Below, one piece after another: positions 1-57,502 of a stretch of 57,502 nucleotides of DNA. A model generated the notes under the pieces. It had not been told where the DNA came from. It made no database searches and saw nothing but the letters and a program-made list of their open reading frames with translations. This DNA comes from Bacillota bacterium. GTDB taxonomy: Bacteria > Bacillota > Limnochordia > DTU087. Position numbers and translations under genes: made by a program. The DNA lies in the NCBI GenBank assembly GCA_012519025.1, contig JAAYQZ010000013.1:1-57502 (forward strand), given 5' to 3'. Each line of letters opens with the position of its first letter. The stretch's first letter is position 1.

Positions 1-994
1 CGACGTGCTGGTCGCCCCGTCCATAACCGCGCAAGTTGGTTATGCCTTTGCCTTTGATTCTAAAAGACGTTCCTGTCTGGGTACCTTCCGGGATTCGCAG
101 TTTAACGCGCCCCTCTAAAGTAGGTACCTCTAACTCATCACCAAGGGCTGCCTGCACGAAATTAATCGGCATTTCGTAGTAAATGTCATTCCCCCGACGC
201 TGGAAAAATGCATGTGGGCGCACTGTTACAAACACATACAGATCACCCGATGGGCCGCCCCTAGAACCGGCTTCGCCTTCCCCGGGAACCCGCAGCCGGA
301 AGCCGCTGTCAATTCCCGCCGGAATTTTAACACTGATCTTCCGCATGCGCCGCACACGGCCCTCTCCCCGGCATTCTCGGCAGGGTGTTTCAACGGTTTT
401 GCCATCTCCGCCGCAAGTTGGGCAAGGCCTTACATTAACAAAACGTCCGAAAACACTTTCTTGGACCTGCTGAACCTGCCCGGTGCCTCCGCACTGAGAG
501 CAGGTGTGGATCGGTGTGCCCGGTTCCGCTTGATTCCCGCTGCAGCGGGGACAAGTTTCTGTTCTGGGTAATTCGATTTCCGTATCTACCCCAAAGGCGG
601 CCTCTTCAAATTCAATCGTCAGATCAAACCTCAAATCCTGCCCTTTTTGCGGCCCTGTACGGCTTTGGCGACCCATTCCTCCGCCAAAGAACATATCGAA
701 AATATCACCGAAATCCCCAAACCCTTCAAAGCCGCCAAAGCCTTCAAAACCACCGGGGCCATTTGCTCCGTCAAAGGCCGCATGACCAAATTGGTCATAT
801 TGTTGTTTCAGCTTTTCATCGCCCAGCACGCGGTAAGCTTCACTGGCCTCTTTAAATTTGTCCTCAGCATTGGGATCATCCTGATTCACATCAGGGTGAT
901 ATTTGCGAGCGAGGTTGCGATAAGCTTTTTTTATTTCAGCCTCAGAAGCCCCCCGCTCCACCCCCAAGACTTCATAGTAATCTCGCTTGGCCAT
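1..994 (-). CDS. dnaJ: Chaperone protein DnaJ (partial, 3' end outside window)
   Basis: Hsp40 co-chaperone that stimulates DnaK ATPase and delivers unfolded clients in the cytoplasm. Translating the minus strand from ATG at 994 gives the start [12 protein letters not shown], a J-domain with the HPD triad (YHPDVNQ), a Gly/Phe-rich stretch ([16 protein letters not shown]) and four Cys-rich zinc motifs ([32 protein letters not shown]), then the start of the C-terminal client-binding domain. The first zinc motif lacks its usual final Gly. The reading frame is open to base 1, so about 50 C-terminal residues are missing. It follows dnaK by 62 bases and ends the hrcA-grpE-dnaK-dnaJ operon. SD-like GGCGGTG precedes the start. 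Confidence 0.97.
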
Positions 995-1056
995 GATGCA
1001 CCGCCTTTTCTAGCAACCTAACTAAACCACTATTACCGTGTTTAAAGCCCATTATT

Positions 1057-2901
1057 CTAGTCGTCGTCAACGACTGTGTAATCGGCATCTACGACATTGT
1101 CATCGTCATTTTCCCGGCCCTGACCGGCACCACTTTGGCCGGTATGCTGCTCTTGACCTTCTGCAGGATTGGCTTCTGCGTACATTCGGGATGTAACACC
1201 GTGCAGCGCCGTACTTAAAGCATCAAGCTTCTCTTTGATAACCTCTAAATCGTCACCTTCACTGGCCTCAGCCAGCTCTGTCTTGGCTGCCTCAATTTTC
1301 GCTTTTTCGTCGGCATCAGCTTTATCTCCCAATTCCTTAAGGGTTTTATCCACGGTGTAAATGAGCTGTTCTGCCTGGTTTTTAACATCGATCAATTCCC
1401 TGCGCCGTTTATCTTCCTCAGAGTGGAGTTCAGCCTCTTGCACCATTTTCTCTATCTCTTCCTCTGAAAGTCCGCTTGAGGAAGTAATCGTAATGCGCTG
1501 TTCCTTTCCAGTACCCCGATCTTTGGCAGATACATTCACAATCCCATTGGCATCTATATCAAAGGCTACCTCAATTTGCGGGACCCCTCGAGGCGCCGGG
1601 GGTATTCCGGTCAGCTGAAATCTGCCCAAAGTAACATTATCAGCGGCCATTGGCCTTTCTCCCTGCAGTACGTGAATATCGACAGCGGTTTGATTATCTG
1701 CCGCAGTACTAAATACTTGTGATTGACTGGTGGGGATAGTGGTGTTCCGCTCGATCAGTCGGGTCATCACACCACCCAAAGTCTCGATTCCCAAAGACAA
1801 CGGCGTCACATCCAAAAGCACGATGTCTTTGACTTCACCGGCCAAAACGCCTGCTTGAATGGCTGCACCTATTGCTACACATTCATCAGGATTGACACCT
1901 TTAAAAGGCTCCTTGCCCAGTTTTTTACGAATAGCGTCCTGCACTGCCGGTATGCGAGTGGTACCACCGACTAAGATAATTTTATCGATTTCATGGGGTT
2001 TAAGCCCGGAATCATCTAGCGCCCTTTGAGTCGGTCCCATGGTCGCTTCAACCAAATCTGCTGTTAATTCGTTGAATTTTGCCCGCGTGAGGTTGATATC
2101 CATATGCAAAGGGCCCGCTTCCCCGGCACTGATAAACGGCAAGTTGATATTGGCCGTTTGTAATCCGGAAAGCTCAATTTTGGCCTTTTCAGCCGCTTCC
2201 CGCAAACGCTGCACTGCTATGCGATCTTTACTTAGATCGATACCATTCTCACTGCGAAACTGCTGTACGAGGTGGTCTACTATTCGGTTGTCAAAATCAT
2301 CACCACCAAGGCGATTGTTGCCATGGCTGGCAAGCACCTCAAATACACCTTCTCCAACTTCGAGGATGGAAACATCAAATGTCCCTCCGCCTAAATCGAA
2401 GACTAACAGCGTCTGGTCCTGGTCTTTATCAAGGCCATATGCTAAAGAAGCCGCTGTGGGCTCATTAATAATTCTCAACACCTCAAGGCCTGCAATCGTT
2501 CCAGCGTCTTTTGTAGCCTGTCGTTGAGCATCGGTAAAATAAGCAGGCACAGTGATAACAGCTTTAGTTACCGACTCACCCAGATAGTTCTCTGCCTCTT
2601 CTTTCAATTTCTGCAAAATCATAGCTGAGATCTGCTGTGCAGTATATGTTTTATCATCAATGGTCACAGAATAATTGGTCCCCATATGGCGTTTTACAGA
2701 CATCATGGTGCGATCCGGATTGGTCACTGCCTGCCGTCGGGCAACCTCACCAATTAAGCGCTCCCCTTTTTGCGTAAAGGCCACCACAGATGCAGTGGTT
2801 CGACTTCCTTCTGAGTTGGGGATTACCACCGGTTCACCGGCTTCGATGGCTGCGACCACCGAGTTTGTTGTGCCAAGATCAATACCAACTACTTTTCCCA
2901 T
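1057..2901 (-). CDS. dnaK: Chaperone protein DnaK (Hsp70)
   Basis: ATP-dependent Hsp70 chaperone, 614 aa, the usual length. It has the actin-like ATPase domain (phosphate-1 loop GIDLGTTNS near residue 6, the [10 protein letters not shown] loop near 170, [10 protein letters not shown] near 310), the linker ([11 protein letters not shown]), the beta-sandwich substrate domain at about 385-500, a helical lid, and an acidic tail ([12 protein letters not shown]) typical of bacterial DnaK. The start ATG at 2901 follows AGGAGGATGTAGT, a good Shine-Dalgarno. It lies 49 bases after grpE and 62 before dnaJ, in the HrcA/CIRCE-controlled heat-shock operon. Works with GrpE (nucleotide exchange) and DnaJ. 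Confidence 0.99.
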
Positions 2902-2950
2902 ACTACATCCTCCTCGTCTTTAACCCATTCAAACCTTAACTAAATTGCGG

Positions 2951-3607
2951 CTAATTTTGGATTTTGGCCACTTTCACCACAGCGGCCCGAAGCACACGAT
3001 CACCAAACAAATAGCCCTTTTGTAGTTCCTCCACAATCTGATTATCCTGCTTGGGGTCACAAGTTTCTTCAATCCCAACAGCGTCATGCAAATGAGGATC
3101 AAATACTTCCCCAACAGTCTTTATCGGCTCAAGGCCCTTGCTGCCCAAAATCTCGAAAAACTGCCTGTAAAGCAGTTCCACTCCACTGCGAATAGACTCA
3201 CCATCCCCGTCATTTTGGGCGTGCAAAGCACGGTGAAAGTTATCTAAAACGGGCAAAAGTTCGGCGATAAGCTCCTCATTTGCCCGGATAATATTCTCTT
3301 GTTTTTCTTGGCGAGAACGTCTGCGGAAATTATCATAATCAGCCCGCATTCTGAGCAGTCTTTGTTCAAGCTCCGCATTCGCCACTTCCAGCTCGCTGAG
3401 CTTTTTCGCAAGAAGCAATCCATCTAGATTTTCTCCTAAATCTTCGCTGTCATCCCCCCGGCAAAAGCCATGCTCTGTATCCAACGGCTCTTGGACATCC
3501 TCATTGTTGTTTGATGAATGCCTCGCATCAATGGGGGGACTTTGATCTTTTGTGGGCTTTTGCCCATATTCGTCTTCTTTATGAGAGGACGTTTTGTCAT
3601 CTTTCAT
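2951..3607 (-). CDS. grpE: Nucleotide exchange factor GrpE
   Basis: GrpE releases ADP from DnaK. The frame can be read from a TTG at 3697 (248 aa), but I prefer ATG at 3607 (218 aa). The predicted N-terminus MKDDKTSSHKEDEYGQ is hydrophilic, as usual for GrpE, while the upstream extension is basic, Gly-rich and unlike the family. A long helix/coiled coil (LSELEVANAELEQRLLRMRADYDNFRRR) precedes the C-terminal beta domain (GEVFDPHLHDAVG ... YLFGDRVLRAAVVKVAK), which carries the GrpE signature. The start is unusual: the only good Shine-Dalgarno (AAAGGAG) lies about 45 bases upstream, separated from ATG by a GC-rich hairpin. Second gene of the hrcA operon. Confidence 0.96.
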   Translation of the reverse strand: MKDDKTSSHKEDEYGQKPTKDQSPPIDARHSSNNNEDVQEPLDTEHGFCRGDDSEDLGENLDGLLLAKKLSELEVANAELEQRLLRMRADYDNFRRRSRQEKQENIIRANEELIAELLPVLDNFHRALHAQNDGDGESIRSGVELLYRQFFEILGSKGLEPIKTVGEVFDPHLHDAVGIEETCDPKQDNQIVEELQKGYLFGDRVLRAAVVKVAKIQN

Positions 3608-3711
3608 GAAAAGCGGCGCAGCGAACCCAAATTGGGGTGCTCGCGCCTTCTCTCCTTTCTCCCTTTGACCGAGTAAATCCCGACGGCCGGGGCCCAACGC
3701 CTCCGGCCTAA

Positions 3712-4743
3712 TTAACGTCCGGCATCAGTCAATAGTTCGCTGAGATTTGCAGCAATATACTCTACTATCGTAACAACCCGCTCATAATTCATGCGAGTCG
3801 GCCCCAGCACTCCCACTTTACCAAGTACGTGGCCATCCAGCTCATATGATGCAGTCACCAGACTGCAGTGCTGGAAACCTTCGTGAGGGTTTTCGCTGCC
3901 TATAGTAATACGAATACCTGAATTCCCAAGGGTGTCGTTGAGTAAATCCCAAACTACTTTTTCGTTATCCAAAATATTCAGCAGTACCTTGACTTTGTCA
4001 ATATCTTTGAATTCAGGCTGATTGAACAAATGGATGGTACCATCTAAGAATACTTGCTCTTTGTTCAAACTTCCCAAACCTCTGCCAAGAAGAACCAAGG
4101 CTTCGGCCATCAAGGCTTCATCTCGGACTTCCTCCCGCATTTCCCCAAGCAGCGTACTGCTGATGTCGGCAGCCATCACACCAAACAACCGCCTGTTGAA
4201 AAAATCATTAATCCTTGCAACCTCTTCAACCTGCAAAGAACGAGTGGTTTCAACTATATGGCTTTGTACAAATCCGGGATCAATAACTAAAACAAGCAGC
4301 ACATTCCACTCATCCAAAGGAATCAGCTGCAGGCGGCGGATAGCCCCGTGACTTAAATTTGGCGCGACTACCAATGCAGTGTATTGACTCAGGAAAGCCA
4401 ATAGACGAGCGCTTTCGTGGACTAATTCTCCCATCTGACTGTGCTCGCCTCGCAATGTGCTTTGCACTTGCCTAATCTCGGCTTCATTCAACTTATGCGG
4501 ATCCATCAGCGCGTCCACATAAAAGCGGTAGCCTTTATCGGACGGAATCCGGCCCGCGGAAGTATAAGGCTGCTCCAAATAGCCATCCTCTTCCAGATCA
4601 GCCATCTCATTGCGTATGGTTGCCGGGCTTACCCCCAAACTATACCGGCGGGCAATTGTCCGCGAACCTACCGGCTCAGCGGAATTGATATAATCATGGG
4701 TGATAGCCCTGAGTATTTGCTTCTTACGCTCGCTCAACGGCAT
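3712..4743 (-). CDS. hrcA: Heat-inducible transcription repressor HrcA
   Basis: HrcA binds CIRCE operators and represses the dnaK and groE heat-shock genes; its folding depends on GroE, so free chaperone signals repression. 343 aa, normal family length. The N-terminal winged helix (residues 1-75) contains PVGSRTIARRY and the recognition segment GVSPATIRNEMADLEEDGYL. The GAF-like dimerisation domain follows. First gene of the hrcA-grpE-dnaK-dnaJ operon. A perfect CIRCE lies 18 bases upstream of the start, so the operon is autoregulated. Confidence 0.98.
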   Translation of the reverse strand: MPLSERKKQILRAITHDYINSAEPVGSRTIARRYSLGVSPATIRNEMADLEEDGYLEQPYTSAGRIPSDKGYRFYVDALMDPHKLNEAEIRQVQSTLRGEHSQMGELVHESARLLAFLSQYTALVVAPNLSHGAIRRLQLIPLDEWNVLLVLVIDPGFVQSHIVETTRSLQVEEVARINDFFNRRLFGVMAADISSTLLGEMREEVRDEALMAEALVLLGRGLGSLNKEQVFLDGTIHLFNQPEFKDIDKVKVLLNILDNEKVVWDLLNDTLGNSGIRITIGSENPHEGFQHCSLVTASYELDGHVLGKVGVLGPTRMNYERVVTIVEYIAANLSELLTDAGR

Positions 4744-4761
4744 ACACCATCACCTCTTCGG

Positions 4762-4788
4762 TTAGCACTCACCCTAGCAGAGTGCTAA
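4762..4788 (-). promoter_or_regulatory. CIRCE operator (HrcA binding site)
   Basis: Inverted repeat TTAGCACTC, 9-base spacer, GAGTGCTAA at 4762-4770 and 4780-4788. It matches the canonical CIRCE consensus exactly in both arms and in spacer length. It lies between the hrcA promoter and the hrcA start codon, so HrcA bound here would block its own operon. It is the only CIRCE I found in the window. Confidence 0.97.
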
Positions 4789-4801
4789 CATATACACTTT
4801 A

Positions 4802-4830
4802 AAAATAGCATTGTGTACTGATTTTGTCAA
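4802..4830 (-). promoter_or_regulatory. Sigma-A promoter of hrcA-grpE-dnaK-dnaJ
   Basis: On the minus strand a perfect -35 TTGACA (4830-4825), a 17-base spacer, and a -10 TATTTT (4807-4802; 4 of 6 consensus positions). Transcription would start next to the CIRCE operator, the standard architecture for HrcA control. Confidence 0.8.
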
Positions 4831-4909
4831 GATGATCCTGTCTTATACCTGCCTGTTTGATGGCCATCGCCCTAACATTCAATTTTCCGCCAAAGTGCAT
4901 TTACAACTA

Positions 4910-6076
4910 CTAAACAAAAGCAGCCTGTACTTGGTTTGCTAAAAGCAAGCCCTGATCAGTTAGACGCAAACAACCACTGCTGACTTCCAGCAATCCCCGC
5001 TCTGTAAACAAGCTGATTTCCTCATCCCAAAATTGCCACACTGAAACACCGAAGCGTTTCTCAAACGTCTTCAAACAAACGCCGTCTCTGAGCCTAAGCC
5101 CCAACATTATTGTTTCCCCGGCACTACCTTTTATATCGAGGGTCTCCGAATCTGCCTCCGGCAAGCGGTTGTTGTAAACTGATTCCCGGTAAAGATCCAG
5201 ATCATTCACATTGCCAAAGCGGCGCCCCTGCCAATATGAGTACGCTGCACAGCCAAAACCAAGATATGGCCCATTTTTCCAATATATTGAGTTGTGTCGA
5301 GCTTGAAACCCGGGCTTTGCGTAGTTAGAAATTTCGTAGTGTTGGTATCCTCTACTGCCAAGGTATGTGCTGGTATTCTCCATCATGCCAATGACATCGT
5401 CCTCAGTCGGTACGCTGAGCAATCCTTGACTGTGCCATTTACCATAAGGAGTGTTGGGTTCTATTCCAAGTTCATAACAGCTGATATGTTCCGGTGACAA
5501 AGCTGTTGCCTTGCTTAGACTATCAAACCACAATTTGCAGCTTTGCCCCGGAAGCCCAAACATCAAATCCAAACTCAGATTCCTAAAACCAGCTGCTTTG
5601 GCCCCATTGATTACACTATACGCATCTGCGGTAGTGTGGCAGCGACCCAGTTTTTTCAAGGTGCTGTCATCGAAACTCTGTACACCAATACTCAGTCGAT
5701 TGACTCCCATCTGCCGATACAAAGTTAGGCCGTTTCGTTCAATGGTACCGGGGTTCACCTCAATGGTGACTTCCGCCTCATCAGTAATGTCAAAGTTTTT
5801 CCAAAGCTCTTCAAAAAGCATCTGCAGCAGTCCAGACGGCACTACCGATGGAGTACCTCCGCCCACATAAACAGATTGAAAGCGCCTCGGTATACCCGCT
5901 GAGGGCAAAGAAGCCAACCATTCTTTACGCAGCTTCACCTCATGAATCAGGGTTTTTATATAAAGCTCAACCGATACGGCGCTTTTGTGGATGGGGTAAG
6001 ATACAAAATCACAATAGTGGCATTTCGTCTTACAAAAGGGAATGTGAATGTAAATACCCGGCAGTTCATTCTTCAA
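4910..6076 (-). CDS. hemW: Radical SAM heme chaperone HemW
   Basis: HemW (formerly a HemN-like coproporphyrinogen dehydrogenase homolog) binds heme and a radical-SAM [4Fe-4S] cluster. The N-terminal [19 protein letters not shown] holds the CxxxCxxC cluster motif. Further family marks are [15 protein letters not shown] and [11 protein letters not shown], and the C-terminal HemN domain follows. The frame runs upstream to a TTG at 6124 (404 aa), but family alignment favours TTG at 6076 (388 aa), which overlaps the lepA stop by 11 bases and suggests translational coupling. Neither TTG has a strong Shine-Dalgarno, so the exact start is uncertain. lepA-hemW is the conserved order next to hrcA in Bacillota. 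Confidence 0.94.
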
Positions 6077-7865
6077 GACTGAGCACGGCCATGAAGGCTT
6101 CTTGAGGCACTTCCACACTGCCAAGCTGCTTCATGCGCCGTTTACCCTCCTTTTGCCGCTCCAATAGCTTGCGTTTGCGGGTAACGTCCCCACCATAGCA
6201 TTTGGCTAAAACATCCTTGCGAAGTGCCCGAATTGTTTCTCTGGCAACAACCTTACTGCCGATGGCCGCCTGAATGGGTACTTCAAACATTTGCTGGGGA
6301 ATAACATCTTTAAGCTTTTGAGCTAAAGAACGTCCCCGGTGAGGGGCATTATCCCGGTGCGTAATGGTGGACAACGCATCAACCGGTTCCCCGTTCAACA
6401 AGATATCCAGCTTGACAAGATTGGCCTCTTTATATCCAGCTGGCTCATAATCCAAAGATGCATAGCCTCTTGTTCTGGATTTAAGCCGATCGAAAAAATC
6501 CATGATGATCTCGGAAAGTGGCATTTCATAGACAATTTGGACCCGTTCCGGTGTGACATATTCCATAGTTTCGAATATGCCCCGCCGCTCTTGGCAAAGC
6601 TCCATTACCGGGCCCACAAAATCATCGGGTGTCATAATACTGGCCCGCACAAACGGTTCCTTGATGCTGTCTATATCACCGGCATCAGGAAACATCGCCG
6701 GGTTATCAATGATTAGTTCACCAGCATCTTTCTTAAATAGATGGTAGATCACACTGGGAGCTGTAGTAATTAGATTCAATTCGAATTCCCGCTCCAACCG
6801 CTCCTGGATGATCTCCATGTGCAGAAGTCCCAAAAAACCGCAGCGGTAACCGAAGCCCAATGCCACTGATGTTTCAGGCTCAAAAGTTAAAGCAGCATCA
6901 TTCAGCCGCAGCCTTTCTAAAGCATCTCGCAAGGCAGGGTAATCTTCATTATCAACGGGATACAAGCCGCAATAGACCATAGGAGTCACCGGCCGATAGC
7001 CGGGCAAAGGCTTTGCCGCCGGGTGATTTTTTAAAGTAATCGTGTCCCCCACCGGTGCATCCTTTACATCCTTCATACCGGCAATCACACATCCAACTTC
7101 GCCAGCAGACAACGTGTCAACAGGTTCCATCCCCGGTGTAAACACACCCAAATCGTCAACTTCGAAATTTTTCTTCGTGGACATCATAGTAATGATATCC
7201 CCCACGGCAATTTGACCTTCCAAAACCCTCACATAGGCCACCACACCGCGATAAGGATCATAATGGGAATCAAAAATCAAAGCCCGCAAAGAAGTGTCTG
7301 CAGCCCCTTGGGGAGCTGGGACCCGCTCTACAATGGCCTCCAAGATATCATCGATTCCTTCACCAGTTTTTGCACTTGTTAAAATAGCTTCACTGGCATC
7401 GATCCCGATACTCTCCTCCAGCTCACGTTTGACACGCTCGGGATCAGCAGCCGGTAAATCAATCTTGTTAATCACCGGAATAATCTCGAGATCATGCTCT
7501 AAAGCAAGATACAGGTTTGCCAAAGTCTGGGCCTCTATGCCCTGCGATGCATCTATCACAAGCAAAGCACCTTCACAGGCAGCCAGACTGCGGGACACCT
7601 CGTAAATGAAGTCAACGTGTCCAGGAGTATCGATTAGGTTGAGAACATATTCTTTGGCATCCGACGCTTTATACTGCAGCCGCACTGCCTGCAGCTTGAT
7701 GGTAATGCCTCTTTCTCGCTCAAGCTCCATGGAATCAAGGTGTTGATCAGCCATCTGCCGCTCTGCCACTCGACCCGTTCGCTCTAATATGCGATCAGCC
7801 AAAGTCGATTTTCCATGATCAATGTGAGCGATAATACAAAAATTACGAATTCCGTCTTGGCGCAT
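6066..7865 (-). CDS. lepA: Elongation factor 4 (LepA)
   Basis: Ribosomal translocation/back-translocation GTPase, 599 aa, the normal length. N-terminal G domain: P-loop AHIDHGKST near residue 13, switch region with [14 protein letters not shown] (G3) and NKIDLP (G4). EF-G-like domains II, III and V follow, and the LepA-specific C-terminal domain ends in [28 protein letters not shown] lies 6 bases upstream of ATG 7865. Divergent from murJ, with its own promoter in the 147-base gap; hemW overlaps its 3' end. Confidence 0.98.
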
Positions 7866-7898
7866 GGTTTACCTCGCTTTCGCCCATACTCAAACTGT

Positions 7899-7927
7899 AT
7901 TATAACATTACGCCATTTCCATCACAA
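7899..7927 (-). promoter_or_regulatory. Sigma-A promoter of lepA-hemW
   Basis: Minus strand: -35 TTGTGA (7927-7922), 17-base spacer, perfect -10 TATAAT (7904-7899), ending about 33 bases upstream of the lepA start. It lies in the divergent lepA/murJ gap. Confidence 0.75.
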
Positions 7928-8012
7928 CCACAGCCAACACAAAACTCCAACCAATCAAGGATATGTTGAACACCTTGCCGAATCGAAGTAGGAAGAAACT
8001 GGGGGGCACTTT

Positions 8013-9584
8013 ATGTCTAATGTGGAAAAGCCGTTGGCCCGAACTGCCACTTTGATGATGGCCTTGATTTTTCTAAGCCGCATTCTGGGGTTTGTGCGGA
8101 TCCGGGCAGCGGCAGAGATTTTTGGCCGCACATGGCACACCGATGCTTTCAATGCTGCTTTTGTTATTCCTGATCTAATGTATTTTCTCCTTGTCGGTGG
8201 TGCCTTAAGTTCCGCTTTCATCCCGGTTTTCACCGGTTATTTAGCAAAAGGTGCAGAAGACGAGGCTTGGATAATTGCCACAAGCTTCCTCAATGTTACC
8301 TTCTTAGGCTTGGTGGGTTTTACCGCTCTGGGTGCTTTATTTTCACGGCAATTAGCGCCTTTGGTAGCATACAAATTTAGCGGAGAACAGCTGGATCTTT
8401 TAATCTATTTGATGCGCATCATGTTCCCCGCGGTTTTTTTTACTGCTTTAGCGGGGTTGGCTGTAGGGATTTTGAATTCCTACCAAAAATTCATTGTGCC
8501 GGTTATAGGACCGATCATCTATAACTTAGGTATAATTCTCGGTGCTTATTTATTGGGGCCTAAATTCGGCATTGTCGGTATGGCTTTGGGAACAGTTTTC
8601 GGTGCTGTGGGCAACTTTGGCCTGCAAATTTTCCAGCTTTGGCCTTTCAAAGATCGCTATCGTTTGGACATTCAATGGCAGCACCCCGGCATGAAGCAGA
8701 TTTTAAATCTGATGCTGCCGGCAGTGATCAGTCTGTCCATTGCCCAGGTCAATCTGATAATCAGTCAAAATTTAGCGTCCGCTTTAGCCAAAGGCACAAT
8801 TACCGCCCTACAGATAGCCAACCGCCTCATGCAGTTTCCCCTCGGGGTGTTTGCAATGGGCATTTCTCAAGTGATCTTCCCGACCATGACCAGACATGCC
8901 GCCAGGCAGGAATGGAAGGTGTTCCGTGAGACTTTTTCCGAAGGCCTGCGCAATATATTTTTCATCACCATCCCCTCTGCCGTGGGGTTGTTGGTCCTTG
9001 GCGAACCGCTGGTGCGCTTGCTTTTTGAAGCTGGAGAGTTTGGTGCCGGTGATACCAAAGCCACAGCTTATGCGCTTTTCTTTTACGCCCCGGGGCTTGT
9101 AGCCTTATCCGGGACTCAGCTTTTAACCAGGATATATTATGCCCTGCATGACACTAAAACTCCTGTAAAAGTGGGCTTACAAGCAATTATTATCAACACT
9201 TTACTTAGTTTGGCCTTCTTAAATTTCACATCACTAGGTGCCGGGGGCCTTGCCCTTGCCTATTCCATCACAAATATCACCAACATGACAAGCTACACTC
9301 TGCGTTTGAGGAAACGTTTGGGTCAAATTGATGGAACACGCATTTTAACTACTGTTGCGAAGTCTTCTTTGGCTGCCGCCATCATGGGTATAAGTGTATA
9401 CTATGCCGCGATCTTTATCGGAAAGGCAGTGGATTTGACATCAACTCGCGGCAGGCTTGTCCAAGTGTCTGTACCAGTTGCAGCAGGCGGCCTCATATAC
9501 TTAGGCCTAACCCTTCTATTGCGCATGGAGGAATTGAACTTTCTTGCAGATGCCCTCAAACTCCGCCGCAAACAGAAGGCCTAA
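8013..9584 (+). CDS. murJ: Lipid II flippase MurJ (MviN family)
   Basis: Polytopic inner-membrane protein, 523 aa, that flips lipid II across the cytoplasmic membrane for peptidoglycan synthesis. The N-terminus shows the MurJ/MviN pattern: MMALIFLSRILGFVRIRAAA, AFNAAFVIPDLMYFLLVGGALSSAFIPVF (conserved Arg and the (V/I)PD-L turn), then LPAVISLSIAQVNLIISQNLAS near residue 235. I estimate 13-14 membrane helices. A GGGGGG purine run lies 6 bases upstream of ATG 8013. It is on the plus strand inside a minus-strand neighbourhood, between lepA and spoIIP, and is followed after 58 bases by a small membrane protein. Bacillota also use Amj/YtgP-type flippases, so redundancy elsewhere is possible. Confidence 0.95.
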   Translation: MSNVEKPLARTATLMMALIFLSRILGFVRIRAAAEIFGRTWHTDAFNAAFVIPDLMYFLLVGGALSSAFIPVFTGYLAKGAEDEAWIIATSFLNVTFLGLVGFTALGALFSRQLAPLVAYKFSGEQLDLLIYLMRIMFPAVFFTALAGLAVGILNSYQKFIVPVIGPIIYNLGIILGAYLLGPKFGIVGMALGTVFGAVGNFGLQIFQLWPFKDRYRLDIQWQHPGMKQILNLMLPAVISLSIAQVNLIISQNLASALAKGTITALQIANRLMQFPLGVFAMGISQVIFPTMTRHAARQEWKVFRETFSEGLRNIFFITIPSAVGLLVLGEPLVRLLFEAGEFGAGDTKATAYALFFYAPGLVALSGTQLLTRIYYALHDTKTPVKVGLQAIIINTLLSLAFLNFTSLGAGGLALAYSITNITNMTSYTLRLRKRLGQIDGTRILTTVAKSSLAAAIMGISVYYAAIFIGKAVDLTSTRGRLVQVSVPVAAGGLIYLGLTLLLRMEELNFLADALKLRRKQKA

Positions 9585-9642
9585 AAACATAGCCGGCGAA
9601 ATTCAAAAGTGGTCAATATAGTTAAAGAAGGAAGGGAATGTC

Positions 9643-10095
9643 GTGTATGGGATCACACATGTTTCGGTTGGGGCCCTTTTGGGGGCTCTTTGGCAGAACC
9701 CCTTTGGTGCAGCCGTGGGAGGCTTAGTAAGCCACGGGATCTTAGACGCAGTTCCTCATCATGACTACAAAACTCCTGTCCCAGCTTTAATTGATATAGG
9801 ATTAAGCACTGCTGCGCTTTATTTCCTTTGGCAAAAGGGAAACACTGATCCTAAACCTGGCTCCTATTCAATGTTTGCTGGCGGTCTTTTAGCCGCTCTA
9901 CCAGACGTGGAAATTATTATGGGTTATATTTTGGACAAAATGAAAAAAGGCTGGAGATGGCCCCGGATATACCCAAGCCATACCGGCCTTATTCGCCATG
10001 GGCACATGGATTTTCCTCACGGCTTTTACTTGCAAGCAGCTGTTATTGTCGGCTGTCTTCTCGGCATTTATCTGCTTAAGTTCCGCCCCATTTAG
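9643..10095 (+). CDS. Small His/Asp-rich membrane protein of unknown function
   Basis: 150 aa from GTG 9643, with GAAGGAAGGGAA just upstream as ribosome site. It has about four hydrophobic segments and charged motifs often seen in membrane-embedded metal-dependent hydrolases: GITHVSVGALLG at the N-terminus, GGLVSHGILDAVPHHD near residue 30-42, AALPDVEII near 85, and a late loop SHTGLIRHGHMDFPHG. The spacing of His and Asp resembles DUF457/YdjM-type putative hydrolases, but I cannot assign the family with certainty. It follows murJ on the same strand, so co-transcription with a lipid II flippase is likely; a role in envelope lipids or carriers is only a guess. Confidence 0.75.
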   Translation: MYGITHVSVGALLGALWQNPFGAAVGGLVSHGILDAVPHHDYKTPVPALIDIGLSTAALYFLWQKGNTDPKPGSYSMFAGGLLAALPDVEIIMGYILDKMKKGWRWPRIYPSHTGLIRHGHMDFPHGFYLQAAVIVGCLLGIYLLKFRPI

Positions 10096-10118
10096 TGATC
10101 TCAATCAAACGGCTGCAT

Positions 10119-11576
10119 TCACAGCCCAAGGGCGGGTCTTAGGTTCTTAGGCTCGAAGATTTCAAGTGGCGATGGGACACCACCCGGGCCCGGCCGGGCC
10201 GGGACTGACCGATTTGGTCTGCCACTTTGCAGCTGCCAAAGTGTTTCCGCTAAAACATCAGCCACTAATTCAGCTGTCATCAAAGCGCTGTCTAATGTAT
10301 CGGTGTGGGCACCTATTTCCAGCAGTAAAGCGCCCGGATGTAAATGCTGGTTGTAGCGCACATTTTCCTTGACTATAAGTCCGCGGCAAAGCCCAGGGTA
10401 CATACGATCAAAATCATCTTTAAGCTGCTGGGCCGCGGCGAGATTGGTCCGCCAGTTGGGGTGATCTAAAGTAGCGCTGCCGCCGGCAACTACTATCAGC
10501 ACACCAGCCAGCTGGCGGCCGCCAAAGGTTTCCAAAGTCGCCCCCTCATCGCGATGAATATCCAAAACCAATTGAATGCTTGGATAGCGTTCCACCAGCA
10601 TTTTCGCAGTCTTTTCGGAATTAGAATAAGCATAGGCGAATACCGGAAAATCATGGATTTTTGTGGAATGGATTACAGGGATTCCGTAGCGGCGAAAAAG
10701 TTCCCGGGTTATACGCTCACCTACCTGCACCACCCCGGGATCCGCCCCTTGCCCGGGCTTTGCCACATCCCAGGCGTAGCTCTTTTTGGAGTTAATACCG
10801 GCCCCGGCATAGGTTTCCCCGGTATGGGTGTGGTAGATGCCTATTAAAGGCTGTGTGCCCCAATCAATTCTGGCCAGGCTTTCAAGTCTTTCTGCCGCAC
10901 CAAGCAGTGATTCACTACGTTCCACTGCTTCTATGACTTGCACAGAAACATCCTGATTGTCGTCAAGCCCCGTGTCCCCGGGCACGGAAATACCATATCC
11001 CGGTGCAGTAATTACCACTTCTGCTTGAGGGTCGGGCATTGAGGCAGATTCATAACGCAACACACCATCAACAAGGCTGTCTTTTGCTTTTTCAAGCGAT
11101 GAACCAATTGCTGTGATCACACCTAAATCATAGCCTTGAATGCTTCTGGTTAAAAACCATTCCCAACCAAGAGCATTGCTGTCACTGCGGCTTCCCGGAA
11201 AGGCTGCTTTCAACACAGACTCCGGTTCAGCTAAATCGTAATCAGTCACAACATGAACAATTGAACGAAGCGCTTTTTCGGGGTTTTCACTGCTGTTTGC
11301 ATGCACCGAAACGGGGCGCATGGAAATAGGTAGTCCCTCTTCCAGAATGTTCCGGGGGAGGTCTCCGTCCAAAGGCATCAACTTAGGCAAGGAAAGGAAC
11401 TTAAACTTGAGATACTCCGGTTTTTGCAGCCAAAGCACCAAAAACCCGGTACTTAGGGCCAAAAACAGATAAAAGACTCCCAAGTTGCGAAAGAGTTTCA
11501 AAGGCAGCCGCTGCCTAAGACGATAACGCCATACACTCCTGCTTGTGCCAAAACGGGCAACTTGCCTCCTCCGCAA
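10119..11576 (-). CDS. spoIIP: Stage II sporulation protein P (SpoIIP)
   Basis: Peptidoglycan amidase/endopeptidase of the SpoIID-SpoIIM-SpoIIP engulfment machine in the mother-cell membrane. One N-terminal membrane anchor (about residues 35-55), a variable region, then the amidase_3-like SpoIIP domain with LIGIYHTHTGETY (zinc His), LVLDIHRDEGA and LLEIGAHTDTLDSA (catalytic Glu). I start at TTG 11576 (485 aa), because AAGGAGG lies 8 bases upstream; the GTG at 11585 abuts the Shine-Dalgarno. It follows gpr, as in Bacillus. Its partner SpoIID is at 51.1-52.2 kb; no spoIIM is in the window. Convergent with the 9643 gene, with only 23 bases between and no clear terminator. Confidence 0.95.
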   Translation of the reverse strand: MRRRQVARFGTSRSVWRYRLRQRLPLKLFRNLGVFYLFLALSTGFLVLWLQKPEYLKFKFLSLPKLMPLDGDLPRNILEEGLPISMRPVSVHANSSENPEKALRSIVHVVTDYDLAEPESVLKAAFPGSRSDSNALGWEWFLTRSIQGYDLGVITAIGSSLEKAKDSLVDGVLRYESASMPDPQAEVVITAPGYGISVPGDTGLDDNQDVSVQVIEAVERSESLLGAAERLESLARIDWGTQPLIGIYHTHTGETYAGAGINSKKSYAWDVAKPGQGADPGVVQVGERITRELFRRYGIPVIHSTKIHDFPVFAYAYSNSEKTAKMLVERYPSIQLVLDIHRDEGATLETFGGRQLAGVLIVVAGGSATLDHPNWRTNLAAAQQLKDDFDRMYPGLCRGLIVKENVRYNQHLHPGALLLEIGAHTDTLDSALMTAELVADVLAETLWQLQSGRPNRSVPARPGPGGVPSPLEIFEPKNLRPALGL

Positions 11577-11654
11577 TCCTACCACCTCCTTGCCTTTGAT
11601 GCAGTATATGAGACAAGATGGTGTGGTAGAACAGCCGGTGAAGCCGGATCGGCC

Positions 11655-12890
11655 CTACACTGTGTATTCGGCCGCATCTTGGGGCAGCATCCCCGGATGC
11701 ATGGCAATATTTAACCCGGTGGCAATCACCCATGCCGTGTTGCTCATAAGAACATCGATTTCCTTTGGAGTGACTACCATATTGCCCATGTATGGCTCAA
11801 GCAGTTTTTGCAGCACACGACGCTTAGTTGCTTCGTCTATGCCGCTGCCGCCCCGGGCTGCACGTTTTTTACCAAGCTCGTCCATTTTCCTATCTGCCAC
11901 GGCATCAGCACGGCTCTCCACTGCCTGCCCCATTTCAACATCGGTGACACCGGCGACCTTTATACGACTGGGATCCAGTATGCTGCTGGTGGTGGCGGCC
12001 TTTGGAGGTGGTTTCGCAACTGATGAAGAACCATTGGCGGCCGCAGGTGCTCGTCCGGACACACCGTTGCTTCCTGCTTGCGCGATCATTTCCATCCCGT
12101 CAGAGACAAGGGTAACAGCATGGATTACAGTTGGAACTCCTATGGCTAACACCGGGACACCCATAGTTTCTTCTGTCAGCCCCATGCGCATATTCCCAAT
12201 ACCGGACCCCGGGTGGATACCGCTGTCGGCGATTTGAATGGTAGTACAAACACGACCGGTCGAGCGGCTTGCTAAAGCATCGATACATATAACCAGTTTC
12301 GGCTTCACCCGATCCACGATGCCCATGACCGTCTCTCCCGTTTCGAGACCGGTGATGCCAAGAACACCCGGTGAGATAGCAGCTACAGGCCTGAGCCCGC
12401 TGCGCAGTTCAGGGGGAGCAAAGCTGAACAGATGCCTTGTGACTAAAAGCTTGTCAACAACTTTTGGGCCCAAGGCATCGGGAGTGGCGTTCCAATTGCC
12501 CAAGCCAATGATTAGGATTGAGTCATCATCACTCAAGTTTTCGAAGTAGCGTTCCAACTCTTTGGCGACAAGCTCACTAAGCTCAAGAAGAACCTGGCGA
12601 TTATGCTGTCTAAGTGCTTCGGATTCAATAGTCACATAGTTGCCCATTGCCTTACCCATTGCCTGGGCGCCTGCTTTGGTGCTGATGGTGGTGCGATTAA
12701 TTTTTGCAGTATCAGTTTCTTCATCAGAGATGGCTACCCCAGCAATTTCCGGCGGCCCATCCTGTTCAATAATCACCTCTGCAGCTTCCATGGCTAAATC
12801 CGTTCGTACCTGATGTTTTTTGTAATAATCGTCATCAAGTCTGGCAATTGTTTCGCTGTCAAAGAAAAATTTTCGTTCCTCTTCCTGCAT
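11655..12890 (-). CDS. gpr: Germination protease GPR
   Basis: Endopeptidase (MEROPS A25) that degrades small acid-soluble spore proteins at germination; made as a zymogen in the forespore. I choose ATG 12890 (411 aa), with AAGGAGG 6 bases upstream, over a longer frame from 13004 whose first 38 residues look unrelated. The N-terminal propeptide ends near QVRTDLAMEAAE, resembling the GPR self-cleavage/SASP cleavage motif. Core signatures: ILIIGLGNWNATPDALGPKVV, ISPGVLGITGLETGE and LVICIDALASR. A Ser/Ala-rich insertion near residue 290 (GRAPAAANGSSSVAKPPP) is longer than usual. Followed by spoIIP after 78 bases. Confidence 0.96.
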   Translation of the reverse strand: MQEEERKFFFDSETIARLDDDYYKKHQVRTDLAMEAAEVIIEQDGPPEIAGVAISDEETDTAKINRTTISTKAGAQAMGKAMGNYVTIESEALRQHNRQVLLELSELVAKELERYFENLSDDDSILIIGLGNWNATPDALGPKVVDKLLVTRHLFSFAPPELRSGLRPVAAISPGVLGITGLETGETVMGIVDRVKPKLVICIDALASRSTGRVCTTIQIADSGIHPGSGIGNMRMGLTEETMGVPVLAIGVPTVIHAVTLVSDGMEMIAQAGSNGVSGRAPAAANGSSSVAKPPPKAATTSSILDPSRIKVAGVTDVEMGQAVESRADAVADRKMDELGKKRAARGGSGIDEATKRRVLQKLLEPYMGNMVVTPKEIDVLMSNTAWVIATGLNIAMHPGMLPQDAAEYTV

Positions 12891-13055
12891 GGCCGTCCTC
12901 CTTATACTAAAAACCACTAAAGCCGGGCACCTGCATCTTTCGTTTTTTAGCCTATCCCGAGCTGGTGCAATCCATGTACATTCTGCCTGCACATAAAACA
13001 ACAATGAAAATCAGGCGGCTATTTTGAATTTCCAGCCAATGAATCCCTACCTTTG

Positions 13056-13064
13056 TGATATACT
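13056..13064 (+). promoter_or_regulatory. Extended -10 promoter element upstream of the DUF1538 gene
   Basis: TGATATACT: an extended -10 (TGn followed by TATACT, 5 of 6 to consensus) about 55 bases before the chosen TTG start. I see no good -35, which is common with extended -10 promoters. It lies in the divergent gap between gpr and the DUF1538 gene. Confidence 0.5.
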
Positions 13065-13119
13065 GTCCGTGACATATGTAATAAATTAAATGAATCGTCC
13101 TCAAAGAAGGAGGGATCCC

Positions 13120-14604
13120 TTGGATATTCTTTGGAAGCAGCTTAAGGGAGTATCATTCACCGTTTTACCTATCACACTTTTAGTTGCCGCCCTAAACTTC
13201 ACCATAGTGTCTATAGAAACAATCATGTTTTTAAGGTTTTTGCTTGGGGCTTTTATCATTACCATCGGTCTGGGCATTTTTCTATTCGGGGCCCAAATTG
13301 GCATCAGTCCCATTGGCAGGTTGATGGGTGAGACCATCGCCAAAACAGACAACGCTTATCTTGTGGGGGTACTGGGATTTATATTAGGGTTTTTAATCAG
13401 CATAGCTGAGCCCGATCTGCAAATCCTCGCCAGGCAGGTAAGTCTAGCCTCCGGCGGCATAATCTCGGCAGCTGCTTTTTTGGTAGTGGTTTCTGTGGGA
13501 GTGGGCATCATGGTGGGCCTGGGGCTTTTGCGCATCCTTTATGAAAAACCTTTAAACAGGCTGTTTCTTGTCACGTATTCAATTATTTTACTTCTGGGTT
13601 TAAAGGCTTCCCAAGAATTTTTGGCATTTTCAGTAGATGCGTCCGGCGCCACTACCGGGGCCATGACAACACCTTTTATACTTGCTTTGGGCTATGGTGT
13701 TTCCCAACTTAAAGGCGGCAAAACCGTGGAAGAAGACAGCTTCGGTATGGTGGGATTAGCTTCAGCCGGACCGATTTTTGCCATTATGGGTATGGGTATC
13801 GTGAAAAGACTGACCAACCTGCAGGGTGAACAGATACTGCTTCAGCCAAGTGTTGGTATACTTAGACCTTATATACTAGCTTTCCCCCAGTTTGTTAAAG
13901 AAGCCCTCATGACGCTGCTGCCTTTAGCTTTAGTGTTTTTGTTATTCAACAAAAGGAAGCTGAAGCTTGTTCCCAAGAGCAGAAACACAATATTGAAGGG
14001 TCTTTTTTATACATTCATTGGTCTTACATTGTTTTTGGTAGGAGTAAATGCAGGCTTTATGGATGTCGGCAGGGCCGTTGGTGAACAAATCGCCACATTT
14101 CATCCCTGGCTGTTGCCGGTGATTGGGTTTTTGTTGGGCATGGTAGTTGTGTTGGCGGAACCAGCTGTTTATGTGCTGACAGAACAGGTGGAGGAAGTAA
14201 CAGCGGGCCATATTCGCAAAAAAGTCATTTTGGTCACTCTGTCAATCGGTATAGCCTTTGCTGTCATGTTTTCGATGCTGCGGATTATGGTGCCGGCAGT
14301 AAAGCTTTGGCATTTTCTTTTACCGGGATTTGCATTTGCCGCATTTTTGTCTTACCGAGTCCCACCCATCTTCGTCGGTATTGCATATGATTCCGGAGGC
14401 GTCGCTTCCGGCCCCATGACAGCAACGTTTGTATTGGCTTTCGCTCAAGGGGCGGCTGAAGCAGTTTCTACTGCAAATGTCTTAATTGACGGGTTTGGAG
14501 TAATCGCCATGGTGGCCATGACACCACTGGTGGCCATCCAAATTCTGGGCCTTATGTTCAAGCGCCAAGCCGAAAAGGAGAGAATCAGTGATGCCATCAA
14601 TTGA
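13120..14604 (+). CDS. DUF1538 family membrane protein with two tandem DUF1538 repeats
   Basis: Predicted multi-pass membrane protein of unknown function, 494 aa. The two halves repeat each other. The first has a GxxLFGAQIGISPIGRLMGE region, SIAEPDLQILARQV near residue 95 and DASGATTGAMTTPFILALGYG near 172. The second has GMVVVLAEPAVYVLTEQV near 345 and YDSGGVASGPMTATFVLAF near 423. The Ser-Gly-Gly/Thr-Gly re-entrant-like motifs and the inverted-looking layout suggest a channel or carrier, by inference. I choose TTG 13120 because AGAAGGAGG lies 6 bases upstream, over ATG 13090 which precedes that site. The downstream PII-like gene overlaps its end by 14 bases, implying coupling and a regulator-transporter pair in the style of AmtB-GlnK. 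Substrate unknown. Confidence 0.9.
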   Translation: MDILWKQLKGVSFTVLPITLLVAALNFTIVSIETIMFLRFLLGAFIITIGLGIFLFGAQIGISPIGRLMGETIAKTDNAYLVGVLGFILGFLISIAEPDLQILARQVSLASGGIISAAAFLVVVSVGVGIMVGLGLLRILYEKPLNRLFLVTYSIILLLGLKASQEFLAFSVDASGATTGAMTTPFILALGYGVSQLKGGKTVEEDSFGMVGLASAGPIFAIMGMGIVKRLTNLQGEQILLQPSVGILRPYILAFPQFVKEALMTLLPLALVFLLFNKRKLKLVPKSRNTILKGLFYTFIGLTLFLVGVNAGFMDVGRAVGEQIATFHPWLLPVIGFLLGMVVVLAEPAVYVLTEQVEEVTAGHIRKKVILVTLSIGIAFAVMFSMLRIMVPAVKLWHFLLPGFAFAAFLSYRVPPIFVGIAYDSGGVASGPMTATFVLAFAQGAAEAVSTANVLIDGFGVIAMVAMTPLVAIQILGLMFKRQAEKERISDAIN

Positions 14605-15262
14605 ACACAGTTTCCTTTTGTTTTGCTGTATTCTTGATCATGGAAAAGGCAGTGATGTGCTGAAACTTATAAAAAGTTTAGGGGGTTTTGGCGAAACCAT
14701 CTTCTTTGGCAAAGGCACCATTAAGGACAAATGGTTAAACGTCCTGGGCGTTCTTGAGACAAGGAAAGAGGTATTGTTTGCTGTCATCAGCAAAGTTTCT
14801 GAGGATAGTATTTACGAGCAGGTAGGAGATAAGTTCGGGTTGGAGAAACCCGGCCGGGGGATTGCTTTTTCCATGCCTTTGAAATACTATCTGCCGGTTG
14901 AAGGAATCAAGCGTGGGTTAGTTACGAAGAAAGGCGTGCATAATGTGACTCATGAAGCTATATTTGCCATTGCCAATAAAAGCGCCCAAGATATTATTAT
15001 TCAGGCGGCGGAATCTGCCGGCTCCACCGGCGGCACTATCATCCACGGCAGAGGTTCAGGCACCCAGGAGAAAGCAACTTTATTCAATATAGAGATCGAG
15101 CCGGAGAAAGTCATAGTCTTAATCTTGTCAAAAGTAGAAAGAACCGATGCCATTGTAGAATCCATCCAGAAGACCTTAAATGTGCATGAACCCAATACCG
15201 GTGTCGTCTTTGTCATGGACGTATCAAAAGCCCTGGGACTGTATGAAGGGCAATCCAGTTGA
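14591..15262 (+). CDS. Tandem PII-like (GlnB-fold) regulatory protein
   Basis: 223 aa containing two PII-like ferredoxin-fold domains. The first (about residues 8-105) has LLFCCILDHGKGSDVLKLIKS and FFGKGTIKDKWLNVLGV. The second (about 110-215) has HEAIFAIANKSAQDIIIQAA, then GSTGGTIIHGRGSGTQEKATLF, which matches the GlnB G-[GT]-x-x-x-GRG region leading into the T-loop, and VIVLILSKVERTDAIVESI. The T-loop lacks the uridylylated Tyr context of classical GlnB, so ligand and modification are unknown. AAGGAG lies 7-10 bases upstream of GTG 14588/ATG 14591. It overlaps the DUF1538 gene by 14 bases; I infer it gates or senses for that membrane protein. Confidence 0.88.
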   Translation: MPSIEHSFLLFCCILDHGKGSDVLKLIKSLGGFGETIFFGKGTIKDKWLNVLGVLETRKEVLFAVISKVSEDSIYEQVGDKFGLEKPGRGIAFSMPLKYYLPVEGIKRGLVTKKGVHNVTHEAIFAIANKSAQDIIIQAAESAGSTGGTIIHGRGSGTQEKATLFNIEIEPEKVIVLILSKVERTDAIVESIQKTLNVHEPNTGVVFVMDVSKALGLYEGQSS

Positions 15263-15280
15263 AATCTGGATTGCATTCTG
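15250..15280 (+). terminator. Hairpin at the end of the PII-like gene
   Basis: Perfect 9-bp inverted repeat GCAATCCAG / CTGGATTGC with a 7-base loop (TTGAAAT). The 5' arm contains the last sense codons and the loop holds the TGA stop. The tail ATTCTGTCTTT is only moderately T-rich, so this is a weak terminator or an mRNA-end stabiliser before rpsT. Confidence 0.5.
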
Positions 15281-15337
15281 TCTTTGATCATGGTAAAGTA
15301 AGTAGTACTGTGTAGTAAAAAACGGAGGTGAAATAAT

Positions 15338-15601
15338 TTGGCAAACATACAATCTGCAAAAAAGAGAATTCGGGTGACCCAGCGACAAACTGCACGGAAT
15401 CGTGCCATTCGCTCCAAGTATCGGACGGCAATTAAGCGATTTGAAGCCGCTTTGGCAGCTGATGACACAGCAAAAGCCAAAGAGTTGCTGCAAGTGGCCA
15501 TCTCCGAAATTGATCGCGCTGCACTAAAAGGCGTCATCCATAAAAATCAAGCAGCTCGCCGCAAATCCCGCCTCACTAAGCGGCTCAACAAAGCTTCTTA
15601 G
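15338..15601 (+). CDS. rpsT: 30S ribosomal protein S20
   Basis: Primary 16S rRNA-binding protein bS20, 87 aa, standard length. Typical basic helical sequence: ANIQSAKKRIRVTQRQTARN at the start, a middle KRFEAALAA helix, and HKNQAARRKSRLTKRLNKAS at the end. Start TTG 15338 with GGAGGTGA 6 bases upstream; non-AUG starts are common for S20 and are linked to its translational autoregulation in Escherichia coli. Followed by a strong terminator and convergent with holA, the usual rpsT/holA neighbourhood in Bacillota. Confidence 0.98.
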   Translation: MANIQSAKKRIRVTQRQTARNRAIRSKYRTAIKRFEAALAADDTAKAKELLQVAISEIDRAALKGVIHKNQAARRKSRLTKRLNKAS

Positions 15602-15634
15602 TGCCGGCGCCTTTATAAACAGCTGTCAATGAGT

Positions 15635-15666
15635 ACCCCCCTTAAAAACCGGGGGGTTTTTATTTT
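15635..15666 (+). terminator. Intrinsic terminator of rpsT
   Basis: A seven-pair stem ACCCCCC / GGGGGGT (15635-15641 and 15651-15657) followed by TTTTTATTTT. The T-tract overlaps the holA stop codon on the opposite strand, so the element separates two convergent genes. On the minus strand the hairpin has no T-tract. Confidence 0.9.
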
Positions 15667-16688
15667 GCCAGCTTTGCAACCAATATTTCAACTGCATGGG
15701 GAGCCGAATGATAGCCCTTCTTAATATCACGGTCGGCCTTAAGCGTTTCTGCCAACGCCTTTCTGATGCCTTGGGGGCCAATCCGTTGGCTTTGGTTCAA
15801 TGCCCGTTCAAGTGCGAACTGTGGAATCCCTTGATTTTTGCTGACTTCTCGCAAAGAAACACCACTTTGCGATGCCTCCCATGCCAAGGCCATGATCCTC
15901 CACTGCCTGGCGATCATAGCCAATATGGAAAGCGGTTCCCGTCCACTATCCAACAGTTCTTCCAATTGACGGATTGATTGAGCCTTTGAGCCCGCCACAA
16001 GCGTATCTACGAAGCGAAAGATCGCGGTATCACTTACTTCTTGACTTGGAACAGTCAACAGCAAAAGATCGTCTTCACTTATCACTCGATCATTTACATC
16101 CTTATATAAAGACAATTTCTCCAGTTCTTTGTCTAACTGCCATAATGAAGGTCCTACCAAATCCACCAACTGTCTTGCTCCACCATAGGCAAGCTGCAAA
16201 TCATAACTGCGACTGCGCTCCACTGCCCACTTAGCCGCTGCTGCTGTCTCCAGCGGTTCCACATCGATTACTCTACCACAGGTGTTGATAGCCTGGTAAC
16301 ACCTCGTGCGTTTGTCCATAGTTGTAGCAGTCAGGATCAAATGCGCATAATCCGGCATGTCATTAATTAAAGGCAGCAGCACTTCTGTATCAGAAGCTTT
16401 CCAGTAATGGAGGTTCGAAACAACAGCAGCTCTTTTTGCACTCAACACTGGCAGGGTACTTAGAAAACCCACTACCTCACCGGGTTTTTGATCATTGGCA
16501 TCATATTCGGCCAAATTCCAGCTTAAATCTGCTTCAGTGAGCAGTGCCCGTATAAGCATATTACTTCCTTGTTTAGCCAGAAACCCTTCTTGTCCCAGGA
16601 ATAAGTAGATCGAAGCAAAATTCCCCTGTCGAACATCCTTAACAAAATCGTTGAATTTTTGAATTGCTTTTCGCCTTTTACTAGCCAT
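15660..16688 (-). CDS. holA: DNA polymerase III subunit delta
   Basis: Delta (YqeN/HolA) opens the beta sliding clamp within the clamp-loader complex. 342 aa, normal length. AAA+-like N-terminal domain begins ASIYLFLGQEGFLAKQG; the middle RVIDVEPLETAAAAKWAVERS and the C-terminal collar region (EPLSILAMIARQWRIMALAWEAS, ALAETLKADRDIKKG) match HolA. Delta lacks a functional Walker A, as here. Located after comEC in the conserved comEA-comEC-holA series, 51 bases downstream. Confidence 0.96.
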   Translation of the reverse strand: MASKRRKAIQKFNDFVKDVRQGNFASIYLFLGQEGFLAKQGSNMLIRALLTEADLSWNLAEYDANDQKPGEVVGFLSTLPVLSAKRAAVVSNLHYWKASDTEVLLPLINDMPDYAHLILTATTMDKRTRCYQAINTCGRVIDVEPLETAAAAKWAVERSRSYDLQLAYGGARQLVDLVGPSLWQLDKELEKLSLYKDVNDRVISEDDLLLLTVPSQEVSDTAIFRFVDTLVAGSKAQSIRQLEELLDSGREPLSILAMIARQWRIMALAWEASQSGVSLREVSKNQGIPQFALERALNQSQRIGPQGIRKALAETLKADRDIKKGYHSAPHAVEILVAKLAK

Positions 16689-16739
16689 CTTTTCCTCCCA
16701 TGGTCATTGGCCAAAGAATCACGATTCCAATATTTCATT

Positions 16740-19454
16740 CTAAGCCATCAAAAACCCTGCAAGATACCGCAGGAATTGCTCCAGTTTCTCCTCCCACACC
16801 TGCACGAACGGCAGTGCATCCAACACCCAAAAAGGTTTGGAACGATAGCCGAAAATCTTGCACTGCTTTCCGCGAATTTTCACTGTGATGGCCCCCAACT
16901 CATCGGTGCGCCAGGGCGAACAGCCCACAACCTCCAGAGCATGTAAGTACTCTTCAGTCGGGTGTCCAAAGGGATTTGACCCCACTGATATTACTGCTTC
17001 TTTAGGGGAGACCTTGCTTAAGAAAGGGTAAGACAATGCCTGACGGGAACCATGATGAGGAACCTTTAGCAAATCCGCCTTTAAAGTAAAGTCGCGCCCA
17101 TCAACCACCTGTTCATCCCACTGTAGAAGATCCTCTTGCGCCAATCTGTCAACATCGCCGGTGAGAAGAACCGAGTAATATGGGGTCACAAGCTTAAGCA
17201 CTATAGAGTTGTTGTTTTGGTCAAGCACTTTTTCGCTTACTGTGGTACCGGCAAAACCGGTGGGATACAAAACCAACACTCTCATTTTGCGATCTAGATC
17301 AAAATAGTGCCCCCTTCTGAACACCTTACGCTCGGCCTCCATATCTGTTAGGCTGTTTTGTAGAGCTGCTTTGTATTCTAAGCTTGCGAACCCAGCGTCA
17401 AATAATCCATTATCCCCCAATAAATCCACGGGCATTGCACGTAAAACGGCACCTAGGCCATGAGTGTGATCATTATGCATGTGTGTGGCGATGACTGCAT
17501 CAAGTTTCTTGATTCCCCTGGCTTCCAAATAAGGTAAAAGGATGTTTTCACCGACGTCAAATCTGCCCTCTTTTTTTGGAGGAAAGCCACCCCCATCCAC
17601 AAGCATGGTGCGGCGAGAAGGTGTTTTAATAAAAATAGCATCACCTTGCCCGACATCTAAAAAAACAATCTCCAGGGGCCGCCAAAAAGGCGCTAAAACC
17701 GGATAATAAACTGTAATTAAAGCTACTGCCGCAAAGACACCCCAGTGCGTTTTGCGGCCCTTACCAAAACCCGCATTCCTAGATGCAAGCCACCCATAAA
17801 ATATTTTTCGTTTGAGGTGTCGCCCCAACAGAACCAATACTGCATAATAAACGATCCACAAGATCGGCCGTCCCGGTGAAATCTTGACATGGATCCACGG
17901 CCAAGCGGAACAAGTCTTGACAATCCCCATTAATATGCCCAAGACTGTGCGAACCAAAGGGGCCAAGATCACACTTAGAGGATACCACAGCCCCAAAACA
18001 CTAGCAAAAAATGCAAACGGAACTATAATACCCGCCAAAGGTATGGTGATGATGCTTAGCAAAATGCCGATCCATGGAAATCCATGGAAATAATTTACCA
18101 ATAGGGGAAAAAGTGCTAACTGGGCTGAACACGAGACAATGACCAGCTCGCAAACGCGTTTCCCAAAATCGGCAAAATAATCAAGAAAGCCATTTGAGAG
18201 ATGTGTAAACAAACAGGTTTTGATGATGGGGGCCAAATACAAAAGGCCTAAAAGCGCCCCATATGACAGTTGAAAACTAGTGTCAAAAAGCAAGCTCGGG
18301 TTGAAGCAAAGCTGGATCAAGGCAGCCCATCCCGTTAAAACAAATCGATTTTGGTCCCGCCCTAGACCAACAGCAACAAAATGTAGGGTTAAAACCACTG
18401 CCGCCCGGGTCACCGGCATCCCCAGCCCCGCAACCAAAGCATAGGCCCAAACCCCCAGTGAGGCAAGCAGACCCTTTACAAAGACACTAAATGGCAATTT
18501 TCCGGCAAGCATCCATACAATGCCGGCGATAAAACTTACATGCAGGCCAGAAACTGACAGCAAATGGGCCTGTCCCGTGATGCTGAATGCCGTTTCCGTC
18601 TCTTTTGACAGAAGGCTTTTATCACCAACCACCATGGCACTAAATAAGCCCAAAACTTCCGTAGGTAAAAGCCCGTAACATACACGTACCAAACGCCGGC
18701 GACAGGCATCTGCTTTAGACAACAAGCCAAACCGCAGCTTAGACAAGATGTTTTCTGCTGCTGACCCTTTGAACTCCTGGCAGTTGAAGTTTATCAGACC
18801 GGCGTTGCCTTGAATGTAGGCTTGGATTCCTATTCCACGCCGCCGCAAATAATTGCCATAGTCAAACTGCCCTGGGTTGCCTGCCTTTTGGGGAAAATAG
18901 AACGCTCCCTCCGCTTTTACCCACTGACCGGGCTCAAAGAGGCTTAGTTGTTCATCAGAATGGAAAACCTGAGTGATTTGCGCTTTCCCCTTACCGGGTA
19001 TAAAACCTGTCGGTGATATAATACCTTCAATTTCCAAAACCAAGGAACGCTTGAATTCAACTACCGGTGTAATATCTCTAATCCTTCCCACTACTTCGAT
19101 GTCACCAGGTAGTTCTGTTAACCACTGATGATCGGACTCCACACCATACCAATAGACACTAAAACCAGTAGCACCCAACAAAATCAGTAACAATGCCAAA
19201 TAGGGCCAGCCGGCTTTGGCGTGTGTGCGCCATAAGCAAACAAACATCCAGATACAGGCAGCTGTCCAAGCCAAATAGGGTGGAGATCGCAAAACCCTAC
19301 TGAGCCATATTCCCAGACTGAAAAATATGAGAACTCGCCAAATAAAAGCAGTGCTATTCCAACTTATCTGACCGGGCCTTAAGAACCCGGATGCTTTCAC
19401 CGCGGCCTGATGGAAAATTCGTCTCGGCTGCAGTCTATAGTAATCAATCTTCAT
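16740..19454 (-). CDS. comEC: DNA internalization competence protein ComEC/Rec2
   Basis: Membrane channel for single-stranded DNA uptake in natural transformation. 904 aa, somewhat longer than the usual 750-800. N-terminal hydrophobic helices and the OB-like DUF4131 region (DIEVVGRIRDITPVVE) come first. The Competence domain with multiple membrane helices follows (about residues 270-560; ITGQAHLLSVSGLHVSFIAGI is its signature). The C-terminal metallo-beta-lactamase domain has FLDVGQGDAIFIKTPSR and the metal motif THMHNDH near residue 660. Start ATG 19454 overlaps the comEA end by 11 bases. All domains look intact. Confidence 0.96.
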   Translation of the reverse strand: MKIDYYRLQPRRIFHQAAVKASGFLRPGQISWNSTAFIWRVLIFFSLGIWLSRVLRSPPYLAWTAACIWMFVCLWRTHAKAGWPYLALLLILLGATGFSVYWYGVESDHQWLTELPGDIEVVGRIRDITPVVEFKRSLVLEIEGIISPTGFIPGKGKAQITQVFHSDEQLSLFEPGQWVKAEGAFYFPQKAGNPGQFDYGNYLRRRGIGIQAYIQGNAGLINFNCQEFKGSAAENILSKLRFGLLSKADACRRRLVRVCYGLLPTEVLGLFSAMVVGDKSLLSKETETAFSITGQAHLLSVSGLHVSFIAGIVWMLAGKLPFSVFVKGLLASLGVWAYALVAGLGMPVTRAAVVLTLHFVAVGLGRDQNRFVLTGWAALIQLCFNPSLLFDTSFQLSYGALLGLLYLAPIIKTCLFTHLSNGFLDYFADFGKRVCELVIVSCSAQLALFPLLVNYFHGFPWIGILLSIITIPLAGIIVPFAFFASVLGLWYPLSVILAPLVRTVLGILMGIVKTCSAWPWIHVKISPGRPILWIVYYAVLVLLGRHLKRKIFYGWLASRNAGFGKGRKTHWGVFAAVALITVYYPVLAPFWRPLEIVFLDVGQGDAIFIKTPSRRTMLVDGGGFPPKKEGRFDVGENILLPYLEARGIKKLDAVIATHMHNDHTHGLGAVLRAMPVDLLGDNGLFDAGFASLEYKAALQNSLTDMEAERKVFRRGHYFDLDRKMRVLVLYPTGFAGTTVSEKVLDQNNNSIVLKLVTPYYSVLLTGDVDRLAQEDLLQWDEQVVDGRDFTLKADLLKVPHHGSRQALSYPFLSKVSPKEAVISVGSNPFGHPTEEYLHALEVVGCSPWRTDELGAITVKIRGKQCKIFGYRSKPFWVLDALPFVQVWEEKLEQFLRYLAGFLMA

Positions 19455-19902
19455 CTTTGACAGTTACATAAGGCAGCATGCGCTCCAATGTGATCTTCCC
19501 AATGCCCTTGATTTCCAAAAGCTGCCGACCATCCAAAAAAAGACCTTTCTCTGTGCGATATGTAATAATCCGCTCTGCTAAAACAGGCCCGACACCCGGC
19601 AGCTGAGTAAGCTCTTGGGAAGAAGCGGTGTTGATGTTCACCGTATTTGCCAGCTTTGTCGAGTCGTCTTTGAGATTTTGGATTTCCGCCCCTGCCTGCA
19701 TCTTCCCGGAGGTTGAAGTTGAGTCGTCATCAGGTGTTTCACTTAACGCACTAGAGTTTGCTTCAGCCCAAACTGCCGGATCTACCTCTAATGTAAGCCC
19801 ATTTTCTCGATACATCAGCCTAAATCCACCGCCCAAGACCAGCAAACAAGCTATCACTAGAATGAAAATCCGTTCCTCTTTGTTCAATTTGGTTAACGGC
19901 AC
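19444..19902 (-). CDS. comEA: Competence protein ComEA (helix-hairpin-helix DNA receptor)
   Basis: Membrane-anchored double-stranded DNA receptor for uptake. 152 aa: a transmembrane segment at about residues 12-30 (IFILVIACLLVLGGGF), a low-complexity linker rich in Ser/Asp/Thr, then the ComEA helix-hairpin-helix domain (NINTASSQELTQLPGVGPVLAERIITYR ... LLEIKGIGKITLERM, written here in parts). The SLBB domain found in some clostridial ComEA is absent, as in short forms. comEC overlaps its 3' end. No comEB or comER lies beside it. Confidence 0.95.
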   Translation of the reverse strand: MPLTKLNKEERIFILVIACLLVLGGGFRLMYRENGLTLEVDPAVWAEANSSALSETPDDDSTSTSGKMQAGAEIQNLKDDSTKLANTVNINTASSQELTQLPGVGPVLAERIITYRTEKGLFLDGRQLLEIKGIGKITLERMLPYVTVKDED

Positions 19903-19993
19903 TGCAGCTGCCTCCTTTTGCTATATTAATCTTCTGGTTAAACATTACTTAACTATTCGTCACCCAAATCAACTGTCCTTTATTTTAGGACAC

Positions 19994-20022
19994 AAAAAAA
20001 GAGCCATCATGTGATGGCTCTT
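19994..20022 (-). terminator. Intrinsic terminator of leuS
   Basis: Minus strand stem AAGAGCCATC / GATGGCTCTT (10 bp, 4-base loop) followed by TTTTTTT. It lies 26 bases after the leuS stop and closes the leuS transcription unit before comEA. Confidence 0.92.
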
Positions 20023-20047
20023 AGCTTACCTCGGTGTTCACCATTTC

Positions 20048-22546
20048 TTATTTGACTACAAGGTTTACCAATCTATCAGGGACCACGATGGTCTTTACTA
20101 TGGTCTTCCCCTCTATATATTCCTGTACCCTTGGCTCATCTACTGCTGCCGCTTTCAGCGTTTCCTCACTGCTTCCCGCCGATACTTCCACTCTGCCCCT
20201 GACTCTTCCGTTAACTTGAATTACTACAGTCACGACATCGGCACGGGCGGCTTCCTCATCATATTTGGGCCACGGTTCCCCATGGATGCTTGTAGTATGT
20301 CCTAAACGATACCAAAGCTCTTCCGTCACATGGGGAACAAAGGGAGCCAATGCCAGAAGCAAAAGTTCAACTGCTTCCCGCACAACGGGCAGGCTCTGCC
20401 TAGATGCGGGCAGTTCTTTATATTGATACAAACCGTTAACCAGCTCCATAATGGCGCTGATGGCTGTATTAAAACTAAAGCGTTCATCGATATCTCTGGT
20501 GACCCTTTGCACGCTGCTGTGAACAATCCGTCTGAGTTCCCGTTCCCGGGATCCAAGCTCATCTGGTATGCGGGGAACCTCATCTTTAATCAGATCCACA
20601 TATTCTGCAACCAATCGCCATACCCGATTGATAAATCGATATGAACCCTCAACACCTTCATCGCTCCACTCAAGATCCCTCTCCGGTGGTGAAGCGAACA
20701 ATATGAACAATCTTGCTGTGTCTGCACCGTATTTTTGTGTAATCAGGTCAGGATCAACTACATTACCCCGGGATTTAGACATTTTGGCACCATCCCGCAG
20801 TACCATCCCCTGTGTCATTAAATTGTGAAACGGTATATCAGTATCAACAAGACCGAAATCAGCCAACACCATTTGAAAAAACCGGCAGTACATTAAGTGT
20901 AAAATGGCGTGCTCTATCCCACCCATATACTGTTCCACCGGCATCCACTTATTGGCCTTTTCTTTGCCAAATGGCAATTCCTCATTGTGGGGATCCGCGA
21001 ACCGCAAAAAGTACCACGAGGAATCTATGAATGTGTCCATGGTATCTGTTTCTCTACGACTGGGTGCGCCGCATTGTGGACAAATCGTGTCGACAAAAGG
21101 TTCATAATCAACTAACGGCGATTGACCGGTGGGACGAAATTCTATATCAGTTGTCGGCAAAAGCACCGGCAGGTCTTCTTCAGGCACCGGAACAGTGCCG
21201 CATTTATCACAGTAGACAATGGGGATTGGTGTCCCCCAGTATCTTTGTCTGGAAATCAACCAATCTCGCAGGCGGTAGTTCGTCATGGTGCCGCCCTTAC
21301 CCAGATCCTCCAAATCCTTTGCAATCTGTTCCCGGGCCGCCTCACTGGTCAGCTTCGTATAATCACCGGAATTGATTAAAACCCCGTCTTCCACATAGGC
21401 CACAGATAATTCCTCATCTTCTGAGGTCAGCTCCGAGCCATCTTGCTCTGCCGGATCAATCACCCGACGAATTTCTAAGCCGTGCTGTTTAGCAAATTCA
21501 AAGTCTCGCTCATCATGGGCAGGAACACCCATTACTGCCCCTGTACCATATCCGCCAACAACATAATTGCCAATCAGAATGGGAATGCGGTGTCCATTTA
21601 AGGGATGGAGCGCCCAACTGCCGGTAAACATACCCTTTTTTTCTGCATCTTCTGCGGTGCGTGCCAGTTCATCCTCAGCCAATACTTCCTTAACAAATGC
21701 CCTTAAATCGGAGCTGTTTTCTTTGTCCGAAATAAGTTTATCCACGAGCTTATGTTCAGGTGCCACCACAATATAAGTTACACCATATAAAGTGTCAGCT
21801 CGCGTTGTAAAAACCGATAAAGACTCATCCATACCGTCTATTTGAAAGGCAATTTCCGCCCCTTCACTGCGGCCGATCCAATTGGCCTGCATCGCCTTGA
21901 CTTTGTCAGGCCAACCATCCAACTTGTCAAGCTCATCAAGGAGCCTGTCGGCATATTCAGTGATCTTGAAAAACCACTGCTCTAAATCCGTGCGCTCGAC
22001 CGTGCTATCACACCGTTCACAGGCACCGGCCACAACTTGCTCATTGGCAAGGACTGTTTGGCAGGACGGACACCAATTTACTGCCGCTTTTTCCCTATAT
22101 GCCAATCCGTTCTTGTATAAAAGCAGGAACAGCCACTGAGTCCACCGGTAATAAGAGGGATCACAAGTAGCATACTCCCGATCCCAATCATAACTAAAAC
22201 CCAATCGTTGAAGTTCTTTGCGCATGTAGTCAATATTTTCCCAAGTCCACTGATGGGGATGGATATTGCGTTGAATCGCGGCATTTTCTGCCGGGAGACC
22301 AAAAGCGTCCCAGCCCATGGGATGCAGCACATTGTAGCCCTGCATGCGCTTAAATCGGGCTATAACATCGCCGATGGAGTAAACCCGTACATGCCCCATG
22401 TGTAAGCGCCCGGAAGGATAAGGAAACATTTCTAAACAGTAATAGCGGGGGCGCTCATCTTCATCTTTAGCCTCGTGCAGCCCGCTCTCTTCCCAGCGCT
22501 GTTGCCAGCGTTTTTCTATTTCATGGAAATTATACTTGACATCCAT
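20048..22546 (-). CDS. leuS: Leucine--tRNA ligase
   Basis: Class Ia aminoacyl-tRNA synthetase charging tRNA-Leu; 832 aa, as in other bacterial-type LeuRS. HIGH-type motif PYPSGRLHMGHVRVYSIGD near residue 42-60. The CP1 editing domain has the T-rich site (FTTRADTLYGVTYIV) and the conserved Asp loop (GVPAHDERDFEFA). KMSKS appears as GAKMSKSRGNVVDPD near residue 585. Anticodon-binding and C-terminal domains (TVVIQVNGRVRGR) follow. Start ATG 22546 with AAAGGGGG upstream. Controlled by a leucine T-box leader; terminated 26 bases after the stop. Confidence 0.99.
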   Translation of the reverse strand: MDVKYNFHEIEKRWQQRWEESGLHEAKDEDERPRYYCLEMFPYPSGRLHMGHVRVYSIGDVIARFKRMQGYNVLHPMGWDAFGLPAENAAIQRNIHPHQWTWENIDYMRKELQRLGFSYDWDREYATCDPSYYRWTQWLFLLLYKNGLAYREKAAVNWCPSCQTVLANEQVVAGACERCDSTVERTDLEQWFFKITEYADRLLDELDKLDGWPDKVKAMQANWIGRSEGAEIAFQIDGMDESLSVFTTRADTLYGVTYIVVAPEHKLVDKLISDKENSSDLRAFVKEVLAEDELARTAEDAEKKGMFTGSWALHPLNGHRIPILIGNYVVGGYGTGAVMGVPAHDERDFEFAKQHGLEIRRVIDPAEQDGSELTSEDEELSVAYVEDGVLINSGDYTKLTSEAAREQIAKDLEDLGKGGTMTNYRLRDWLISRQRYWGTPIPIVYCDKCGTVPVPEEDLPVLLPTTDIEFRPTGQSPLVDYEPFVDTICPQCGAPSRRETDTMDTFIDSSWYFLRFADPHNEELPFGKEKANKWMPVEQYMGGIEHAILHLMYCRFFQMVLADFGLVDTDIPFHNLMTQGMVLRDGAKMSKSRGNVVDPDLITQKYGADTARLFILFASPPERDLEWSDEGVEGSYRFINRVWRLVAEYVDLIKDEVPRIPDELGSRERELRRIVHSSVQRVTRDIDERFSFNTAISAIMELVNGLYQYKELPASRQSLPVVREAVELLLLALAPFVPHVTEELWYRLGHTTSIHGEPWPKYDEEAARADVVTVVIQVNGRVRGRVEVSAGSSEETLKAAAVDEPRVQEYIEGKTIVKTIVVPDRLVNLVVK

Positions 22547-22576
22547 TAGCTATACCCCCTTTATAAATAATAGATC

Positions 22577-22603
22577 AAAAAAACCCATCCCCTTAAGGGA
22601 CGG
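22577..22603 (-). terminator. T-box-regulated transcription terminator of leuS
   Basis: Minus strand CCGTCCC, loop TTAAG, GGGATGG (one G-U pair), then a run of seven T. The 5' arm CCCTT can instead pair with the AAGGG just before the T-box sequence to form the antiterminator, the classic alternative fold. Confidence 0.92.
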
Positions 22604-22836
22604 ATCAATTCACCCGCGTTACCACCCTTGTTGGTGTCCTTTAGCTAAACACAGCAAAGGCGCACCCCCTCTTGCGGCAATTTAACGGTTGCCATCCGAG
22701 ATCAGCTACATTGTTTTCACTGATCCATCTTTCAGGGCGAGTTCAACAAATTCAGTACCGATTTTCACCGGCTCACTAAAGCCAAATTGTCTACTACTCC
22801 CTGTCATCGATATTATTGAGATCTTGCTTTTTGCAC
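22577..22836 (-). promoter_or_regulatory. Leucine T-box riboswitch (leuS leader)
   Basis: Transcribed leader between the leuS promoter and gene, sensing uncharged tRNA-Leu. Stem I opens with CAGGGAGTAGTAGACA (containing AGTA) and closes with CGCCCTG. In the 3' side of the specifier loop GAA is followed by CTC (22741-22739), a leucine codon, as in other leucine T-boxes. The T-box sequence AAGGGTGGTAACGCGGG lies at 22629-22613; its TGGT would pair with the ACCA end of tRNA-Leu. The terminator follows. This element occupies most of the 395-base gap between leuS and spoVAC. Confidence 0.95.
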
Positions 22837-22842
22837 ACAATT

Positions 22843-22871
22843 ATTATACGCAAAATTATACTGAAGATCAA
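22843..22871 (-). promoter_or_regulatory. Sigma-A promoter of the leuS T-box leader
   Basis: Minus strand -35 TTGATC (22871-22866), spacer 17, perfect -10 TATAAT (22848-22843), placing the transcript start around 22836, just before T-box stem I. Confidence 0.85.
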
Positions 22872-22874
22872 CCT

Positions 22875-22904
22875 GTATAAACTCCCGGTCGGCTACCAAT
22901 AATA
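22875..22904 (+). promoter_or_regulatory. Possible sigma-G promoter of spoVAC-AD-AE
   Basis: GTATA (22875-22879), 18-base spacer, AATAATA (22898-22904). This fits the forespore sigma-G pattern (GHATR, 17-18, cATWHTA) except for the first -10 base. It ends 37 bases before spoVAC. Inference supported by the known sigma-G control of spoVA; it overlaps the -35 side of the divergent leuS promoter. Confidence 0.35.
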
Positions 22905-22941
22905 AATCAGGCATCATTCCCCGCGGAAAGGAGGTCCCTAT

Positions 22942-23403
22942 ATGGAAAAATCCGCCTACGAAGAACGCAGTCGATATCAACAAATGGTTACAGCCCGCAC
23001 TCCCAAACCCAAATATGCCAAAAATATCGCTTTAGCATACTTGGTGGGTGGGGCTATCTGCACTCTCGCACAGGCTGTATTTAATGCTTTCAGCGGTATG
23101 TCACTTACAAAATTAGAGGTATCTGCCGCCACTTTGGCAACTATTATCGCCCTTGGTGCCGTTGTTACCGGCCTTGGCGTGTACGATTGCTTGGCAGAAC
23201 GAGGTGGTATGGGAGCGGCTGTACCCATTTCAGGATTTTCCAATACAATTACTGCTGCAGCTATGGATTTCAAGCGGGAAGGATATTTGTTGGGCATGGG
23301 AGCAAAAATGTTCGTCATCGCCGGACCTGTCATAGTTTATGGTCTTGTCGGCGGGTTTGTTGTGACCCTCATCCGCCTCGCCTTTGCAGGAATATCTGGT
23401 TGA
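22942..23403 (+). CDS. spoVAC: Stage V sporulation protein AC
   Basis: Membrane component of the SpoVA channel that imports dipicolinic acid into the forespore and releases it at germination; SpoVAC of Bacillus acts as a mechanosensitive channel. 153 aa: a basic N-terminus (YQQMVTARTPKPKYAKNIALAYLVGG, in the family style), about four membrane helices, and conserved DCLAERGGMGAAVPISGFSNTITAAAMDFKREG. GGAAAGGAGG lies 7 bases upstream of ATG 22942. First gene of a three-gene unit with spoVAD and spoVAE, 13 bases before spoVAD. Confidence 0.97.
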   Translation: MEKSAYEERSRYQQMVTARTPKPKYAKNIALAYLVGGAICTLAQAVFNAFSGMSLTKLEVSAATLATIIALGAVVTGLGVYDCLAERGGMGAAVPISGFSNTITAAAMDFKREGYLLGMGAKMFVIAGPVIVYGLVGGFVVTLIRLAFAGISG

Positions 23404-23416
23404 TAGGAGGCAGCCC

Positions 23417-24427
23417 ATGGCACAAAAACGAATGGGAGCCCAGACTATAGTTTTTGGCAAACCGCCAAAAATCATCGCTAGTGCTACTTTAGCCGGGCCT
23501 AAAGAACGAGACGGTAATTTTGGCGATTACATCGATACAATTGTGGACGAACCGATGATGCAGGAAGCTACTGCAGAAAAAGCTGAAAGGAAAATGCTTT
23601 ACCAAGTCATCCAAGAATCACTGGCAAAAACCGCCCTACAGGAGTCTGATATCAATTATTACATCGGGGGTGATCTATTAAACCAGATCATCTCCTCAAG
23701 CTATTGTGCTCGAGATCTTGGTATTCCCTTTATAGGCATATACGGTGCTTGTTCCAGCATGGTAGAAGGACTCGGCCTCGGTGCTGTGATGGTTGACGGA
23801 GATTTTGCAGACAATGTGTTGATTGCCACATCGAGCCACTATCATGCCAGTGAGAGACAATTTCGCTACCCCATTGAGCTCAACATCCAACACAAGCAAA
23901 CCAGCCAGTGGACGGTCTCCGGTGCGGCGGCGGGCATTTTAACTCACCAGGGTGAAGGACCGAAAATCACCCATATAACCTTTGGAAAAGTAGTTGACCT
24001 TGGTGTCAAACAGCCGGATCTTTTGGGGGCAGCCATGGCACCGGCGGCTTCCGACACTCTGTGCCAACACTTTGCAGATACCAATACTACCCCGGGAGAT
24101 TACGATTTAATTCTAACCGGTGATCTGGGCAGCATGGGTCAACAGCTTTTCGTGGATCTAGTAAAAGAGGCCGGCTACACACTGGGAACTAAGCATAAAG
24201 ACACAGGTGCCGACTTTTACAAACCCCACCAAAGAGCAGGCGCGGGCGGCAGCGGTTGTGCCTGTATAGCCTTGGGCATTATGGGTTATGTCATCAAGGA
24301 AATGTATCAGGGCAAGTATCATAAAATACTAGCTTTAGCCACAGGTGCGCTGTTTAGTCCGCTGAGTTACCAGCAAGGAGATTCGATCAGCGGCATTGCC
24401 CACGGGGTGGTAATCGACAACACATAG
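23417..24427 (+). CDS. spoVAD: Stage V sporulation protein AD
   Basis: Soluble/peripheral SpoVA subunit with a thiolase-like fold that binds Ca-dipicolinate. 336 aa from ATG 23417, preceded by ATAGGAGGCAGCCC; a longer frame from 23384 lies in spoVAC and lacks support. Recognisable features: QTIVFGKPPKIIASATLAGPKE at the start (near 5-25), IGIYGACSSMVEGL in the middle (the thiolase nucleophile region), HYHASERQFRYPIE, and GAGGSGCACIALG near the end. Ten bases before spoVAE. Confidence 0.97.
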   Translation: MAQKRMGAQTIVFGKPPKIIASATLAGPKERDGNFGDYIDTIVDEPMMQEATAEKAERKMLYQVIQESLAKTALQESDINYYIGGDLLNQIISSSYCARDLGIPFIGIYGACSSMVEGLGLGAVMVDGDFADNVLIATSSHYHASERQFRYPIELNIQHKQTSQWTVSGAAAGILTHQGEGPKITHITFGKVVDLGVKQPDLLGAAMAPAASDTLCQHFADTNTTPGDYDLILTGDLGSMGQQLFVDLVKEAGYTLGTKHKDTGADFYKPHQRAGAGGSGCACIALGIMGYVIKEMYQGKYHKILALATGALFSPLSYQQGDSISGIAHGVVIDNT

Positions 24428-24437
24428 GAGGGCGGCC

Positions 24438-24788
24438 GTGGACTACGTAAAAGCATTTTTGGTAGGAGGCGGTATTTGTGCAGTCTGCCAAATCATCTAT
24501 GACAACACCAAATTGACATCAGCTCATATTCTGGTGGGGCTTGCGGTGTTGGGAGCAGTGCTTGGAGGTATCGGCATCTATGAACCATTTGTGGAATGGG
24601 CCGGTGCGGGTGCGCTGATTCCCGTCAGTGGTTTCGGCAATTCCATCGTTGCAGGTATGCTTCTTGAGGTCAAGCGTTTGGGATGGCTTGGGTTGTTTAC
24701 CGGAGCCTTTGAGGTCACCGGGTTGGGGCTTGCCAGCGCCATCATCTTTGCTTCAGGCGTTGCACTGCTGTTTGATCCAAAGCATTAA
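24438..24788 (+). CDS. spoVAE: Stage V sporulation protein AE (SpoVAEb type)
   Basis: Small membrane subunit of the SpoVA channel, 116 aa, start GTG 24438 with AGGAGG 7 bases upstream. Four membrane helices are likely; the family signature GAGALIPVSGFGNSIVAGML lies near residue 55-75. It is homologous in layout to SpoVAC (GxGxxxPxSGFxN shared). Last gene of the unit; convergent with the methyltransferase, with only 18 bases between and no obvious terminator. spoVAA, AB, AEa and AF are absent here, as in many clostridia with the minimal C-D-E set. Confidence 0.95.
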   Translation: MDYVKAFLVGGGICAVCQIIYDNTKLTSAHILVGLAVLGAVLGGIGIYEPFVEWAGAGALIPVSGFGNSIVAGMLLEVKRLGWLGLFTGAFEVTGLGLASAIIFASGVALLFDPKH

Positions 24789-24806
24789 TCTATGTGATCG
24801 ATAGGC

Positions 24807-25598
24807 TCAGTAAGCAGGTTTTGTGCAGACAAAAGTTACGCGCTCTGTTTTAGCACCGGGCACCTCATAGGTGAGATCGCCATAGGAACCAAGCAATTCA
24901 AGTTCCGCTTGACTGAGCAGTTTTTTAATAGTTGCCTGGGAAAGTCCAAGCTGTGTGTGAGTTTCCATCACCTTGCTGTAGGAATTGGTTGTGGGGCTCT
25001 TCTGTATGAAAAACGTAAGATCCATACGGCAAATACCGCTGCTTGGATCATAGTCATTTTCCCAAATATAGGCAAAATCCTCTTGATCTTCTGCATACGT
25101 ATAATCACCATACACTTCAGCTAGCTTATATGGGGTATTGACATCAAAGATAAACACGCCACCGGGTTTAAGCACATCAATTACCCGCCTGAAAGTGTCC
25201 AGCCAATGGGCACTATCCAGTAAATAGTTTAGGCTATCACACAAGCAAAGAACCACATCATATTCATCGGGTAGTGTGAATGTACGCATATCCTGCAGGA
25301 GAAACTGCACCCTCTTACCGCGGCTCCGAGCTTTGGCTTCGGCCACTGCAAGCATAGCTTCAGAAATATCAACTGCCGTGACTTTAAAACCTTGGCCTGC
25401 TAATCTGTATGCAAACTCCCCGGTCCCGCACGCCAGATCCAACACTCTGCAAGATGGAGAACTGATGCCTTCGCTTTTGACTTTTTCAACTAAATCAAGA
25501 ACATAGGCATACCATTGGTCGTAGTCGACCTCATTCATAAGTCGGTCGTAAAACCCGGCCAAGACTTCATAAGATACCAGGTTCAAGTATTCTCCCAC
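24807..25598 (-). CDS. Class I SAM-dependent methyltransferase (YqeM-like)
   Basis: 263 aa Rossmann-fold methyltransferase. Motif I is VLDLACGTGEFAYRLAGQG near residue 52-70, then VTAVDISEAMLAVAE, and DVVLCLCDSLNYLLD with LKPGGVFIFDVNTP. Substrate unknown. Its position directly after rsfS matches Bacillus yqeM in the yqe operon. Start GTG 25598 overlaps the rsfS stop by 16 bases, so translation is probably coupled. The family has been loosely linked to small-molecule methylation but has no firm assignment. Confidence 0.88.
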   Translation of the reverse strand: MGEYLNLVSYEVLAGFYDRLMNEVDYDQWYAYVLDLVEKVKSEGISSPSCRVLDLACGTGEFAYRLAGQGFKVTAVDISEAMLAVAEAKARSRGKRVQFLLQDMRTFTLPDEYDVVLCLCDSLNYLLDSAHWLDTFRRVIDVLKPGGVFIFDVNTPYKLAEVYGDYTYAEDQEDFAYIWENDYDPSSGICRMDLTFFIQKSPTTNSYSKVMETHTQLGLSQATIKKLLSQAELELLGSYGDLTYEVPGAKTERVTFVCTKPAY

Positions 25599-26029
25599 GG
25601 TATTTCACCGGCATCGCTCCACAAATTGTCCAAATCATAAAACTCTCGTTCAGCATGGTGAAAAACATGGGCGATAACGTCTCCAAGGTCGATCAACACC
25701 CAGCGTGCATCGTCACTGCCCTCACGTCTTTTGATTTTAAGATCGTCATCTTTTACTTCATCAAGAATAGCCCCCACAACGGCCCGCACATGAACCATAG
25801 AATCCCCGCTGACAATAACAAAATAATCGGTCATAATACTGACTGACCGCATATCCAAAATTTTTATATCATGAGCCCTAACATCCCAAGCCGCCTGGGC
25901 CACTCTCAGGGCCAAATTTTTTATATCCAGTACCCTCTCTCCTTCCAAGCCTGTCTGGGACAGCGTTTTAAAGAGTTCAAAGCCCCCGATATAATATTCA
26001 ATCCTGTGGGGGTTAAAGCTGTGGTACAA
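25583..26029 (-). CDS. rsfS: Ribosomal silencing factor RsfS
   Basis: Binds L14 of the 50S subunit and blocks subunit joining under starvation. 148 aa from TTG 26029, about 30 residues longer than usual at the N-terminus. The conserved domain starts at LDIKNLALRVAQAAWDVRAHDIK and includes SIMTDYFVIVSGDS and ARWVLIDLGDVIAHVFH (RsfS/DUF143 signature) and EREFYDLDNLW. AGGAG lies 10 bases upstream of TTG 26029, and no ATG/GTG/TTG falls nearer the domain start, so I accept the longer form. It overlaps the lytR end by 17 bases. Confidence 0.93.
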   Translation of the reverse strand: MYHSFNPHRIEYYIGGFELFKTLSQTGLEGERVLDIKNLALRVAQAAWDVRAHDIKILDMRSVSIMTDYFVIVSGDSMVHVRAVVGAILDEVKDDDLKIKRREGSDDARWVLIDLGDVIAHVFHHAEREFYDLDNLWSDAGEIPWENT

Positions 26030-27323
26030 AGAAGCTCTCTCCTACAATGACCATCACATCACAATTATCATCACCCTGCTGCTCGGCATCTGCCTCCAGT
26101 TCATGTATGATATGTGTGCCAAAGATATCGGCTATTTGGGCACCCACATCTTTGCGCTCAGGATTGACAAGTACCTCTGTTTCCCTATATCCAAACCGCT
26201 GTGCATTGCCGATATTCACCACTTGATATCCTTGTTCTCGCAAACGGGCAGCGGCATAACCGGCTGCCCCAACGGCACCACTGCCGTTTAACACTCTGAC
26301 CGTAACGGGCTCTTTACCCCGAATGAGTTGATCGACCAAAGCTTGGGTAGCAGCGCGATTGGGAACCCAATAGCTTACTCCATCAATGTTATCGCCAATA
26401 CCGGGTATGAGCGCAGTAACTATGGAGTCACTATCAAAATCCCGCATGGATAACCCCAGACTCAACATCTGTGTCAAAGACACATTAGTCGATACACAGT
26501 CCCACAGCTGTACACTAAGAGCCGGTATTTTCGTAATAGTGGCCGCCTGCAGCACTTCCGCACCCAAAGCATGAATAAACCTTTGCTGACGGCGAATGCG
26601 TCCACCATATTCCCCTTGAGCAGGATCAACTAATGCAACATCACCAAGCCCATCTGCACGAAACCGCACATAACTGAGAGCATCTTCTCCGTTTAACCGC
26701 TGCAAACCGGGGTAAAGATCAATATGAAGTCCCTGAGCGTAATCGCTGTATTTCATCCGACGCTCAACATCGATCTCCACACCCCCAAGGATGTCCACTA
26801 CACGCTTAAATCCTTCGAAATCGAGCCTAACGTAGTACTTGATTGGAATATCTAAAAGCTCGGAAACTGCGGCCATAGCCAACTTGGGGCCTCCGTAAAC
26901 ATGAGCAGCATTAACTCTATCATATCCTTTGCGTCCGGGAATTTGCACTCTGGTGTCCCTTGGAATAGAGAACAAAGTTACATTTCCGGAACTAGGATCA
27001 ATACTAGCCAGAATTATAGTGTCTGTGCGGCCCAGGTCCCCTTCCTCTCCGTCCACCCCTAATACAAGTACATTGACGCGTTCGGGCGCCCTGCCAAATG
27101 CGGCATCAGATTCGGAGTTCACCGGCGGCGCATCGCCGTACCTAAAAAGCTCGATACCCCTATTGTACGTGAAGAATGCCGTCATTACTCCAATTATAAT
27201 AGCTGCTATTGTCAAAATGCTGTAATATATCAATCGGCGCCTTTTGCGCTGCCGCTTGAGTTGACGTTTTTCTTCCAGTTCCCGGCGCCTTAACGCCAGT
27301 TCTTCCGGTGTCAGCACAGTCAC
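26013..27323 (-). CDS. LytR-CpsA-Psr (LCP) family protein with LytR_C domain
   Basis: Membrane-anchored phosphotransferase that attaches anionic polymers to peptidoglycan. 436 aa: basic cytoplasmic N-terminus (residues 10-30, KRQLKRQRKRRR), one membrane helix (about 30-50), the LCP domain (NVLVLGVDG, GRTDTIILASID, FSIPRDTRVQIPGR, YVRLDFEGFKRVVDILGGVEI in parts) and a C-terminal LytR_C domain (VTVRVLNGSGAVGAAGYAAA). GTG 27323 abuts AAGGGGGT; GTG 27317, two codons in, has better spacing and may be the true start. It sits between yqeK and rsfS, a placement seen in many clostridia. Confidence 0.93.
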   Translation of the reverse strand: MTVLTPEELALRRRELEEKRQLKRQRKRRRLIYYSILTIAAIIIGVMTAFFTYNRGIELFRYGDAPPVNSESDAAFGRAPERVNVLVLGVDGEEGDLGRTDTIILASIDPSSGNVTLFSIPRDTRVQIPGRKGYDRVNAAHVYGGPKLAMAAVSELLDIPIKYYVRLDFEGFKRVVDILGGVEIDVERRMKYSDYAQGLHIDLYPGLQRLNGEDALSYVRFRADGLGDVALVDPAQGEYGGRIRRQQRFIHALGAEVLQAATITKIPALSVQLWDCVSTNVSLTQMLSLGLSMRDFDSDSIVTALIPGIGDNIDGVSYWVPNRAATQALVDQLIRGKEPVTVRVLNGSGAVGAAGYAAARLREQGYQVVNIGNAQRFGYRETEVLVNPERKDVGAQIADIFGTHIIHELEADAEQQGDDNCDVMVIVGESFFVPQL

Positions 27324-27337
27324 ACCCCCTTAGGGGC

Positions 27338-27919
27338 TTATCTTCCGGCTTGTCGTTCAATTAATGCCCAATTGCGGGCAGCTACTGTGCGTGGATGAAT
27401 TACAAGCCCTCGCTCGATAATATGGATCAAAGTCAAATCCATAGCCTGAACGAGGGCAGCGGTGAGATTTTCCTTGGCCAGCTCCCTTAGCTCGTCCAGC
27501 CCCGGAAAATTCCGCTGCGGCTCTAGGTAATCAGCCAAATAAACTATTTTTTCTAATAATGACATGCCTTCTCTGCCTGTCGTGTGGTAACAAATAGCCG
27601 CTAATATATCTTCATCCTGCACACCAAAATCCCGCATGGCGAGCCTTGCGCTCACCTGGCCGTGTGTAAGCCCAACTTGAATGAGTTCTACCTCATCCAT
27701 AACTATACCAAATTCTAACACCCTGTTCAACAGGATATTATTGGACGTACTTTTGCCACAGTCATGCAATAAGCCTGCTAACTTTGCCTTTTTAATAGGT
27801 GCACCGTATATCCGTGCCAATTCACCGGCCACAGCCGCTACCCGAAGGGAGTGTGCGTAGCGAGACGGTGATATCAGGTTCTGCAGCTTCTTAAGGGTAG
27901 TTTCATCAAAGTTTTCCAC
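27338..27919 (-). CDS. yqeK: HD-domain bis(5'-nucleosyl)-tetraphosphatase YqeK
   Basis: Symmetrical Ap4A hydrolase of the HD superfamily, 193 aa. Motifs: HSLRVAAVAGELA (first His), LLHDCGKS (HD pair, near residue 51), THGQVSARLA and CYHTTGREGMS, with LADYLEPQRNFPG. These fit the YqeK family, which binds Fe/Mn. GTG 27919 has only a weak Shine-Dalgarno (TTAGGTT). It lies between nadD and lytR, as nadD-yqeK-rsfS does in Bacillus. Likely limits the alarmone Ap4A. Confidence 0.95.
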   Translation of the reverse strand: MENFDETTLKKLQNLISPSRYAHSLRVAAVAGELARIYGAPIKKAKLAGLLHDCGKSTSNNILLNRVLEFGIVMDEVELIQVGLTHGQVSARLAMRDFGVQDEDILAAICYHTTGREGMSLLEKIVYLADYLEPQRNFPGLDELRELAKENLTAALVQAMDLTLIHIIERGLVIHPRTVAARNWALIERQAGR

Positions 27920-27976
27920 AACCTAACGTCCCCCATACCACAACTCTTCCGGCACCATTAGACAGCAGCAGAGTGG

Positions 27977-28597
27977 TTATTTACTGTAAAGGCCCTCTTT
28001 GTGAATATAGTTAATTACTATCTCTGGTAAAAGATAGCGAATCGAGCGGTCTTTAGCTAGTCTTTCTCTAATATCAGTAGATGATATGCCCATGGGCGGC
28101 ATAGTGAGAATATGAATCCGCTCTTTAAACGACTCATAAAGCGGGCCCAGTGCTACAGCCAATTGATCCAGACCATAGCCCGGTCGTGTCACAGCTATAA
28201 ACTCAGCCAAAGATAAAACTTCATCTGCGGCCTTCCAGCTTAAGATCTCCAGTATGGCATCGGCACCTGTAATAAAATACAGCTCACACTCGGGCAACAG
28301 GCGCCTTAGATCGCGCAGGGTGTCTACTGTGTATGTCACTTGCTTGCGATCTAAATCTACTCGGGAGATCTCAAAGCCGGGATTGCCCATTATAGCAAGC
28401 AATGTCATCAAATAGCGATGGTGTGCCGAGGTTACCTGCTGTTCATCCTTATGGGGCGGAATCCCCGCGGGCACGAAGATAACTTGGTCCAGGTTAAATG
28501 CTTCTTTGGCCTCTTCTGCAGCAGCTAAATGGCCGTAGTGTATCGGATCAAAGGTCCCGCCCATAACTCCTATCTGCCGGGATTTTGCCTCATTCAT
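27977..28597 (-). CDS. nadD: Nicotinate-nucleotide adenylyltransferase
   Basis: Adenylates nicotinic acid mononucleotide in NAD synthesis. 206 aa. The nucleotidyltransferase motif GVMGGTFDPIHYGHLAAAEEA (H-x-G-H, in parts) lies near residue 10-30; the ISSTDIRERLAKDRSIRYLLP motif near 170-190 is the (I/S)SSTxIR signature. FVPAGIPPHK is the NaMN-binding loop. ATG 28597 with GGTGATGG upstream; it follows proA by 11 bases, so it belongs to the proB-proA-nadD-yqeK run. Confidence 0.97.
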   Translation of the reverse strand: MNEAKSRQIGVMGGTFDPIHYGHLAAAEEAKEAFNLDQVIFVPAGIPPHKDEQQVTSAHHRYLMTLLAIMGNPGFEISRVDLDRKQVTYTVDTLRDLRRLLPECELYFITGADAILEILSWKAADEVLSLAEFIAVTRPGYGLDQLAVALGPLYESFKERIHILTMPPMGISSTDIRERLAKDRSIRYLLPEIVINYIHKEGLYSK

Positions 28598-28608
28598 TTA
28601 CCATCACC

Positions 28609-29874
28609 TTATATTCTGATCTGTCCACTGCCGGCAATTACGAATTTAGTTGAAGTCAGTTCCTTTAGACCCATAGGCCCGCGAGCATGAAGTTTTTGGG
28701 TGGAGATACCAATTTCAGCCCCCAGACCAAATTCCTGTCCGTCTGTGAATCGAGTTGAAGCATTAACATAAACTGCTGCCGCGTCTACTTTTTCACGAAA
28801 AATCGCCGCGTGTCTATAGTCATTGGTCACAATTGCTTCAGAATGGCCGGTACCGTATTCTTCGATATGTGTTAAAGCGTCTTCCAGATCATCTACAATT
28901 TTAACGGCCAAAATCAGATCCAAATACTCTGTTTCCCAATCCTTTGGATCCGCAGGTTCTAAAGAGGGCATCAGTTCCAAGGATTTTGCACAGCCTTTTA
29001 CAACAACATCCTGCTTTGTTAGGGCACTGGCCACTACCGGCAAAAGTTCTCCAGCCACATCGGTATGAATCAAAAGGGTCTCCACCGCATTGCAAACTCC
29101 GGGTCTTTGACACTTGGCGTTGATAATGATCTCCAAAGCCATATCTAAAGGTGCGTTATAATCAATGTAAATGTGGCAGTTGCCCTCCCCGGTTTCAATA
29201 ACCGGGACTGTTGCCGATTCCCGCACTGCTTGAATGAGACCCCTGCCGCCGCGGGGAATCAATACATCAATTATACCCGAAAGCCGCATCAATTCCTGTG
29301 TAGAAGATCGGTCTATATCCTGTATGATTGCCAGGCTCTCTTTCGGCAGTCCTGCATCAGCCAGTGCCTCACCCATCACATCAACTAAGGCTATGTTCGT
29401 TCTAATGGCTTCTCTCCCACCCCTTAAGATGACGGTATTGCCGGCTTTTAAACACAATCCGGCGGCATCTACTGTGACGTTGGGACGTGCCTCGTAGATA
29501 ATTCCCACAACACCTAAAGGAACACGGACTTGACCTATCTCAAGGCCGTTGGGTCGCCTGCCCATAGCAACAACTTCGCCTATGGGATCGGCCAAAGCCG
29601 CAACCTCCCTCAGCCCATCTGCCGCATCCTCCAGACGTGCTTCGGTTAAAGTCAATCGATCAAGCAATGCTTTTGATAATCCATCGGTTTGAGCCTCGGC
29701 AACATCGGCAAAATTCGCCTGCAGGATAGAATCTTTGTGCCTGTCCAAGGCATCGGCCATGGCAAATAAAGCTCTATTTTTCAGCTCTGTAGGCGCGTTG
29801 CGCAGTACCTTTGCAGCCTCTTTAGCTGCTAATGCCTGATCCCTAACTGAAAGACTTCCACCGGTTTTAGGCAT
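28609..29874 (-). CDS. proA: Glutamate-5-semialdehyde dehydrogenase (gamma-glutamyl phosphate reductase)
   Basis: Second step of proline synthesis: reduces gamma-glutamyl phosphate with NADPH. 421 aa, normal length. Aldehyde-dehydrogenase fold with VPLGVVGIIYEARPNVT, LKAGNTVILRGGREA, the catalytic Cys in CQRPGVCNAVETLL, and the late FTDGQEFGLGAEIGISTQKLHARGP in parts. Start ATG 29874 overlaps the proB stop by 8 bases. Partner of proB. Confidence 0.98.
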   Translation of the reverse strand: MPKTGGSLSVRDQALAAKEAAKVLRNAPTELKNRALFAMADALDRHKDSILQANFADVAEAQTDGLSKALLDRLTLTEARLEDAADGLREVAALADPIGEVVAMGRRPNGLEIGQVRVPLGVVGIIYEARPNVTVDAAGLCLKAGNTVILRGGREAIRTNIALVDVMGEALADAGLPKESLAIIQDIDRSSTQELMRLSGIIDVLIPRGGRGLIQAVRESATVPVIETGEGNCHIYIDYNAPLDMALEIIINAKCQRPGVCNAVETLLIHTDVAGELLPVVASALTKQDVVVKGCAKSLELMPSLEPADPKDWETEYLDLILAVKIVDDLEDALTHIEEYGTGHSEAIVTNDYRHAAIFREKVDAAAVYVNASTRFTDGQEFGLGAEIGISTQKLHARGPMGLKELTSTKFVIAGSGQIRI

Positions 29875-30958
29875 TCAATTCACTCCTTAAAAGTACCAGA
29901 TTGTCTCTGTGGATGATTTCATCGTAATCTCTGTGGTTAAGCAGCTTCTCAATAGCATTAGAGTGACGACCTTGAATTAACTGAACCTCCGTGGAAGTAT
30001 AATTGCTCAATCCTCTGCCTATTTCCTGCCCGCTAGAGTCAATAATGGAGACTAGATCACCTGCGGCAAACGTGCCTTCAAGCCTGGTGATCCCAATAGG
30101 CAGTAGGCTTTTGCCTGATTCAAGCAAAGCCTGTCTGGCGCCATCATCTATATAAACTTTGCCTTGGGGCTTGTGATAAAAAGCCAGCCACTGTTTTTTC
30201 GAGCTCAGACGCTCATTTTCCGGTAAGAACAGTGTTCCAACTGCTTTGCGACCAACAACTTGGTGAATAGCTCCCGGCTCAGCACCACAGGCAATGACCA
30301 TGGGTATTCCTGAACTAGTTGCTATGCGAGCTGCCTGGAATTTAGTCATCATGCCTCCGGTCCCAAGGCCGCTTCCAGGCCCTTGGGCTACGGATGCGAA
30401 CTTTTCCACATCAGCAATTACATCCAGCAGTTGGGCATCGGGATCCTGGCGTGGATCTGCTGTGTAGACTCCATCTATGTCTGACAAAACCAAGAGCAGG
30501 TCTGCACCAACTAAAGCCGCGACCAAAGCAGATAAAGTGTCATTGTCTCCGAATTTAATCTCGTCTACAGCAACAGTGTCATTTTCATTTACGATAGGTA
30601 CCACCTGACAGCGCAAAAGCTCAAGTAGTGTGTGACGGGAATTTAAATATCGGTCACGGCTGTCTAAATCATCCCGGGTCAAGAGTACTTGAGCAACAAT
30701 TTGCCCATACTCCGAGAAGAGTTTTTCGTAAACCTGCATCAACAGTCCCTGACCTACCGCAGCCGCAGCTTGTTTGGCCGGCAGCGTTTTTGGCCTTTCG
30801 CTAAGACCCAGACGACTGATACCGGCACCTATAGCACCGGAAGTAACCAAAACCACTTCCAAACCTTGATTGTTTAGATCAGCAATTTCCCGCACTAATG
30901 TTTCCAACCGCGCTAAATTCAAACGATAAGTGGGGTAGGTAATAGTGCTTGTGCCCAC
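29867..30958 (-). CDS. proB: Glutamate 5-kinase (start codon unclear)
   Basis: First step of proline synthesis: phosphorylates glutamate. Amino-acid kinase domain (GTSTITYPTYRLN, VTSGAIGAGISRLGL, VNENDTVAVDEIKFGDNDTLSA in parts, GTGGMMTKFQAARIA), then a C-terminal PUA domain. The first normal start codon is GTG 30958 (363 aa). The codons upstream still encode VKRLVVK, the conserved first strand with the ATP-contacting Lys, back to GTT 30979-30977, but contain no ATG, GTG or TTG before an in-frame TGA. The real protein probably begins at a rare codon or the sequence has an error. Overlaps proA by 8 bases. Confidence 0.93.
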   Translation of the reverse strand: MGTSTITYPTYRLNLARLETLVREIADLNNQGLEVVLVTSGAIGAGISRLGLSERPKTLPAKQAAAAVGQGLLMQVYEKLFSEYGQIVAQVLLTRDDLDSRDRYLNSRHTLLELLRCQVVPIVNENDTVAVDEIKFGDNDTLSALVAALVGADLLLVLSDIDGVYTADPRQDPDAQLLDVIADVEKFASVAQGPGSGLGTGGMMTKFQAARIATSSGIPMVIACGAEPGAIHQVVGRKAVGTLFLPENERLSSKKQWLAFYHKPQGKVYIDDGARQALLESGKSLLPIGITRLEGTFAAGDLVSIIDSSGQEIGRGLSNYTSTEVQLIQGRHSNAIEKLLNHRDYDEIIHRDNLVLLRSELNA

Positions 30959-30996
30959 CTTGACAACTAATCGCTTAACTCTCTGGAAGATACTCG

Positions 30997-31305
30997 CTAC
31001 GTATCATTAGTCAGCAATGCCCCCTTATTGGGATTTTTCTCGGATCGTCGGTACAATACTACAACACCGCCGATTCTTTGTACTACCTCCGATTTAGTTA
31101 GATTCGCCAAAGTCTCAGCCAGTTCCTGGGGTTCCTCTTCAATGTTTTGCAAAAACCTGATCTTCACAAGTTCCCGGGCTTCCAAGGCTTCGTCGATTTG
31201 GACTATGAGGTTATCGCCCACACCGGCTTTGCCAACCTGAATAATCGCCTGCAAACTGTTGGCCAAACCTTTCAAATGCGCACGCTGTTTGCTGTTAAGT
31301 ACCAT
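30997..31305 (-). CDS. yhbY: YhbY family RNA-binding protein (CRS1/YhbY domain)
   Basis: Small protein associated with the pre-50S subunit. 102 aa from ATG 31305, preceded by AGGTGGGATGAAGTT; the frame also extends to TTG 31323, but that start abuts the ribosome site. CRM domain: LNSKQRAHLKGLANSLQAIIQVGKAGV, the GxxG-like loop (VGKAGVGDNLI), and the C-terminal VVQRIGGVVVLYRR. It follows obg by 14 bases. Bacillus has yqeI (yhbY) next to nadD in the yqe operon, so the placement fits. Confidence 0.94.
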   Translation of the reverse strand: MVLNSKQRAHLKGLANSLQAIIQVGKAGVGDNLIVQIDEALEARELVKIRFLQNIEEEPQELAETLANLTKSEVVQRIGGVVVLYRRSEKNPNKGALLTNDT

Positions 31306-31319
31306 AACTTCATCCCACC

Positions 31320-32621
31320 TCAAACAAGATATTCAAACTCCCACTCACCGACTTGGATGATATCTCCATCTTCAACACCGGCTTTCTCCAAAGCATCAAT
31401 AATACCTATTTCCCTAAACAACCGCATCAACCACTGCAGTGTTTCATGGTTGGATAGATCGTGCCGCTGAATAAACTGCTCCAGTCCGTCGCCAACCAGT
31501 GCAAAACCTTCATCTGTGGTGACAACTCTAAAGTCTTCCAGTGATGATCGGCGGGTGGGGATAGTGAAAGTAATAGGCTCATCTTTTCCATCCGCGCTTT
31601 CGGTGTGTTCATCAATTGCTCTGTCTGACGCAAGTTCTGCCAGCTTATGCCACATCTTATAGATCAGTTCAGAAACACCCTGCTTGGTCACTGCCGAGAT
31701 TCCTATTACTTCTTTACCGGCTGCAGCGGCTAATCTTGCCAAATTAGCCTTGCTGTCGGGTAAATCTAGCTTATTGCCCACAACTATGTAGGGTGTTAGA
31801 GCTAATTTGTCGTCAAACTGTCTGAGTTCTTCCCTGATTAAGTAGAAATCCTGGATTGGATCCCGCCCCTCCATACCGGAGCAATCCACTACATGGACCA
31901 AAAGTCGGGTGCGTTCTATATGGCGGAGGAAATCATGTCCAAGCCCCACACCTGCATGGGCTCCTTCAATTAAACCTGGGATGTCTGCTGCAACAAAGCT
32001 CTTCCCTGTTTCTACCTCCACCACACCAAGATTTGGTGCAAGGGTTGTAAAAGGGTAAGAGGCAATTTTCGGTCTTGCGGCAGATATCACTGAAAGCAAA
32101 GTGGATTTCCCAGCATTAGGATATCCCACAAGCCCCACATCTGCAATCAGCTTAAGTTCCAAACGCAGCCATCGGGATTCCCCAACTTCCCCATTTTCCG
32201 CAAAAGTCGGCGTCCGTCTGGTAGGTGTGGTGAAAACCGCGTTTCCTCGCCCACCCCTGCCGCCTGCCGCAGCCACCAGTCGATATCTGGGTCCGGTAAG
32301 ATCGGCAAATACCTGATCTTTTTTATCATTATAAACAACTGTTCCCGGAGGCACTTTTATAACAAGATCTGACGCGTTGCGTCCGTGCTGCCTTTTGCCC
32401 CGACCGTTTTCGCCCCGCTCAGCTTTATAATGCCGACGATAGCGAAAATCCAGTAGTGTTGTTTTGCCGGGATCGACTGCAATGATCACACTGCCACCCT
32501 GACCCCCATTGCCACCATCAGGGCCGCCTGCGGGGACAAATTTCTCTCTGCGGTAGCTGACTGCTCCATCGCCACCATCACCGGCGCTGACGAATATTCG
32601 TGCTTGATCAACAAACTGCAT
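31320..32621 (-). CDS. obg: GTPase Obg/CgtA
   Basis: Essential GTPase in 50S assembly and stress/ppGpp signalling. 433 aa with three domains: the Gly-rich Obg fold (1-158: FVSAGDGGDGAVSYRREK, GGPDGGNGGQGGSV), the G domain (GYPNAGKSTLL P-loop near 168, DIPGLIEGAHAG, NKLDLP), and the C-terminal OCT domain (FRVVTTDEGFALVG ... GDIIQVGEWEFEY). Start ATG 32621 with GAGGAGGTGATG upstream. In the rplU-prp-rpmA-obg order conserved in Bacillota. Confidence 0.98.
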   Translation of the reverse strand: MQFVDQARIFVSAGDGGDGAVSYRREKFVPAGGPDGGNGGQGGSVIIAVDPGKTTLLDFRYRRHYKAERGENGRGKRQHGRNASDLVIKVPPGTVVYNDKKDQVFADLTGPRYRLVAAAGGRGGRGNAVFTTPTRRTPTFAENGEVGESRWLRLELKLIADVGLVGYPNAGKSTLLSVISAARPKIASYPFTTLAPNLGVVEVETGKSFVAADIPGLIEGAHAGVGLGHDFLRHIERTRLLVHVVDCSGMEGRDPIQDFYLIREELRQFDDKLALTPYIVVGNKLDLPDSKANLARLAAAAGKEVIGISAVTKQGVSELIYKMWHKLAELASDRAIDEHTESADGKDEPITFTIPTRRSSLEDFRVVTTDEGFALVGDGLEQFIQRHDLSNHETLQWLMRLFREIGIIDALEKAGVEDGDIIQVGEWEFEYLV

Positions 32622-32644
32622 ATCATCACCTCCTCGGCAGAATT

Positions 32645-32682
32645 AAGGCCACACCCGCTAGCATCACACCGGGTGTGGCCTT
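32645..32682. other. Long perfect hairpin between rpmA and obg
   Basis: Thirteen-bp perfect inverted repeat (AAGGCCACACCCG / CGGGTGTGGCCTT) with a 12-base loop, 31 bases after the rpmA stop. Neither strand shows a T-run after it, so it is not a classic terminator. It could be an RNA-processing or partial-attenuation site between ribosomal protein genes and obg. Confidence 0.7.
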
Positions 32683-32713
32683 CTATGCCTAGAAAACTCC
32701 TTGTTCACAATTG

Positions 32714-33016
32714 TTAGGCAGTGATCATATCGCTTACAGGTGCAACACTTACCTGCTTTTTAGTCTTACCAACCTGCTCAAAAGTCACATACCCATCTAT
32801 TCTGGCGTATAAGGTGTCATCTCGGCCTCTGCCGACGTTAAGGCCAGGGTGAATTCTGGTACCACGCTGCCTAACCAAAATGGAACCGGCTTTAACAAGC
32901 TGACCATCGCCTTCTTTGACCCCGAGGCGCTTACCAATACTGTCTCTGCCGTTACGGGTGCTGCCGCCTCCCTTTTTTCTGGCAAACAGCTGTAGATTCA
33001 TTACCATTTTCTGCAC
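32714..33016 (-). CDS. rpmA: 50S ribosomal protein L27 (with cleavable N-terminus)
   Basis: bL27 sits near the peptidyl-transferase centre. 100 aa from GTG 33016 (AGGAGG 8 bases upstream; ATG codons also at 33007 and 33001). The N-terminus [18 protein letters not shown] has the LQ-hydrophobic-F-A extension of Bacillota L27 that Prp removes after Phe so that the mature protein starts at Ala. Core: [22 protein letters not shown] and [16 protein letters not shown]. Twelve bases after prp. Confidence 0.98.
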
Positions 33017-33028
33017 GTTGCAGGCCTC

Positions 33029-33355
33029 CTAAACTCCGATTTCGCTCACTTGGATAAAATCGCCATATTCTTCTTCTATAGCCCTCAGGCCCAGAAGCAA
33101 AGTTTCCAAAATTGTGTTTACCTCAATTTCACCGCCTGTGCCGGGCACAATGCGGCATTGAAGATTACCATCACTGACTTCCACATTGACTTGGGCATTA
33201 GCCCATTTTTCCAATCCGATCACAGCGGTCTGCAGGAGTACGGAAACTGCTGCACAGACGATATCTTCTCCATGGGCCGCAAAACCCGAATGTCCTTTGG
33301 CCCCGAACCGGCAAATCCCTACATCTGTACATCTGTAAACCTCGATTTTGACCAC
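33029..33355 (-). CDS. prp: Ribosomal-processing cysteine protease Prp
   Basis: Cleaves the N-terminal extension of L27, essential for ribosome assembly in Staphylococcus aureus. 108 aa. The GHSGFAAHGEDIVCAAVSVLLQT motif (shown in parts) provides the catalytic pair His22 and Cys34 at the same positions as in the characterised enzyme. Located between rplU and rpmA, the invariant order, 11 bases after rplU. Formerly YsxB/DUF464. Confidence 0.96.
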   Translation of the reverse strand: MVKIEVYRCTDVGICRFGAKGHSGFAAHGEDIVCAAVSVLLQTAVIGLEKWANAQVNVEVSDGNLQCRIVPGTGGEIEVNTILETLLLGLRAIEEEYGDFIQVSEIGV

Positions 33356-33366
33356 CGAAGTGTCCC

Positions 33367-33675
33367 CTAAACGTTGATCTGTTCGATCTTTAACTCAGTG
33401 AAAGGCTGCCTGTGACCGGTTTTTTTGCGATAGTTTTTCTTGGGCTTGTATTTAAATACAACGATCTTTTTGCCTTTGCCCATACGCTGAACCCGAGCCG
33501 TGACACTGGCACCCTCTACTAAAGGTTGCCCGATTTTGGTTTCATCACCAACCACCATCAACACTTCATCAAGGGATATTTCCTGGCCTTCTTCAACTGC
33601 GAGTTTTTCGACCCGAATAACATCGCCTTCCTGCACTTTGTACTGTTTCCCACCGCTTTGCACTATTGCATACAA
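33367..33675 (-). CDS. rplU: 50S ribosomal protein L21
   Basis: bL21, 102 aa, binds 23S rRNA. Typical start [18 protein letters not shown] and RNA-binding end [23 protein letters not shown] (quoted in parts). GTAGAGGAGAATC precedes ATG 33675. First gene of rplU-prp-rpmA, driven by a strong promoter about 110 bases upstream with a structured leader. Confidence 0.98.
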
Positions 33676-33780
33676 ATATGATTCTCCTCTACATTAGACT
33701 CGCCAAGATCAGGCGGCCCCATCGGCACTTTAAAGCCCACCTCATGCGGTTTCGATGTCTAAAGAACCCGACATCTACAA
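33676..33780 (-). promoter_or_regulatory. Transcribed leader of rplU (possible L21 leader RNA)
   Basis: About 100 bases between the rplU promoter and gene. It can form a GATGTC / GACATC hairpin near 33770-33750 and further GC-rich pairings. Ribosomal L21 leaders that bind their own protein are known in Bacillota; I infer a similar role from position and foldability, without a covariance check. Confidence 0.4.
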
Positions 33781-33785
33781 AATTG

Positions 33786-33815
33786 AGTGTATCACGGTGT
33801 CGGCTGGGATGTCAA
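33786..33815 (-). promoter_or_regulatory. Sigma-A promoter of rplU-prp-rpmA
   Basis: Minus strand perfect -35 TTGACA (33815-33810), 18-base spacer, -10 TACACT (33791-33786) with an extended TGn. The -35 overlaps the stop region of rng, so the ribosomal operon starts inside the tail of the upstream gene. Confidence 0.85.
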
Positions 33816-35518
33816 GACAGCATGCGGCCTTTAGCATAAGTCCGAAACACACTGGTGATCTCCACTTTCAGCTTTTTGCCAACATGGCGCCCTGCTCCTT
33901 TAATGTCCACTACATAACCCTGCAGCCGACTTATGCCATCCTCGGGGTTGGTCAAGTGCGGTCTTTCCACTTCCACATCGATGATCTGTCCCTGTTTAAC
34001 CGGCATTGACATGGACGCCAGGGCATCTTTGCTGCCGGCATATACGATTTCGACATCTTCCCAATGCCGTTCTTCAGAACCACGCACATAAATAGTCTTA
34101 CCGGTAAGTTTTTCCAGCTGCCTCAAATTGGCGCCACCGGTGCCGATCAGCATAGCCGCCACTGAAGGATGTACCTCTATCATTAAGGCTTCAACATCAT
34201 GTTCTCGAGCGATGTGCGCCAATTCCCTCTCGACTTTGGATGCCAAAGTCTCCTCAGACAGCACACGGCCGGTGCCATCACAATATGGGCATGGTCTTTG
34301 CAGGAAATCCCCTATATTTTGCCTGGTCTTTTTTCTGGTCATTTCCATGAGCCCAAGATTTGTAAAACCAAGCACATGGGTTTTGTTTTTGTCTTTTTTA
34401 ACTTCTGCTTCCAGAGCATCAAAAATCCTCTGCCTTTGCGCCGGAGAATCCATATCGATAAAGTCAACTATAATAATGCCGCCGATATCCCTCAAACGCA
34501 GCTGTCTTGCCACTTCCTTGGCAGCCTCAAGATTAGTTTTCAATACTGTGTCTGCTAAGTTCTTGCTGCCTGTATACTTACCTGTATTCACATCGATGCT
34601 GGTCAAAGCCTCTGTTTGATCAATCACCAAATAGCCGCCATTGTCCAACCAAACTTTACGTTTCAAAGCCCGTTTTAAGTCTGCCTCAACTCCGTAAAAC
34701 TCAAAAATAGGAATGTTTGCATCATGGTAATAAAAAACCCGTGAGCGCAGCTGTGGTGAAAGTGTTTCCGCAATTTCTAGAACTTTATTATATTCTTCCC
34801 GAGAGTCCACGATAAACCGATTGAATTCCTGAGAGAAACAGTCTCTTACTAAGCGATAAACCAAGTCATGATCTTTGTAAAGCAAACCCGGAGCCCTAGT
34901 GCGCCTTGCGTTGCGCTGAATTTGTTCCCATACTTTTACTAAAAACTGCATGTCTTGTGCAAGTTCCGCCTCGGATTTATCTTCGGCCAAAGTTCTGACA
35001 ATAATGCCCATGCCTTTAGGCTTCAGCGATTTGGTGATCTTTTTGAGGCGCTCTCTTTCTTTTTCGTTTTGAATGCGCCTGGATATACCAATATGCTCCA
35101 CTGTAGGCATTAAAACCAGGTACCGCCCGGGAATAGTTAAATTGGTGACAATACGGGCACCTTTTGTCCCGATGGGTTCCTTGGTAACCTGCACTATAAT
35201 GGACTGCCCTTGTTTTAAGACATTCTCTATGCCTTTACCTCTACGTCTGCCGTTTCTGCGTCTTCTGCGGCTGTTGCCCGACAGATCTGCATAATTGTGA
35301 GCATCATCAACATATAAAAAGGCATTGCGTTCCAAACCAATATTGACAAAGGCTGCTGCCATGCCCGGTAAGACATTTTCCACGCGGCCCCTATAGATGT
35401 TGCCGACAATTCTTTCCTGACTTGCTCGTTCAATAAATATTTCCACTACCCGTCGTTCTTCCAGGAAAGCTGCCCTGGTTTCCCGACGACCGCAATTTAC
35501 AATAATATCTTTGCCCAT
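33812..35518 (-). CDS. rng: Ribonuclease E/G family protein
   Basis: Endoribonuclease of the RNase E/G family (rRNA/mRNA processing). 568 aa from ATG 35518 with TTAGGAGGAGC upstream; the longer frame from 35578 lies in the preceding gene's spacer. S1 domain near 40-120 (GNIYRGRVENVLPGMAAAFVNIG in parts), RNase H-like/DNase I-like catalytic core (GGYLVIDQTEALTSIDVNTGKY, with the metal-binding Asp residues; IIIVDFIDM), and the zinc-link CPYCDGTGR. No long Glu-rich scaffold tail, so closer to RNase G in layout. An S1-inserted basic stretch (GNSRRRRRNGRRRGKG) is notable. After TIGR03936, before rplU. Confidence 0.95.
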   Translation of the reverse strand: MGKDIIVNCGRRETRAAFLEERRVVEIFIERASQERIVGNIYRGRVENVLPGMAAAFVNIGLERNAFLYVDDAHNYADLSGNSRRRRRNGRRRGKGIENVLKQGQSIIVQVTKEPIGTKGARIVTNLTIPGRYLVLMPTVEHIGISRRIQNEKERERLKKITKSLKPKGMGIIVRTLAEDKSEAELAQDMQFLVKVWEQIQRNARRTRAPGLLYKDHDLVYRLVRDCFSQEFNRFIVDSREEYNKVLEIAETLSPQLRSRVFYYHDANIPIFEFYGVEADLKRALKRKVWLDNGGYLVIDQTEALTSIDVNTGKYTGSKNLADTVLKTNLEAAKEVARQLRLRDIGGIIIVDFIDMDSPAQRQRIFDALEAEVKKDKNKTHVLGFTNLGLMEMTRKKTRQNIGDFLQRPCPYCDGTGRVLSEETLASKVERELAHIAREHDVEALMIEVHPSVAAMLIGTGGANLRQLEKLTGKTIYVRGSEERHWEDVEIVYAGSKDALASMSMPVKQGQIIDVEVERPHLTNPEDGISRLQGYVVDIKGAGRHVGKKLKVEITSVFRTYAKGRMLS

Positions 35519-35528
35519 TTTGCTCCTC

Positions 35529-36209
35529 CTAACAATGAGCCACTTCCAAAGGGGAAGACAAACTTGAGTTTCGGGCAATAAAAAGACCTTGGCGATGAAC
35601 TTGTAAAGAATTTTCTAAAAAAGGAAGATACTCGGCCACTTCCTCCGGCCTGACATTGCCGTGGCTGCCTGTCTGCACCAATAGTTGAAGTCTTGCTGTT
35701 TTTGCACTCTTCGACAGAATATCGATTTCAAATATCCACGGCCGAATATTTAGTGTGCGGGTGCGTTTCTTACGGACCCGCTCCACCGAAAGTATCTTTT
35801 CATCAAGCAATGATTGTACTGCTTGTCCCAAATCCGCATTATGCTCCAAATCACCAGTCAATATATATTGAGCCCGATTAATGATAGACATAAGTGTGGG
35901 AGTGTCTTGATCAATATAAACCCCTTCAGTAAACGTAATGCCGACAGGTAGAACCCGGTTCAGAGCTTCTAAAAAACCATCCAATTCCACATGTCGATCA
36001 AGTTCGAGATCGAGGTATTCCCCGCTGCTGGTCACTCCCACTGCCAACGCGGAACCGAAAGCCATCTTCATCCTAGGTGTGAAACCTTCACTGTAATTTA
36101 CCGGAATTTGGGCTCGGCGCAGGGCCCTTTCAATGGTCCGCGCCAAATCCAAGTGTGAGATGAACCGAATGGGGGCTTCTTTAGTAAACTTAATCCTAAT
36201 CTTTATCAT
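35529..36209 (-). CDS. TIGR03936 / DUF2344 family protein
   Basis: 226 aa from ATG 36209 (GGGGGGTAAAGACC upstream). The longer frame to 36548 runs through the radical SAM gene in another frame and is spurious. Start MIKIRIKFTKEAPIRFISHLDLARTIERAL (given in parts: the KFxK...RFISHLD signature), then RRAQIPVNYSEGFTPRMKMAFGSAL, which define the radical-SAM-linked DUF2344 family. It is nearly always fused to, or paired with, a TIGR03960 radical SAM protein, and overlaps that gene by 14 bases here. The reaction is unknown; a role in tRNA/RNA modification near rng is often guessed. Confidence 0.93.
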   Translation of the reverse strand: MIKIRIKFTKEAPIRFISHLDLARTIERALRRAQIPVNYSEGFTPRMKMAFGSALAVGVTSSGEYLDLELDRHVELDGFLEALNRVLPVGITFTEGVYIDQDTPTLMSIINRAQYILTGDLEHNADLGQAVQSLLDEKILSVERVRKKRTRTLNIRPWIFEIDILSKSAKTARLQLLVQTGSHGNVRPEEVAEYLPFLENSLQVHRQGLFIARNSSLSSPLEVAHC

Positions 36210-38079
36210 GGTCTTTACCCCCCGACAACACGTTCGCAACCGAAAGTTCGGGGCATAGACCGCAATCACTGCATTCAAAACGACAATCCGGTGTTGTGAT
36301 TCCTTTATGAGCCAGCTCCCATTCATGACGTAAAAAGCCCTTACTGACCCCCGACTGAATGTGGTCCCAAGGTAAAGTTTCCCCCAAATCCCGTTCCCGT
36401 AAGCTATAAAATGCCGGTTTAATCCCCGTGGCGCTGAAAGCATCTTTCCAAAGCTGCCAATTGAAATGCTCTGCCCATGGATCGAACTTGGCCCCATTTT
36501 GCCAGGCATGTAAAATAGCTTTTCCAATACGGCGATCACCGCGGGCAATCGTCGCCTCTAATAAACTTTGTTCTACATCAGTCCAGCTAAAAGAGATGCT
36601 TCGATCTCTAAACTGGTTTCTGAGAAACTGCTGTCGTTTTTTTAGTTCATCACCGGACATTTGTGCGGCCCATTGGAAAGGGGTATGGCTCTTTGGCACA
36701 AAAGAACCGACACTGACATTCACCCTCACACGACCTGCCTTACCATCTTTTGCCCGAATTTGACGCCCCAATCTTAAGACTTGCTGAACAAGCTCACTGA
36801 TACCCGCTACATCATCCATAGTTTCTGAGGGCAGTCCAATCATGAAGTACAGCTTGATGGTGTCCCACCCGGCCTTAAACGCTGCTTCGGCGGCGCTGAA
36901 CAAATCAGCTTCTGTCACGTTTTTATTGATCACATCACGCAGCCTTTGGCTCCCAGCTTCCGGTGCAAAGGTAAGGCTTGTACGGCGCTGGTTTTGAATC
37001 TCATCGGCAAGGCCCACCGAAAAAGTATCAACCCTCAGGGAGGGCAGGGAAATTGCTATGCCGCAGTCCCCATATCCTGCCATCAAATTCTGGATCAAGT
37101 TGCGAATATCGCTGTAATCGCTGGTGGAAAGGGAAGCCAGGGAGATTTCCTCATAGCCTGTAGATGCAGTAAGCAGACGGGCTTGTTCCAGTAAAGTACT
37201 GCGATTTCGTTCCCGGCTGGGGCGGTAAATCATACCAGCTTGACAGAAGCGGCAGCCGCGGGTACAGCCCCTCATCACCTCGAGCATGATCCGATCGTGA
37301 ACAGTCTCAATGTAGGGTACCACAAACTCTTTTGGGTAAAATGTGCTGTCTAAATCCTGCACAACCCGTTTTGTAACTTTTGCCGGTACCGTGTCTTGAA
37401 CCGGTTCAATCTGCTCTATGATACCGCTGTTTAGATAAGTCACTTTATAAAATGCGGGGACGTATACGCCGGGAATTTCAGCAGCCTTAAGCAAAAACTG
37501 TTCCCTTTGGCCTTGAACCCCGGTGTCTGTTTGCCAGCTGCTGTAGCAGTCCATAAGCTCCATAACAACTTCTTCACCATCACCGATAACAAACAGATCA
37601 AAAAACTCAGCCAAAGGCTCAGGATTGAAAACACAGGGTCCGCCCCCCACCACGAAGGGGTGATGATTGTCCCTGTCTTGGGCAAGTAGGGGAATACCGC
37701 CTAGATCCAACATGTTGAGAATATTGGTGTAACTGAGCTCGTATTGGAGCGTAAACCCGACCAAATCAAATTCCCCAAGTCCCCGTCGGCTTTCGAGGCT
37801 GAAAAGCGGTATGCCATGCTTTCTAAGCTGCTCTTCCATGTCCACCCAAGGGGCATAAACCCGCTCAGCCAATGTATCCCCACGTCCGTTTAATAGGCTG
37901 TAGAGAATCTTAAATCCCAAATGCCCGCTTCCAACGTCATATATATCAGGAAAAGCCAAGGCAAACTTCATAGGTGTCTTTGCCCAATCTTTGCGAATAA
38001 TATTCAATTCATTTCCAGTATACCGACCCGGTTTGGCCACTAAAGGTAAAATACGTTCCAATTGTTCCCAGTGAACCAT
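36196..38079 (-). CDS. TIGR03960 family B12-binding/radical SAM protein
   Basis: 627 aa. N-terminal cobalamin-binding-like region (PMKFALAFPDIYDVGSGHLG, VGFTLQYELSYTNILNMLDLGG in parts, GGGPCVFNPEPLAEFFDLF), then a radical SAM core with CTRGCRFCQAGMIYRPSRER near residue 275 (CxxxCxxC) and downstream SLPSLRVDTFS and LTFAPEAGSQRLRD. A Cys-rich tail (CRFECSDCGLCPE) near the C-terminus may bind a second cluster. Function unknown; paired with TIGR03936 and rng in many Clostridia. SD AGGATG upstream of ATG 38079. Confidence 0.95.
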   Translation of the reverse strand: MVHWEQLERILPLVAKPGRYTGNELNIIRKDWAKTPMKFALAFPDIYDVGSGHLGFKILYSLLNGRGDTLAERVYAPWVDMEEQLRKHGIPLFSLESRRGLGEFDLVGFTLQYELSYTNILNMLDLGGIPLLAQDRDNHHPFVVGGGPCVFNPEPLAEFFDLFVIGDGEEVVMELMDCYSSWQTDTGVQGQREQFLLKAAEIPGVYVPAFYKVTYLNSGIIEQIEPVQDTVPAKVTKRVVQDLDSTFYPKEFVVPYIETVHDRIMLEVMRGCTRGCRFCQAGMIYRPSRERNRSTLLEQARLLTASTGYEEISLASLSTSDYSDIRNLIQNLMAGYGDCGIAISLPSLRVDTFSVGLADEIQNQRRTSLTFAPEAGSQRLRDVINKNVTEADLFSAAEAAFKAGWDTIKLYFMIGLPSETMDDVAGISELVQQVLRLGRQIRAKDGKAGRVRVNVSVGSFVPKSHTPFQWAAQMSGDELKKRQQFLRNQFRDRSISFSWTDVEQSLLEATIARGDRRIGKAILHAWQNGAKFDPWAEHFNWQLWKDAFSATGIKPAFYSLRERDLGETLPWDHIQSGVSKGFLRHEWELAHKGITTPDCRFECSDCGLCPELSVANVLSGGKDHDKD

Positions 38080-38131
38080 TCAAGCACATCCTATTCTAAT
38101 GTCGAGGCGGCCGAGAATTGGAGCGGGCGAA

Positions 38132-39043
38132 TCATTTCCCAGTATCGATCATTATGGTGTACAGCGGAGTATCGATCCCTTGTTCGAAAAAACTGTTGAC
38201 AATCTCTATTTCTGTTGTAAATCCCGCTACACGACCTTGATCATCGACTACTAAGATTACATGGTATTTTTTGGGTACGAAATGGCCTACAATATCCCCG
38301 ACTGATACATCACCATGGGCCACAAGCTGTTCTGTAGGCAGAATTCCCGTGCTTTTGAGCTCTTCTTGTTTGCGCAATAAATATCGCATAAACACGTAAC
38401 CTGCAGTGCGCTGTTCTCGTCCGGCTCCGATAAATATAAAAAACGCCAACACCAACAATGAAGTACATCGATATCCGAAGTATATACCTGCCCCAGCTGT
38501 GGCCCCGAGGAAAATACCTAGAACCCTTCCGGCTGCCGATATCAGTTGGGTTGCGCGGCGGTACCCCAGTTTTAAGGCCAGACACCCACGGAATATCCGA
38601 CCCCCATCTAAAGGCAGCGCCGGGATGAGGTTTGATAAACCAATAAAACAGTTGGCCCTTATAAATAGATTATACCACACCTGGGGTATTACCCCGTAGG
38701 GTGCGGCGGCCATTGCCAAAAGACAAAGAAATCCATTGGTCAACGGCCCGGCGAGGGCAATCATTGCTTCTGCGAAAGGATCGGGTGTGTAATAGCCTTC
38801 ACTGCGGGCCACGCCTCCTATCGGCAACAGCTCGATGGAGGTAATGGGCATCTTGTAGGCAAAGGCAACAACTGTGTGGGCGAGTTCATGCACAAATACT
38901 ATACCGAATAAAATCAAACCGTGGGGCAAATACCCTGTTGCCCCCAAGATCAGCATCAATAAAATAAAAAACGGATTAAGAACGATCCGTATACCACCAA
39001 TTCGCAGAATCTGCATAATGCCAAGCCACCGCCTATCCCGCAT
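38132..39043 (-). CDS. M50 family site-2 protease, SpoIVFB-type
   Basis: Membrane zinc metalloprotease with the HExxH motif in VFVHELAHTVV and the second metal motif NLIPALPLDGGRIFRG. Then a C-terminal CBS-like half domain (VSVGDIVGHF ... VVDDQGRVAGFTT) as in SpoIVFB, which cleaves pro-sigma-K in the mother cell. Chromosomal place (between the min genes and rplU) equals Bacillus spoIVFB. No spoIVFA is adjacent. Start is uncertain: ATG 39043 (303 aa) or ATG 39016 fit better than the TTG 39079 of the longest frame. By context SpoIVFB; other M50 roles remain possible. Confidence 0.88.
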   Translation of the reverse strand: MRDRRWLGIMQILRIGGIRIVLNPFFILLMLILGATGYLPHGLILFGIVFVHELAHTVVAFAYKMPITSIELLPIGGVARSEGYYTPDPFAEAMIALAGPLTNGFLCLLAMAAAPYGVIPQVWYNLFIRANCFIGLSNLIPALPLDGGRIFRGCLALKLGYRRATQLISAAGRVLGIFLGATAGAGIYFGYRCTSLLVLAFFIFIGAGREQRTAGYVFMRYLLRKQEELKSTGILPTEQLVAHGDVSVGDIVGHFVPKKYHVILVVDDQGRVAGFTTEIEIVNSFFEQGIDTPLYTIMIDTGK

Positions 39044-39046
39044 TAG

Positions 39047-39060
39047 CCCGCCTAGGCGGG
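39047..39060. repeat. GC-rich palindrome upstream of the M50 gene
   Basis: Perfect 14-bp palindrome CCCGCCTAGGCGGG a few bases before the ATG 39043 option. It could fold around, or be, the ribosome site (AGGCGGG). It is in the rodA to M50 spacer. Function unknown. Confidence 0.5.
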
Positions 39061-39141
39061 ATGACCCATCCCTCCACAATATATTAAAGAGATGGCATCA
39101 GGTATGCCGGCAGCTTGTTTAACTTCTTGGCAAAACCATCC

Positions 39142-40290
39142 TTATTGCCCCAAAGTTGACTTACCGAACATAATTTTGCGGCGCCGCATATATACATTTA
39201 AAAGCAAACCGATTCCGGCCATATTGGCCAACAACGAACTGCCTCCATAACTAATAAACGGTAAGGGAATCCCTGTAACCGGCATCATGCCCAATGTCAT
39301 TCCCACATTAATTACTAAATGGGAAAGCAGCATAGAAACAACCCCTGCAGCAAGGTTGGCACCAAAATCATCTTTAGCAGAAACCATGATCTTTAGACCG
39401 CGCCACAGCAGAGTCAAATATACAGCTAACAAACCGAATGAACCTAAAAACCCCAATTCCTCTCCCACTACCGAGAAAATAAAATCTGTATGATGGGCAG
39501 GCAAAAACTGCAGTTGAGCCTGGGTTCCTTTTAACAGCCCTTTCCCAAAAAACCCGCCGGAACCTATAGCGATCATGGATTGAATCACATTCCATCCGGC
39601 CCCGGTGCGATCAGCATAAGGATCAAGAAACACCAAAATGCGGTTAATTTGGTGTGGAGCTAAAATAGGTACCAATCCCAAAACACTTAACCACGCCACT
39701 AGACTAAAAACCGCAACACCCGATATAGAGATCCACACCAGATGCTTTCTCACCGCCCCGGCCATAAACAGCATGCCCATTAAGACCCCGACAAACACCA
39801 TAGCCGTGCCGAAATCAGGCTGCCTTAAGATCAGCAGCATCGGAATTCCTACATGCAGAAACACAGAAATCAAATCCCGGGGTTCCGTTAAAGCCTCTTT
39901 TTGCTCCAAATGCTTAGCCAAACTGATCACTATCCCGATCTTACCCAGTTCAGCCGGCTGAAGCGATGCTGGGCCCAGCATAACCCATCTTTGGCCACCG
40001 CTAATGCTTTTGCCTACAACTAATACCACCGCCAAACTGACTACAGTGGCCCAATATACTGCCTTGTGATATCGGCCCAAGACATTATAATCAAACGAAC
40101 ACATGCCGATCATAACTGCAATGCCCACAACCACCCATACAAGCTGTTTTTTCACATAGTAGTATGGATCGCTTTGGGCCGCACTGACCCCGGCAAAGCT
40201 GGCGCTGCATAAGATCACAAGGCCAAAAATAAGCAAGATGCCCACTAAAAAAACCAACAGATAATCTATATCATACGATCGCCTTCTCAA
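39142..40290 (-). CDS. rodA: Rod shape-determining protein RodA
   Basis: SEDS-family peptidoglycan glycosyltransferase of the elongasome. 382 aa, about ten membrane helices. Signatures: GGQRWVMLGPASLQPAELGKI, LILRQPDFGTAMVF, FIFSVVGEELGFLG and the SEDS end GMMPVTGIPLPFISYGGSSLL (given in parts). Start TTG 40290 with GGTGG 7 bases upstream. It is 15 bases after minE; its cognate transpeptidase mrdA and mreBCD lie upstream in the same run, so it likely joins the Rod complex. FtsW is a close relative, but the context argues for RodA. Confidence 0.94.
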   Translation of the reverse strand: MRRRSYDIDYLLVFLVGILLIFGLVILCSASFAGVSAAQSDPYYYVKKQLVWVVVGIAVMIGMCSFDYNVLGRYHKAVYWATVVSLAVVLVVGKSISGGQRWVMLGPASLQPAELGKIGIVISLAKHLEQKEALTEPRDLISVFLHVGIPMLLILRQPDFGTAMVFVGVLMGMLFMAGAVRKHLVWISISGVAVFSLVAWLSVLGLVPILAPHQINRILVFLDPYADRTGAGWNVIQSMIAIGSGGFFGKGLLKGTQAQLQFLPAHHTDFIFSVVGEELGFLGSFGLLAVYLTLLWRGLKIMVSAKDDFGANLAAGVVSMLLSHLVINVGMTLGMMPVTGIPLPFISYGGSSLLANMAGIGLLLNVYMRRRKIMFGKSTLGQ

Positions 40291-40305
40291 GCAGCTGCCA
40301 CCATC

Positions 40306-40590
40306 CTACCCCTTATCTGTACTTGCAATGGCCCGTTTCATGCGCTTAACAGGGATGTTGGCACTTAAAGCCACTTGGTTGTCGGATTTATCCAAATTGA
40401 CTTCAAATCCTGTTTCTTCAATCTCCATGTATTTGGAAATGACCTCGATCAGGTCTTCTTTGAGGGCCTCCAGGAGATTTGGGGAAACATTGACCCGATC
40501 ATGCACCAGCACAAGACGCAGGCGCTCTTTGGCAATGTCCTTTGAAGAATAAGCATCCCGGTTCCAAAGCTGCTTCAAGAAATCCATCAC
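40306..40590 (-). CDS. minE: Cell division topological specificity factor MinE
   Basis: 94 aa. N-terminal membrane/MinD-binding helix MDFLKQLWNRDAYSSKDIAKERLRLVLVHDR (in parts: the AxxRLRLVLVHDR anti-MinCD signature), then the beta dimer domain with LKEDLIEVISKYMEIE. Stimulates MinD ATPase and so restricts MinCD to poles. GGGGG before ATG 40590. After minD by 15 bases. Presence of MinE (rather than DivIVA alone) separates this organism from Bacillus. Confidence 0.97.
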   Translation of the reverse strand: MMDFLKQLWNRDAYSSKDIAKERLRLVLVHDRVNVSPNLLEALKEDLIEVISKYMEIEETGFEVNLDKSDNQVALSANIPVKRMKRAIASTDKG

Positions 40591-40605
40591 TAGCGGTTCC
40601 CCCCT

Positions 40606-41400
40606 TTAACTGCGGCCCATAATTGCTTTTTTCACACGGGTGAGCCAGCCGTCTTCTTCTAATGTCATCAGCGGCACATCGATCCCTTCAAGACGGCGCA
40701 CTATGTTGTTATATGCTTGTCCCGCTTGACTTCTTCTATCCAACACCACCGGTTCGCCCCTATTGGTAGATACAATAATATCTTCATCATCGGGGACAAT
40801 GCCGAGAAGTTCAATAGCCAAAATCTCGATTATGTCGTCAATGCCCATCATATCGCCTTGTCTAACCATCTGCGGTCTGATCCGGTTGATAATCAATCGG
40901 GGATCATATAAGCCGGCTGCCTCAAGCAAACCGATAATTCGATCAGCATCCCGCACCGCGGCAATTTCCGGGGTTGTCACTATAATGGCTTCATCTGAAC
41001 CGGCAATAGCATTTTTAAAACCGCTTTCGATGCCCGCCGGACAGTCCACAAAGATATATTCACATTCTTCCCTGAGTTCCTCGGTAAGCTTCAGCATCTG
41101 CTCAGGGGATACCGCATCTTTTTCTTTAGTTTGCGCCGCCGGCAGCAAGAACAAATTATCAGTACGTTTATCTTTGATTAGTGCCTGCCGCAGCCGACAA
41201 TTGCCTTCTACTACATCAGTCAAATCGTAGACAATTCTATTTTCCAACCCCAAAACTACGTCAAGATTCCGCAAACCAATATCGGCATCAATCAAGCATA
41301 CCTTGCGCCCCAAAAGTGCCAGCCCTGCCCCTAAGTTAGCGGCAGTAGTGGTCTTTCCAACACCACCTTTACCGCTAGTGACCACTATTACCTTTGCCAT
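40606..41400 (-). CDS. minD: Septum site-determining ATPase MinD
   Basis: Deviant-Walker ParA-type ATPase, 264 aa, with GKGGVGKTTTAANLGAGLA (deviant Walker A, residues 10-18), CLIDADIGLRNLDVVLG and VDCPAGIESGF. The C-terminal amphipathic membrane-targeting helix (WLTRVKKAIMG) is intact. Recruits MinC to the membrane and is displaced by MinE. TAAGGAGGTAG precedes ATG 41400. Follows minC. Confidence 0.98.
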   Translation of the reverse strand: MAKVIVVTSGKGGVGKTTTAANLGAGLALLGRKVCLIDADIGLRNLDVVLGLENRIVYDLTDVVEGNCRLRQALIKDKRTDNLFLLPAAQTKEKDAVSPEQMLKLTEELREECEYIFVDCPAGIESGFKNAIAGSDEAIIVTTPEIAAVRDADRIIGLLEAAGLYDPRLIINRIRPQMVRQGDMMGIDDIIEILAIELLGIVPDDEDIIVSTNRGEPVVLDRRSQAGQAYNNIVRRLEGIDVPLMTLEEDGWLTRVKKAIMGRS

Positions 41401-41475
41401 CCCTCTACCTCCTTAATCGCTGCTTAGATTCACCCGAAATCAGCTTGCAGAATCCAAGCCCGCACGACATGCTCA

Positions 41476-42096
41476 TCAAGGACCATAGCTGTGAATCGTT
41501 ATTAGATTATTGCGTATCCGGGCAATTTCAGGCCCTTGTGGCTCAGGTGCATCTTGATGATCCGGGGCCCTTGAAATAAAGTGTGCAATACGCAGTTGAG
41601 TAGGGAGCAATTTGAGTGCCATCACTACTGCTGTTTCCTCACCTAAGGCACCAGCATGGGCAATACCGCGCAGTGTGCCTAAAACAACGATGTCACCGCC
41701 GGCTACAACTTCGGCACCGGGATTTACGTCACCAAGCACTACAACGCTGCCCTCATGGTGCACCCTTTGCCCTGAACGCAGCGTGCGCCGCACAATCAAA
41801 GCATAATCCCTATCAACTTCTCGTGTCGTTTTCATCCGGCTCGACGGGTTGTCCGCCACATGCTCTTTTAAGGCCATACCGAATTCTCCCATTAACTTCT
41901 CTAGCTGCGCCTTTTCCTTAGGGCAGCACTCTCGTTCCGTTTGTTTAAGAACCACAGTGACACCTTGCCAAAAATCTTTGGAAACAGCTAGTTTCTCCTG
42001 AAGTTGGTTGAAAACATCATCGAATTCTGCATGGGGATCAAGCCAAAGCATGAGTCCCTCCTTCGTCCCCTTAAAGGTGACATATTCACGGGTCAC
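41476..42096 (-). CDS. minC: Septum site-determining protein MinC
   Basis: FtsZ polymerisation inhibitor, 206 aa, GTG start 42096. N-terminal domain (FKGTKEGLMLWLDPHAEFDDVFNQL) and the C-terminal beta-helix (RTLRSGQRVHHEGSVVVLGDVNPGAEVVAGGDIVVLGTLRGIAHAG in parts), with the conserved RSGQ motif that binds MinD. Slightly shorter than E. coli MinC. Followed by minD after 75 bases and preceded by mrdA. Confidence 0.96.
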   Translation of the reverse strand: MTREYVTFKGTKEGLMLWLDPHAEFDDVFNQLQEKLAVSKDFWQGVTVVLKQTERECCPKEKAQLEKLMGEFGMALKEHVADNPSSRMKTTREVDRDYALIVRRTLRSGQRVHHEGSVVVLGDVNPGAEVVAGGDIVVLGTLRGIAHAGALGEETAVVMALKLLPTQLRIAHFISRAPDHQDAPEPQGPEIARIRNNLITIHSYGP

Positions 42097-42187
42097 AGGT
42101 AGCTCACCACCAATTGTTCACCATACTGTGCAAGATTCGGCAAATTGCCTCATATTCCTTCCAGAGTAGTGTATATTGGGCCAACGA

Positions 42188-44050
42188 TTATTCATCAATT
42201 TCATACCTAGGACGGAAATATTCCTCCAAAATACGCCGTGTAATGGGAGCTGAAGACGCCGCTCCACCTCCTCCATGCTCTACAAAAACCACAACAACAA
42301 TTTCGGGATCATCTGCCGGTGCAAAACCTCCAAACCAGCCGTGGGCATCACCTTGCCCCGGGCCCAACTGTGCTGAGCCGGTCTTGCCGGCGATCTTAAT
42401 AGGATATGGGAAATTTCTAAACGCACCGGCGCCGGTGCCCCCGGACTCGACTACACCTGTCATCCCTTCAACAATGGCTTGCCAAGTCTCGGCAGATGCC
42501 TCCAGCTCCACTAAAACCTCAGGCACCGTTTTTTCAATAATCTCCCCGGTAGGCAGCTGAATCCTATCCAATAAATAAGGTTGATAAATAGTACCCCGAT
42601 TGGCGAGCCCCATATAAAAAGAGGCCATCTGTATAGGCGTCACAAGCAAAAATCCCTGTCCGATCGCAACATCCATAGTTTCCACAGGATACCACACCTG
42701 TTCTGACCGGGGCTTGCGCCAATAGCGCTCTCTTTTCCAGTCTGGATCCGGGACAAGTCCTGCCTCTTCCGTTGGGTACATGGGCAGCCCCGTTGCTTTG
42801 CCAAACCCGGCCTTTCTTGAATATTCTGCCAAAGTATCTATACCTAGACGCAGACCCAATTCCCAAAAAAAGTCGTTGCAAGAAACCTTAATTGCCTCTG
42901 ACAAAGTAAGATTGCCGTGAGGCGGCAGTGGCGGATCAGCAGTCAAAGTCCAACAGCGTTTAATTCCATAAGGTCCAATACCATCAGCATAAAAAACCTC
43001 TGTTGGTGTTGTTTTACCCTCTTCTAAAGCAGCCAAAGCAACCAAAGGCTTAAATGCCGAACCGGGAGAATAGAGACCCTGTACGGCCCGGTGAAAAAAC
43101 GGGCGGTTGGGATCATGGGAAAGCTCTAGAAAATAGCTACTTCTTTCGACTGTATCAGATAAACGGTTGGGATCAAATCCCGGTATGCTGGCCAAGGCCC
43201 TAATGGCTCCGCTTTTTGGGTCAAGTACAACAACAACCCCGTTGTAAGCCTCCTCGTATTTTCCTGCTTCCCGCAGCTTCACTAATTCCTCATCAATAAT
43301 GGTTTCTGTCAGTTCCTGCAGTTTTTGATCAAGTGTTAAAACTAGATCCGCACCGGGTACCGGTGGAGTCCTATCCAAAATTCGCACAGGACGGTTCAAG
43401 GCACTAACTTCCACACGGCTGCCCCCATCCTCACCCCTGAGGTAGGATTCATACAATCGCTCTAATCCACTGAAACCCACATAATCAGAACCATAATAAT
43501 CTGCATCTGACCAAGCAACCAGAAGCTCTTTAGTTATGGGAGCCATATACCCCAACACATGGCTGGCAGCAGACTTAAAAGGATACTCTCGGACTTCCTC
43601 CATTTCCACCATTACCCCGGGCAGTTCATAGCGCCGCTCTTCTAAGGCTATTACCGTTTCTGAAGGCACGTCCTGCATAACCCTGATGGCCTCATACGGA
43701 TAACGACTGCCTTTGGCAATGGCATGTTCCAATTCTTCCATGGTCAGCCCCAAAAGTTCACTGAGCCTGTCCATAAGCTGAACCCGACTTTCTTCAGTCA
43801 AGCCCCCCGGCATCAGCGACACTGTAAAAGAGGCACGATTGGTAGCGAGTGGTACACCGTTTCGATCAAAGATTCGGCCGCGCGGCGCTGTTGTACGCAG
43901 CCACCTAATCCTATTGCCATCGGCCATAGCAACATATTTGTGGCCTTGGGCGATCTGCAAATACCACAGGCGTCCGGTTAAGATGAGAAACATCAAAATA
44001 ACTAACCAACCAAAAATGCGGGTCCGTTCCAATCGTTCTTTTTCACCCAT
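42188..44050 (-). CDS. mrdA: Penicillin-binding protein 2 (elongation transpeptidase)
   Basis: Class B PBP of the elongasome. 620 aa: cytoplasmic tail, one membrane helix (about 13-32), the PBP dimerisation domain (APRGRIFDRNGVPLATN near 54) and the transpeptidase domain with catalytic SAFK at Ser331, SCN (EAIKVSCNDFFWELG) and KTG at Lys556 (IAGKTGSAQ). Seven bases after mreD and followed by minC. Named by context: mreBCD, rodA and this PBP give a full Rod complex; it could equally be labelled pbpA/pbpH in Bacillota. Confidence 0.95.
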   Translation of the reverse strand: MGEKERLERTRIFGWLVILMFLILTGRLWYLQIAQGHKYVAMADGNRIRWLRTTAPRGRIFDRNGVPLATNRASFTVSLMPGGLTEESRVQLMDRLSELLGLTMEELEHAIAKGSRYPYEAIRVMQDVPSETVIALEERRYELPGVMVEMEEVREYPFKSAASHVLGYMAPITKELLVAWSDADYYGSDYVGFSGLERLYESYLRGEDGGSRVEVSALNRPVRILDRTPPVPGADLVLTLDQKLQELTETIIDEELVKLREAGKYEEAYNGVVVVLDPKSGAIRALASIPGFDPNRLSDTVERSSYFLELSHDPNRPFFHRAVQGLYSPGSAFKPLVALAALEEGKTTPTEVFYADGIGPYGIKRCWTLTADPPLPPHGNLTLSEAIKVSCNDFFWELGLRLGIDTLAEYSRKAGFGKATGLPMYPTEEAGLVPDPDWKRERYWRKPRSEQVWYPVETMDVAIGQGFLLVTPIQMASFYMGLANRGTIYQPYLLDRIQLPTGEIIEKTVPEVLVELEASAETWQAIVEGMTGVVESGGTGAGAFRNFPYPIKIAGKTGSAQLGPGQGDAHGWFGGFAPADDPEIVVVVFVEHGGGGAASSAPITRRILEEYFRPRYEIDE

Positions 44051-44057
44051 TAATATT

Positions 44058-44582
44058 TCAGCCCCCTTCGCGGGGTGCCTTTTTCAATGCTGTGAAGGCA
44101 TAGTATATAGGAAATGAAAACACAACGTTAAACAGCCCCAGCGGCAGCACTATCATCCAAAATCCTTTGGCAAGCGGCAGGCTGCTGCCGAATGCATTGG
44201 CGATGAGCATATAGAGTGTCTGTTCCAGCCAAGAACCCACCAACACCGCCAAAGGAGGCACGATCATGCGATCACCAAAAATTCGCGGGGAGACCCAGCC
44301 GGCCAGCCCACCCACAAGCATCTTACTGACAGCGCCGGCACCAATGAGCCGACCTAAAGAATAATCCAAAAGTAGGCCTCCAAAAAAACCTATAGTGCTT
44401 CCCGGCACCAACCCGTACACCAACCCGACAATAATCACAATCACTGTGACTAGATCCGGTTTGACGCCCATCCACATCCAAAAAGGGAATAGACTCGATT
44501 GTAACAATATGGCAGCAACCAAGACTGCCAATATAGCCAGTTTTCTCACCAGGTTGCTCCCTACAGTTTTTTTAACGATCAT
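44058..44582 (-). CDS. mreD: Rod shape-determining protein MreD
   Basis: Hydrophobic protein, 174 aa, about five membrane helices. Features: FWMWMGVKPDLVTVIVIIVGLVYG, GSTIGFFGGLLLDY and GRLIGAG, as in MreD. ATG 44582 overlaps the mreC stop by four bases (ATGA), implying coupling. Links MreB/MreC to RodA and PBP2 in the membrane. Confidence 0.94.
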   Translation of the reverse strand: MIVKKTVGSNLVRKLAILAVLVAAILLQSSLFPFWMWMGVKPDLVTVIVIIVGLVYGLVPGSTIGFFGGLLLDYSLGRLIGAGAVSKMLVGGLAGWVSPRIFGDRMIVPPLAVLVGSWLEQTLYMLIANAFGSSLPLAKGFWMIVLPLGLFNVVFSFPIYYAFTALKKAPREGG

Positions 44583-45394
44583 TTGATCACAAAAACCTGA
44601 CTGATTCGAGCCAAATCCGCATGGGGTACAATGATTGCCGACAGGGATAACCCATACTGACCTGTGTCTACCGCCGCTACAGTACCTACCGGCAAACCTT
44701 CGGGAAAGATACCGCTCATGGCAGATGTGATGATCTGATCCCCTGTCCTTAAATCCACTTCCTTAACCAAGGGTTTTAGATGCAGTTCACTCCACCGCCC
44801 ACTGCCTTCTACGATGACAGGATCCCCCGTCCTGGCCACAACCGCCCCGAAAGCACTGCGATCATCGGTTACAAGCATGACTTCAGCGGTATTGGACGCG
44901 ACGGAATAAACTCGGCCAACAACCCCTGCCGGTGTCACCACCGCATCACCTGTGTCCAGATCCGCATCTTCCCCACGGTTGATTGATACTTTGTCAAACC
45001 AGTTTGAGGGAGAGCGGGCAATAATCTTGGCAGCAACCGGCTGCTCATTACCGGGAAAAGGAAATCCTAAAGCCTCCCGCAGGCTGCGATTCTCTTGCTC
45101 AAGACGCTCAACCGCTTCCAGACGCCGCTTCAACCACTCAACCTCTTGGCGCAAATCAGTATTTTCCTGCTCAAGGTGACTGTAGTTGCGTACAACTGCA
45201 ACCCAATGATTGGCCCAAGCAGTTATATTGCTGAGGGCTCCATAAATAGGGGCCACTCCGCTTTTAATCGTTTTTTCCCATGGGGACAATTCTTGGCGAC
45301 CATCGGCAGTTATATAAATCAAAGCAATCAAAATAAATACAACAAATGCACCAACCAATATAGGCCATCGTTCCGTTAACCACCGCATCCCCAT
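44579..45394 (-). CDS. mreC: Cell shape-determining protein MreC
   Basis: Periplasm-facing scaffold of the elongasome. 271 aa: one membrane helix (about 10-30), a coiled coil (residues 70-115, SHLEQENTDLRQEVEWLKRRLEAVERLEQEN in parts), then two beta domains (AKIIARSPSNWFDKVSINRG, GVVGRVYSVASNTAEVMLVTD in parts). Start ATG 45394 with GAGG upstream; a second ATG two codons in is also possible. Between mreB and mreD. Confidence 0.96.
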   Translation of the reverse strand: MGMRWLTERWPILVGAFVVFILIALIYITADGRQELSPWEKTIKSGVAPIYGALSNITAWANHWVAVVRNYSHLEQENTDLRQEVEWLKRRLEAVERLEQENRSLREALGFPFPGNEQPVAAKIIARSPSNWFDKVSINRGEDADLDTGDAVVTPAGVVGRVYSVASNTAEVMLVTDDRSAFGAVVARTGDPVIVEGSGRWSELHLKPLVKEVDLRTGDQIITSAMSGIFPEGLPVGTVAAVDTGQYGLSLSAIIVPHADLARISQVFVIK

Positions 45395-45432
45395 TCATCC
45401 TCACTCACTGGGTTCTTTTGGGTGATTGTGAT

Positions 45433-46461
45433 TCAACTAAGTTTTCTTGTGTTTACCATCACCCGCTGCAGGAGATTAAAATGCTCAAGAGCAGTTCCCG
45501 TTCCTTTAACAACAGCCGTTAAAGGATCATCGGAAAGATGCACCGGCATCCCCGTCTCATCACTCAGCAGCCTTGAAAGACCATTAAGCAGCGATCCTCC
45601 ACCGGCCAAAATAATGCCTTTGTCCATGATATCCGCTGACAGCTCCGGCGGGGTTCGCTCTAACGTGACCTTCACAGCTTCAACAATGGCCTGTACAGGC
45701 TCTGCCAATGCGGCATGGATCTCTTCATCGACTATGGTCACTGTCTTAGGCAATCCCGTCACAAGATCCCTGCCCCGGATTTCCGTTGAAATCCTTTTTC
45801 GCTCTGCATCTATATAAGCGTTGCCGATCTCCTGCTTCACCCGCTCTGCCGTTCTCTCACCAATCAGCAAATTGTATGAGCGGCGCACATGCTGGACAAT
45901 TGCTTCATCCAATTCATCGCCGCCAACCCTAATTGATCGGCGGGACACAATACCGCCCAAGGAGATAATGGCCACCTCGGTAGTACCGCCTCCGATATCC
46001 ACAATCATACTTCCCGTGGGCTCCTGCACAGGTAAGCCCGAACCTATAGCTGCTGCCATAGGTTCTTCAATCAAGCGGGCGTCTTTGGCACCTGCTGATA
46101 AAGTGGCATCAATCACAGCCCGTTTTTCCACTTCTGTCACACCAGAAGGAACTGCCACAACCACCCGGGGGCGGAAAATTCCTCGGCGGCGGCTGGCTTT
46201 GGCAATAAAATGTCGGAGCATTCGTTCTGTAACATCAAAATCTGCTATCACTCCATCTTTCATAGGCCGCACAGCAAGTATATTGCCCGGTGTCCGCCCC
46301 ACCATTTCCCGTGCCTCGGCGCCAACCGCTAAAACGCGATTAGTATCCCTTTCAATAGCCACAACCGACGGCTCCTGCAGAGCAATACCTTTACCCTGCA
46401 CGTATACGAGGGTATTGGCTGTACCCAAATCAATTCCCATGTCCTTTGATAAAGCAATCAT
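45433..46461 (-). CDS. mreB: Actin-like rod shape protein MreB
   Basis: Bacterial actin that positions wall synthesis. 342 aa; [19 protein letters not shown] phosphate loop, [37 protein letters not shown] and [14 protein letters not shown] give the actin-family motifs. Typical length (about 340). AGGTAGGAGGTAGG precedes ATG 46461. Head of mreB-mreC-mreD-mrdA; radC lies upstream. Confidence 0.98.
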
Positions 46462-46503
46462 CTGCCCCTACCTCCTACCTAAAGATCGATCTTCGATCCT
46501 TGG

Positions 46504-46519
46504 GCGGGACTAATCCCGC
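46504..46519. other. Hairpin between radC and mreB
   Basis: GCGGGA / TCCCGC with a 4-base loop directly after the radC stop codon, without a T-run in the transcribed (minus) direction. A nearby palindrome AAGATCGATCTT precedes the mreB ribosome site. Possibly mRNA processing or weak attenuation; function unproven. Confidence 0.4.
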
Positions 46520-46523
46520 ATGC

Positions 46524-47204
46524 TTACGTAAAAAAACCTTCTTCTTTCAAAGATACGAACCGATTATCTCCAATAATAATGTGGTCAAGCACATCTATGC
46601 CGAGAATTTCCCCTGCTCTGCGCAATCGATCCGTAACCTTGATATCGTTGTCACTCGGGGTGGGATCACCACTGGGATGATTATGCACTAAAATCACCGA
46701 TGCAGCGCTGCGGCGTATGCAGTCTTTAAATACCTCCCGAGGGTGCACCATTGAAGCATCCAAAATCCCCACTGACACTAAGGGTGTTGCGATCACTTGA
46801 TTCTTGGTATCCAAAATAAGCAGCTGCATAACTTCACGATCTAAATAACGCAATTTTTCCATAACCAGGTCTGACGCATCCTTGGGAGTGCGTATAATAC
46901 TGGAGGTTTTCACTGAGGCCTGTACCCGTCGCCCCAACTCAAGTGCAGCAAGTATTTGCGCGGCTTTGGCCAAACCAATGCCTTCAATTGCCTGCAGCTC
47001 TTCGCAGCTGGCCTCCTGCAGGTTCCTCAGTGAGCCGAAATGGACCAACACTTCATCGGCCAAACCCAAGGCAGAGATTTGACGGGTGCCTACCCGCAAT
47101 ATAATAGCAAGCAATTCCCGATTAGATAAAGAATCCTTACCAAACTTAAGCAGTTTTTCTCTAGGCCGTTCAGCTGTTGGAAGGTCCCTAATCACTATAC
47201 TCAA
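46524..47204 (-). CDS. radC: RadC family JAMM-domain protein
   Basis: 226 aa. An N-terminal UPF0758 helix-hairpin-helix region (REKLLKFGKDSLSNRELLAIILRVGT in parts; EELQAIEGIGLAKAAQILAALELG) precedes a JAB/JAMM domain (EVFKDCIRRSAASVILVHNHPSGDPTPSDND in parts; metal motif HNHPSG..xPSxxD). Despite its name a DNA-repair role is not supported; function remains unknown. maf-radC-mreB order is the Bacillota standard. Confidence 0.95.
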   Translation of the reverse strand: MSIVIRDLPTAERPREKLLKFGKDSLSNRELLAIILRVGTRQISALGLADEVLVHFGSLRNLQEASCEELQAIEGIGLAKAAQILAALELGRRVQASVKTSSIIRTPKDASDLVMEKLRYLDREVMQLLILDTKNQVIATPLVSVGILDASMVHPREVFKDCIRRSAASVILVHNHPSGDPTPSDNDIKVTDRLRRAGEILGIDVLDHIIIGDNRFVSLKEEGFFT

Positions 47205-47253
47205 ACTAACTACCTCCTACCGTCATCCAGGAGGTATGGCCGGTGAACAAAGA

Positions 47254-47832
47254 TCATAGAAGTATAATGCCAAAATCCTGTAAGACCTCGCCCAGTCGCG
47301 GCAAAGGCAAACCAACTACATTGAAGTAGCAACCCTCGATGCGCTTTACCAAAAGTGCACCCCTGCCCTGAATACCATAGGCGCCGGCTTTATCCATAGG
47401 CTCCCCAGTGGCAACATAGCGTTCCACTTCGCCCTTAGACAAACTGCGGAAAACAACTTTAGTACTCACATGGAAAACGCACTTTTGATGTTTAGATGGT
47501 GAGATCACGCTGGCACCAGTTATCACATGATGGCTATCACCTGAAAGGGAAAGCAGCATATCAACGGCCTCCCGAGCCCCTTGGGGCTTGCCCAAAACCT
47601 CACAGGCGGTTCGCACAACAATCGTATCAGCAGCAATAACCACCCCATGGGGACAGCGTTCTGCCACCCACCGGGCCTTAGTATCTGCGGCCAGCTCGGC
47701 TTTTTTGGCCGGTGTCTCGCCTTCTATTTTTGTTTCATCAACCATGGGTAAAACTACTTCAAAATCCACACCCAACGCAGTAAGCATCTCTTTACGGCGG
47801 GGTGATCCAGAGGCCAAGATCAGCTCAGTCAT
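47254..47832 (-). CDS. maf: Maf-type nucleotide pyrophosphatase
   Basis: Maf/YhdE family dTTP/UTP pyrophosphatase proposed in house-cleaning and division arrest. 192 aa with LILASGSPRRKEML at the start, VIAADTIVV near residue 65, GEPMDKAGAYGIQGRGA and VGLPLPRL. Precedes radC by 49 bases, as in Bacillus. Confidence 0.96.
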   Translation of the reverse strand: MTELILASGSPRRKEMLTALGVDFEVVLPMVDETKIEGETPAKKAELAADTKARWVAERCPHGVVIAADTIVVRTACEVLGKPQGAREAVDMLLSLSGDSHHVITGASVISPSKHQKCVFHVSTKVVFRSLSKGEVERYVATGEPMDKAGAYGIQGRGALLVKRIEGCYFNVVGLPLPRLGEVLQDFGIILL

Positions 47833-47882
47833 GCAAATTCCTCTTCACACTCATAATAACACAGCATTTATGGATAATCATC

Positions 47883-48143
47883 CTATAATGCTCTAAATAA
47901 AAGCAGTGCTATAATTAGGCCGATAGCCGTGGCCAAATTCAACTGCAGGGTAAATCCGAAGTGGAATGTAAAAATCCGGCCGATATGGATGTCTGTAGGT
48001 GAAATTCCCAAAGAGGCGGTCCGGTTAAAAATGGCCACATATTCCCCCAAAGCTTCACCTATAACTGTCCCTATTATAGCCCCAACCAAGATAGTTAATA
48101 ACAAAATAAGTATTCCGGTTCTGCGGTGCCGAAGCAATGGCAC
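47883..48143 (-). CDS. DUF4321 family small membrane protein
   Basis: 86 aa from GTG 48143. TTG 48137, two codons in, has better spacing from GGAGG (8 bases) and may be the true start. Two membrane helices (about 9-31 and 66-85) enclose a loop with FTLQLNLATAIGLII. Matches the DUF4321 family, commonly found beside maf/radC/mreB in Clostridia. Function unknown; the position suggests a link to envelope growth. Confidence 0.82.
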   Translation of the reverse strand: MPLLRHRRTGILILLLTILVGAIIGTVIGEALGEYVAIFNRTASLGISPTDIHIGRIFTFHFGFTLQLNLATAIGLIIALLLFRAL

Positions 48144-48231
48144 TACCTCCCATTCTTAAGCGGGTACGCCTTCTGCTTAAGCTAATATTCAACTAGTCTT
48201 GGACAACTCCTGCGCCGCAGACTAACTTAGT

Positions 48232-48273
48232 GAAAAAGAGGGCCGGGAACCTGATACCTTGGTCCCGCCCCTC
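48232..48273 (-). terminator. Intrinsic terminator after larE
   Basis: Minus strand stem GAGGG/CCCTC and CGGGA/TCCCG (one mismatch) with a 15-20-base loop region, followed by TTTTT. It lies 35 bases after the larE stop and ends the spoIID-trxB-cysK-larE run before the DUF4321 gene. Confidence 0.8.
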
Positions 48274-48307
48274 AAGAAGAAAAGTGCCTTTAGGACTATG
48301 GTTCAGT

Positions 48308-49108
48308 TCATAATTGGGCATTAAGACTGCCTGTACGGTAGCCTTCAAGATCAACCGTTACATACAAAAAGCCCAGCTGTTTAAACTCAGCAGCCAACAA
48401 ATCCGCCGCTTTGAGCACTTCTGCAATGTGAGCCGCTTTTACTTCGATTCTAGCTAAATCGCCATGATGCCGCACCCTGACTTGTTCCAAACCCAAGTCG
48501 TGCAGCACGGCCTCTGCTTTTTCAACCACCGCAAGTTTCTTCGGAGTTATGCCTGTCCCATAAGGAATCCTTGATGCAAGACAAGCATAAGATGGCTTAT
48601 TCCATGTAGGCAGATTCAGTTCTTTAGAAGCTTGCCTGATTTCAGCTTTAGTCAATCCTGCTTCTTTAAGAGGACTGCGCACACCAAGCTCTTCAATGGC
48701 CCGCATACCCGGACGATAATCGCCTTCATCATCCACATTGGTTCCATCGACGACACAGGCAATGCCTCGGTTGTGGGCGATTTTCAGAAACTCACTGAAT
48801 ATAGCATGTTTGCAATGATAGCAGCGCAGTGGGTCATTTTCCCTAAACTCCGGTGTCTTCATAATATCTACATCTAAAATAAGGTGCTCGATATCCACCC
48901 TATCAGCGAAGGCAACAGCCTCATCGACTTCCCAATCAGGAAACATAACGGCCCTACCTGTCACTGCTAGTACGTTACCCGACAGCACGTTGTTGGCCAC
49001 GTGCAGTAAAAAAGTGCTGTCAACGCCTCCGGAAAAAGCCACTAAAACACTACCCATTTCCCGCAAAATATCTTCCAAACGATCCAATTTATCTTGTAGT
49101 ATCTGCAT
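48308..49108 (-). CDS. larE: ATP-dependent sacrificial sulfur transferase LarE
   Basis: PP-loop ATPase of the adenine nucleotide alpha hydrolase family; LarE adenylates a nicotinate-derived carboxylate and donates sulfur from its own Cys when the nickel-pincer cofactor is made. 266 aa: SGGVDS at residues 26-31, LRCYHCKHAIFSEF near 95, VVDGTNVDDEGDYRPGMRA and SYACLASRIPYGTGIT with the expected sulfur-donor Cys (CLASR). The absence of a CxxxC in that stretch argues for the single-Cys sacrificial form. No larB/larC is here; it follows cysK by 8 bases, so a different sulfur acceptor is possible. Confidence 0.9.
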   Translation of the reverse strand: MQILQDKLDRLEDILREMGSVLVAFSGGVDSTFLLHVANNVLSGNVLAVTGRAVMFPDWEVDEAVAFADRVDIEHLILDVDIMKTPEFRENDPLRCYHCKHAIFSEFLKIAHNRGIACVVDGTNVDDEGDYRPGMRAIEELGVRSPLKEAGLTKAEIRQASKELNLPTWNKPSYACLASRIPYGTGITPKKLAVVEKAEAVLHDLGLEQVRVRHHGDLARIEVKAAHIAEVLKAADLLAAEFKQLGFLYVTVDLEGYRTGSLNAQL

Positions 49109-49116
49109 TATCTCAC

Positions 49117-50058
49117 CTAAATCCTATTTGGCCCATCCAGCAGACCCTCAACACTTAAATATCTGGTCCCTGTATCAGGAAAAAGTACAACAACTTGCTC
49201 TTGTGGAGACAAAGCAGCCGCCACCTTAAGGGCTGCCCAGCAGGCGGCACCTGCGGAAACGCCAACCAACAGGCCTTCTTCTTTGGCCAATCGCTCAGTC
49301 ATTAAATAAGCATCCTCATCGGTTACTGTAATAATCTGATCGAGAACTTCAACTTCCAGAACCTCGGGCACAAACCCCGCGCCAATACCTTGAATTTTGT
49401 GAGGCCCTGCTTGACCCTGGGTCAAAACTGCAGATCCTTTTGGTTCCACTCCCACTATCTGTACATCAGAGAGTTTTTGTTTGAGTACAGAACCAACACC
49501 GGTAACTGTGCCACCGGTACCTATACCGGCAACAAATGCATTCAAGTTTCCCTCCATCTGTTCAATGATTTCTTGGGCAGTAGTTTGCCGATGGACTGCA
49601 GGATTTGCCGGATTTTGAAACTGCTGCGGCATATAATAACCTGGGTTTTCAGCAACTATTTCCTCAGCCTTTTCGATAGCACCCCTCATGCCCAATTTGC
49701 CCGGTGTCAAAACCAATTCTGCACCATAAGCCCCAAGAAGATTGCGTCTTTCCTCACTCATGGTGTCGGGCATAGTCAAGATCAACCGATATCCCAAAGC
49801 AGCCGCAACCATAGCCAAGCCCACTCCGGTGTTGCCGCTTGTAGGCTCTACAATCGCGCCTCCGGCCTTGAGGTGACCGGCATTCTCGGCGGCTCTCACC
49901 ATGCTTAGGGCAATTCGATCCTTCACACTGCCACCGGGGTTAAATGACTCTAATTTTGCATATACTGCCGCGCCCATTTTTTCTTCAACCACCCGATTAA
50001 GCCGAACAATCGGTGTAGCGCCGATTAAATCCAAAACACTTGCTGCTGGTTTGATCAT
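49117..50058 (-). CDS. cysK: Cysteine synthase (O-acetylserine sulfhydrylase)
   Basis: PLP enzyme making cysteine from O-acetylserine and sulfide. 313 aa from ATG 50058 (AAGGGGGGGCTTACA upstream; the 15 extra N-terminal codons of the longest frame are unsupported). PLP Lys46 in FNPGGSVKDRIALSM; EPTSGNTGVGLAMVA; VAGIGTGGTVTGVG; VSAGAACWAALK. Eight bases before larE and 63 after trxB. Some CysK/CysM paralogs prefer other sulfur donors; sequence alone does not settle that. Confidence 0.95.
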   Translation of the reverse strand: MIKPAASVLDLIGATPIVRLNRVVEEKMGAAVYAKLESFNPGGSVKDRIALSMVRAAENAGHLKAGGAIVEPTSGNTGVGLAMVAAALGYRLILTMPDTMSEERRNLLGAYGAELVLTPGKLGMRGAIEKAEEIVAENPGYYMPQQFQNPANPAVHRQTTAQEIIEQMEGNLNAFVAGIGTGGTVTGVGSVLKQKLSDVQIVGVEPKGSAVLTQGQAGPHKIQGIGAGFVPEVLEVEVLDQIITVTDEDAYLMTERLAKEEGLLVGVSAGAACWAALKVAAALSPQEQVVVLFPDTGTRYLSVEGLLDGPNRI

Positions 50059-50121
50059 TGTAAGCCCCCCCTTAATACACATCCAACTCGGTGCAGCATA
50101 CAAGAATCGCTAATTTTACGG

Positions 50122-51060
50122 TTAAAGCCCCAGACTCGCTAAATAGCGCTCAGCCGCCATTGCCGCCACTGCTCCGTCTCCCAAAGCCGTTACAATCTGC
50201 CTTAAACCTTTAGTCCTTATGTCGCCTGCGGCAAACAACCCGGGAACATTCGTAACTGTATCTTCACCGGCAATTACATAACCGGTCTCATCTAGAGCGG
50301 CAAGACCCTGCAAAAACTCCGTGTTGGGGATATTACCGATATAAATGAAAACACCTGCCGCGGGAACGACCGAAACAGACTCATCTTTAATGTTCCGCAC
50401 CCGAAGGCCATCCACAGTCATGTCCCCCAGAATCGCCTCTACTGAAGCATCCCATATAAACTTAATGTTGGGCTCAGCAAAGGCACGCTTTTGCAGATCC
50501 ATCGTTGCCCGCAAGCTATCCCGGCGATGTACAACAGTAACTTGTTTTACTATGCGGGCAAGATATAGGCTTTCTTCTATGGCGGAATCTCCCCCACCAA
50601 CGACTACCACTTCTTTACCTTTAAAGAACGCCCCATCACAGGTTGCACAATAAGAAACTCCGCTGCCTGTTAACTCCGTTTCACCGGGTATTTCCAGTTT
50701 CCTCGGTTTGCTGCCTGTCGCTGCTATAACTGTACGGGCATGCCACTCATTACCTACAGAGTCTGTCAGTGTAAATTGTTCTTTGCCCTGGCCCAGATTG
50801 ACAATTTCACCATAGACCGGCTCAATCCCCCAGTGGCGTACTTGGGCTTCCATTTTACTGGATAATTCTGGCCCATTCACAGTTTGGAAACCCGGATAAT
50901 TCTCAATAGTGGAAGTATTAAACATCTGACCACCGGTGCTTAACGCCTCAATCAGGCATGTATCCAAATGAGCCCGTCCGGTATAAATAGCCGCAGACAT
51001 ACCTGCAGGTCCTCCACCAACAATTGCTACATCGTAAATTTTTTGATTGTCTTTCTCCAT
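50122..51060 (-). CDS. trxB: Thioredoxin-disulfide reductase
   Basis: FAD/NADPH flavoenzyme reducing thioredoxin. 312 aa from ATG 51060. Motifs: FAD site VAIVGGGPAGMSAAIYTGRA, redox CATC in SYCATCDGAFF near 140, NADPH site VVVVGGGDSAIEESLYLAR (in parts), and GLFAAGDIRTKGLRQIVTA. The longer frame (to 51111) lies across the spoIID end and encodes an unrelated leader. AAAGAGGTGAGGT is 20 bases upstream of ATG, separated by a GCCC/GGGC hairpin. Confidence 0.96.
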   Translation of the reverse strand: MEKDNQKIYDVAIVGGGPAGMSAAIYTGRAHLDTCLIEALSTGGQMFNTSTIENYPGFQTVNGPELSSKMEAQVRHWGIEPVYGEIVNLGQGKEQFTLTDSVGNEWHARTVIAATGSKPRKLEIPGETELTGSGVSYCATCDGAFFKGKEVVVVGGGDSAIEESLYLARIVKQVTVVHRRDSLRATMDLQKRAFAEPNIKFIWDASVEAILGDMTVDGLRVRNIKDESVSVVPAAGVFIYIGNIPNTEFLQGLAALDETGYVIAGEDTVTNVPGLFAAGDIRTKGLRQIVTALGDGAVAAMAAERYLASLGL

Positions 51061-51101
51061 AATCAGCCCAAAAAGCGGGCACCTCACCTCTTTCTCACTG
51101 T

Positions 51102-52181
51102 TCAATACCATTTGACCAATTGGACTCCGGTATAGTAATGAGTCAATATATCCCGGTAGCCGATACCGCTTAGTGCCATAGCTTGGGCACCGTATTGGGA
51201 CATTCCCACACCATGCCCATAGCCCTTAACATAAAAAATGAGACCGGTCAACTCCTCATCAACTGTAAACCAGTTGGAACGCAGACCCAATTTCTCCCTG
51301 GCTGTGCGCCCGCTCAGGCTCTGCCCCACTATTTCCATGTTTTTGACCCGGCCATCGTCGTACAACTCCAATATGATACCGGATAAAGTTGACAGTTCTT
51401 CACTTAAGTTGCTTGAAGACTCATTCGGCAAATCATAAATATCTACCTTCTGTTGTAGTTCCGCAAAAGGATATAAAGACTGGGATAGGGATTCGGGGAG
51501 CTCGAGTTTCTCCACTAGATCCTGCCAATCGATGTGGCTGGTTGTCCGATAGTAAGGGGAAATCTCCTCCCCGGGGCTAGATACTCCTTTTAGGTACGGT
51601 AATTCGTTAAAATAAGCACCAGATGACTGTGTCGCACCTCCGCTGGTGGAATGGTATGCCGCGAATATAGGTTCATTTTTATATACTAAAATTTCTCCCC
51701 TGGTTGCTTCGATGGCATTTATCAGCTGTCGGCGTTTTTGATAATAACCATACCACCCCCAGTGCTCCCTTTGGGAGGCAGGATCCTTCCAGGCCTGCCC
51801 GGTGCGAAAATCTGAGGAAATATGGGCGGTGGTCTGAACTGTGCCAGATTCCTTGGGCGGTGCTTTGATGCCCAACCGATATAAGGCATAAGTGCGAGCT
51901 GCAACCGCCTGGGCTTTGAGGGCCTCAGGATGAAAGTCGGCGGGCATCTCGCCAGCCAAAACACCAACAAGGTATTCCTCTAAATCCATATCAACGATTT
52001 GATTAAGATCTTCCCGAAACAACCGCACATTAAACTCAAATCCCCGGCGCTTTTGGGGCCGGGGACGAGTTGATGCGATCAGGCCTGGTATACCAACAAA
52101 CACCAGGGCAAAAAAAGCGATATAAAGCACTGCTTGGGTCAGTCGCGGACTGCCGAATCCCCACCCCGGACGCGGTGCCAT
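51102..52181 (-). CDS. spoIID: Stage II sporulation protein D (SpoIID)
   Basis: Lytic transglycosylase that works with SpoIIP in septal thinning and engulfment. 359 aa: a membrane anchor near residues 16-36, then the SpoIID domain (DMDLEEYLVGVLAGEMPADFHPEALKAQAVAARTYAL in parts), AAYHSTSGGATQSS, and the end GYGHGVGMSQYGAQAMA. Start ATG 52181. SpoIIP is at 10.1-11.6 kb. trxB overlaps its end in the long frame but not from its preferred start. Confidence 0.96.
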   Translation of the reverse strand: MAPRPGWGFGSPRLTQAVLYIAFFALVFVGIPGLIASTRPRPQKRRGFEFNVRLFREDLNQIVDMDLEEYLVGVLAGEMPADFHPEALKAQAVAARTYALYRLGIKAPPKESGTVQTTAHISSDFRTGQAWKDPASQREHWGWYGYYQKRRQLINAIEATRGEILVYKNEPIFAAYHSTSGGATQSSGAYFNELPYLKGVSSPGEEISPYYRTTSHIDWQDLVEKLELPESLSQSLYPFAELQQKVDIYDLPNESSSNLSEELSTLSGIILELYDDGRVKNMEIVGQSLSGRTAREKLGLRSNWFTVDEELTGLIFYVKGYGHGVGMSQYGAQAMALSGIGYRDILTHYYTGVQLVKWY

Positions 52182-52253
52182 ACTGCATCCCTCCGCACGC
52201 TGGATTTAGACCTTGTATCATATGTGTCAAAGCTTCTACATATACCGTGCTTC

Positions 52254-53468
52254 CTAGTTTGAAGGCTGCTGCGTCAGTTGGCGGGAGTTGATCAGCAAAT
52301 AACCCAAAATCGCTGTGACAATGGCCACGGCACCGACCCCGTAAAATAAACTGACCCGTTCAAAACCGATGGCGCCAAAAACCGGTGGGCCCACTGCCAC
52401 ACCAAAAAACCGCACAGTACCATATAGGGAGGTAACTACCCCTCTTTCGTCTTGGCTTGTGGCGGCCGTAATCATGGTATTTAAAGGAGGCAATACCATT
52501 CCAATGCCGATCCCGGCACCAACAACAGTAATGGGGAAAATATAACGTGCTCCAATGCACAAGGGGACAACACCAAGGCTTAGGGCTGCGATGGCCATAC
52601 CTAAAATAAGAGTCGGTTTTAAAAGGTGCTGTCTCTTTTCTAAGAAAACACCTGTGCCGTATGATGTCAGTGCCATGGCTGACACCGGTACAGCTAAGGC
52701 AAGACCCTTTTTCACACCGGCCAAATTAAACTTTTGTTCCAATACATCGGATAAATAACTCAAAAATCCAAACAAAACACCCAAGGCAATGAATCCCACC
52801 AAGAAAGCTGCTAACAAGGAAATGCCTTTTTTCTTGACAATATCACCTAAAGTTTTAAAGTATTCGCCCCAAGATTTCCCTTTCCCACCGGGGTTTGGTT
52901 CATTAAGTCCAAACCATACTAAAGCTGCGACCGGAAAGGCCAAAACACCATAAACAAAAAACGGCGCAAACCAACTTACCATCGCCACCAGGGCCCCCAG
53001 GATGGGGCTTATGACTTTGCCAAACCCGTTGGCGGCCTCAAGAAATCCTAAATGTCTTGTCAGTTTGCTGCCGGGGCTCAAATCGGCAGTCAAGGCCATC
53101 GCCAATTGGTAAGTACCTCCTGCACCAAGGCCTTGAAGGACTCTGCCAGCCAAAATCATCGGAAATGGCTTCCCCATGGTCACACTTGCTACACCGGCAA
53201 CAAGCCCACCCAGTCCATAGAGGATCAAAGCCGGCGCGATAACAATTTTGCGGCCGATGCGATCGGAAAGCATGCCGGAGAAAGGAATCAAAAGGCCTGC
53301 CGGTAGAGAAAACGCAGTCACCAGCAAGCCCACTTTCACTTGATTGATATGCAAAACTTGTTCAAACTTGGGGAAAACAGGAATCAACATGGAGTTGCCT
53401 AAAACCATTACAAACGGCACTGCCCCCAGTATAGCAAGTTCAGCCCATCCAAGCCCTTTGGAATTCAT
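52254..53468 (-). CDS. Major facilitator superfamily transporter
   Basis: 404 aa from ATG 53468 (AAAAGGAGATATTGTG upstream), about 12 membrane helices. MFS signature between helices 2 and 3 (FSGMLSDRIGRKIVI) and RVLQGLGAGGTYQLAMAL with motif B/C character. LGWAELAILGAVPFVMVLGNSMLIPVFP at the start is typical of DHA1 drug/H+ antiporters (TetA/BmrA-like group). Substrate cannot be read from sequence. A CxxC metal-binding protein gene lies 94 bases upstream, hinting at metal efflux as an alternative. Not in a resistance cassette. Confidence 0.88.
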   Translation of the reverse strand: MNSKGLGWAELAILGAVPFVMVLGNSMLIPVFPKFEQVLHINQVKVGLLVTAFSLPAGLLIPFSGMLSDRIGRKIVIAPALILYGLGGLVAGVASVTMGKPFPMILAGRVLQGLGAGGTYQLAMALTADLSPGSKLTRHLGFLEAANGFGKVISPILGALVAMVSWFAPFFVYGVLAFPVAALVWFGLNEPNPGGKGKSWGEYFKTLGDIVKKKGISLLAAFLVGFIALGVLFGFLSYLSDVLEQKFNLAGVKKGLALAVPVSAMALTSYGTGVFLEKRQHLLKPTLILGMAIAALSLGVVPLCIGARYIFPITVVGAGIGIGMVLPPLNTMITAATSQDERGVVTSLYGTVRFFGVAVGPPVFGAIGFERVSLFYGVGAVAIVTAILGYLLINSRQLTQQPSN

Positions 53469-53562
53469 CACAATATCTCCTTTTCGCTTGCTAAAATGCA
53501 ACTCAAAGATATTGTGACTTGCCTTGGCCTTAAACATACCCGGGGCGGGTTACTGACAAAAT

Positions 53563-53781
53563 CTAACCTAAAATATCACAACCGGCACCTACTATGGCTC
53601 CTTCAATGGCCTCAGTGTCCACCTGTTCCGCGTTATATGAAACTGTGACTGTGCCGCTATCAACATCCGCAGCAACTGTCTCAACACCTGATAGTTTTCT
53701 TACCATACTTTCTACAGCCCTTTTGCAGTGTGCACACCGCATACCCGTCACTCGTATAGTCTTATTTTCCAGTATCGGCAC
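53563..53781 (-). CDS. Heavy-metal-associated domain protein (CopZ-like)
   Basis: 72-aa ferredoxin-fold metal carrier, from GTG 53781 with AGGAG 8 bases upstream; the longer frame (127 aa from 53946) overlaps the SPOR gene end and lacks support. Sequence: KTIRVTGMRCAHCKRAVESMVRKLSGV, in which MRCAHC gives the Cu/heavy-metal CxxC, then VDSGTVTVSYNAEQVDTEAIEGAIVGAGCDI. Typical of copper chaperones and of the N-terminal domains of Cu ATPases. No copper ATPase gene or CsoR box is in the window. Confidence 0.87.
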   Translation of the reverse strand: MPILENKTIRVTGMRCAHCKRAVESMVRKLSGVETVAADVDSGTVTVSYNAEQVDTEAIEGAIVGAGCDILG

Positions 53782-53845
53782 TGTACTGTCTCCTAAAAGT
53801 ATAAGTTTTTCCGCTTTATCAGTAGTATGTGCCGAGCATTGCGGC

Positions 53846-54454
53846 TTAATTAGTTGCAATAATGGCAGCAGGGTACCCTTTTTCCTCAAGTTCCACACGC
53901 AGGTTCTCTGCATTGGCCCGTTCGGCAAAAGCTCCGACTTGCACACGGTGCAGGCTTCCGGATGTTACTAAAACCGGGTAACCTTGGTCTTTAAGGGCTT
54001 TGGCCAAATTTTGGGCATTGTCCGCCGATGAAAAGGCTCCAACTTGAACTCTATACAACTGCTTACTCGGTGTTGTCACTGGTGGCTTTGGAGACACTGT
54101 CCCGGTCGTGGTGGTTTCCCCACGGGAAATGGAAGATATAGCAGAAGAATCTCGCCCCTTGGATTCATCGGCCGCGGCTTCTTCCGTTTCACCGGGCAAA
54201 GACAACTCCTCTTTCTTTGCCGATGTTTCCAAAGGAGTGCCGCGAGCAGTTTCTACAACTTTTTCCCTTACTGCTTCCCCCTCCCGGGCTAGCTCTCGAT
54301 CAAGAGCACCGGTAGCGGCTTGGATTGCATATTGACCCACGATATAACCTAAAAATATTGCCACACCGGCAACAACCACTAAGGTCAGGAACAGGTAGAC
54401 TCGTTCAAACATCACATTGTTCTTTTTTCTTTTCTTTTTGCCTTTAGGAGCCAT
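53846..54454 (-). CDS. SPOR-domain membrane protein (SpoIIB position)
   Basis: 202 aa. Basic cytoplasmic tail (KGKKKRKKN), one membrane helix (about 17-42), a Glu/Ser/Thr/Pro-rich linker (SKGRDSSAISSISRGETTTTG), then a SPOR domain (about 133-200: LYRVQVGAFSSADNAQNLAKAL, then LHRVQVGAFAERANAENLR, two half-repeats) that binds denuded septal glycan. Its place after folC equals Bacillus spoIIB. This fits a septum-targeted sporulation protein, but SPOR proteins also act in vegetative division. Start ATG 54454. Confidence 0.88.
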   Translation of the reverse strand: MAPKGKKKRKKNNVMFERVYLFLTLVVVAGVAIFLGYIVGQYAIQAATGALDRELAREGEAVREKVVETARGTPLETSAKKEELSLPGETEEAAADESKGRDSSAISSISRGETTTTGTVSPKPPVTTPSKQLYRVQVGAFSSADNAQNLAKALKDQGYPVLVTSGSLHRVQVGAFAERANAENLRVELEEKGYPAAIIATN

Positions 54455-54549
54455 ACCCTACCTCCATTCGCAAACACCAAGGATCCACACATATCCGTAC
54501 ATTATCAGAAAATGCCAAACTCTGTTCTAGAAGTTTCGGCATACTGCTG

Positions 54550-55860
54550 TCAAATCCCTGCAGGAGTGCGGCTGTCCAACAAATATGCCCGCGCCTCGCC
54601 GACAAGATACAAAGAACCGCAAACACAGATTAAATCACTTGGGCATGCTTTTTTGAGCACCTGTCGGTAAGCTGAAGCAAAGCTCGGTGCTGTACATACC
54701 TCTTTCATATAGGTCCTGGCAGTTCTTGCAAGCTGTTTGGGGCTTATTGGTCTGGTGCGGCTCTGCCTTGGTGCAGTAAAGGTAATGCTGTCTGCCAAAG
54801 GTAGTATAGTTCTCAAAATAGGATCAACCAATTTCTCCCCAGTCACAGCCATGATCAAGTGCAGCTTTTTCCATGAGAAATACTCAGGTAAGCTTTCGGC
54901 AAGGGCTTGGAAACCATCTAAATTATGGCCACCGTCTAAGACTATCATCGGCCTAGTCCCAACAGCCTCCAGACGCCCCGGCCACACAGCCGCTGCCAAC
55001 CCTCTTTGGATCGCGTCAACTCTGATAGGTAAGCCTTGGCTTACCAGGTAGTGAACTGCGGCAAGTGCAGTGATTGCATTTGTGACTTGAAATAGACCAA
55101 GCATCCCGATCTGAACTTCTTGAGTTTCATTTTCCCAAGCAGCACGGAATCGGGTTCCACCGACACTAGGCACAATATCATCCACCTGATAGCCGGCCCC
55201 CACATCCACTATATATGCCCCTTGTTTCTTGGCGACCCCGCGGATAACATCGGCTGCTTCTTCTACCTGGGGGCCCATGATCACTGTACCATTTTGGGGG
55301 ATTGCAGCCGCCTTTTCACCTGCGATTAGCTGAACGGTGTCACCTAATACTTCCGTATGGTCAAGTGAGATCCGCGTAATCACGGTAAGCAGTGGATCCC
55401 CCACATGGGTGGCATCAAAGCGGCCGCCCAATCCTGCTTCTAAAACTGCGTAGTCAACTTCAGCTTCTGCAAAATGACTCAGTGCAATTGCTGTTGCTAT
55501 TTCAAACATCCCTGGTTCACCAAGCCCGAAACAATCTTTTTTAAGAGACTTTAATGCCGATTTGACCTTATCTAACGCCTGGGCCAACTCGCCATCTGTG
55601 AGCGGTATGTCGTTGACCCGTATCCGTTCATTGAATTTCTCCAAGTGAGGTGATGTGTAAAGACCGACCTTGAAGCCTGCTGCCTGCAGTATGGAAGCAA
55701 CGAATTTTGCGGTAGAGCCCTTACCATTGGTACCTAGTATATGGATTATCTTCAGTCTGTTTTCGGGGCTGCCGATAGACTTAAGGAGGTATTGGATTCT
55801 ACCCAATCCAGGCCGGCCTTTGCTGGGTCCTAAATTATTGAGGTATGTATGGAGCTCCAT
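54550..55860 (-). CDS. folC: Folylpolyglutamate synthase/dihydrofolate synthase
   Basis: Mur-ligase fold enzyme adding glutamate to folates. 436 aa, normal length. P-loop IHILGTNGKGSTAKFVASIL near residue 40-57, SPHLEKFNERIRVN, AVLEAGLGGRFDATHVGDP and ISLDHTEVLGDT are characteristic. Located directly after valS, the Bacillus order valS-folC. Followed after 95 bases by the SPOR protein. Confidence 0.97.
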   Translation of the reverse strand: MELHTYLNNLGPSKGRPGLGRIQYLLKSIGSPENRLKIIHILGTNGKGSTAKFVASILQAAGFKVGLYTSPHLEKFNERIRVNDIPLTDGELAQALDKVKSALKSLKKDCFGLGEPGMFEIATAIALSHFAEAEVDYAVLEAGLGGRFDATHVGDPLLTVITRISLDHTEVLGDTVQLIAGEKAAAIPQNGTVIMGPQVEEAADVIRGVAKKQGAYIVDVGAGYQVDDIVPSVGGTRFRAAWENETQEVQIGMLGLFQVTNAITALAAVHYLVSQGLPIRVDAIQRGLAAAVWPGRLEAVGTRPMIVLDGGHNLDGFQALAESLPEYFSWKKLHLIMAVTGEKLVDPILRTILPLADSITFTAPRQSRTRPISPKQLARTARTYMKEVCTAPSFASAYRQVLKKACPSDLICVCGSLYLVGEARAYLLDSRTPAGI

Positions 55861-55901
55861 TGCCTAGTTCCACCTCTTTTGCAATTCAATATATTTTGCC
55901 A

Positions 55902-55942
55902 AAAATATCACACCCGGCCCTCAACTGGACAAGGGCCGGGTG
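55902..55942 (-). terminator. Intrinsic terminator of valS
   Basis: Eleven-bp perfect stem CACCCGGCCCT / AGGGCCGGGTG (55942-55932 and 55921-55911 on the minus strand), 10-base loop, then TGATATTTTT. It lies 16 bases after the valS stop, between valS and folC. Confidence 0.8.
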
Positions 55943-55958
55943 GGTGATTATCAAGTTT

Positions 55959-57502
55959 TTACTTGTTTAATTGCTCAAGGCGCTCCTTAAGAGCCATTTC
56001 CTTGTCCTTCAGTTGACTTAACTTTGTCTTTTCCTTATCTACGATTTCTTTGGGCGCATTATTGACAAAGCCCTCGTTAGCCAACATACCCCGGGCTCTG
56101 GCAATTTCTTTCCCGACCGCCTCCAAATCTTTCTTGAGGCGAGTTGTTTCTTGCTGGATATCCACTAATCCGGCGATGGGCAGATATATTTCCACACCTC
56201 CGGCCACTGCTGTTAAAGCCCGTTCCGGTTTATCATTTTTTGGAGAACCGATTTCAAGTTCCCCTACCCGAGCCAGCACCTTTAGATATCCTCTATTGTT
56301 ATCCAAAAGGTCCTGCTTTGCGGCATCAGCATGGATGATGGCGCTGATTTCCCTACCGGGGGCTACTTTCTGTTCACTGCGAATGTTGCGTACAGCCCGC
56401 ACTATATCCATGATAGATGCCATCTGCTGCTCTGCATTGATACAGACACCTGCACTCTCAGGCCAATCAGCCAGCATGATGGTCTCGCCTTCATGGGGCA
56501 AATGCTGCCAAATTTCTTCAGTGATAAAAGGCATAAATGGGTGCAGCAGGCGCAAAGTGCCTTCTAAAACATACCAAAGGACGTATTGACTGACTTGTTT
56601 TGCCCCTTCACCCAACCTTCCATATAAACTGGGTTTAATCATCTCCACGTACCAGTCACAAAGCTCTGTCCAAACGAATTCATAAAGAACTCTTGCCGCC
56701 TCTCCCAAATCATAACGCTCAAGCCACCGCGTAGTTTCTTCTATAGTGGTGTGATAGCGGCTTAAAATCCACTCATCTGCCAGGCTCAAGGAGAGATCTT
56801 CCACACGCCCCTGTGGTGTGAAATCTTCCAAATTCATCAAAGCAAACCGAAACACGTTCCAAAGCTTGTTGGCGAAATTCCTGTAGGCTTCAACTTTTTC
56901 TTCACGATAGCGAGTGTCATTGCCCGGCGATGTGCCGATAATAAGACTCAACCTGAGGGCATCGGCACCAAATTGCTCAATTACATCGATGGGATCGACA
57001 CCATTGCCCAGGGATTTACTCATCTTGCGGCCTTGGGAATCTCGAACTAAACCATGTATCAGTATGTCGTGAAACGGTACTTCGTCCATGAACTCAAGAC
57101 CCATGCACATCATGCGTGCCACCCAAAAATAGATGATATCAAAGCCTGTAACCAAAACTTGTGTTGGATAAAAATGCTTGAGGGCATCAGTCTTTTCAGG
57201 CCACCCCAAGGTGGAAAAAGGCCAGAGCGCTGAACTAAACCAGGTATCCAATACATCGGATTCTTGTTCAAGCCTGGTGCTGCCGCAAACAGGACATTCA
57301 GTGGGATCAATTTTGGAAACCGTCATTTCCCCGCATTCACAATACCAGACCGGTATCCTGTGACCCCACCACAGCTGGCGGGAAATGCACCAATCCCTGG
57401 TGTTTTCCATCCAATTCAGGTAGTTTTTGCTAAAACGCTCCGGCACGAACTTTGATTGCCCATCATAAATGGCGCTGATGGCCGGTTTTGCCAAAGGTTC
57501 CA
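55959..57502 (-). CDS. valS: Valine--tRNA ligase (partial, 5' end outside window)
   Basis: Class Ia synthetase; about 514 C-terminal residues are present and the frame is open at 57502. Visible: [17 protein letters not shown]-type region ([13 protein letters not shown]), the zinc-like [45 protein letters not shown] as [20 protein letters not shown], then the anticodon domain and a C-terminal coiled-coil arm ([30 protein letters not shown] in parts), the ValRS hallmark. The N-terminal HIGH motif and editing domain lie upstream. A T-box leader may lie beyond the edge. Confidence 0.97.

Follow-up and report, generated by a model that had tools for sequence, protein, structure and literature searches.

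A DUF1538 transporter gene overlapping a tandem PII-like gene: a candidate PII-controlled cation/proton antiporter with predicted inverted halves

Few signalling proteins are as widespread as those of the PII group, and the PII partner transporters known to us all carry nitrogen or carbon nutrients. A two-gene module from a Bacillota bacterium raises the question of whether a PII-type protein may also serve a membrane protein of another kind, and of what that membrane protein would transport. The module lies in the window (the whole stretch of DNA that was analysed, 57,502 nt of contig JAAYQZ010000013.1) and encodes a DUF1538 membrane protein followed by a PII-like protein. The reading that we favour, with a probability of roughly 0.6, is that of a cation/H+ antiporter with antiparallel halves, controlled by a dedicated PII-like subunit.

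The module and its genomic setting

The transporter gene (13120–14604, + strand) contains two PF07556 stretches (E 4.2e-125), which places its product in the DUF1538 family and bears out the two repeats proposed in the earlier note. Its reading frame is open to 14604 from an ATG at 13090, and the TTG at 13120 is most likely the start because a Shine-Dalgarno sequence, AAGGAGG (13107–13113, +), lies 6 nt ahead of it, no Shine-Dalgarno-like sequence precedes the ATG at 13090, and an N-terminal alignment of homologues places a methionine in the TTG column in 44 of 82 sequences. The tandem PII-like gene (14591–15262, +) begins at ATG 14591, with GTG 14588 as an alternative, and overlaps the transporter gene by the 14 nt originally described. 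A stem-loop with a 9-bp stem and a weak T tail (15250–15274, +) spans the stop codon of the PII-like gene and is a possible terminator before rpsT. Upstream of the module, an extended -10-like sequence, TGATATACT (13056–13064, +), was recognized by eye as an unproven candidate promoter; the promoter-like -10 claimed earlier stands to this extent, but a consensus scan of the + strand detected no sigma-70 promoter upstream of the module and no -35/-10 pair at 13056–13064. Elsewhere in the window, a T-box leader was identified at 22593–22816 on the minus strand (Rfam RF00230, 95.7 bits).

The module is flanked by gpr and spoIIP, both on the minus strand, and by rpsT on the plus strand 76 nt downstream, followed by holA on the minus strand. 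It had been described as oriented against its neighbours, which holds for gpr, from which it is divergent, but not for rpsT, with which it is co-directional. In six genomes of the same family (G002, G004–G007 and G009), gpr and rpsT adjoin each other in divergent orientation without an intervening gene. The remaining family members searched carry at most a DUF1538 gene of the lone type together with one PII gene, or neither, and the nearest fused homologues (70–74 % identity) occur in Tissierellia-like and other genomes. The empty gpr–rpsT interval in six relatives, the lack of the fused form in the family and the placement of the nearest fused homologues in other groups indicate that the module was probably acquired by transfer, in keeping with the suggestion that it is an inserted unit. 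A genome of the same genus (G001) has a lysylphosphatidylglycerol synthase-like gene upstream of gpr (L187:2418–3545), at the position of rpsT in six other family members. The gpr–rpsT interval may be an insertion spot in the genus of the host. A second, smaller module is present in the host genome (contig C44, L036:6933–7970), with a lone DUF1538 gene (231 aa) followed by a single PII gene (112 aa).

Linkage, copy number and fusion of DUF1538 and PII genes

The partnership of the two proteins had been proposed from gene overlap, together with a survey of DUF1538 genes for adjacent PII-like genes. Of 51 complete DUF1538 neighbourhoods in 43 genomes of relatives, 49 had a PII gene adjacent to DUF1538 on the same strand or fused with it. 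A set of 80 GTDB loci, found with DUF1538 alone by an alignment query and sharing at least one contig with the set from relatives, gave the same association in 78 of 79 complete loci; a contig scan with the single window protein as query confirmed no relatives. The plasmids carrying DUF1538 were the same nine that carry this type of PII (9/9), including those of Alphaproteobacteria, which were covered through plasmid records, and the linkage was likewise found in the phylum of Mobiluncus. The real exceptions were L055, which shares a contig with L132, and L052; the genome of the former (G025) contains a linked single pair at another place, and that of the latter (G022) has a matching PII on a separate contig. 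The first residue of the PII domain is encoded a short way past the transporter stop codon (median 20 nt, 120 pairs). No third neighbour was conserved, the commonest neighbouring domain being GGDEF (3 of 74).

A riboswitch was not a general feature of these loci, as Rfam searches of the window and 31 loci and a search for RF00379 over 80 genomes gave a single upstream match, a c-di-AMP riboswitch ahead of a DUF1538–PII module in genome G020 (L051:4991–5138, − strand). This riboswitch class is associated with K+ and osmolyte genes, and its presence at L051 could point to another physiology.

Copy number was also coupled between the partners. Lone DUF1538 genes and UmpA/UmpB-like gene pairs are each accompanied by one PII domain (D-P and D-D-P, where D is DUF1538 and P is PII), while the fused double DUF1538 is accompanied by a tandem PII or by two PII genes (DD-PP). 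In two DD-PP-DD-P arrays (L061 and L145), the second unit has one PII domain. Furthermore, a PII domain forms the C-terminus of the transporter itself in eight loci, detected with a family profile (E 2.7e-11 to 1.8e-21); Pfam detected one of four such tails tested, and weakly. Seven of these eight loci (L102, L103, L109, L110, L115, L133 and L134) have a tandem PII gene directly upstream, which overlaps the PII-tailed transporter gene by 4 nt. The resulting three PII domains per module equal the number in a PII trimer, although this is suggestive only. A search of literature available without subscription found no link of DUF1538 to PII or to dual topology.

Of the three outcomes named earlier as fatal to the partnership, two were contradicted, since the two families co-occur almost without exception and the second protein is predicted to fold as PII. 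These data allow very high confidence that the transporter and the PII-like protein are functional partners, and make it quite probable that the latter is a direct regulatory subunit of the former. The PII-like protein might instead act on gene expression or on an enzyme and merely be co-inherited with the transporter. The separation of the partners in G022 would fit such an arrangement, as would the putative nature of the transporter–PII interaction, but the fusion into a single chain in eight loci, the near-complete linkage in both directions, the coupling of copy number and the lack of a further conserved neighbour render co-inheritance very unlikely.

Inverted halves and transport chemistry

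The AlphaFold model of the transporter (pLDDT 94.2, pTM 0.92) has seven transmembrane helices in each repeat. Repeat 1 (13171–13803, +) has a predicted N-in/C-out topology and helices broken at E107-P108 and D183; repeat 2 (13927–14553, +) has a predicted N-out/C-in topology and the equivalent breaks at E357-P358 and D434. The Glu-Pro pairs are each invariant or nearly so among homologues. No matching fold was found in the PDB (best E 0.05, probability 0.25), and DUF1538 has no solved relatives by sequence or by fold. A candidate giant DUF1538 protein (a frame of 3920 residues in G104) was rejected as a gene running into a masked N stretch; the fused DUF1538 gene of this genome is broken near residue 363 by the largely masked stretch, with a recombinase-like frame at its other end (L197:1831–13587).

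Orientation was predicted from charge bias, the count of lysine and arginine in the loops on either side of the predicted helices. For fused proteins the mean bias, which predicts topology and does not measure it, was +7.7 for N halves and −6.4 for C halves, with opposite signs in 106 of 106. Gene pairs had similar means (+5.7 for first and −5.2 for second members), and lone genes averaged −0.2 (range −4 to 3, n=14), with −2 for the lone gene on contig C44 of the host. Shifting the loop boundaries at random left the order of these values unchanged in 200 of 200 trials. Further loci from other phyla gave +1 to +2 for six lone genes and +4 to +7 and −2 to −8 for the members of pairs; opposite bias in pairs recurred in the phylum of Mobiluncus and in Alphaproteobacteria. 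Two apparently lone genes in this further set, with biases of −6 and +10, proved to be halves of truncated fused genes, with which these values agree. In the literature, dual-topology proteins score between −2 and +1, and antiparallel pairs have biases with a magnitude of 6 to 7 (PMC3962082). On this sequence evidence DUF1538 looks like a dual-topology family, newly recognized here, and the opposite bias predicts with high confidence that the two halves are antiparallel. With seven helices per domain and direct fusion, an N-in/C-out half followed by an N-out/C-in half would place both ends of the 14-helix chain in the cytosol, which agrees with the PII domains fused to the C-terminus in some homologues.

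In the phylogenetic tree, first-of-pair genes clustered with the N halves of fused genes (support 0.96) and second-of-pair genes with the C halves (support 0.99). Each fused half was monophyletic and the lone genes fell between the two groups. In this sample, the tree fits a single duplication of a dual-topology ancestor followed by a single fusion. The wider interpretation, that DUF1538 is an unrecognized dual-topology family whose fold has no counterpart in the PDB, with all stages towards an inverted repeat extant and with an obligate PII regulator that was duplicated when the transporter was fused, is in our judgement about evenly balanced between right and wrong.

DUF1538 had been regarded as uncharacterized, but one member has been studied. 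UmpA/UmpB of Halomonas zhaodongensis is a Na+(Li+, K+)/H+ antiporter with K0.5 values at pH 9 of 0.26 mM for Na+, 0.41 mM for K+ and 0.46 mM for Li+; both subunits are required and form a heterodimer by co-immunoprecipitation (PMC5484666). It was functional in Escherichia coli from a cloned fragment without PII, so PII is dispensable for activity (PMC5484666). The window transporter is likely to be a monovalent cation/H+ antiporter as well, and the acidic residues at the helix breaks of the model would suit cation/H+ exchange; these breaks are the one feature of the predicted fold that suggests antiporter-like architecture. The NCBIfam models for UmpA and UmpB gave 151 and 139 bits, far under the equivalog cut-offs of 490 and 500, indicating the same family and another equivalog. 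The window protein resembles UmpAB only remotely, so its substrate may differ.

It is accordingly worth weighing whether a different substrate is carried, be it an anion, ammonium, bicarbonate or organic acid, with PII reporting the carbon, nitrogen or energy state as in AmtB–GlnK and SbtA–SbtB. Nitrogen or carbon nutrients are the cargo of the well-known PII–transporter pairs (PMC8352866). Antiport by UmpAB was scored on one distant pair, by growth rescue and vesicle dequenching (PMC5484666), and the window protein lies under the UmpA/UmpB cut-offs. However, the sole measured member of DUF1538 exchanges Na+, K+ or Li+ for H+. A search of the whole host genome (98.6 % complete) found no AmtB (PF00909) and no classical GlnB/GlnK over threshold, so that nitrogen control in this host must run otherwise. 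One homologue also lies behind a c-di-AMP riboswitch, an RNA class generally known from K+ and osmolyte genes. Transport of another solute is thus unlikely, and cation/H+ antiport remains the preferred reading.

The PII-like subunit and comparison with known systems

The product of the overlapping gene was modelled as two ferredoxin-like/PII domains (AlphaFold, pLDDT 86.5), and the model matched PDB chains of GlnK1, GlnK2, CPII and other PII proteins (Foldseek probability 1.00), so the fold supposed earlier is borne out. The N-terminal domain (14615–14887, +) was recognized by the family profile only (8e-26); it is the more altered of the two, its T-loop region is replaced, and its type is restricted to tandem forms. 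The C-terminal domain (14951–15238, +) was recognized by Pfam P-II (E 1.1e-11) and is of a type common to single-PII and fused forms. It retains the cleft residues G27, T29, G35, G37, G87 and G89 (GlnB numbering) and lacks the ligands of the ATP phosphates (R38 to I/V/S/T, K90 to I, R101 to G, R103 to Y/V/F). The segment equivalent to the T-loop has 15 residues in the C-terminal domain and 12 in the N-terminal domain, compared with 21 in GlnB. Nucleotide binding may therefore occur, though not in the Mg-ATP manner of GlnK, and with phosphate ligands lost and a short T-loop, neither GlnK-type Mg-ATP binding nor a long T-loop plug is expected. Identity with PstA was rejected, as the PstA family is PF06153 and the host encodes a separate PstA c-di-AMP receptor elsewhere.

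AmtB–GlnK had been offered as the model for this module. The likeness is loose: a PII fold is linked to a membrane protein, but the T-loop is short, the residues at K90, R101 and R103 are lost, and the host has neither AmtB nor GlnB/GlnK. The canonical AmtB–GlnK reading was rejected, since the partner is DUF1538, PF00909 is absent from the genome, and both T-loop and ATP ligands are altered. A broader possibility is that the tandem PII protein plugs the transporter with its T-loop, as GlnK does AmtB and SbtB does SbtA. The gene layout, a transporter followed by an overlapping PII gene, is the same, and the modelled PII fold agrees. Nevertheless, the T-loop is shortened in one domain and replaced in the other, transporters with PII tails misfit a free trimeric plug, and UmpA–UmpB pairs and single domains go with one PII domain. 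Such a plug is quite improbable, and on sequence grounds the PII-like subunit probably does not act in the style of GlnK. The proposal that two PII domains match the pseudo-symmetry of the transporter fails in its simple form, as UmpA and UmpB pairs have a single PII and the halves are inverted by charge bias. Inverted halves show different cytosolic faces and would not be bound equivalently by one cytosolic protein; a simple match of two domains to two halves is therefore quite improbable.

For the preferred reading, of a PII-controlled antiporter, we propose the following mechanism. The membrane protein would be a 14-helix monovalent cation/H+ antiporter of the UmpAB family, with its chemistry taken from UmpAB, and its two homologous seven-helix halves would be inserted in opposite orientation. 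It would have arisen from a dual-topology homodimer by duplication, fixation of opposite charge bias and fusion. The conserved Glu-Pro and Asp at the helix breaks of each half would serve as cation and proton sites. The PII-like protein, with two domains per chain, would be a cytosolic regulatory subunit docked on the cytosolic face of the transporter, and we infer that control runs from this subunit to the transporter. A small-molecule signal, for which an adenine nucleotide different from Mg-ATP is the leading candidate, would alter transport, and would do so by a mode other than a long GlnK-style T-loop plug.

If true, this would be a case of PII control for which we know no precedent, either among alkali cation/H+ antiporters or among transporters with two antiparallel domains. 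Through the PII subunit, many anaerobic and halophilic bacteria would couple their ion and pH balance to the energy or second-messenger state of the cell. It would also offer a function for many proteins annotated as 'P-II family nitrogen regulator', probably one unrelated to nitrogen. With its units of seven helices, DUF1538 would preserve every extant stage between a dual-topology homodimer and a fused inverted repeat, which would make the argued origin of inverted-repeat transporters directly testable.

Among known systems, UmpAB is closest, with the same Pfam family, seven helices per unit and two homologous units forming one working antiporter. It differs in having two separate genes instead of one fused chain and in its distant sequence; a PII was neither described nor present in the cloned fragment, and an antiparallel arrangement was not proposed. 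SbtA–SbtB likewise combines an inverted-repeat transporter, for bicarbonate, with an adjoining dedicated PII-like gene, but SbtA has 5+5 transmembrane helices and another fold, and SbtB, a single-domain protein, inserts a long structured T-loop into the transporter (PMC8352866). AmtB–GlnK shares the linkage of a membrane protein gene to a PII gene, whereas AmtB is a channel outside DUF1538 and GlnK has a long T-loop and a full ATP site. PstA/DarA, a c-di-AMP receptor, shares the PII fold, occurrence in Firmicutes and a link to ion homeostasis, but belongs to PF06153. Finally, SMR/EmrE, Fluc/CrcB and DUF606 show the same set of near-zero-bias lone genes, opposite-bias pairs and fused two-domain forms; their units have three to five transmembrane helices, whereas those of DUF1538 have seven and are accompanied by a PII-type regulator.
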